Shown: positions 1 through 41,875 of the stretch, one piece after another
How positions within the stretch are numbered: the stretch's first letter is position 1
How the letters are laid out: the number at the start of each line of letters is the position of its first letter
From: Candidatus Hadarchaeum yellowstonense
GTDB taxonomy: Archaea > Hadarchaeota > Hadarchaeia > Hadarchaeales > Hadarchaeaceae
Direction of reading: 5' to 3'
NCBI GenBank assembly: GCA_001515205.2
Contig: LQMQ01000049.1
Location: 1-41,875 of the forward strand
Length of the DNA stretch: 41,875 nt
The notes under the pieces: model-generated
Seen by the model: the letters and a program-made list of their open reading frames with translations, nothing else
What the model was told of the DNA's origin: nothing
The model's database searches: none
Program-made: the position numbers and the translations under genes

Positions 1-370
1 CTCTGGTCTGTGGCATGATCCCGTCATCGGCGGCCACGACCAGCACCGCCGCGTCCGCCTGGCTTGCCCCGGTGATCATGTTCTTGACAAAGTCCCGGTG
101 GCCCGGAGCATCGATGATGGTGAAGTAATACTTGTCCGTCTCAAATTTTTTATGTGCTAGGTCAATGGTCAGCCCCCTCTCACGTTCCTCCTTGAGGGCA
201 TCCATCACCCAAGCGAACTTGAAGGTCTTGCCCTTATCGCCCATTGCTTCAAATTTTTTTATGTCTTCCTCTCTTACCAATCCCTTGTCGAAAAACAATC
301 TGCCGAGCGTCGTTGACTTACCGTGGTCAACGTGCCCTATCGTTATTAAATTCAGGTGTGGTTTCGCCAT
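1..370 (-). CDS. tuf: Translation elongation factor 1-alpha (aEF1A), 5' part, truncated by window edge
   Basis: Reverse-strand translation from ATG at 370: [31 protein letters not shown]...[74 protein letters not shown]1, G2 and G3 GTPase motifs. Confidence 0.95.
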
Positions 371-403
371 ATTACAACCTCCTGTGACTATTTCTTTTTA
401 ACC

Positions 404-418
404 TATTTATTTAATAAG
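404..418 (-). promoter_or_regulatory. Putative TATA box for the EF-1alpha gene
   Basis: Minus-strand TTATTAAATAAATAG in the uS7/EF1A gap, followed by GGAGGT SD just before the ATG at 370. Confidence 0.4.
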
Positions 419-424
419 CTTTAC

Positions 425-1030
425 TCACCTTGCCCCTTTGGCAATCCTTTCCGTCTCCTCTTTCCTAGCCACGGCAAAGCTCTTGGTATCGTTGTTTGCC
501 GCGAGGATCAATTCCTCAGCGAGACATTCCACTATGTTCTTCTTTCCGGTAAAAGCAGCGGCAAAGGCTCCCGCGGCCAGATTTTTCAGAGCAATGTCCA
601 GTCTCCTCTGCGGAGAGGAATCCACGGCAATGTAGTAGGTGATTCCACCATAGCTGATGCGGGTCGTTTCCTCACGGGGTGCTGAATTTTGAATGGCGTC
701 AACCAAAACTTGAATGGGGTTTTTATTGGTGCGTTGGGCGATGATCTTGAAGGCCTCACGAACGATATTGTAGGCCTTGTGTTTTTTGCCCGTGGCTCCA
801 GCCCCACGGATGGTTTTGCCCCCGAGCTTTCGAGCCCCCGGGCCGGATCTCATCACCTTATTTATCAGGCGCTCAACGACAGAAACTCTGGCTTTGCCAA
901 ACTGTTTGCTCGCATGCCTTCCTCCTGTGTGCAAAACGAAGGGAGCATCAAGGCAGAGGTATTGTTTTATCCCCGGATCCCTTACTTCTATTTTTTCAGC
1001 GTCCCATTCCCCAAAGTACTTGAACCCCAA
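425..1030 (-). CDS. rps7: Ribosomal protein uS7
   Basis: 201 aa ORF with uS7 motifs (RLINKVMRSG, AYNIVREAFKII, NPIQVLVDAIQNSAPREETTRISYGGI). Confidence 0.97.
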   Translation of the reverse strand: MGFKYFGEWDAEKIEVRDPGIKQYLCLDAPFVLHTGGRHASKQFGKARVSVVERLINKVMRSGPGARKLGGKTIRGAGATGKKHKAYNIVREAFKIIAQRTNKNPIQVLVDAIQNSAPREETTRISYGGITYYIAVDSSPQRRLDIALKNLAAGAFAAAFTGKKNIVECLAEELILAANNDTKSFAVARKEETERIAKGAR

Positions 1031-1034
1031 ACAA

Positions 1035-1478
1035 TCACCTGGTTGGCTTCTCCTTGCGTCCCTTCACGAGTTCTTTGAGGGAGATCCCGTTGACTTTCGT
1101 GACCTTATAGCGAACACCAGGTATGTCACCGTAGGCCCCACCTTTGGATCCACCTATCCCCTCAACAATAACCTCGTCATGCTCATCAATGAAGCCTATG
1201 GCACCATCGCCGGGTGCAAAAGCGGTTATCTGTCTGCCATTTTTGATCAGCTGGACTCGGACACATTTTCGAATGGCCGAGTTGGGCTGCTTGGCCTCAA
1301 TCCCGACCTTTTCCAGCACGATTCCTCTGGCCTGGGGAGCGCCCTCAAGCGGGTCGGCTTTTTCATCTAACCTTAGCACGCGGCGTTTATACCGAGCACT
1401 CTTCCACCTAAAGCGTTGCCTGGTATCGCGCAGCTTCCGCGCAGCGAACTCTCCTCTGGGCGCTTTCATATTCATCAC
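1035..1478 (-). CDS. rps12: Ribosomal protein uS12
   Basis: 147 aa ORF with [25 protein letters not shown] and [18 protein letters not shown]. Confidence 0.97.
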
Positions 1479-1502
1479 TTATATCAGTAGTTAGTGCTGA
1501 GG

Positions 1503-1512
1503 TTTTATAAAT
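1503..1512 (-). promoter_or_regulatory. Putative TATA box upstream of rps12
   Basis: Minus-strand TTTATAAAAC about 25-35 nt upstream of the uS12 start. Confidence 0.35.
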
Positions 1513-1936
1513 CATGTAAGTATTATGTCACTTATGCCGTGATGTCTTTCCGCGAGTTTTTTCGCCATTTGAATTTTTTTACCCCCGCGTCCCACCGCCA
1601 GTCCTTTGTCCTGCAGCTCCACAGTAACCACCGCTATTTTCTTTCCTCCTTTTTCCACAATTTTAGCGCTCTGGACCCGCGCTGGTAAAAGGGCATTTTT
1701 CACGAACTCAACCGGATCGTCGGAATACTCGACTATTTCAATGCCGCGCCCTATCACCCGCCTTGCCCTTCTGACCTTGTCTCCGCCGCGTCCTACTGCC
1801 ATCCCGAATTCTCCTTTATCAACGACGAACGTTACACTTCCCCCAAAATCATTTATTATGCAATCGCGCACGCGGGCACCTGTCAGACCCTCAAAACTTG
1901 CTATGTAGCGCATCTCCTCCGCCGTGAATTTTATAG

Positions 1937-1940
<4 letters not shown>
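1512..1940 (-). CDS. nusA: NusA-like transcription factor (KH domains)
   Basis: 142 aa; FVVDKGEFGMAVGRGGDKVRRARRVIGRGIEIVEY and KGLAVGRGGKKIQMAKKL KH-type signatures; position after eL30. Confidence 0.93.
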
Positions 1941-6048
<4,108 letters not shown>

Positions 6049-9000
6049 CTATGCCCTGTCCTTCAGCCTTATCCTCGGCGACATGCACAGAGATTTGAGT
6101 TCATCCATCATGAGCTTGAAAGCATACGATATCTGAACCCCATAGATCTCGGAATCCTCATCGCAAAGGGGACAATAAGCCCGATCGCTGCGTCGATCGT
6201 ATACGGCAAAAGACCCGCACTTTCCGCAGATCAACGCAGTATACCTGTCCGAAGCGTCCAGCAAACGCTCATTGAGCAACATCGCAGCCCCGTGTCCGAT
6301 CAAACAGTCCCGCTCCATCTCGCCAAAACGCAACCCACCCTCCCGTGCCCGGCCCTCCGTTGGCTGATGGGTCAACACCTGAACCGGGCCTCTCGAACGG
6401 GCGTGGATCTTGTCCGCGACCATGTGGTGGAGCTTCTGATAATAACAGACTCCGATGAAAATATCCACTGGGATCATCTCGCCGGTAATCCCGTTGTAAA
6501 GCACCTCCTTGCCAGTGTGTTTGAACCCGAAAGCCTTCATTCTCTCGCGAATCTCCTTTTCAGACATTCCGGAAAAGGCCGTCCCGTCTATTCTCTGCCC
6601 CATGCAGGCCCCGACCTTGCCGGCGATCATCTCGAGAAGCTGTCCAACGGACATACGCGAGGGGATCGCGTGTGGGTTGAGTATGATATCTGGAGTTATG
6701 CCGTCTTCGGTAAAGGGCATGTCAGCTCCAGCCATCGTTATTCCAATTACGCCCTTTTGACCATGCCTCGATGCCATTTTGTCCCCAATCTCCGGAATTC
6801 TAAGATCCCTGACCCGCACCCGGGCAAACTTGTTGCCCTCCGAGGTCATGCTCACGAGCACCATGTCAACTATGCCCTCCTCGCTAGGTCTAACTCTGAT
6901 CGAGCTTTCCCTCCGACCATGCTCCACAGCCAGCCCAAACTCATCTATTTCTTCCAAGAATCTTGGCGGGCTGGTGCGACCGATCAAAACATCCTCACCT
7001 CTCACCACCGACTCCACTTCTGTTATCCCATCCTCGCCCAAGTTCCGGTAGAGGCTAGCGTCAGCATAACCCCTTATCTCCTCGCTGGGAATCTCAAACT
7101 TATCCTCCTGACCTCCCGGATATCTCGCCTCCTCCGCCTCATATATTCGATAGAAAGTTGTTCGTCCCATGCCACGATCAATTGAAGCGCTGTTTACTAT
7201 CAGGGCATCTTCCATGTTGTAGCCGCCGTAGGTTGCTATGGCCACGACTAGATTTTGCCCCGCTGGCCTCCTGTCAAACCCAACCGCGTCCATAACTCTG
7301 GTCTTGACGAGGGGCACTTGGGGATAATGCATGAAATGACCCCGGGTGTCAACTCGTTTGTGAATAGATGTGGTCGTGAGGCCCAGCGCCTGCTTGGCCA
7401 TGTTTGCCCCATAAGTATTGCGTGGTGATTGATTGTGCTCCGCGTAGGGAACAAGTGCCGCACTTATGCCCAGTATCGCCAAGGGGTTCAGCTCCAGATG
7501 GGTGTGCTCGGGTGTCAGCTGGTTTTCATAAACAGCGATATAAGTGTTCTCTTCCTCCTCGGCGTCAAGGTACTCCACGATACCCGCTTGAACCAGATCA
7601 CGCCATGCCATCTTCCCTTCCTTAACCATGTCGATGATCTCCTGTGTCAGCTTGGGCTTTCCTCCCTCCACAACTACAACTGGCCGGCGCACCCTTCCCG
7701 CATCCGTATTAACCCTGACTTCGTTGGTGTCCTCCCGGAAAGCCACATTGACCTGTTCATCCAAGTTTCCCTTACGGCGTTGCCGCCTTAGTTCCTCAAC
7801 AAGGCTTTTACCATCGTCAGTTATGCCCACCAGCCTGCCATTGATGTAAACAGCTGCTTTTCCTTTTCTTTCGCTGCCCTTTGCGATCTTACTCACGCCC
7901 AACTTGTAGATCAGGCGTTCAACCTTGGTTTCATCGGTTCCCGTTGATATCTCCGCCATGAGCGCCAGGTTCTTGACCAGCCCACAATTTGGCCCCTCAG
8001 GAGTCTCACACGGGCAGATCCTGCCCCAGTGGGTTGGGTGCAGGTCCCGGGCCTCAAAATGGGGCTGGCTTCTGCTTAAGGGAGAAACCACGCGCCTGAG
8101 GTGAGATATCGCAGCGATGTAATTGGTTCTATCCAAGAGCTGACTGACACCGGTCCTCCCGCCGGGCCAATTGCCTGTGGCCAGAGCATGTCTTATTCTT
8201 TCCGTCAAGACATCGGCGCGGGCGGCAGTTCTGAGGTTCATCTCACGTCCTCTGGCGTAAGCTCGCTCCAGCTGATACTTTATATCCCTGGTCAGGTTGA
8301 GAAACGCCAGTCTGAAGACATTTTCCAGCAGGTCCCCCGCCAGCTTCAATCTTTTGTTTCCATAGTGATCCTTATCGTCAACGTCCCTGCGTCCCAACGC
8401 CAGCTCGATGACCTGCTCCGCCATCCTGCCCAGATAGTAACCCTTGGCTATCCGATCCTCAGGTTTTGAGCCTATGTGGGGCAGCAGATATTTGTCAAGG
8501 ACTTCCTGCGCCCGCTGCAAGCGGTATTCCCGAGTCTGCCCAATCGCTACTCTTTTACCGATGATGTCCAAGGCATCCTCCTTGGTCTTTACGTCGATTG
8601 CCTCCTGCAGGTTCTCAAAAAGTTCCCTGATGATCTCCGGATCTTCGGAAACAGCGCTGACAATTTCTTTATCACTTTCAATTCCAAGCGCGCGCATGAT
8701 CACCACGAGAGGAACCTGCCCCGGGACGGCAGGGAAAGCCACGCGCAGCAGGCCGTCTCGCTTCCTCTCAACAACCACCAGAGATCTAAAACCGCGATGG
8801 GTGGAGAAAACCTTGGCCACTTCTGTGCCCATGTGTTCATCGCGTTCGACCAAGATTGCGTTTGAAGCTAAATCTTCCTGGGTGACGATGACTCGCTCAG
8901 ATCCATTGATTATGAAGTAGCCACCGGGATCCAGAGGATCCTCGCCAACTTTTATCAACTGCTCCTCGTCCAGACCGTAAAGCCGGCAAATTTTAGACTT

Positions 9001-9351
9001 CAGCATGACTGGCAGCTCACCAATGTAAACCTCCTCCGGGGGCAGTTCTCTACCATTTTTGACTATCCTCATTTCCAGCTTGATTGGAGCCGTGTAGCTC
9101 AGGTTTCTTAGCCTTGCCTCGCTCGGAAAAACTGGTGGTCGAGAACCGTCTGTTTCCTTCGTTGATGGCGGCTCAAGGCGAAGCTTGCCAAACTTAACCT
9201 TCACCCCTTCAATATCGAGATCTATGCCTCCGATTTCATCAATAACCTGCTGAATGCCACGCTCAATGAAATCATTATAAGAATCCAGATGCTGTCTCAC
9301 CAGACCCTTTTCCCTGAAAAAGGCTTCAACCAGCGGCCAAGTATCCTGCAA
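6049..9351 (-). CDS. rpoB: DNA-directed RNA polymerase subunit B (unsplit)
   Basis: 1100 aa; [53 protein letters not shown]-terminal Zn ribbon. Confidence 0.98.
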
Positions 9352-9359
9352 CTGACCAC

Positions 9360-9623
9360 CTATCCCTCAATCACATATCTGTACACAACCGCTTTACCGG
9401 CTGTGGGACTATTCCTCGTGATCTTGATAACATCGCCTGGCTTGCCTCCGATTTCCTTCACCGCGGGATCCGAGCTTTTTATCAACGGCAGCTGGTAGGG
9501 GGTGATGTTGTACTTTTTAAGCAGCTCCTCTGCCTTCTCCTTGGGCAGGATTTCGTGCTTCGGCACCAGCACGTGCCTTCCGACCTGAAATTCTTCCGGC
9601 ATTTTTCCACCAACCGCGTTCAC
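9360..9623 (-). CDS. rpoH: DNA-directed RNA polymerase subunit H
   Basis: 87 aa; [60 protein letters not shown]. Confidence 0.97.
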
Positions 9624-9626
9624 AGG

Positions 9627-9701
9627 CGGGCCCGGAGGGATTCGAACCCTCGACTGCCGGCTTAAAAGGCCGGTACGCTAACCAGACTGCGCTACGGGCC
9701 C
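9627..9701 (-). tRNA. tRNA-Lys (anticodon UUU)
   Basis: Manual cloverleaf: acceptor GGGCCCG/CGGGCCC, D stem GCGC/GCGT, anticodon stem CCGGC/GCCGG with loop CTTTTAA, T arm GAGGG-TTCGAAT-CCCTC, G73. Confidence 0.95.
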
Positions 9702-9745
9702 CAGAAAGCGGTTATAACCTTGTTTACTCATTTCGCCATTAAAGT

Positions 9746-10465
9746 TCAGCGCATTTCCTTTTTAAAGTTTTCGAATCCTGGTTTTTGGGCCATTCCAAGT
9801 TTCATGCCCCTCTCAGCGCTTTTTCTGAGGAGCTTGATATTTTTTGCTATCCCGCCGCGACAATAAACAGAATAACCGGCCACCAAGATGTTGGCCCCCG
9901 CCGCAACTACCAACGGGATGTTTTCCTCATTCAGGCCCCCATCAACCTCTATTTCCGCTTTCGAGCCCTGCGCCTGGATCATCTCCTTGGCCTTCCTGAT
10001 CTTCGGAATCACCGACGGGATGAACTTCTGGCCCCCAAAGCCGGGATTGACCGTCATTATCAGGATAAAATCAAGATCCCCCAAAACAAACTCGACCGCG
10101 TTCAAAGGTGTGGCCGGATTGAGCGCCACCCCCACCTTGGCCCCCAAGTCCTTCACATGATGAACTGTGCGCTGCAGGTGCAAACAGGCCTCAGCGTGCA
10201 CCGAAATCATGTCGGCTCCTGCACGAACAAAATCCTCCAAAAAATCATCTGGGTTTTCAATCATGAGGTGAACGTCAAAGGGCAACTTGGTTTTTTTCCG
10301 AAGCTTCTCAACAACAACCGGGCCAAAGGTTATATTTGGCACGAAATGACCATCCATGATATCCCAGTGGATGAGGTCGGCGCCCGCCCTCTCCGTCTTT
10401 CTCACCTCCAATCCCAGCTGGCTGAAGTCGGCCGAGAGCAAGGACGGGGCAATTTTTATCTTCAT
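9746..10465 (-). CDS. rpe: Ribulose-phosphate 3-epimerase
   Basis: 239 aa; IAPSLLSADFSQLG, HWDIMDGHFVPNITFGP, DVHLMIENPDDF, MTVNPGFGGQKFIP, EVDGGLNEENI. Confidence 0.96.
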   Translation of the reverse strand: MKIKIAPSLLSADFSQLGLEVRKTERAGADLIHWDIMDGHFVPNITFGPVVVEKLRKKTKLPFDVHLMIENPDDFLEDFVRAGADMISVHAEACLHLQRTVHHVKDLGAKVGVALNPATPLNAVEFVLGDLDFILIMTVNPGFGGQKFIPSVIPKIRKAKEMIQAQGSKAEIEVDGGLNEENIPLVVAAGANILVAGYSVYCRGGIAKNIKLLRKSAERGMKLGMAQKPGFENFKKEMR

Positions 10466-11430
10466 CGGCCTCTCCTTTTCAATACTTTCTTCACGGCTTT
10501 AACTATATCAGAACTAGTCAGCCCGTATTTGGCAAAGAGTTCTCGCCAAGGCCCAGATTCAGCATAGGTATCCTGTATGCCCACCCGAACCATGGGGACG
10601 GGATTTTCCTCCACAAGGACTTCGGCCACAGCGCCGCCGAGACCACCAATGACGTTGTGCTCCTCGGCGGTGACCAGAGCTCCGGTGCTTGTGGCCGCTC
10701 TTAAAATGGCCTCCCGATCAATCGGCTTTATTGTGTGGAAGTTGATAACCCCGGCATCTATTCCCTCCTTAGCCAACTCCTGGACCGCAAGCAAAGACTC
10801 TGCAACCATGAGTCCGGTGGCCAAGATAGTAACGTCTCTGCCTTCCCTCAAGGTGATGCTTTTGCCAATCTCAAACTTCAATTCTTTACCCATGAATCGG
10901 TAGCCGTCATCATAAACCAGTGGTGTCTTGGGTCGGCTCAATCTCATGAAAACAGGGCCAAAGTGCTCAGCGATTGCCCTCGTGGCAACTCTGGTCTCGA
11001 CAGCGTCCGCGGGGACAATGACCGTAACGTTGGGCAAAGATCGCATAACAGCAAGGTCCTCGATACAGAAGTGGGAAGAACCGTCTTCACCCACGCTGAT
11101 GCCACCGTGCGTTGTGACCAGTTTAACGTTCAGATTCGGGTAGGCAACGGATTGTTTGAACTGATTCAGGCCCTTTTCCACACCAAAGACGGCAAAAGTG
11201 CTGGCAAACGCTATTTTGCCAACTGAAGCCAATCCAGCCGCTATTGAGATCATGTTTGCTTCGGCCACCCCTACGTCAAAGAACCTCTCAGGAAATTCCT
11301 TGGCAAAAAGGCTGGTCTTGGTGGATGGCGAGAGATCCGCATCCAGCACCACGATATTATTATTTCTGCGGCCGAGTTCGACTAATGTCTCCCCGTAAGC
11401 ATCCCTCATCAATGCCAGTTTTTCAGCCAT
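10462..11430 (-). CDS. Transketolase, C-terminal subunit (split transketolase)
   Basis: 322 aa; LDADLSPSTKTSLFAKEFPERFFDVGVAEANMISIAAGLA, EEHNVIGGLGGAVAEVL. Confidence 0.95.
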   Translation of the reverse strand: MAEKLALMRDAYGETLVELGRRNNNIVVLDADLSPSTKTSLFAKEFPERFFDVGVAEANMISIAAGLASVGKIAFASTFAVFGVEKGLNQFKQSVAYPNLNVKLVTTHGGISVGEDGSSHFCIEDLAVMRSLPNVTVIVPADAVETRVATRAIAEHFGPVFMRLSRPKTPLVYDDGYRFMGKELKFEIGKSITLREGRDVTILATGLMVAESLLAVQELAKEGIDAGVINFHTIKPIDREAILRAATSTGALVTAEEHNVIGGLGGAVAEVLVEENPVPMVRVGIQDTYAESGPWRELFAKYGLTSSDIVKAVKKVLKRRGR

Positions 11431-12289
11431 ACAATTCCTCCAAAGCTCGAGCCAGTTCCGTCTCGGTTAACGGTGTTCCATGATACTTGCAATCTCCAGC
11501 AAGGAACAATTTTTCCAGCATTGGGACTCCCTTGCCCTTGATGGTGTAGGCCAAGATAACGGTGGGCTTGCCCTTTATCTTTTCTGCTTCATCCAGTGCA
11601 TCCAAAATTTGTTTCATGTCATGTCCATCAATTTGAATAACATGCCAACCAAAGGCCTTCCATTTGTCGACAATTGGCTCAAGATTCATTATTTTTTCCG
11701 TACAGCCACTAAGCTGCTGGCGGTTGTAGTCCACGATGGCGGTTAAATTATCTATTTTATAGTGAGCCGCTGACATCGCTGCCTCCCAGACTTGCCCCTC
11801 GTCCAGCTCTCCGTCGCCCAGCAAAACATAAACTCGGTTGTCCTTTCCGTCCAGCCTGAAAGCCAGCGCCATTCCTACCCCTATCGACAAACCTTGCCCC
11901 AGTGTCCCTGTAGAGGCATCAACACCGGGTGTCTTTCTCATATCGGGATGTCCCTGGAGCATGCTTCCTAATTTTCTCAGTTTCCAAAGCTCCTCAGTAG
12001 GGAAAAAGCCCGCAATCGCCAGGGCCGCGTAAAACGCGGGGGCGGCGTGCCCTTTGGAGAGGATAAATCTGTCCCGCCCCCCCCAGTTCGGATTCTCGGG
12101 ATCATAACGGAGCTGGTGGAAATAAATTGCGGCGAGGATGTCGGCACATGAAAGTGACCCGCCGGGATGTCCTGAAGCGGCTTTTGTGGTCATGATCAGG
12201 GAGTTTCTTCTGATCGTTAACGCTATTTCAGAAAGCTTTTTTATCAGCCTTTCGTCATGTGGTGCCGTTTTTTGGTCAAAGGGCGTCAT
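11423..12289 (-). CDS. Transketolase, N-terminal (TPP-binding) subunit
   Basis: 288 aa; ASGHPGGSLSCADILAAIYF, DRFILSKGHAAPAFYAAL, GSLGQG-like TGTLGQGLSIGVGMA, LLGDGELDEGQVWEAAMSAAHYKIDNLTAIVDYN. Confidence 0.95.
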   Translation of the reverse strand: MTPFDQKTAPHDERLIKKLSEIALTIRRNSLIMTTKAASGHPGGSLSCADILAAIYFHQLRYDPENPNWGGRDRFILSKGHAAPAFYAALAIAGFFPTEELWKLRKLGSMLQGHPDMRKTPGVDASTGTLGQGLSIGVGMALAFRLDGKDNRVYVLLGDGELDEGQVWEAAMSAAHYKIDNLTAIVDYNRQQLSGCTEKIMNLEPIVDKWKAFGWHVIQIDGHDMKQILDALDEAEKIKGKPTVILAYTIKGKGVPMLEKLFLAGDCKYHGTPLTETELARALEELYG

Positions 12290-12478
12290 CCTCTAGCCAC
12301 GGTTAAATGGTTGTTCAAGATTAATTTCGCATTCAATTTAACATTTTTGGTGCAAAAATAGCCAACGCTGAATTATCGCTAGCAACCATCAAAATATCTC
12401 CGATCATTTAAACTCCAGCACCTAAAGGATCGCAAAAGTCATTTTAACCCATTTATTGATTAGTAGGATGGATTCAAC

Positions 12479-13390
12479 ATGAAGATATTTGTTGACACGG
12501 CGAAACTGAGTGAAATCAGAGAGGCCATCTCCTGGGGAATAGTTGACGGAATTACAACCAACCCCAGCCTGATTAGGGAGGCCATGGAAGAAGAAAGGAA
12601 AAGGGGAAACAACACCGACTTGAGCAGTTACCTCAGCGAAATCTGCCGCATCGCGGGGAGGGAAAGACCAGTCAGCCTCGAGGTAATAAGCCAAGATGCC
12701 GAAAGGATGGTGGAAGAAGCTCTGTTTCTATACCGAAAATTCAATCCCATTGCCAATAACGTTGTCATAAAAATTCCCATCAACACCTACACCGAAGAAA
12801 AAAAGATAGACCATGAGGGCTTGGTGGCCATTAATCAACTGGAGAAAAGGGGCATACCAACCAACGTCACTTTAATCATGAAACCTGAACAGGCCCTCTT
12901 AGCGGCCAAAGCAGGTGCCACCTATGTAAGTCCTTTCGTCGGAAGAATTGACGATCATATTAGAAAAAAGCTGGGAATCAAGTTCAACAAGGGCGACTAT
13001 TTTGACTTCGAATTAATACAGGAAATTTTCAAGTTAAGGCTGGAGAAACACCTGGAAATGGCCACCGAGGAAAGAATTTCTGACCTCTATGATGAGGAAA
13101 GGACCAAAGAACTGCGCTGCGCGGGAAATGACGATGGAATAGTAAGTGGTGTGGAGTGTGTGAAAAAAATAGTGAACATCTTTAAAAAATACAACCTTCG
13201 GACAAAAGTCATTGCCGCCAGCATCAGAAACTCGAGACAGATGAGAGAGCTGGCCGAAACTGGATGCGACATATGCACTGCACCATTTTCAGTCATAAGG
13301 GAGATGCTCAGACACCCTAAAACCGAGGAAGGCGTGAAAAAGTTTCATCTCGACGCCATTCAAGCGGGATATGATGCATTGTTCAAATAG
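12479..13390 (+). CDS. tal: Transaldolase / fructose-6-P aldolase-like (with internal insertion)
   Basis: 303 aa; MKIFVDTAKLSEIREAISWGIVDGITTNPSLI, Schiff-base lysine in VVIKIPIN, GATYVSPFVGRIDD, TKVIAASIRN. Confidence 0.93.
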   Translation: MKIFVDTAKLSEIREAISWGIVDGITTNPSLIREAMEEERKRGNNTDLSSYLSEICRIAGRERPVSLEVISQDAERMVEEALFLYRKFNPIANNVVIKIPINTYTEEKKIDHEGLVAINQLEKRGIPTNVTLIMKPEQALLAAKAGATYVSPFVGRIDDHIRKKLGIKFNKGDYFDFELIQEIFKLRLEKHLEMATEERISDLYDEERTKELRCAGNDDGIVSGVECVKKIVNIFKKYNLRTKVIAASIRNSRQMRELAETGCDICTAPFSVIREMLRHPKTEEGVKKFHLDAIQAGYDALFK

Positions 13391-13411
13391 CATAAATTGA
13401 AACACGGCGCC

Positions 13412-13422
13412 AAAAAACAAAG
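13412..13422 (-). terminator. Putative T-rich terminator downstream of the uS13-uS4-uS11 operon
   Basis: Minus-strand TTTGTTTTTTG in the short convergent gap between tal and rps11. Confidence 0.3.
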
Positions 13423-13456
13423 TCGTTAGTTCTGAAGGCAAAATATTTAAGACAAC

Positions 13457-13846
13457 TTAGACCCTGCGTCCGCGTCGGCCACCCTTTTTGCGGCATCCAT
13501 CGTGCGGTATCGGTGTGGCATCCTCTATTCTTCCTATCTTCAGTCCGGCTCTGGCAAGCGCCCTAATTGCTGCCTGAGCTCCGGGTCCTGGGGTCTTTGG
13601 CCCGCTGCCCCCGGGCGCACGAACTTTAATGTGGACGCCGATGAAGCCCTTTTCCATTGCCTCCTCAGCCGCCCGAGCCGCCGCTTGCATGGCAGCATAT
13701 GGAGACGACTCCTCCCTATCAGCCTTCACTATCATGCCACCGGAGTACCTAGCAACGGTTTCGGCTCCGGTCAGGTCGGTTATGTGGATTATCGTGTTGT
13801 TAAATGAGGAGTAAATGTGTGCTATGCCCCATTTTCCATCGGTCAA
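13457..13846 (-). CDS. rps11: Ribosomal protein uS11
   Basis: 129 aa; [76 protein letters not shown]. Confidence 0.98.
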
Positions 13847-13848
13847 TT

Positions 13849-14430
13849 TTATCCCTCTCTAACCTGTTCGTCTGACACCGCAGCCTCTAGAGCTGCCTCA
13901 TTCTTCTCTTCCGAGGGCTTTGTTTCCGTGGTCTCCACATCTTTTGGTTTGGCCCCGGCCAAAGGACTGTTGGGAAGATATCCAACCAGCGGCTCTTCTT
14001 CCAACGGAACCAGATAGCTGGGAACGTTGACGCATCTGCCCGCAATCGCGATGTGGCCATGGGTGATCAGCTGTCTCGCCTGCCACATTGTCTGGGCCAA
14101 ACCTTTCCGCTGGACTATCGTCTGAAGGCGTCTCTCCAAAAGCTTGTCAACGGTCAGCCCCAGAACATCGTCCAAAGTGGCATTTTCACTGACGAGGCCC
14201 AACCTGTGTAACCTGCTGATGAGTTGCTTGGTCTCCTTCTCGGCCTGGGGTCCAGAAGCAGCCAGCAAGTTCCGGGCTTGGCTGCGAAAGTTTCTCAACA
14301 GCGTCTGAGCCCGCCATATCTCCTCCTTTCTTCGCAGCCCGAACTTAGCCAGCATTGCATCCTCGGCATCCATGCGGGCTTTTTCCCAAGGATGAGAGGG
14401 CCTGAGATATTTCTTTCTCTGGCGTTTCAT
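13849..14430 (-). CDS. rps4: Ribosomal protein uS4
   Basis: 193 aa; [42 protein letters not shown]4 domain [23 protein letters not shown]. Confidence 0.97.
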
Positions 14431-14452
14431 TTTCTACCACCTGCGCTTCAAT

Positions 14453-14992
14453 CTATGCCTTCTTAGCCTCCGCTTTTTCGGGGGCTGCGGCTTCCTTCTC
14501 CTTCTTTGCCTTGGGTTTAGCGGCTTCCTCACGCATTCTGACTTCCTTCCGTTTCACGCCAACGGTCAGTCCCTTTCTGCCAGTGGTCCTCGTGCGCTGT
14601 CCGCGTACGGGCAGCCCGAGTTCGTGCCTGATCCCACGCCGGCTGCGAATGCGTCGCTCTCTACCTATGTCAGAACGAATGGTGATATCAACATCAGGGC
14701 CGATCAGGTGAATGTCCTTACCAGTTTCATAATCCTTTCTCCGGTTGAGCATCCAGCTGGGAAAACCGTACTGGGAAGGGTTTTTAAGGACGTTTTCCAG
14801 CTGTTCCACCTGTTCCTTGCTGAGATCACCGAGCTTCATCGATGGATCTATCCCGGCGACAAGGGCCGCTGCTCTGGCGTAGGAAAAGCTGACGCCCTTG
14901 ATGTCCGTCAGCGCCAGCTGGACCTTTTTTTCGCCGGACAGGTCCTTCCCTGCCATCCGCACTATGTGCTTGAACTCAGACATCAATCTCAC
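14453..14992 (-). CDS. rps13: Ribosomal protein uS13
   Basis: 179 aa; HIVRMAGKDLSGEKKVQLALTDIKGVSFSYARAA, GIRHELGLPVRGQRTRTTGRKG; Lys/Ala/Glu-rich C-tail. Confidence 0.97.
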   Translation of the reverse strand: MRLMSEFKHIVRMAGKDLSGEKKVQLALTDIKGVSFSYARAAALVAGIDPSMKLGDLSKEQVEQLENVLKNPSQYGFPSWMLNRRKDYETGKDIHLIGPDVDITIRSDIGRERRIRSRRGIRHELGLPVRGQRTRTTGRKGLTVGVKRKEVRMREEAAKPKAKKEKEAAAPEKAEAKKA

Positions 14993-15023
14993 GCCTTTGC
15001 CATAGACTCTTCAGGCAACCGCC

Positions 15024-15033
15024 TATTTAATCG
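15024..15033 (-). promoter_or_regulatory. Putative TATA box of the uS13 operon
   Basis: Minus-strand CGATTAAATA about 32-41 nt upstream of the start codon. Confidence 0.3.
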
Positions 15034-15149
15034 TTAATGACTGCAGTTTTGACTGTTCAGTTAATATAGTTAACTTTCAATTAAAAACCTTGGGTTAGCC
15101 CATTTTCTTTAAATATCCACCATTTTCGGCACAGCTTGAAAGGGCAAAT

Positions 15150-15156
15150 AAAAAAA
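15150..15156 (-). terminator. T7 run 3' of tRNA-Ser(GGA)
   Basis: Minus-strand TTTTTTT starting 4 nt after the discriminator base. Confidence 0.4.
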
Positions 15157-15159
15157 TGG

Positions 15160-15257
15160 CGCCGGGGAGGGGATTTGAACCCCTGCGGCCCAAGAGGACC
15201 ACGAGCTATCCAGCACCGGCTCCAGGCTCGCGCGTTACCTGGCTACGCTACCCCGGC
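15160..15257 (-). tRNA. tRNA-Ser (anticodon GGA) with 12-nt intron at 37/38
   Basis: Acceptor GCCGGGG/CCCCGGC, long variable arm GGTCC-TCTT-GGGCC, T arm AGGGG-TTCAAAT-CCCCT, anticodon stem CGAGC/GCTCG enclosing 19 nt; removing 15208..15219 gives loop CTGGAGA, which matches the sister tRNA-Ser loop CTTGAGA. Confidence 0.88.
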
Positions 15258-15280
15258 CCCAATGAAAATGTGTTTTTAGC

Positions 15281-15286
15281 TTTAAA
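15281..15286 (-). promoter_or_regulatory. TATA/box A of tRNA-Ser(GGA)
   Basis: TTTAAA 24-29 nt upstream of the tRNA 5' end. Confidence 0.45.
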
Positions 15287-15328
15287 TGTCATCTAACACC
15301 AAAGATCTCCGGCACAGGCAACCGGAGT

Positions 15329-16321
15329 TCACTTCCATTTCCGTGGATAGGTGCCGGGGCCCATCACAATTCTCTCCGGCTTAGCCACAATTCCATGTTC
15401 GGCCTCATAAATTTCCTTCGAACTCATGGTTGCTCGCGCAAGGCCGATCAACTCACCTTTCAAGGTGAAAATGGCAACAAGATCTCCCGCAGATATTCCC
15501 GTCTCAACCGAAAGCACGCCCGGAGCCGCCAAGCTTGCCCCATGACAGAGAGCATCAACTGCTCCATCCCGCACCACTATCTTGGGCAAATGCTGGACTG
15601 AAGTTTCTACAGGCAATATTGCCTGCCGCAAGAGGTCCTCCCGACCCTCCTCTCGCCAAAAGGCGTAAGCATCGGAAAGATCGTGCAACCTAACTGAATC
15701 TTTTTCCGAAAACGGCCCGGTCCTGGTGCGCCGCAGCTCGCTCATATGGGCCCCGCACCCTATCGCTTCCCCCACGTCAGACATCAGTTTGCGCATGTAT
15801 GTTCCGGCTTCACAGCCCACCCGCATGAGGACATCCCTGCCCTCCCGCTCAATCAGCTCGATGTAGTAAATTTTCCTTGTTCGAAGCTGTCTTCTAACAG
15901 CCGCACGCATCGGTGGTCGCTGGTAGATTTCCCCCTGGAACTCCAGCAGAACCTGCTCCAGCCTTTGCTGCGGCACCTCACCATGGAGGTGCATCACGCC
16001 CACGTACTCCTTTCCCGAAAGCAACAGGGCCCGCGTCACCTTGGTAGCATCCTCCAAGGCCACGGGAAGAACACCGCTAACGCCGGGATCCAGGGTTCCG
16101 CCATGTCCGGCCCTCTGGATGTTGAGCAAGATCTTGATCCAAGCCACGACCTCGTGAGAGGTGGGTCCCGGTGGTTTGTCAAGGTTAATCACGCCCAGCC
16201 TGATGTGATCCCTGATCTGTCTTTTGAAAGGATCACACCCGTATGCTGGATCTGTGACGTCGTGGGCCCGGGTAAGGATCTCACGTTTGATATCTCCAGG
16301 TAACTTTCCCAAATCAAACAC
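15329..16321 (-). CDS. cbf5: Cbf5/TruB-family tRNA/rRNA pseudouridine synthase with PUA domain
   Basis: 330 aa; GVINLDKPPGPTSHEVVAWIKILLNIQRAGHGGTLDPGVSGVLPVALEDATK; PUA-like C-terminus. Confidence 0.97.
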   Translation of the reverse strand: MFDLGKLPGDIKREILTRAHDVTDPAYGCDPFKRQIRDHIRLGVINLDKPPGPTSHEVVAWIKILLNIQRAGHGGTLDPGVSGVLPVALEDATKVTRALLLSGKEYVGVMHLHGEVPQQRLEQVLLEFQGEIYQRPPMRAAVRRQLRTRKIYYIELIEREGRDVLMRVGCEAGTYMRKLMSDVGEAIGCGAHMSELRRTRTGPFSEKDSVRLHDLSDAYAFWREEGREDLLRQAILPVETSVQHLPKIVVRDGAVDALCHGASLAAPGVLSVETGISAGDLVAIFTLKGELIGLARATMSSKEIYEAEHGIVAKPERIVMGPGTYPRKWK

Positions 16322-16555
16322 CTAAGATAAACCAGCGGCCTCAAGGGCTCGCCTTACCTCTTCGTCGGAGGCTCCACGTTGAATATCGATTTTTTTATCC
16401 GTCGGTTCTAGGTGGGCAATATTGCATCGCCTTCTTTTGACCCCCACTCCGCTCACAACCACAAAATTATTGTCCAACTGCTCCACTATCACACAGCGTC
16501 TGCCCGCTTCATGGCCTGCAATCTTTATGCAGACCCGACCTACTTCCATCACCAT
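16322..16555 (-). CDS. rpl14e: Ribosomal protein eL14
   Basis: 77 aa; [55 protein letters not shown]. Confidence 0.95.
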
Positions 16556-16557
16556 TC

Positions 16558-17097
16558 TTACCGCCTCCTTTTCATGACAGCCTCAATCGCTGCTGCAATT
16601 ATCTTGGTCGTCTCAGCTAGGGACAATCTCTCCGTGTTGAGGACGATGTCGAAAATTGAATAATCGTTAATATCAATGTTGTACAGTTTTTTAAATCTTT
16701 TTGCCTCGCTTCTTTCCCTTTTGATCGTTTCCTCGTAAACCTCGCGATAGCTTCGGCCTTCCCGCTGTGCTATCCTTTTCACCCTAGTTTTCAGCGGTGC
16801 GGTGAGGAAGACCTTAAGATCTGCGCTCTTGGCAAACCACCCCGCCAGACGGGCATCGATCAGCACTTTGCCTCCTCTGGCGGCGTCGGCAATTTTTCGG
16901 TCGATCATCCGGTCGATGGTCGGATGAAGCTCCGCGTATCTCTGGCCCTCTTTCAACGTCAGCCCTTTTTCCTTAATCAGCTCCCTAAAGATATCTCCGG
17001 CGCAGACGTATCTCAGTCCTCTGAACCTTTTCGCCAGCGCCTTAGCCGTTGTTGATTTTCCAGCACCGTGCAGGCCGCTGATGGCAACGGCTACCAT
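16558..17097 (-). CDS. cmk: Cytidylate kinase
   Basis: 179 aa; [23 protein letters not shown]-loop, [25 protein letters not shown]. Confidence 0.93.
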
Positions 17098-17101
17098 GCT
17101 C

Positions 17102-17368
17102 TCAAGCCCTAACTTTTTCCAGCAGGACCCTTCGAGAGCAGGCTACACAGAAATAACCGGCGAAGGGCCGATTCGGCTTCCTCGAGCTGCGGGGCAGGCT
17201 GCCGATTCTTCCCCCGCTTATCCTAGGCACACCACCCAGTGGCCTGCCGCAAAGGGCACAGACCGCGCCGCCTTTCCTTTTCTCTTTGTAGTGCCTCGCC
17301 ACCCTTCCTCCGGGAGTGCGAACCTGCTTCTTTTTGTATGTCCTGGATCTGTGTCTTCGCGCGGGCAT
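17102..17368 (-). CDS. rpl34e: Ribosomal protein eL34
   Basis: 88 aa; RRHRSRTYKKKQVRTPGGRVARHYKEKRKGGAVCALCGRPLGGVPR. Confidence 0.95.
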   Translation of the reverse strand: MPARRHRSRTYKKKQVRTPGGRVARHYKEKRKGGAVCALCGRPLGGVPRISGGRIGSLPRSSRKPNRPFAGYFCVACSRRVLLEKVRA

Positions 17369-18190
17369 CTAATCACCTATTATAACTTTTCTTAAGATCT
17401 GAGAAAATCCCAGATAGGTGATGAAGTACCACCAGCCCACACCAAACACTACCAGGGGCCCGATAAAGGGAAGATCTATCCTGATGAAAGGAAGCCAAGC
17501 CACAACCCATCCCTTGAATATCTGACCTAAGGCGATCCACAAGACAAAGAGAGGAACCATGTAAATGAGCGTGGGCTTCATATTTTGCGAGGTGTTTTGC
17601 ATCATCAGCTTGTTTATCTCGGGCTGCTGCAGTTGGAGCTTGTGCACCAGCTTCATGTCCCTCTTTTTCATGGCCTCGCGATATTCCTTCTGGAATGCGT
17701 CTATCTTTGCCTTGTTCTGTTTTACCAGTTCCCAGTTCACCATCTTCTTGGATACCAGGTTCACAAAAAATGCCGCTGCAAAGGCGATCCCCATGATGAT
17801 GAAAAGAGAATATTCAAATAGAGGCGGAAGGTGGACGCCAATCAACGAAGCAGCCCGTACGACATCAGACCTCAACGAGAGGATATCGGATTCACTAGGG
17901 GACTGATAAACCACCGCAAATCTGTCTTTAATTCTATTATCAAGGGAAGGGTCTTTTTCCGCCACACCGAAACTGAAACTAATCAGGTACTCCTGGAAGG
18001 CCTGCCCAATATTGGCCTTGGCCGATTCACTGTCACCCCTGCGCAAAGAAGCGGCTGACGTGTCCAGTTTGTTGACGATATCAAACAGGCTCTCGCTGTC
18101 GCCCTGTCCTTGGGCCTGGGCCAGACCTGAAAACAGCAGCGAGGACGACACCAGCAGCACCAGCAGCAGCATCAGTTGTCTCTTCATCAT
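17369..18190 (-). CDS. EMC3/TMCO1-type (DUF106) Oxa1-superfamily membrane insertase homologue with extended N-terminus
   Basis: 273 aa; position between SecY/Adk and eL34 as in many archaea; coiled coil KIDAFQKEYREAMKKRDMKLVHKLQLQQPEINKLMMQNTSQNMKPTLIYMVPLFVLW. Confidence 0.85.
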   Translation of the reverse strand: MMKRQLMLLLVLLVSSSLLFSGLAQAQGQGDSESLFDIVNKLDTSAASLRRGDSESAKANIGQAFQEYLISFSFGVAEKDPSLDNRIKDRFAVVYQSPSESDILSLRSDVVRAASLIGVHLPPLFEYSLFIIMGIAFAAAFFVNLVSKKMVNWELVKQNKAKIDAFQKEYREAMKKRDMKLVHKLQLQQPEINKLMMQNTSQNMKPTLIYMVPLFVLWIALGQIFKGWVVAWLPFIRIDLPFIGPLVVFGVGWWYFITYLGFSQILRKVIIGD

Positions 18191-18191
18191 T

Positions 18192-18770
18192 TCACCTTAG
18201 CGCTGAGACTATATTATCCACCGCTTTTTTAAACCCTTTATCACTATTCTGGACGATCAAAACCGACGCCCCGGAAAGCGCAGCATAGGCGATCGCGGCC
18301 GCACGATTTAACTGCTGGTGTTCCGCTATCTCCTCCGTCAGCTCCCTCGCCCTGCGTCGTGATTTGTCCTTGGTCCGTCTTCTTCCAATTTCCTCCGGAT
18401 CAGCCTCCACCAAAATGAGGGACTCCGGTTTTAACTCCTCCAGAACCCATCTCGGCAGGCCGGGATAGTATCCCTCCGGCTTTTTCACCAGACAATGTGT
18501 GTCAACGAGAACTGGTTTTAACCGGGCCAAGCGAGAAATGCGTCGCGCGGCTTCTCGTTGAACCCTAGAGTAGAAAGCCAAGGGCATCTCTCGCAGGGCA
18601 TCGCGATCAACCTCTCCTTTCTTAGACCTGATGATCTCCAACATCACGTCGCCATAGTTGACGTGATGATAATCGACCCCCATCGCCCTCAACACCTTAA
18701 GAGCTTCCTTGATCAGCGTCGTTTTCCCCGAGCCGGGCACACCCGTCACGATGACCAGCTTCTCACTCAC
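18192..18770 (-). CDS. adkA: Archaeal adenylate kinase (AdkA type)
   Basis: GTG start at 18770: (V)SEKLVIVTGVPGSGKTTLIKEALKVLRAMGVDYHHVNYGDVMLEI...; follows SecY. The longer ORF start at 18806 is less likely. Confidence 0.93.
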   Translation of the reverse strand: MSEKLVIVTGVPGSGKTTLIKEALKVLRAMGVDYHHVNYGDVMLEIIRSKKGEVDRDALREMPLAFYSRVQREAARRISRLARLKPVLVDTHCLVKKPEGYYPGLPRWVLEELKPESLILVEADPEEIGRRRTKDKSRRRARELTEEIAEHQQLNRAAAIAYAALSGASVLIVQNSDKGFKKAVDNIVSALR

Positions 18771-20241
18771 CAAAGAGCCTCCTGACGGCCGGAAACATCT
18801 CCGCAACCTGTTCTTTAGCTATCTCCTGGTATAAGCTGTACATGATGCCCACCGTCAGGAGAATGCCCGTCCCGCTGCCCAAGGCTCCGAGAAAGTCCGC
18901 TCCCGCCGAAAGGAATCCCACAAAGGCTCCGCCGAGTAGTGCGGCGGTCATGATGTAGCGGCTCAGTACCCACTCCATCACCCTCACATCACGGCGGAAA
19001 CCAGGAATCAACATGCCCGATTCGTCCAGCTGCTTGGCCACGTCGCGCGGGCCCATTCCAGTCATGTGAACCCAGAGGTAGGCAAACCCCATGCTGGCCA
19101 GCACTAGAATTATCAGGTAAATGATGGCCCGGATGGGGTCAGCGGCAACCTGGGCCAGGCCGTTGGGAGCATCAGTGTAGTAGGAAATCCAGGGCGCCTT
19201 CAGGAGAGCGGCGAAAATCTTTAAGTTTGCAAAAACCGTCAGGGCTAAGATCACCGGAATATTGGAGGTGTAGAGAAATCTTATCGGGTAACGTCCCCTC
19301 ACCCCTCCAAACCTGCCGTAGGCCAGAGGAACCTCTATTCTCATGCTCTCGGCGTAAACCACGATGAAGAAGATGAGAATCGTCGCTATCAATCCCATCA
19401 TGTTCGGCAGGTGGGGCCTGAAAAACTCAGCGATGAAATCACCGTTGCTGAGCACCGTACCGATTATGTTGGGTATCACGCCTGTGGCCGGGTTCAGCGC
19501 CTCCCAGACCACGGTCATGGCGACACCCCCGGCTATGAAAAGGCTCACCCCGCTGCCGAAACCGTACTTGGAAACAACCTCATCCAGATAGATCACCACA
19601 GTTGCTCCCAGCGTGAGCTGCAAGACCAGCAACAGGCCTGCCGGGCTAAACAATCCCACATTCTTGCCATAATTCCCCGCCAGCACCAGCATCGATCCCT
19701 CAAAAACGGCCATGATTATCGCCAAAAACTTTTGTACTCCGGTAAACAAGGCCCGGTCCTCGCTTTCCGACAAGTTAAGGCCCACTATCTTGCTTCCCAC
19801 CAAAAGCTGCATCACTATGCCCGCGGTCACTATCGGGCCTATTCCCAGTTCCATCAGGCTACCCGCATGACTCGCCAAAACATACCTGAGCTGGCCGAAG
19901 AAATTTTGGGCCCCAGCATCCCAAACTCCGTTGCCATTCAAATCGGTGAAGGGCTCCAAAGCCGTCTCCCCGGGATCCATCACTCCGTTACCATTGGCAT
20001 CGATGAAGTCAAAGACACCGTTACCGTTGGTGTCGACAAAGGGCTCGCGCTGGGCAATACCATAGAGGGGTATCTGGGACATCAGATAGAAGATGATCAA
20101 CGCCACCCCGGTCCAGATGAATCTCTCCTTGAAGGCGACCCGTCTCTTGGGAACAGCCACTTCCGGCAGCCGGCGGATGATGGGATCCAGCGCGTAAAGC
20201 TTTGAACGCGGCTTCTCCTTAACCTCGTCCATCGCCTTCAC
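18763..20241 (-). CDS. secY: Preprotein translocase subunit SecY (with EF-hand-like insertion)
   Basis: 492 aa; SLMELGIGPIVTAGIVMQLLVGSKI, RYPIRFLYTSNIPVILALTVFANLKI, GMGPRDVAKQLDESGMLIPGFR. Confidence 0.97.
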   Translation of the reverse strand: MKAMDEVKEKPRSKLYALDPIIRRLPEVAVPKRRVAFKERFIWTGVALIIFYLMSQIPLYGIAQREPFVDTNGNGVFDFIDANGNGVMDPGETALEPFTDLNGNGVWDAGAQNFFGQLRYVLASHAGSLMELGIGPIVTAGIVMQLLVGSKIVGLNLSESEDRALFTGVQKFLAIIMAVFEGSMLVLAGNYGKNVGLFSPAGLLLVLQLTLGATVVIYLDEVVSKYGFGSGVSLFIAGGVAMTVVWEALNPATGVIPNIIGTVLSNGDFIAEFFRPHLPNMMGLIATILIFFIVVYAESMRIEVPLAYGRFGGVRGRYPIRFLYTSNIPVILALTVFANLKIFAALLKAPWISYYTDAPNGLAQVAADPIRAIIYLIILVLASMGFAYLWVHMTGMGPRDVAKQLDESGMLIPGFRRDVRVMEWVLSRYIMTAALLGGAFVGFLSAGADFLGALGSGTGILLTVGIMYSLYQEIAKEQVAEMFPAVRRLFGE

Positions 20242-20687
20242 CCAGCGATAGCCTTGCCACCCGCTTCCTCAATCTTCCGCTTGGCCGATTCAACAAAGGA
20301 TTTCGCCGTGACCTCCAGCTGATGGGTCACTTGGCCACCGCCGAGGACCTTGTCGATGCCAAGTTTATTAAGGTCCACAAAAAAGCGATCCCCCTCCCGT
20401 CTGGCCAAACCCAGCTCAACAAATTTGTCCAGATTTTCGTCTATCTCACCAACATTTATGACCCTTAGGCCGCGACGCACCGCCGCCGGTCGAGTGAACC
20501 CATGCTTGCCAAAGTAGTCCGGAAGATATCTGATGATGTAGGACCACTTGTGCTTGTGACCGCCGCTCATCCCCGTGCCGCCGCGTTCACCGCTGCCTCT
20601 TCCCCTTTTGGAACAACCCCTACCGTAAGTGCGCCTACCGCGCTGTTTTCTTACCTTTCTTCTCCTCCGAACGGTCATAAGAATCAC
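20238..20687 (-). CDS. rpl15: Ribosomal protein uL15
   Basis: 149 aa; RRRKVRKQRGRRTYGRGCSKRGRGSGERGGTGMSGGHKHKW. Confidence 0.96.
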   Translation of the reverse strand: MILMTVRRRRKVRKQRGRRTYGRGCSKRGRGSGERGGTGMSGGHKHKWSYIIRYLPDYFGKHGFTRPAAVRRGLRVINVGEIDENLDKFVELGLARREGDRFFVDLNKLGIDKVLGGGQVTHQLEVTAKSFVESAKRKIEEAGGKAIAG

Positions 20688-21152
20688 TCAGATCATTCGC
20701 ATGATCAAATCGTTTATCTTTTCCCCGCGATATCCCAAATCACCCAAATCTCGGACCGGACGCTTGGTTGATTTGTAGCCTCTCTTAGGGGGATGCAGCC
20801 GGAAAACCTTTTTGACGCCGATCTCCTCCAGCTTCACGCTGCCATTATCAACCGCTGCCGCTAGCTCTGCTATGCCCTGCAAATTTGATCTTTCCCTAAC
20901 TGCCTCGTCCGTCAATTTCTTCCCACCCGGAAGTCTGCCGCGCTTCTCCAGCAAAAGCTGCAAAACGTCCGGTCTTATCTCGCCCCAAGTGATGTAGTCC
21001 TTGACCTTCTTGAGCATTCCCAGCATGGACTCATTATTGTCGACCAGGACACAGTGATTAACCCGGATCAGCCCCAGCATCCTCAGAGTGTCCTTGACCT
21101 CCTGTCTGGCGTTGATATCACTGCGAATTTTGATCACCGCGAGTTTAGCCAC
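20688..21152 (-). CDS. rpl30: Ribosomal protein uL30
   Basis: 154 aa; AVIKIRSDINARQEVKDTLRMLGLIRVNHCVLVDNN; RLHPPKRGYKSTKRP. Confidence 0.96.
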   Translation of the reverse strand: MAKLAVIKIRSDINARQEVKDTLRMLGLIRVNHCVLVDNNESMLGMLKKVKDYITWGEIRPDVLQLLLEKRGRLPGGKKLTDEAVRERSNLQGIAELAAAVDNGSVKLEEIGVKKVFRLHPPKRGYKSTKRPVRDLGDLGYRGEKINDLIMRMI

Positions 21153-21825
21153 TCACAACACCCGCCTTGCCAATGACCACGCGCTCCCGATATCTGTCAC
21201 TCATAACCACGCGCGTCGTCTGCTTTAGGGCCTCCATTACCGCCATGGAGAAGTTGAGGGTTGCTCGCGTCTCTCCCTCGGTCCTCGTCCACGCGTCGTG
21301 TATCCCCGCCATACGGAGTATCGTCTTCGGAATTTCTGCCGCGGCTAGACCCAGACCCCGCGGAGCCGGTTTTATAACGACGGTTACGCTGCCGCTCTTT
21401 CCGGTAACTTCAAAGGGAACGGAGTGACTGCGCGCACATCCACATTCCCAGCTACCACACCCCCGGGCCACCTCGATGACGTTTAACTTCGCCACCGTGA
21501 CTGCCTTTTTTATTGAGGAGCCGATGTCCCTAGCACTAGCGTGTCCCACGCCGACGATGCCGTCCCGGTTCCCCACCACGGCCACTACTCGGTATTTTAC
21601 TCGGCGTCCTGACTTGTGCATTCTTTGAACCAAGGTAACCTCGAGGATCTCCTCCTGAAGATTTGGAACCAAAGCATCAACGATCTCGCTCTCCTTGATC
21701 GGTTTTCCTGCCCTTAGGATCTGGGAAATGTCCTTGATCCTGCCCTCCTTGACCTCCCTGCCAAGTCTGGTACGGGGCTGCCACCGCTCCATGTTGAACT
21801 CCTCCACTCGCCTCATCTCAACCAC
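21145..21825 (-). CDS. rps5: Ribosomal protein uS5
   Basis: 226 aa; VVGNRDGIVGVGHASARDIGSSIKKAVTVAKLNVIEVARGCGSWECGC. Confidence 0.97.
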   Translation of the reverse strand: MVEMRRVEEFNMERWQPRTRLGREVKEGRIKDISQILRAGKPIKESEIVDALVPNLQEEILEVTLVQRMHKSGRRVKYRVVAVVGNRDGIVGVGHASARDIGSSIKKAVTVAKLNVIEVARGCGSWECGCARSHSVPFEVTGKSGSVTVVIKPAPRGLGLAAAEIPKTILRMAGIHDAWTRTEGETRATLNFSMAVMEALKQTTRVVMSDRYRERVVIGKAGVVSG

Positions 21826-22414
21826 CGAATTGCCTGATAATCTCCTGCTTGACTGAATTAAAGTGCTCCGGTATCTGCTCCGGGGCCAATCCCTGCGCCA
21901 AATAACTTGAGAACCTCTCCTGATAAGTCCTTTCGTTCTCCTTCCTCAGCTTTTCCGCATAGCGCGAGATGTCCGTTCCGCTTATCCGCTCCTCAGAGGG
22001 CAAAATTTCCTCCAGATGAGGGATCTGCAGGCCGGCGTCAATCGCTCCCTTCAGGACGGCAAAAACCTTGCCACCCTTGGTCGGGTGCCTCATGCCGATA
22101 TCCAGTATCGCCTCCTTCACCCCGGCCTTTATGGCCCGATACCCGCAGAGTAACCCGACGAGGTAGGCCGCCGGCAGGTTGGAAGTTCCATCTCTCCAGC
22201 CAAACTCCTTCAGCTGTTTTGAGTGAGCTGAAACCACCACCACATCACCGGCGGGAGAAAATTTCATGATCTGGGCCGAGACATGCTTCAGCGAAAATCT
22301 GACGACCAGCCTCAGCTTTCCAGACCTCAGCAGCTTGAGCCGGTAGCGGTAATCCGTTTTTCCCTCTCTTTTCCGCCGAAACTGAACCTTAAATCTTGGC
22401 CCGGAGGACTTCAT
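21818..22414 (-). CDS. rpl18: Ribosomal protein uL18
   Basis: 198 aa; FRRKREGKTDYRYRLKLLRSGKLRLVVRFSLKHVSAQI; AAYLVGLLCGYRA. Confidence 0.96.
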   Translation of the reverse strand: MKSSGPRFKVQFRRKREGKTDYRYRLKLLRSGKLRLVVRFSLKHVSAQIMKFSPAGDVVVVSAHSKQLKEFGWRDGTSNLPAAYLVGLLCGYRAIKAGVKEAILDIGMRHPTKGGKVFAVLKGAIDAGLQIPHLEEILPSEERISGTDISRYAEKLRKENERTYQERFSSYLAQGLAPEQIPEHFNSVKQEIIRQFGG

Positions 22415-22419
22415 TTAAA

Positions 22420-22866
22420 TCACTTCAAGATGCCCCTCTCTTTCAGGTAGAGGTTCAAATGGGCTTTGCTTCGGAAAGAACCACCCTTAACCATCCGGTA
22501 AAGCTTGCGGTATTCCCGTTGGTCGATCACGCCCTCTTTTCTCAGCTCCCTCAACCTGGCCCGCAAAGGTCGCACCGTCTTTATCCAGTTGGCCTTCTTA
22601 GGCATCCTCGCCCCCTTCGCTCCCTTTCGCGACCCCATACCACCACGCCTACCCGCCTTGCGCTTCAACGCCCGCTCCCTGATCCTACCACGGCTGATCC
22701 CGGTCTCGGGCTTGGCCTTGATAACCCCCTGCTTGATGAGGCGCTTAATGTCATCACGGGTGATTGCAGAGGAAACATCGGCAATGCGGCTGGGATCGAT
22801 CCACACCCGGTTCACGCCAACTTTGAGGATGTCAGCCGCCAGTCTTTTCTTCGTGTCCAGTTTCAT
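22420..22866 (-). CDS. rpl19e: Ribosomal protein eL19
   Basis: 148 aa; [43 protein letters not shown]. Confidence 0.96.
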
Positions 22867-23215
22867 CCTTCTTAACCCCCGGATTCAGCACCTTTATCTT
22901 CAACTCCTTCGCTCTTTTCAGTATCTGTTCCCTCTTTTTTCTCCCCACGCAAGAGGCTATTCTGACCGCTTGTTTACTGGCATCAATTTTTTCAAGTTCG
23001 GATAAGTTTTTTACCACGACTTCGGCCAGCCCGGAGGGGTGGAGACCCCTGACGGCCTTGGGAACGCGATAGCCGACAGAAACCAAGCTGCCCTTGCCCT
23101 TGATCCGCAGGCGCATCTTGCTGTCACGACCACGAGGCCGGCGCCACTTCTCGCCAAGCCTCTTGAACCTGAACCATTCCTGACGCCTGAACTTGGGCAA
23201 ACGTTTTTTCTCCAT
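22832..23215 (-). CDS. rpl32e: Ribosomal protein eL32
   Basis: 127 aa; [54 protein letters not shown]. Confidence 0.95.
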
Positions 23216-23219
23216 AAAA

Positions 23220-23750
23220 TCACGACCTTTCCACTATGTAGCATCCATCTTGAAAAATTCTGCGATCCCGGTACTTTACCGAAGTCGCCTGCTCGATGTT
23301 AAAAGCCGTCTGTCCAACGGCATCCTTGTCGATACCCTTAACGAGGATTTCATCGCCATTGACCTCCACCATGACATCGCCAACGATGTCTGCAACCCGG
23401 GGGGATCTCTCGCCTAAGAAATTGTGAATGGTCACGCGCTTGCCCTCAACCTTCACCGTGATGGGAAAATGAGAATAGACTGTGCGAAGCTTGTAAACAA
23501 AACCTTCCGTGACTCCCTTGATCATGTTCATCACATGGGCCTTGAAGGTGCCCAGCGCCGCCTTATTTCTCCGGCGCAGGGAGTCGATCTCCGCCAAGAT
23601 AAAGCGACCCTCTGCCCTTATCCGCAAGCCCGGCAGGTCAAATTCCCGCGAAAGTTTTCCCTTTTTCCCACTAATCTCGACTCTCTTGCCCTCGACCTTA
23701 AACTCGACGCCCTCTGGCACTTCTATTTTCTCCTGCATTATTCGAGACAT
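23220..23750 (-). CDS. rpl6: Ribosomal protein uL6
   Basis: 176 aa; [51 protein letters not shown]. Confidence 0.96.
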
Positions 23751-23823
23751 ACTGAACCCTTTCTTTTTGTCCCGTCTACTCTCCGTTTTTCTCCATTAAA
23801 AGCGTGAGGTTGGCGCCATGGAA

Positions 23824-24219
23824 TCAATAGACGTAAGCGATCAGCCTTCCGCCCAAGCCCAGCTCCTTGGCTTTGGTATGCGCCATGACCCCCTTGGGAG
23901 TGGAAACTATCAGCAGACCAAAACCGGCGGCCAAAAGGTAGCGCTTCTCCCATTTCTCATATTCATTTGCCTTCGCCGCATATCTGGGCTTTATCGCGCC
24001 GCATCTGTTGATTTTGCCCTTCAACTCCACCCGGAACTTTCCCGCCTTGCCGTCGTCGATGAACTCAAAGGCACCTATGTAGCCCTCATTCTGCATTATC
24101 TGGAAGACCTCCCGGATCAGCTTGGAGGCCGGCTCAATAAGGACCTCCTTTTTTCTAGCCCGCTCATAGTTGTCTATTTTGGAAAGAGCATTAGCAAGTG
24201 GATCCAACAACATAAGCAT
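23824..24219 (-). CDS. rps8: Ribosomal protein uS8
   Basis: 131 aa; [70 protein letters not shown]. Confidence 0.96.
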
Positions 24220-24223
24220 GCCC

Positions 24224-24370
24224 TCAGCTGTATTTGGAAAAGCCTATCTTTGGCGCCAGCTCTCGGAAGCAGCGGCGGCAGAGCCTCAGCCCATGCTGTT
24301 GATAGACATGACCGTAGCTGCCGCAGTGCATGCAGCGGTGGGCCCCTTTTCCGAATTTCCTTTTTGTCAT
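24224..24370 (-). CDS. rps14: Ribosomal protein uS14 (zinc-binding); absent from supplied ORF track because of its length
   Basis: Manual translation: [48 protein letters not shown]; CxxC...CxxC zinc motif, canonical uL5-uS14-uS8 position. Confidence 0.95.
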
Positions 24371-24876
24371 TGCAACACCTCAACACCAAAGTTGGTGGTC
24401 AAGAAATTTATCGCTTCCTCTTTGGTGATCTTATGGCTTTTTGGTACCGGCCTTCGAAGCAGGCTCCTCCTCTTTATCCTGAAACCAGGCCGTTCCAGCG
24501 CGATGGTGACATCCATGCCAAACATGCCTATCTCGGGATCGTAGGAAACTCCGGGGATATCGATGTGCTCCTTGATGCCAAAGGAAACGTTTCCGCTGTC
24601 GTCAAAGGAAGACGCTTTAATTTTATTGTCCACCGCATCGAATAGCCTCTTCAGCACCTTCAGAGCCCGATCCCCGCGCAGGGTCACTTTACAGCCTATC
24701 GGTTCGCCCTTCTTTATCCTCCAGTCCCGGATCGATTTTCTCGCATAGGTCCTCGTGGGCTTCTGTCCCGTTACCATCTCCAAGACCTTCTCCGCCTTGG
24801 CCAACCTCTCGCCACCCTCGCCGACGCCGATGTTCAGCACTACCTTCTCAACCCGGATCTCACGCATGGGGTTCAT
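24367..24876 (-). CDS. rpl5: Ribosomal protein uL5
   Basis: 169 aa; [65 protein letters not shown]. Confidence 0.97.
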
Positions 24877-25598
24877 CCACTCACCAACAGGCTAACGGCC
24901 GGCTTTTCCTTCCCCAAGACAAAGACGTAGCGCTCCGGAGCCTGGAAAGTCACTCCACCCTCCTCAAGCGTGACTATGTTCGGCTGGGTACCAGTAATCA
25001 TTTTTATCTCAGTTATCTTGCCGACCCTGCTGACATTGGCACCTCCAGTCACCATCGCTATGCTTCCAATTTCAAAAGGTATCCTCTCCAGAATGTTCTG
25101 CTCCGGCAAGGATATCTTCACCACGTCCCCTGGCTTGTAATCCAGAAGATCTCCGACGATGTTTCTGCCGTCATGAAGGGTGAGCTGAATCTTCTTGCCC
25201 TTAACATACTGTTTTCTGATGATCTTGCAGAGCTTGAACGAGGCCTCGGAGGAATTGGTTTTCACGGGGATCAATCTGCCCTGATGATCGAGCAGGATCC
25301 GATAGGTGCAGTCAAGCGCCGGCAATCTGACCACATCCATAAAACCAACCGGGAAATCCGGAGCACGCCTGACCTTTCCATCGATCAGGACCTCCCCCCT
25401 GCTGATGACCATGTCCGCTTCGCGCGCCGTCCTGGCTATCCCGAGGTAGTCCCGCAGCAAAACACGAAGGGGTATTGCCATATCTGCGGGATGGGGGCCT
25501 GCCGCTGGCTTCGTCACCCAGACCTTCGTCTTTCGCGGCAGCTTCAACACTTTCGGCGCCGCATAACGCTTCAGATGTCTGCCACAGCCTTTTTTAGC
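24873..25598 (-). CDS. rps4e: Ribosomal protein eS4
   Basis: Likely TTG start: (L)AKKGCGRHLKRYAAPKVLKLPRKTKVWVTKPAAGPHPADMAIPLRVLLRDYLGIARTAREA. Confidence 0.94.
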   Translation of the reverse strand, partial: AKKGCGRHLKRYAAPKVLKLPRKTKVWVTKPAAGPHPADMAIPLRVLLRDYLGIARTAREADMVISRGEVLIDGKVRRAPDFPVGFMDVVRLPALDCTYRILLDHQGRLIPVKTNSSEASFKLCKIIRKQYVKGKKIQLTLHDGRNIVGDLLDYKPGDVVKISLPEQNILERIPFEIGSIAMVTGGANVSRVGKITEIKMITGTQPNIVTLEEGGVTFQAPERYVFVLGKEKPAVSLLVSG

Positions 25599-25956
25599 CA
25601 ACCTCTGACCTCCTCTCCACACTTCCTAAACGTTCCTTATCCTCAACTAGTTTTATCAGCATAACATTTGAGGGATGTATCGGCCTGTTCACCTGAGAGC
25701 CATCGCTTTTTGTTATCGTGGCCCCCTGTACGATGATCTTCTGCCTCTTGGTGTCCACCTCCAGAACCTCGCCCTCCAGCTTTTTGAAGTCACCGCGCAA
25801 GATTTTCACCCGGTCTCCCTTTCTCACCGGAAGGGATCTCACGTGGTACTTTTCGCGCAACTCCTTGCTGAGCCTTGCAGCCATCAGTTTGTTCCTCCTG
25901 TGCAACGGAAGAGAGTAAAGCCTTGCTCGCTGTTTTCTAGGCTGTCGTGACACCAT
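25594..25956 (-). CDS. rpl24: Ribosomal protein uL24
   Basis: 120 aa; LSKELREKYHVRSLPVRKGDRVKILRGDFKKLEGEVLEVD (KOW). Confidence 0.95.
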   Translation of the reverse strand: MVSRQPRKQRARLYSLPLHRRNKLMAARLSKELREKYHVRSLPVRKGDRVKILRGDFKKLEGEVLEVDTKRQKIIVQGATITKSDGSQVNRPIHPSNVMLIKLVEDKERLGSVERRSEVG

Positions 25957-25959
25957 GAA

Positions 25960-26385
25960 TCACACCACGATTGAGGCTATCCCTGCCACCTTGGGCCATC
26001 TTTCGGCCGCCTCTCTTGCGATCGGCCCCTTTATCTCAGAGCCCCTGGGAGCCGCCTCAGGGGTTATCAGCACCGCAGCGTTGTCCTCAAACATCACGCG
26101 CAGACCATCGATGCGGCGGTACTCCTTCGTCTGCCGCACCACCACCGCTTGAACCAGCTGCTTTCGGAGCTCCGGTATTCCCTTTTTCACTGAAGCCACT
26201 ACCCTGTCGCCCACACCTGCCTTGCTCATCGCTCTGTGTCTACCCTTGTAGCCCATGACGCTTATTATCTGGATCTCCCTGGCTCCAGTGTTATCAGTAA
26301 CAACCAGCCTCGCCCCCACGGGAAGCGCACGGACAGGGGTCACCGCACTTACACCTATCGCTGTACCTGCTCCTTTCTTTCCCAA
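25960..26385 (-). CDS. rpl14: Ribosomal protein uL14
   Basis: Likely TTG start: (L)[50 protein letters not shown] open to 26415. Confidence 0.94.
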
Positions 26386-26389
26386 GTCA

Positions 26390-26713
26390 TCACCCCAACT
26401 TCTGAACCACCACAAAAGCTTTCGTCTTGCTCAGCCGCCGGCACTCCATGATCTTCACTCTATCCCCCACCTTTGCCGCGATGCAAGGTGGGTTATGAGC
26501 GTGATACTTTGAGGTCCTCCTCTCGTACCTTTCATACTTGGCTATGTAGCGCAGGCCCTCAAGTTCCACCGTGACCGTCTTGGCCATCTTGTCGCTGACC
26601 ACCACTCCCTCAAAGGCCCTTCCCCTCACCGAAAGGTTGCCGTGGAAGGGACACTTGGGATCAGAACACTTCTCCTTGGGTGGTTCAATTTCCATTCCGA
26701 CCATCAAATTCAC
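26390..26713 (-). CDS. rps17: Ribosomal protein uS17
   Basis: 107 aa; [62 protein letters not shown]. Confidence 0.96.
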
Positions 26714-26982
26714 CTCTTCCTCCTGATCCGCTCCTCGGGACGACCGACCAGCTTCTTTCCCTCGACGACCACCTTTTCACCGTCGGGCAGCTTTATCTCA
26801 AAGGAAGACCCTTCCTTGGGAACTATCTTCGCCGCCGAAAGATGTTCAATCACCAGCATGTCACGCGTCTCATCCAATATCTTGCCGTAAACACCAAGAA
26901 GCGTGGGGTCAGAGCTACTCACGACCTGTGCCTCGAGCCCAATAAGCTCGTGCCGCATGATGTTCCTTTTTGTCAACGGCAT
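26710..26982 (-). CDS. rnp1: RNase P protein component 1 (Rpp29/Rnp1)
   Basis: 90 aa; [36 protein letters not shown]; canonical position next to uS17. Confidence 0.92.
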
Positions 26983-26990
26983 AACGCCAC

Positions 26991-27299
26991 CTACCTCATA
27001 TTTATCATCTCGGGACTAAACCCAAGACTCACGAGCACTTCCTTCACTCGTTGTTCGTGGTGCCCCTGCAGCTCGATGCGTCCGTCCTTCCAGGTTCCGC
27101 CACAGGCAAGCTCTGATTTCAGTTTTTTGGTGAGGTCCTTTATGCTGACCTGCTTCTCATCGAGTCCCTCTATGACCGTGACGACCTTGCCAAACTTTCG
27201 CTTGATCACATATACGTTTATTCGTTGCTGTTCCCGGGCTATCTCCTCGCAGACGCATAGCTCCTTGGGCAAACCACAAACCTTACATATCTCTTGCAG
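26991..27299 (-). CDS. Translation initiation factor aIF1 (SUI1 family), apparent CTG start
   Basis: Translation from CTG at 27299: (L)[46 protein letters not shown]...; SD GGAGGTG 8 nt upstream; in-frame TGA (uL29 stop) two codons before the CTG. Confidence 0.88.
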
Positions 27300-27302
27300 T
27301 GC

Positions 27303-27512
27303 TCATCCACCTCCTCTCTGTTTTTCCCTTATAATGGTGAGTATTCTGGCGATCGCCCGCTTGAGTTCCCTTATCCTCGCCGGATTTTCCAGAGAACCAC
27401 CCGCGGCTGCCGTGGCCCTAGCCCTGGCGAGTTCTGACCGCAGCTCCCTGAGCTTCTGCATCATTTCATCTGGGTTCATCGCTCTTATTTCCTCAGGTCT
27501 GAGCTTTGCCAT
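27303..27512 (-). CDS. rpl29: Ribosomal protein uL29
   Basis: MAKLRPEEIRAMNPDEMMQKLRELRSELARARATAAAGGSLENPARIRELKRAIARILTIIREKQRGGG; longer ORF start at 27614 overlaps uS3 too far. Confidence 0.93.
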   Translation of the reverse strand: MAKLRPEEIRAMNPDEMMQKLRELRSELARARATAAAGGSLENPARIRELKRAIARILTIIREKQRGGG

Positions 27513-28215
27513 CATCATCACCCTTTTCCGGAGCCTTCTCAGCTTTTTCGGCTTCCTTCTCGGCCTTTTCAGCCGCCTCGACTTTCTCAGCCGCCGGTTG
27601 TTCCTTGGACTCACCCGGCTCCGCGATTTTTATCTCACCCGGCAAGGGAACATCCGGAGGCATTATGCTGACCTTTATCCCCACGATCCCCGGCTTCAGC
27701 TTTGCCACCGCCTGTCCGTGACTAACCAGCTTCTCAGCCGGCTCCCCCGCCTTGCTCAGATATCCCTCATAAAATCTCATGCGCTTCGATCTTTCCCCGG
27801 CGATCCTTCCTGAAATTACGATCTCCACACCTCTGGCCCCGGCATCCATTATTGTCCGGACCATGCTCTGGCCCACCCTGCGAACGCTCAGGCCCCGCTC
27901 GAGGGCAAAGGCAATGTGTTTGGCCATGATCGGTCCGGAGAGCTCTGGCTTGGGAATTTCCACCACCTCAACTTGAGGCTTCTCCAAGCCGAACTTTTGC
28001 TCCAATTCGTCGGTCAATTGTTTGATGCTCTTGCCCTTTTTGCCGATCACCATCCCTGGCCTCTCGACGTAAATGGTGACCCTGGTGCCGGTGAGTACTC
28101 TTTTTATGTCCACGCCGCCGTAACCGGCCTTGGAAAGCTCGTTTTCAAGATAGGTTTCTAGCTCGACGCGTTTGAGCCCCTGTTTTATAAAGTGCTTTTC
28201 CACCGGCATTTTCAT
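27493..28215 (-). CDS. rps3: Ribosomal protein uS3
   Basis: 240 aa; KH domain GMVIGKKGKSIKQLTDELEQKFGLEKPQVEVVEI; acidic/Ala-rich C-tail. Confidence 0.97.
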   Translation of the reverse strand: MKMPVEKHFIKQGLKRVELETYLENELSKAGYGGVDIKRVLTGTRVTIYVERPGMVIGKKGKSIKQLTDELEQKFGLEKPQVEVVEIPKPELSGPIMAKHIAFALERGLSVRRVGQSMVRTIMDAGARGVEIVISGRIAGERSKRMRFYEGYLSKAGEPAEKLVSHGQAVAKLKPGIVGIKVSIMPPDVPLPGEIKIAEPGESKEQPAAEKVEAAEKAEKEAEKAEKAPEKGDDDGKAQT

Positions 28216-28667
28216 CCTCCCTTCAGAATTATTTCGATGTTGGTCAGCGGTGAGAAAGCCGGCGAGGAACGCCCAAAAGCCCGCGGAATGTATCCCGGTA
28301 TCGAAGTGCCCTTGTAGGCGCTGGCGTGGACCACCCGGAGCTTCTCCACATCCAGCCCCTTGTAAATCGCGTTGGCCTCAGCATTCTTCAGCACCTTGAG
28401 GATCTCACGCGCCGCCTTCACGGGATACTGACCGCTTCCCTTGGGACCACGATGGGCGACCTTTTTGCGATGCCGCAGGATCGGCACGGCTACTTTCTTC
28501 TGCTGAACGGCTTCTAAGTATTCCTTGGCAGCGCTCAAGCTCATTCCCCTGATTGCCCGACAAATCTCCATCGCCTGCTTGGGGGATATCCTCCTCTCCT
28601 TGCCCAGCGCCCTGGCAACTGGACCCTCTATCTTAACGGAGTAACCGAACTTTGGCATGGACATCAC
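28212..28667 (-). CDS. rpl22: Ribosomal protein uL22
   Basis: 151 aa; [38 protein letters not shown]. Confidence 0.96.
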
Positions 28668-29059
28668 TTCAGAGGCACATACATGGAGCTTCTCGTGGCA
28701 CCAATTCCCGGGGTTCCGTGGATGACCCTCTTTCTCGTCAGGGCAAACTCTCCCAGCCGATGCCCGATCATCTCCGGCTTCACTTCCACAACCAAAAACT
28801 CCTTCCCATTGTGAACGGCGAACTTCAGGCCAACCATTTCAGGAATTATCACCATATCCCGGCAGTGCGTCCGGATCGGCGCGTCCTTACCCGACATCCT
28901 CGCCTTCCTGATCTTCTCAATCAACTTCTTCTGCTTCGGCGTGAACCCTCTCAGCAGCGACCGGCGCTGGCGCGATGGTAAAAGCTTAGCGAAATCGTCC
29001 AGCGGCAGCTTCTGTAGCTCCTCAAGTGTGTAACCGCGATAGGTGAACTTTTTCGGCAT
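28664..29059 (-). CDS. rps19: Ribosomal protein uS19
   Basis: 131 aa; [61 protein letters not shown]. Confidence 0.97.
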
Positions 29060-29063
29060 GGCT

Positions 29064-29771
29064 TCACCTCTTACCTGTCCTTCTGGCCGCTATTAATCCT
29101 ACCTTTTGCCCGGGTGGGGCACCGCGAGCCACCGTCTTCGGTCTGCCGGCGTTCTTCCCCCTGCCCCCACCAAAGGGATGGTCAACGATGTTCATCGCCA
29201 CCGCCCTTGTGTGGGGATAGGGCTTGCCCTTAGCAAGCATGATGTGATGGCGCTTGCCCGCTTTCACCAGCGGCTTTTCCAAGCGTCCCCCGCCGGCAAC
29301 GGCCCCGATCGTGGCCCGGCACCTAGGATCCATCTCCTTTATTTCGCCCGAGGGGAGCTGAACGCTGACACGGCCAACGTCATGACCTATTAAAATTGCA
29401 TAGGAACCAGCGGCTCTGACAAATTTTCCTCCGTCCCCGGGCTTGGACTCTATGTTGCAGATCGGCGTTCCCTCCGGTATCTCAGCCAAAGTAAGGACAT
29501 TTCCCGGCTTTATCTCGGCGGAAACACCTGCCATCACCCTGTCGCCGACCTTGAGCCCCTCCGGCGCCAGCACGAGACGCTCCTGCCCATCTCCGTATCT
29601 TATCCTCGCCACCGGGGCATTTCTTCCCGGATCATGGAGGATATCCACTACCACAGCCTCGCCAGCTCTCTCCGGAGGAGGCAGTTTAATTTCCCCCAGC
29701 CTTCTCCAGCTCTTTGCCCGGTAAGTGGGGGAGCCGTCACCTATTCTCTGTGCCCTCAAGCGCTTTCCCAT
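29064..29771 (-). CDS. rpl2: Ribosomal protein uL2
   Basis: 235 aa; [59 protein letters not shown]. Confidence 0.97.
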
Positions 29772-30034
29772 CAGATCATCCCCAGCTTGGCCGCTATCTC
29801 ATCGGCCATAAATTCAGGAGCCAGTTTCACATAAGCGCGCTTTTTCCCATCAGGGGTGACCTCAACCGACACCTTTCTCACCTTGACCTCGAAGAGCGTC
29901 TCCACTGCCTTCTTTATATCTGACTTGGTCGCGGCATTGTCGACGACGAAGATCAGCTTGTTCTCAGATTCTATCATCTTCACTGCCTTCTCGGTGGCCA
30001 GCGGATAAAGAATCACTGAGTGAGGATCCTTCAT
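29771..30034 (-). CDS. rpl23: Ribosomal protein uL23
   Basis: [56 protein letters not shown] overlap with uL4 stop. Confidence 0.96.
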
Positions 30035-30819
30035 GAGAACAACCCCTCCGCAAGTTTCTGGACGGCGGAACTGGTCCAAACGGTCAATCTTCCCGGGACG
30101 CCGCCGGGGGCCAAAAGCTCCGCGTTCAACTCATTGACCCTGACCACGCTGACGCCGGGCAAGTTTCTGGCTCCCTGCCTTATTCCCCTGTCCTGGCTTA
30201 TCACTATCAATGGCCCCACTGCTCGCTTGTATCTCCTGCCCCTCATCTTGCCCACCCCGGCCCTCACCCGTCTGCCCTCCGAAGCCCTCTCGAGCTCTTT
30301 GCCCAAGCCCAGCTTGGTCAACGTCATCTTAATATCTGCGGTGCTCTTCAGGCTCTCCAGTTCATCGGTGACGACAATGGGGAGAACTGGAATGTCATCA
30401 ACCTTATGGCCTCTGGAGGCAACAAGCCTTTTATCCTTCGACGCCGCAATTGCCGACCTTATCGCCAAGCGCCGCTCCTTTTTGTTTATCCTTTCCTCAA
30501 TTTTCTTTTCCACCTTCGGGGGGTGGGCTCTCCTGCCGCCGACAGCGTGTGGCGCAAAGGCACCCATCCCAGATGCGGGGTGTTTGGTGCCCTTGACCCT
30601 CCTGATCCGGGAAACACCGAACCCCTTGCCCCAGGTCTCGGCCGATGTCCTCTTGCCCGCCATCGGATCCGGACCCCAAGGCTGAATCCTGGCCGACTGA
30701 GCGGCGAGCACGGCCCGCCTGATGACATCTGGCCTGATCTCGGTGTTGAAGACCTCGGGAAGCTCTATTTCCTCAACAGGCTTGGCATCAAGAGAAAAAA
30801 CGGGGACCTTCATGATCAT
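30031..30819 (-). CDS. rpl4: Ribosomal protein uL4
   Basis: 262 aa; [48 protein letters not shown]. Confidence 0.97.
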
Positions 30820-31823
30820 GCACCCTGCTGCGAGGCTGTGCTGATGTAAGTGATCGAGGGGGCGGTGGTGGTCATTTGCTGAAGCCTCACCGGGTGCCTC
30901 AGCTGAACCAACCTCTTCGTCGGGCCGGGAACAGATCCGGCGAGAACGATGAAATCCCCTTTAACTGGCCCGTAGCGGAGAAAGCCACCGCTCGGCGTGA
31001 CCTCCTTCCCGTCGTTGCCTATCTTTAAAATTCTTTTATTGAAGTCGGTGCGTTGATGATAGCCCATCTGCCCGGCTGCGGGAACCGTCCAGAGAATCCT
31101 GGGTGGAGACCAGGGACCCAGAGTACCGACCTGTCGGCGCCCCTCGTCGCTCTTCCGGGGCAAAATCTTAACACCCCAGCGCTTTACCGGGCCCTGGAAG
31201 CCCTTTCCCTTCGTGATCGCCAGAACATCGACAAAATCTCCCTCCTTGAAAACGTCTGCCGGCCGGATCTGTTTGCCCAGAATCCCCTTGGAATAGTTCC
31301 AGCGCTCTTCAACGGAGCTGCCTTCAACCCTTATCTCGACCAGGTCTGGTTTTTTCTTCGGCACGCTGGCGGCCCGGGGCTGCGTGCAGGCCAGAACACG
31401 GATTTCAGAAACCTTGCCCGACTTAATCAAGGACTCGGCCTGCTCCAGGGCCTTTTGGGCATCGTATTTCTTGGGCCTTGTAATCCGGCGGTAAAGATCT
31501 TTGGGAACTTCACTTGCCCAGACCTCTCCAACCGACCTCAATCCCTTGGAGGTTTCTTGGTAAAGCCTGACCGCGCAGATCACCATCGGCGGTGCTTCAA
31601 TGACCGTGGCCGGGACACAGATCTCCTGCCCCTTGGTCATCGAACCCTTGCGGTCGTCAATCATGAAGAGGCTGATCATCCCCGCCTTGTAGCCGGCAAA
31701 ACCCTGCAGCCCCAACCTAGCTCCCGCTGGCCAGGCCCGCACACGGGCCACCGGTCTCTTGGCCCTCACCCGTGGCATGTAGGCCAACGACCCACGCCGC
31801 GGGTGGTGTTTTCGCCTTCCCAT
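30816..31823 (-). CDS. rpl3: Ribosomal protein uL3
   Basis: 335 aa; MGRRKHHPRRGSLAYMPRVRAKRPVARVRAW; DVLAITKGKGFQGPVKRWGVKILPRKSDEGRRQVGTLGPWSPPRI. Confidence 0.97.
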   Translation of the reverse strand: MGRRKHHPRRGSLAYMPRVRAKRPVARVRAWPAGARLGLQGFAGYKAGMISLFMIDDRKGSMTKGQEICVPATVIEAPPMVICAVRLYQETSKGLRSVGEVWASEVPKDLYRRITRPKKYDAQKALEQAESLIKSGKVSEIRVLACTQPRAASVPKKKPDLVEIRVEGSSVEERWNYSKGILGKQIRPADVFKEGDFVDVLAITKGKGFQGPVKRWGVKILPRKSDEGRRQVGTLGPWSPPRILWTVPAAGQMGYHQRTDFNKRILKIGNDGKEVTPSGGFLRYGPVKGDFIVLAGSVPGPTKRLVQLRHPVRLQQMTTTAPSITYISTASQQGA

Positions 31824-31826
31824 TTT

Positions 31827-32672
31827 CTATCCCTCGATGAGCGCGTTGAGCAGCGAGAGCGTGGCTAGAAGCGCCTCCTCGGTCCGAACCGTGGCCGTGC
31901 CCTGGTTCGGCACCGCGTTTACAATGACGTCGAACATCTCCGACGCGTCGACGCCCTGACGCCAGCATATCTCGAAGAGCCCGGCATAGGGGCCCCCGAA
32001 AGCTACCGCCACTCTGCGAGGCTCGCTACTCTTTATCGCCTGCACGGCTTCATATAAATTTTGCCCTCGCCGCGATGTACCAATGTAGTAATCAGATTTA
32101 ACTGCTTTTAAGCCCTCCGAGAGGCTCGGGGCCCGTAAAATTTTGAAGCCCCAGTACTCCGAAATCTCTCGGCGAGAAACAGGTTCCACACGGATGAAAT
32201 CTCCATCGCTGTCCCCAAGCCTTACCGTCAACCGTTGCTTCAAGGGCAGCTTCCCGTCGAATATCCCCTTCTTGGGCAAACCTATCTCCAGAATGCTCCT
32301 CTCACCAGAATCGATGACGACGCCCTCGCGGTAGTCTCCCTTTTTATTTCTCTCGTTCTGCAGCGGGTGGTGCGGCGTCCGCAACGGGAAAAGCAACCCG
32401 GCGTATCTGAGTTTTCTGGAACGAGGGAAGAGGATCTTGCGCAGGTACTGCGGGGTCTCAAGATAACTCAACAGCAACTCGATGGTCCTGGCTTGCTCCT
32501 CCTGATCCTCGACATTAGGATCCTCGTCGTCGTAGATGCAGACCCTCTCAACGCGGAATATCGCCAAAGCCCGGCCAACCATGCCGACCTTTATGGTCAC
32601 CATGCGGAGGTCGGAGGTGTCAGCCACCAACGAGGCTGGCAACAGCACTGAAATTTCCGTCTTGGCAGGCAT
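31827..32672 (-). CDS. Putative SPOUT-class RNA methyltransferase (COG2106-like)
   Basis: 281 aa; AIFRVERVCIYDDEDPNVEDQEEQARTIELLLSYLETPQYLRKILFP; VIVNAVPNQGTATVRTEEALLATLSLLNAL; position upstream of uL3. Confidence 0.85.
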   Translation of the reverse strand: MPAKTEISVLLPASLVADTSDLRMVTIKVGMVGRALAIFRVERVCIYDDEDPNVEDQEEQARTIELLLSYLETPQYLRKILFPRSRKLRYAGLLFPLRTPHHPLQNERNKKGDYREGVVIDSGERSILEIGLPKKGIFDGKLPLKQRLTVRLGDSDGDFIRVEPVSRREISEYWGFKILRAPSLSEGLKAVKSDYYIGTSRRGQNLYEAVQAIKSSEPRRVAVAFGGPYAGLFEICWRQGVDASEMFDVIVNAVPNQGTATVRTEEALLATLSLLNALIEG

Positions 32673-32678
32673 CCCCGA

Positions 32679-34160
32679 TCAGCCTTTGGCAACCCCAAGG
32701 GGCACCAGCCTCGCCACTTTCCTCGCTATGCCTGCCCGGTGGGTGACGTCAACAACTTTATCGATGTCCTTGTAGGCCTCAGGCGCCTCTTCCGCAATCA
32801 CTGAAATTTTGGCGGCTCTAACAACCCTGCCCTCGGACTCCAGACGGCGCTTGACCTCCTCGCCGCGGAACTGCTTTAAAGCCGCGGTCCGGCTTAGGTG
32901 CCTTCCGGCCCCGTGAGCGGTGGAGCCGAAAGTCTCCTTGAACCCCTGTGTCGTGCCGACCATCACATAGGAAGCCGTTCCCATGTCGCCGGGTATCAGG
33001 ACGGGTTGACCCACATCGCGATATATCGCCGGCACCTCGGGGTGCCCAGCGGGGAAGGCCCTGGTAGCTCCCTTGCGGTGAACACAGAGTTTCCTCCTTA
33101 CCCCATCCACCTCATGTTCCTCGATCTTGGCAATGTTGTGGGCAACATCGTAGACGATGTGCAGACCCAAGGCTTCGGCGTCCCTCTTCATAACTTCCTC
33201 AAAGGACTGCCTCACCCAGTGAACTATCATCTGCCGGTTGGCCCAAGCAAAATTGGCCGCACACCTCATCGCTGAGAGGTAGGCCTGACCCTCCGGAGAG
33301 TTCACCGGGACGTTCACCAGCTCTCGGTCCGGCAAAAAGATGTTGTACTTTTTCACCGCCCTTTCCATGTTGCGCAGATAATCAGAGCAAACCTGGTGCC
33401 CCAGACCGCGCGAGCCGGTGTGAACCATCACCATCACCTGGCCCTCGTGATCTATGCCGAACCTCTTGGCCACCTCAGGATCAAATATTTTATCCACCGT
33501 CTGAACCTCGAGAAAGTGGTTACCGCTGCCCAAACTACCCAGCTGAGGATAACCCCTCTTCTTGGCCTCGATGCTAACGTCTTTGGCCGAGGCACCGGAC
33601 ATTCCTCCCCTTTCCTCCAGGCGTTCGAGATCTTCCTCCCAGCCATATCCGTTCTCAACCGCCCACTTTGCACCTAACTCCAGCACCTGATCCAGCTGGG
33701 CCGGTGTGACCTTGACCTTGCCCTCGCTGCCCAGCCCGGAGGGGACATTTCTAAACAGCGCCTCCACCAGCTCACGAAGCCTGGGGACAACCTCGGCTTT
33801 ATCGAGATCGGTCCGCAGCAGACGGACGCCGCAGTTGATGTCATAGCCAACCCCTCCCGGACTGACCACCCCTGTCTCGGCATCGGTGGCCGCGACCCCG
33901 CCGATGGGGAAACCATAGCCCTGATGCCCGTCGGGGAGCGTGATGGAATAGCGGTAGATTCCCTGCAGCGAGGAAACGTTGGCGGCCTGCTCCAGCGTAA
34001 GATCCCTGCTCATCTCCTTGATCATCTCCTCATCCGCGTAGATGCGGGCGGGGACCCTCATCCAGCTCCGGTACTCCCGGGGGATCTCCCACCTGAGCTC
34101 GTCCAACTTCCTTATCATCCCTTTCCAAGGACCGCCAGCAGCTGCAGAACCTTCCTCCAT
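32679..34160 (-). CDS. rtcB: tRNA-splicing ligase RtcB
   Basis: 493 aa; TLPDGHQGYGFPIGGVAATDAETGVVSPGGVGYDINCGVRLLRT; MVMVHTGSRGLGHQVCSDYL; FGSTAHGAGRHLSRTAAL. Confidence 0.97.
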   Translation of the reverse strand: MEEGSAAAGGPWKGMIRKLDELRWEIPREYRSWMRVPARIYADEEMIKEMSRDLTLEQAANVSSLQGIYRYSITLPDGHQGYGFPIGGVAATDAETGVVSPGGVGYDINCGVRLLRTDLDKAEVVPRLRELVEALFRNVPSGLGSEGKVKVTPAQLDQVLELGAKWAVENGYGWEEDLERLEERGGMSGASAKDVSIEAKKRGYPQLGSLGSGNHFLEVQTVDKIFDPEVAKRFGIDHEGQVMVMVHTGSRGLGHQVCSDYLRNMERAVKKYNIFLPDRELVNVPVNSPEGQAYLSAMRCAANFAWANRQMIVHWVRQSFEEVMKRDAEALGLHIVYDVAHNIAKIEEHEVDGVRRKLCVHRKGATRAFPAGHPEVPAIYRDVGQPVLIPGDMGTASYVMVGTTQGFKETFGSTAHGAGRHLSRTAALKQFRGEEVKRRLESEGRVVRAAKISVIAEEAPEAYKDIDKVVDVTHRAGIARKVARLVPLGVAKG

Positions 34161-34215
34161 GACTCCACCCAGCTAAATGTGCTTCACTCGTTAAATTAAC
34201 CTTGTCGTTGCAGAT

Positions 34216-34641
34216 TCAAATGTCAACGAAAGCCTGGACATAACTGCCGCTTTCCCGCTGTTCGATCTTCATCTGGTGATAGGTCATCGCCTTGACCGCG
34301 GTTCTCTCCGGATGCTTGGCGGGGTCAAAGGTCTCACCCCAAGCCCGGCCCGAAAGCCTGAAACCACCAGCTGTCCTCTCTATTTTCACCGCAAACTTGG
34401 AGAAAACCAGATTTCTGGAATCATGGAGATAAATCAACCTGTCGAGCCAATCGTAGAGTAGTGCTCCTTCATCCTCCGCCTCCAATTCAACGTCGACCTG
34501 TTGCCGCGGCTCAACCTTACCCGTATCCACCATGATCTCGAACAGCGCGAGCGCCGCGTTCTCGAAGGCCTCGGACAGGTCATAACCATAGGCCCTGAAG
34601 CCTATGTCGCTCGGGTGCTCAATCCATTCAAACTTTTTCAT
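34216..34641 (-). CDS. Archease (RtcB cofactor)
   Basis: Start MKKFEWIEHPSDIGFRAYGYDLSEAFENAALALFEIMVDTGKV...; KAMTYHQMKIEQ; adjacent to rtcB; longer ORF to 34764 less likely. Confidence 0.94.
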   Translation of the reverse strand: MKKFEWIEHPSDIGFRAYGYDLSEAFENAALALFEIMVDTGKVEPRQQVDVELEAEDEGALLYDWLDRLIYLHDSRNLVFSKFAVKIERTAGGFRLSGRAWGETFDPAKHPERTAVKAMTYHQMKIEQRESGSYVQAFVDI

Positions 34642-34773
34642 TAACTCCACCACGTCAAAAACCAGTGTTGCTACCCCAAGATAACGGATTACTTTATTAA
34701 ATATCTGCCTTGGTGGACAACCAGAATCCCTCGCGGAGATAGGTGCCGAGGGGAACTGAAACAAATCAATCGG

Positions 34774-37341
34774 CTAGGCCACGCATAAAAATCTTTTTTT
34801 GAGGGGCTTCACCGCTTTCAGTACCTCAAACCAGAGCACGCTCGCGACACCCGCTGCAAAGCAAAAAACGATGTCCTCGGGGTGCAGGTAGGCCATCTTG
34901 AAAATGCCGCGGAGAACCGGGACATACAAGATCAAAAAGATGAAGGTCAGGGTTCCCCCGAGAACCAGCCACAGGGGAATGTTTCTGGTGCGGAGGGAGG
35001 ACAGCATGCTCTTCGACCAAGAGAGATTGGTCAAGATCAGGCAGATGTTGGCCACGATGAGGGTGACGTAGGTGAGCGCCCTTGCCTCAGCTTCACCCTG
35101 GCCGCGGTAATAGGAGAACACGAAGATGAGAAGCACCGCAGCGAGAACCACCAGCCCCTGAAGTATGCCTAGGGTCAAGGTTTTCCGGTTAAACATCTTC
35201 AGCTTCGGATCCCGGGGCGGACGGGACATAACATCCGGTTCCTCCGGCTGGGCTTCGAAGACAATCGAGCAAGCTGGATCAATGATGAGTTCCAGAAAGG
35301 CTATGTGGACCGGCAGAAGAACCAGCGGCATATTCAACAGCACCGGGATGAGAGTTATTCCCGCGATCGGTATGTGGATGGTGAAAATGTAAATCATCGC
35401 CTTCTTGATGTTGTCGTAAATCCGGCGTCCGTTTCTGACGGCCCGGACGATGGAAGTAAAGTCGTCATCAAGGAGGACGAGCGAGGCCGATTCCCGCGCC
35501 ACATCAGTTCCCCTTCCTCCCATCGCGACGCCAATGTTTGCCGACTTAAGCGCCGGGGCATCGTTGATCCCGTCTCCCGTCATCGCCACGACCTCGCCGT
35601 TGGCCTTGAAGGCATTCACTATCCTCAGCTTCTGCTCTGGAGTCACCCGGGCAAAGATGTTCACCTCTCTCACCTTCTCCCGGAGCCCCTCGTCGCTCAT
35701 CCTTTCCAGCTCAGGACCGGTCACCACACTACCAGCGGAGTCCAGCCCGATTTCCCTAGCTAGGTGCAGCGCCGTTCCGGGATAATCGCCGGTGATCATC
35801 ACCACCCTGATGCCGGCCTGGTGGCACTCCTCTATCGCCTCAGCAACTCCGGGTCTGGCCGGGTCCTTGAAACCGAGCAAGCCCAGAAACTCGAACCTGA
35901 AATCGTGCTGCTGGACGGGCAGATCAACTTTTTTAAAGTATGCCTTGGCCACACCAATTACCCTCAAGCCCTCGTCAGCCATCGCAGCAACTTTCTTTGA
36001 GATCTCAGCTAATCTTTCCCCCTCCAAGTGACAGAGATCAGCGATGGCCTCAGGGGCTCCCTTCGCGGCAATCACATATTCCTCCCCATCCGGAGAGCTC
36101 CATACCTGCGACATCGCTAGCAGCTTCTCCGAGAGGATGTACTCCTTGACCAAGCTCCAGTTGCGGTGAACATGCTCGGTGTTGGCGAGTTGCTTGTCCG
36201 AAAGCTGGTTGATCGCTTTCTCCATCGGATCTAGAGCATCCTTCCCGCTGGCGAGAACGCTGAACTCTAGGAGCTCGTGAAACTTCTCCGGCAGTGGCCC
36301 GTCTTTCTCAACATCGTAAAACTCATCATCCACCAGCATCTTCTTCAACATCATCTCATTCTGGGTGAGAGTGCCCGTCTTATCGACACAGAGAACCGTT
36401 GCCGCGCCAAGGGTTTCCAGGGAAGCCACCCTGCGGGTGAGCACCCTGCTCTTGGATATCCGCCAGGCCCCGAGAGCAAGGAAAACCGTCAGAACAACCG
36501 GGAACTCTTCCGGTATCACCGCCATCGCGAGCGTCAGCCCGGCGAGAAAACCGTGCAGCCAGTCACCTTTGGTGAGACCATAGGCCACGATCACGATGGC
36601 GCTCAAGATCAAGCCGAGCAGGGCGATATTTCGAACAAGTTTTCTGGTCTCCCTTTGCAGGGAGGTCTCTTCCGGGCCAAGGCTCTCCAGCGCCCTGCCT
36701 ATCTTTCCCATCTCGGTGTTCAAACCGGTGGCCAAGACCCTGACATAACCATGCCCCTTGACGACCAGCGTCCCGGAGTAAACAAACGGCTGGTCATCAC
36801 CTCCGGGTCTGCCCATCTTGGCCACGCCATCCCACGGCCTCTTTCTCACCGGAACTGACTCACCCGTGAGCAGGGACTCATCGACGAGAAGATGCATTGA
36901 ATCCAAAACCACTCCGTCAGCGGGCACCCTGTCTCCTTCCTTGAGGAGAAGCAGATCCCCCCGGACAACTTCCCTCCCGGGGATTCTCAGCATCCTTCCA
37001 CCGCGAATGACCAGCGTCCTCGGGCTGGACAGGTGCCTCAGGGCCTCCAACGCCCTTTCCGTCCTTCTTTCCTGGTAGATGGTTATTCCAATTATCACGA
37101 AGACAAAGCTCATCAGGATGGCCGCTTCCTCGATGTCCCCGAGCAGCAGATAAATTGAGCCGATCGCGATCAGGAGCAAAAACATTGGCTCCTTGATCAC
37201 CTCAAAGATTATCCTGAGGATTCCCCTCTCCTCGGCGCGAGGCAACTCGTTGTAACCCTCGGCCTCAAGCCTCCGGGCAGCCTCCTCGGGAGACAGGCCT
37301 TCAAAACCTGCCTGGCTTTCCAAAGTTGTCCCTTTTTGCAT
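34774..37341 (-). CDS. P-type (type II-like) cation-transporting ATPase, putative Ca2+/cation pump
   Basis: 855 aa; VDKTGTLTQNEM phosphorylation motif, LLTGESVPV, MTGDGINDAPALK, TM4 motif VIPEEFPVVLT. Confidence 0.93.
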   Translation of the reverse strand: MQKGTTLESQAGFEGLSPEEAARRLEAEGYNELPRAEERGILRIIFEVIKEPMFLLLIAIGSIYLLLGDIEEAAILMSFVFVIIGITIYQERRTERALEALRHLSSPRTLVIRGGRMLRIPGREVVRGDLLLLKEGDRVPADGVVLDSMHLLVDESLLTGESVPVRKRPWDGVAKMGRPGGDDQPFVYSGTLVVKGHGYVRVLATGLNTEMGKIGRALESLGPEETSLQRETRKLVRNIALLGLILSAIVIVAYGLTKGDWLHGFLAGLTLAMAVIPEEFPVVLTVFLALGAWRISKSRVLTRRVASLETLGAATVLCVDKTGTLTQNEMMLKKMLVDDEFYDVEKDGPLPEKFHELLEFSVLASGKDALDPMEKAINQLSDKQLANTEHVHRNWSLVKEYILSEKLLAMSQVWSSPDGEEYVIAAKGAPEAIADLCHLEGERLAEISKKVAAMADEGLRVIGVAKAYFKKVDLPVQQHDFRFEFLGLLGFKDPARPGVAEAIEECHQAGIRVVMITGDYPGTALHLAREIGLDSAGSVVTGPELERMSDEGLREKVREVNIFARVTPEQKLRIVNAFKANGEVVAMTGDGINDAPALKSANIGVAMGGRGTDVARESASLVLLDDDFTSIVRAVRNGRRIYDNIKKAMIYIFTIHIPIAGITLIPVLLNMPLVLLPVHIAFLELIIDPACSIVFEAQPEEPDVMSRPPRDPKLKMFNRKTLTLGILQGLVVLAAVLLIFVFSYYRGQGEAEARALTYVTLIVANICLILTNLSWSKSMLSSLRTRNIPLWLVLGGTLTFIFLILYVPVLRGIFKMAYLHPEDIVFCFAAGVASVLWFEVLKAVKPLKKRFLCVA

Positions 37342-37411
37342 TTCTTAATAGTAAAGTGCCATTTGCTTTTAAGGCTGTTGAAAAACATCTTGAAGCCAAC
37401 CGTGCTTCTGG

Positions 37412-37496
37412 CGCCGGGGAGGGGATTTGAACCCCTGAGGCCCGATGGGCCATACGCTCTCAAGGCGTACGCCTTACCTGGCTTGGCTACCCCGGC
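37412..37496 (-). tRNA. tRNA-Ser (anticodon UGA)
   Basis: Acceptor GCCGGGG/CCCCGGC, anticodon stem TACGC/GCGTA, loop CTTGAGA, variable arm GGCCC-ATC-GGGCC, T arm AGGGG-TTCAAAT-CCCCT, G73. Confidence 0.94.
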
Positions 37497-37521
37497 CCAC
37501 TGATTACTGAAAATTCCGGGA

Positions 37522-37530
37522 GATAAATTA
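37522..37530 (-). promoter_or_regulatory. Putative TATA/box A for tRNA-Ser(UGA)
   Basis: Minus-strand TAATTTATC 26-34 nt upstream of the tRNA 5' end. Confidence 0.35.
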
Positions 37531-37563
37531 TTGCCTGAGACCGGGCCGCCGGATCCGGCTAAC

Positions 37564-38148
37564 CTATTTTGCCTTTATTGAGAAGAAAGCCACCGTAAGA
37601 AGGATGAACGAAATCCAGACCAGCAAAAGCCCGATGACCACAATGGTCAAGACGGCTCCCACGAGCATTATCAATCCCGCGGTGCTGAACAACTGGACAT
37701 CCGTCTTCGCAGCCAAGGTCACCAATGTTCTCCTGAAGTAAATGACAGCGACGATGAGAAAGACAAAAAGCACAACAATGGCCGCTGCTATGCCGCCAAA
37801 GAGCGACCACATTTCCCCAAAGTTTGCCATTCGGGAAAAAATCTGACCCATCCGAACCCAGTCCATCGGCCGAAGGAAGTCAACTCCATAACGGGACAAA
37901 GCTGCGATTGCCGTCACCATTATCACCACAAGCGATATCACCACGCCGACAACCGCCAACACCACGCCGTAAAGGGCGTTGTCGATTATTCTCCTCTCCT
38001 TAAAGTGTCGCGCCATTCCTTTCAGGGAAATTAACAGGAGGATCAGGCCCACTATTGCTAGTATTCCAGTTCCCGCCATCGCTATCGGCGACAAGACGAT
38101 TAACAGGGCCCCGACGCCGCCCAAGTTTTTGTCTGATTCTAACGTCAT
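37564..38148 (-). CDS. DUF996-like multi-pass membrane protein
   Basis: 194 aa; ESDKNLGGVGALLIVLSPIAM..GILAIVGLILLLISLKGMARHFKERRIIDNALYGVV, several hydrophobic segments. Confidence 0.75.
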   Translation of the reverse strand: MTLESDKNLGGVGALLIVLSPIAMAGTGILAIVGLILLLISLKGMARHFKERRIIDNALYGVVLAVVGVVISLVVIMVTAIAALSRYGVDFLRPMDWVRMGQIFSRMANFGEMWSLFGGIAAAIVVLFVFLIVAVIYFRRTLVTLAAKTDVQLFSTAGLIMLVGAVLTIVVIGLLLVWISFILLTVAFFSIKAK

Positions 38149-38347
38149 CGTATATACTCACCCTTTCCCAGATAAAGGCTTTCCCTTGGCTGTATTCCGG
38201 ACAACGACCCTCACCCGGAACCGGCGAGACCACCAAAAGATTTTTGACATCATCGGTTGGAATTAAATCAGGGAAAAGAACTGCGGGTAAAAATGTCGGT
38301 GGTTAAACACACGGCCAACATTCTGAAAAAGTTATGTTATTCGGTGC

Positions 38348-38905
38348 ATGAAGATGTATGTGAGAATACCAATTGATAGAATCGGCGCCGCGATTGGGTC
38401 TAACGGCGAAATCAAAAGGGAGATCGAGCGGCGCACCTCGACCAAGTTAACCTTCGACAGTGAAACTGGCTGCGTGAAGGTCGAGGCCGGAAATGATCCC
38501 CTCGGCGCGCTGAAGGCGGAAAACGTCCTCAAGGCAATCGCTCGCGGCTTCAGCTCTGAGCGGGCCTTCAGGCTGCTCGATGACGACCAGTTCCTCGAGA
38601 TCGTGGACATCACCGATTTTGCCGGTGACTCCGAACGCGCCATTTCCCGGCTCAGGGGCAGGGTCATCGGGGAAAAGGGAAAGACGAGAGAAACAATCGA
38701 GCGCTTGACCGATACCTACGTATCGATCTACGGCAAAACCATTGCCGCGATCGGCAGCGCTGAACAGATCGCCGTGGCCCGCGAGGCCATCGAGATGCTG
38801 CTGAGCGGCCGGGAGCACGCCACCGTCTACAAGTTCCTCGAACGTAAGCGGAGGGAAGCGCGGGAGAACCTGTTGGCGGCAAAACAGCAGGGAACCTATA
38901 TATAG
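38348..38905 (+). CDS. KH-domain protein, Dim2/Krr1-like (pre-rRNA processing)
   Basis: 185 aa; VRIPIDRIGAAIGSNGEIKREIERRTSTKLTFD; SRLRGRVIGEKGKTRETIERLTDTYVSIYGKTIAAIGSAEQIAVAREAIEMLLSGREHATVYKFLERKRRE. Confidence 0.92.
   Translation: MKMYVRIPIDRIGAAIGSNGEIKREIERRTSTKLTFDSETGCVKVEAGNDPLGALKAENVLKAIARGFSSERAFRLLDDDQFLEIVDITDFAGDSERAISRLRGRVIGEKGKTRETIERLTDTYVSIYGKTIAAIGSAEQIAVAREAIEMLLSGREHATVYKFLERKRREARENLLAAKQQGTYI
38895..38904 (+). promoter_or_regulatory. Putative TATA box overlapping the dim2 stop codon
   Basis: CCTATATATAG in the last codons of dim2 (stop TAG 38903..38905), about 26 nt upstream of the ATG at 38928. Confidence 0.45.
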
Positions 38906-38927
38906 TAACAATACTAATGGCAATACG

Positions 38928-39068
38928 ATGAGTAAAGTTACTCTCAAGGTAGAAGACACCACGCACAAGAAACTTCTTGAGGTGGTGTCAAAACTACAGA
39001 TCAAAAAGGGCAGGAGAGTCACCATGGACGAGGCGATCCGGGAGCTGATAAATCATGCCGGATATTGA
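38928..39068 (+). CDS. Small ribbon-helix-helix-like protein (46 aa)
   Basis: Manual translation MSKVTLKVEDTTHKKLLEVVSKLQIKKGRRVTMDEAIRELINHAGY*; resembles CopG/VapB-type strand-helix-helix pattern; too short for the ORF track. Confidence 0.65.
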   Translation: MSKVTLKVEDTTHKKLLEVVSKLQIKKGRRVTMDEAIRELINHAGY

Positions 39069-39195
39069 AAATGACCTGATGTCCTTCGCGAGGGAAAGCG
39101 CGGCGAAGATTTGGCTGGTTTCTATGGAGAAAATAGTTTCGCTAACCCCACCGCCAAACTCGTTTATGTCCGGCGGCGGAGGAAAGACCTGGTGA
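39055..39195 (+). CDS. Hypothetical small protein (46 aa) upstream of top6B
   Basis: Manual translation MPDIENDLMSFARESAAKIWLVSMEKIVSLTPPPNSFMSGGGGKTW*; GGAG SD-like upstream; overlaps preceding ORF by 14 nt; fills the gap before top6B. Confidence 0.5.
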   Translation: MPDIENDLMSFARESAAKIWLVSMEKIVSLTPPPNSFMSGGGGKTW

Positions 39196-39202
39196 TGGAT
39201 CC

Positions 39203-40771
39203 ATGAAGAGCCTTGCCGACGAAATTTTCGCCGAATTCAGGGAACACAGCGTCAGCGAGTTCTTCCGCAGAAACGCCGCGATGCTGGGCTACACGGGCAA
39301 GATCCGCTCGCTGACGACCATTGTCCACGAGGCTGTGACCAATGCCATAGACGCGGCCGAGGAGGCCGGCATTCTGCCCAAGGTCAACGTCATCATCAAG
39401 AGGGTCAACGACGAGCCGGAGCACTTCAAGGTCATCATCGAGGACAACGCCTCAGGCATACCGGAACAGTACATCCCGGATGTCTTCGGTAAGATGCTGG
39501 CTGGGACCAAGCTGCACCGGGCAATGCAACAGCGCGGGCAACAGGGCATCGGAATTTCTGGTTGCGTGATGTTCGGGCAGATCACCTCAGGCAAGCCCAC
39601 AACCGTGATTACCTCGACCGGCAACGGCGAGGTGATCCGCGCAGACGTCATGATCGATGTCGACCGGAACCAGGGCAAGATCTTGAACAAGGAGAAGTTC
39701 AAGGAAAAGTGGCGGGGCACCAGGGTGGAGATAGAGGCTAAGGAGGTCGCCTACATGCGCTCCCGCTACGGCCCCTTCAACTACCTGCGCATGACCGCCA
39801 TCGCCAATCCCCACGTAAAGATCACCTTTGTCGAGCCTGATGGCACCCTCACCGTCTTCGAAAACGCGGTAAACAAGGTGCCGGAGAGGCCCAGGCCGAT
39901 GCCGCTGCACCCCTGGGGAATAATGTCGGATGACCTGCTGGTGCTGGCCAAGCGCACCAAGGCGAGAACCGTTTCCGGCCTGTTGTCGACCGAACTCTCG
40001 CGGGTGAGCAAACAGAAGGCCGAAGAGGTCTGCCGGCTCGCCGGTGTTTCTCCGGAAAAGAAACCCTCCGAACTCACCTGGGAAGAGGCCGAAAAAATCG
40101 TCTCCGCCTTCAAGCAGGTCAAGCTGCTGGCTCCGCCGACTTCGGGGCTCAGGCCGATTGGGGCTGCAGACCTGGAGAACGGCATGCGCCAGATACTGAA
40201 CCCGGACTTTGTCTACACGGTCACGCGTCCGCCGAAGGTCTACCGGGGTGGTTTGCCCTTCATCGTTGAGGTCGGGATAGCCTACGGGGGCAACGCGGGA
40301 AAGGCTCCGGAGGGCAAGGGGGACAACGAGACCATGGAGGGGGAGGTGGGAATGGACCTCATCAGGTTCGCCAACCGGGCACCGCTCATCTTCGACCAAG
40401 GTGGCTGCGCCATCACCGCCGCCGCGCGCAGCATCGACTGGCGCCGCTACGGGGTGGACATCACCAACGCCCCGCTGACGCTGTTCGTCAACATCTCCTC
40501 GGCCTACGTGCCTTACACTTCCGCAGGAAAACAATCGATCGCGGATGAGCCCGAGATCATCAACGAGACCAGGACGGCGATCATGGAGGCGGCAAGGGAA
40601 CTAAAGAAGTTCCTCTACCGCAGGCTCAAGGCAAAGGAGAGGCAGGAGAGGGCGGGCATCTTCGAGAAATTCCTCCCGGTGGTCGCCCGCAAGGCGGCAA
40701 GGCTGGCCGGGGTCGAGGAACCCGACATCAAGCCCCTGCTGAAGAAGATCGCGGGTGTGGAACATGACTAG
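39203..40771 (+). CDS. top6B: DNA topoisomerase VI subunit B
   Basis: 522 aa; [73 protein letters not shown]. Confidence 0.97.
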
Positions 40772-41873
40772 GGAAGCTACCTCTCTGGAAATAAAGCACC
40801 GGCAGAGGGCGCTGAAGGCCCTGGCTGAACTGGGGATGAAGATAGTGGAGGACATCAAAAATGGTCAGCCACCGAAGCTCAAGATCCCGTCGCGGAGCAC
40901 CTCCAACATCATCTATGATAAAAAGAACCGCTACTTCGTCCTCGGGCCACATTACGGCGTCAGGTCGGCTGGGAGCATGAAGCAGATCAAGAAGATCGCG
41001 CAGCTGCTCTGCACGGCCGACTTCGCCCGGGAGCTCATCGAGAGCGGCAAGTTCGCCACCCTCAGGGAAATGTACTACACGGCAGAGGGCTGGGAGGTCG
41101 GCCCCTTCCACGACCAGAGCGAGTCGGACGCCATCATCGAGGACCTGGAGGCGACCTTCGGGCTGAAGCGGGAGAGCCTCGGGCTGACCCCGGAGGAGGA
41201 TGGTGCCGCCGTCTACGGGCAGATCGTGTTTCGCGAGGGTGACGTGACCATTGACGCCACCAAAGCCGGCAGGGGCGGCTACACCATCCCGCCGACGATC
41301 GATGATGTTGAGTTCGTGAAGTGCAAAGCAAAGAGGATCATCGCCGTGGAGACGATGGGTATGTATCACCGGCTGATCCAGGAGGAGGCGTGGAAGAAAT
41401 TCGATGCCCTGATCGTGGGGCTCAAGGGACAGGCAGCCCGCGCCACCCGGAGGTTCCTGAAGAGGGCGAACGAGGAGCTGGGGCTGCCCGTCTACCTCAA
41501 CTGCGACGGCGACCCCTTCGGCTACCACATTGGGATGGTCATCATCTCCGGGAGCGCCAACCTGGCCTACATCAACCACGAGCTGGCCGTCCCGGATGCC
41601 AAGTACATCGGCGTCACCGCCAGCGACATCGTCAACTACAAGCTGCCCACGGACAAGCTGCGTGAGCTGGACATCGCCCGCCTGAAGCAGCTGCTCAAGG
41701 ATCCCAGGTACAACACCGAGTTCTGGCAGTACGAGATCAAGAAGATGCTCGAGATCGGGAGGAAGGCGGAGCAGCAGGCGTTCGCGAAGTACGGGCTGGC
41801 CTATGTGGTGAACGAGTACCTGCCGGCGAAGCTGAAGGAGGTCGAGGGGCAGCAGTTCCTGGGCAAGGTGTGA
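40764..41873 (+). CDS. top6A: DNA topoisomerase VI subunit A (Spo11-like)
   Basis: ATG overlapping top6B stop (ATGACTAG); [11 protein letters not shown]-type [64 protein letters not shown]. Confidence 0.97.
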
Positions 41874-41875
41874 AC

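Follow-up and report, generated by a model that had tools for sequence, protein, structure and literature searches.

The window (the whole 41,875-nucleotide stretch analysed, from Candidatus Hadarchaeum yellowstonense) lies on contig 47 of a 1.23-Mb genome that is 95% complete. It holds a spc-type ribosomal operon in the usual archaeal order, in which the genes for L18, S5, L30 and L15 lead into secY, followed by adenylate kinase and an Oxa1/EMC3-like insertase. Relatives of the locus that carry names come from Hadesarchaea / "Hodarchaeaceae" MAGs (JACIWF010000021.1, JAUWXQ010000008.1, JASEJC010000002.1), which places the organism in the Hadarchaeota. The features considered here are:

20238..20687, minus strand: ribosomal protein L15, upstream of secY, named by recognition; operon order conserved in relatives
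18763..20241, minus strand: secY, preprotein translocase channel subunit, 492 aa, GTG start
20065..20121, minus strand: TM1 of SecY, residues ~41-59 (hydropathy; alignment to 3mp7 and 1rhz)
19912..20049, minus strand: inserted module REPFVDTNGNGVFDFIDANGNGVMDPGETALEPFTDLNGNGVWDAG, residues 65-110, ~46 aa (alignment with insert-free relatives; selection test)
19999..20034, minus strand: loop 1 DTNGNGVFDFID, residues 70-81; position 12 is Asp81, doubling as position 1 of loop 2
19966..20001, minus strand: loop 2 DANGNGVMDPGE, residues 81-92; all EF-loop ligands, Glu92 at position 12; only in the window's genus
19909..19944, minus strand: loop 3 DLNGNGVWDAGA, residues 100-111; invariant in the four insert-bearing SecY except for one G/N change; position 12 without acid
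19834..19902, minus strand: plug/TM2a region FFGQLRYVLASHAGSLMELGIGP, residues 114-136, immediately after the insert (alignment to 1rhz and 3mp7; conserved in relatives)
18192..18806, minus strand: archaeal-type adenylate kinase, recognised from its sequence and from the operon order usual in archaea; lies between secY and the Oxa1-like gene
17369..18190, minus strand: Oxa1/EMC3-like (archaeal YidC) insertase (Pfam EMC3_TMCO1, 2.3e-16), with a ~100-aa N-terminal extracytoplasmic region without an EF-like module
34774-37341: type II cation P-type ATPase

The secY product was identified over its full length (Pfam SecY, 2.6e-69; NCBIfam NF006341, 380 bits, above cut-off; PDB 3mp7, 4e-114), and a genome-wide count found it to be the single SecY copy. 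An initial annotation had described three DxNGNGxxD loops at 19909-20052; this segment corresponds exactly to SecY residues 64-111 and contains the motifs as described, DTNGNGVFD (70-78), DANGNGVMD (81-89) and DLNGNGVWD (100-108), the insert starting after TM1 (..SQIPLYGI) and ending before the plug region FFGQLRYVLASHAGSLMELGIGP. Judged by the ligands of a 12-residue EF loop (positions 1, 3, 5, 9 and 12, plus Gly6), loop 2 is indeed the full loop with Glu at position 12 that had been proposed, loop 1 has Asp there, and loop 3 is incomplete, with Ala at position 12 in the window's SecY and no acid at that position in any SecY, while in G004 both loops are without the position-12 acid. The ligand positions of the first and last motifs are invariant across the carrier genera. 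Moreover, EPFxDxNGNGVxD recurs at residues 66 and 96, giving the 30-residue (90-nt) period noted before, but the native period is 15 residues, of which 30 residues make two, and the middle unit is shifted (motif spacings of 11 and 19); an internal duplication within secY is not required, the tandem state being normal for this module elsewhere. A search of all 1.23 Mb of the genome found DxNGNGxxD three times, always in secY, and the reversed-pattern control gave no occurrence; the motif cluster is no chance effect.

The inserted stretch has no partner in the SecY of P. furiosus (3mp7) or M. jannaschii (1rhz), where the alignment places it between TM1 and the plug helix, and the residues that follow it align to the plug helix. 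The match to Pfam Plug_translocon (PF10559) stops at profile position 16 of 35 because the insert interrupts the plug domain, whereas insert-free Hadarchaeota SecY matches positions 1-35; by its sequence, the protein with the interrupted PF10559 is a variant that is still SecY. In known SecY, the TM1-TM2a loop lies outside, TM2a is the plug, and deletion of the plug is tolerated (PMC8675477). Residues 1-40 of the window's SecY hold 12 K+R against 6 D+E, and residues 65-113 (49 aa) hold 9 acidic residues and 1 basic residue. From homology with the solved structures and this positive-inside charge distribution we infer that the insert is extracytoplasmic and next to the plug, where the initial annotation had also placed it. 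An AlphaFold model of the whole SecY, from a four-row alignment, reached a pLDDT of 35.

When 84,980 genomes were scanned with a profile of the insert, 80 loci were returned, three of them Hadarchaeota SecY and the other 77 nearly all bacterial; none of the non-SecY loci had a multi-spanning host where the host protein was readable. The native unit in these loci is 15 residues long (D-x-N-G-N-G-x-[YWF]-D-x-G-E-P-F-T), and in a collection of 42 distinct tandem pairs spaced by exactly 15 residues, drawn from many phyla of bacteria, D1, N3, N5, G6 and D9 are invariant or nearly so. Among ten hosts scanned were three TonB-dependent receptors, four TadE-like proteins, a weak ceramidase-like match and two unnamed proteins, each with a single signal-like TM. 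Repeat spacing is 15 in the SecY of G008 and in the Oxa1-like protein of G021, 16 in the SecY of G004, and 30, or 2 x 15, in the window's SecY. Taken together, repeat and spacing identify the SecY insert as an instance of a portable, bacterial-type tandem DxNGNG module. Eight module-rich bacteria were also examined, and the five of their SecY that were readable across the loop had an ordinary short loop without the module. Spread from a local surface protein within the genome was considered and set aside, since the genome holds no second module copy.

No Pfam model for the module reached its cut-off. Of the EF-hand-like repeat originally described, the EF-hand-like loops stand, and assignment to an EF-hand domain does not: the best match, EF-hand_6, scored 14.5 bits against a cut-off of 25, and no helices lie beside the loops, which abut each other (D81 is common to two). 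Dockerin type I likewise failed (Dockerin_1, 7.9 bits against 22.9), that type needing two 22-residue repeats with helices, and SdrD B and GEVED membership lay under the Pfam cut-offs. An AlphaFold model of the two-unit module of G008, built on 42 rows, is helix-less; its pLDDT across residues 11-30 is 93 and 91, and a bridge joins the two Phe located in front of the loops. Foldseek found no match to this model. Tandem EF-loop module is therefore the apt name. The best PDB profile matches were weak, namely the ubiquitin fusions 3vdz and 2ojr with GYIDTNNDGWIEGDELYIDTNNDGWIEGDE-type tags (E.03 and.08), which we take to be engineered tandem lanthanide-binding tags, that is, two helix-less EF loops 15 residues apart. 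These tags could be the nearest physical precedent for how the module holds metal, its binding being predicted by analogy. The 15-residue tandem module (EPFTDxNGNGxYDxGE), seen at loci L089-L165 across many phyla of bacteria, thus looks like a tandem lanthanide-binding tag of natural origin.

Within Hadarchaeota, the insert was found in 4 of the 26 genomes whose SecY was readable across the TM1-plug junction (one genome of this set having a second SecY), and the remaining 22 were without it. Three loops are present in the window's genome (G000) and in G001 of the same genus, and two in G004 and G008, from two other genera; G012 and G015, which share the genus of G008, and the G002/G009/G013 group have SecY without insert, and from this patchiness the insert is dispensable for SecY function. 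The junction is identical in the four carriers (R-E-x-F ... W-D-A-G-[AV]-Q-x-F-F-G-Q-L). In a tree of seven concatenated operon proteins, with the insert excluded, the carriers all fall inside one well supported nine-genome clade, but not together, and their pattern needs three changes. A single clade of all four carriers was rejected (AU test, p = 0.023), so that loss or repeated gain is required; one gain with two losses appears the plainest history from the sequence tree, and repeated gain is also possible.

Beyond the phylum, 394 archaeal genomes were surveyed by profile and 384 of them yielded a SecY N-terminus, among which the search suggested by the initial annotation gave only the four Hadarchaeota carriers and no EF-loop insert outside them, a rarity that applies to the surveyed sample (590 of ~98,000 genomes) and to long inserts, which split the profile hit (short inserts would leave it unsplit). 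Other split hits came from only seven genomes of two families (f12 and f70), whose extensions are helical and have no metal loop. These helical extensions (loci L168 and L171-L177) lie in the same TM1-plug loop and are ~25-35 residues long, e.g., LSPSRLEKIKMQNPVLYEQLAQQRQDVLNRVSYLESVQ. Additional SecY genes were noted as well: G015 has a second, strongly diverged SecY (L055:3167-4849, G015:C19), in which LGIMPIVHAGGLMQ replaces LGIGPIVTAGIIMQ, next to a canonical SecY (L056), and two other archaeal genomes have a second SecY-like gene (L181, G101:C73; L180, G195:C1:545301). Literature searches on SecY with EF-hand, plug and archaea, on Hadarchaeota with SecY, and on the string DxNGNG gave nothing, in agreement with the earlier impression that this architecture is undescribed in characterised SecY.

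Selection on the insert was compared with that on the rest of SecY by uncorrected Nei-Gojobori proportions (pN/pS). Between G000 and G001 the values were.046/.630 for the insert and.048/.643 for the rest; the comparison with G004 gave.173/.857 and.170/.682, and that with G008.185/.529 and.179/.764, respectively. Over 50 codons of the G000-G001 insert there were 20 synonymous and 4 amino-acid changes. The insert is under purifying selection as strong as that on the SecY core, which speaks against a neutral segment of recent capture, at least within the window's genus.

A second host was found in G021, from another genus, where SecY is plain and the Oxa1-like protein carries GEPFTDSNGNGRYDEGEPFDDLNGNGVWDQP cleanly inserted in its N-terminal extracytoplasmic region, at a point where close relatives read ..SLQQSATEENIRDLRS. 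The gene is:

L040:2265-3179 = G021:C6:6764-7678, minus strand: Oxa1/EMC3-like orthologue (Pfam EMC3_TMCO1, 4.2e-25), carrying a two-unit module

Across all 28 genomes of the Hadarchaeota set, the module profile scored E < 1e-11 only in the four secY genes and this one Oxa1-like gene, all other matches being weaker than 0.05. Both host genes belong to one operon, the Oxa1-like gene lying two to three genes downstream of secY, and SecY and the YidC/Oxa1 family are of common origin, each acting in the insertion of membrane proteins (PMC8675477). Had the module landed randomly in the envelope proteins, it would be a striking coincidence that its only hosts are two insertases encoded in one operon; alternatively, local gene conversion or the small number of events (two) may account for this. 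The module in the G021 protein suggests that it is of use on the outer face of the machines that insert membrane proteins. A further step would be that Hadarchaeota independently gave SecY and the Oxa1/EMC3-like YidC the same external module, and so a useful metal-clamped translocon mouth, perhaps with a metal-dependent SecY-YidC or translocon-envelope contact; we regard this proposal as unlikely, and if true it would be a lineage-specific new layer of translocon architecture.

The initial annotation had also pointed to an extra extracytoplasmic region in the neighbouring Oxa1-like protein, which is present but phylum-wide and without EF-like loops in the window's protein. In this protein (17369-18190) and its orthologues (L032-L057), a signal-like helix at the N-terminus is accompanied by ~100 extracytoplasmic residues that match no Pfam model and that Oxa1-like proteins of other archaea (L059-L062) lack. 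The functional link once suggested with the P-type ATPase found no support, the ATPase being present in G000, G001 and G018 and absent from the insert-bearing G004 and G008. Its distribution in the phylum is patchy (G000, a fragment in G001, and G018 at 73% identity), and two more P-type ATPases lie head to head on contig 48 of the window's genome (G000:C48:540-5774).

In this context, we propose that a portable, helix-less Ca2+-loop module was grafted into the outer TM1-plug loop of SecY in one Hadarchaeota clade and kept by selection, acting at the channel's outer mouth as a constitutively metal-loaded clamp or docking loop, a reading to which we assign about an even chance and in which metal binding is predicted. 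The acidic loop would lie outside once SecY is in the membrane, and its loops would load Ca2+ or a similar hard cation, near-permanently at extracellular concentrations. With metal bound, ~46 residues that are otherwise floppy would form a compact, rigid knob where the channel opens to the outside, and this knob could stiffen the TM1-plug connection (closed state, thermal stability) and/or offer a rigid surface to partners. The metal affinity of the predicted loops may be low, because loop 3 is without the position-12 acid in all SecY and G004 is without it in both loops.

The insert may instead be a tolerated spacer, that is, a module captured by recombination into a permissive loop, which may bind metal and does little for SecY while selection keeps it soluble and folded. 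Its patchiness, which given the AU result takes two or more losses or else several gains, the varying number of units (2 or 3), and the unrelated helical extensions in the same loop of two other archaeal families, which indicate that the site tolerates inserts, agree with such a spacer. Against it, selection on the insert equals that on the core, junctions and last motif are invariant across genera, and conservation of all ligand positions would not be needed in a pure spacer; we see this as a lesser but serious possibility. In other proteins of the envelope, such as dockerins and S-layers, contacts are made through tandem Ca2+ loops, and a Ca2+-loaded module could be a docking element for an outside partner (an S-layer or envelope protein, the Oxa1-like insertase, or emerging chains), with the carrier subunit depending on the species. 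This agrees with the restriction of the module, across 28 genomes, to two host genes that share an operon and each encode a membrane-protein insertase, but no species has the module in both secY and the Oxa1-like gene, and the likeness of the two hosts could stem from local gene conversion or chance; docking as the main role is rather improbable.

A Ca2+-sensing gate, in which changes in outside Ca2+ would alter the loop and, with it, plug stability and export, is close to the Ca2+-responsive module first proposed, for which no supporting evidence was found. Although the insert adjoins the plug and loop 2 has a full ligand set, a regulatory switch is less likely, and we consider it very improbable, because loop 2 is missing from two of the three carrier genera, the last loop has no position-12 acid and both loops of G004 are without it, there is no canonical EF-hand pair with helices to move, the ATPase does not co-occur, and external Ca2+ is seldom low and would normally suffice to keep the loops loaded. 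Finally, every genome is a metagenome assembly, and an assembly error had been named as a possible refutation; yet the insert is present in four independent assemblies, with different codons, in one reading frame and within an ordinary archaeal operon, making an artefact of assembly, binning or annotation a negligible prospect.

SecY is among the most conserved membrane proteins, and a domain grafted beside its plug was undescribed in the literature searched. That this known protein carries a widespread, unnamed loop module is real and conserved, and the proposed clamp is its inferred mechanism. The carriers offer a natural experiment on how far the TM1-plug hinge can be altered, on whether outside metal ions stabilise the closed channel, and on whether archaeal SecY and a YidC-like insertase cooperate outside the membrane. 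Furthermore, they point to a widespread 15-residue loop module unrecognised by Pfam, and an external, metal-stabilised clamp on protein-export machines is now a testable idea.

Among known systems, the eukaryotic Sec61 has neighbours, TRAP-alpha and Sec62, in which Ca2+-binding motifs have been proposed (PMC7276530); these would lie beside the same channel, but in accessory subunits and not in a channel insert, an analogy with no claim of homology. EF-hands, dockerins, SdrD B and the Ca2+ loops of the S-layer protein SlpA have in common with the module the 12-residue D-x-N-x-N-G-x-x-D-x-x-E loop, whereas the module has helix-less flanks, a 15-residue head-to-tail period and Pfam scores below cut-off. 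The double lanthanide-binding tag on ubiquitin (2ojr, 3vdz) is nearer, with tandem helix-less EF loops at 15 residues, Glu at position 12 and an aromatic near the loop end, although the tag is designed and the natural module has N at position 5 and W/Y at position 8 instead of 7. The helical extensions of other archaeal SecY (L168, L171-L177) add residues in the same loop, but are helical and without a metal-loop motif. The SecY of P. furiosus (3mp7) and M. jannaschii (1rhz) and that of the window, its sole genome copy, have in common the 10-TM channel, the plug, the conserved GIGPIVTAG and the place in the operon, and the window's protein differs in that ~46 added residues, containing metal-loop motifs, separate TM1 from the plug helix. 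The bacterial DxNGNG module (TonB receptors, TadE-like and ceramidase-like proteins) resembles this insert in its repeat, its outside location and its insertion in a loop of an unrelated host, and its spacing is that of the two-unit SecY forms, whereas the window's SecY has three units at an irregular 11 + 19; unlike the bacterial hosts, the host in Hadarchaeota is an essential polytopic translocon subunit of an archaeon.
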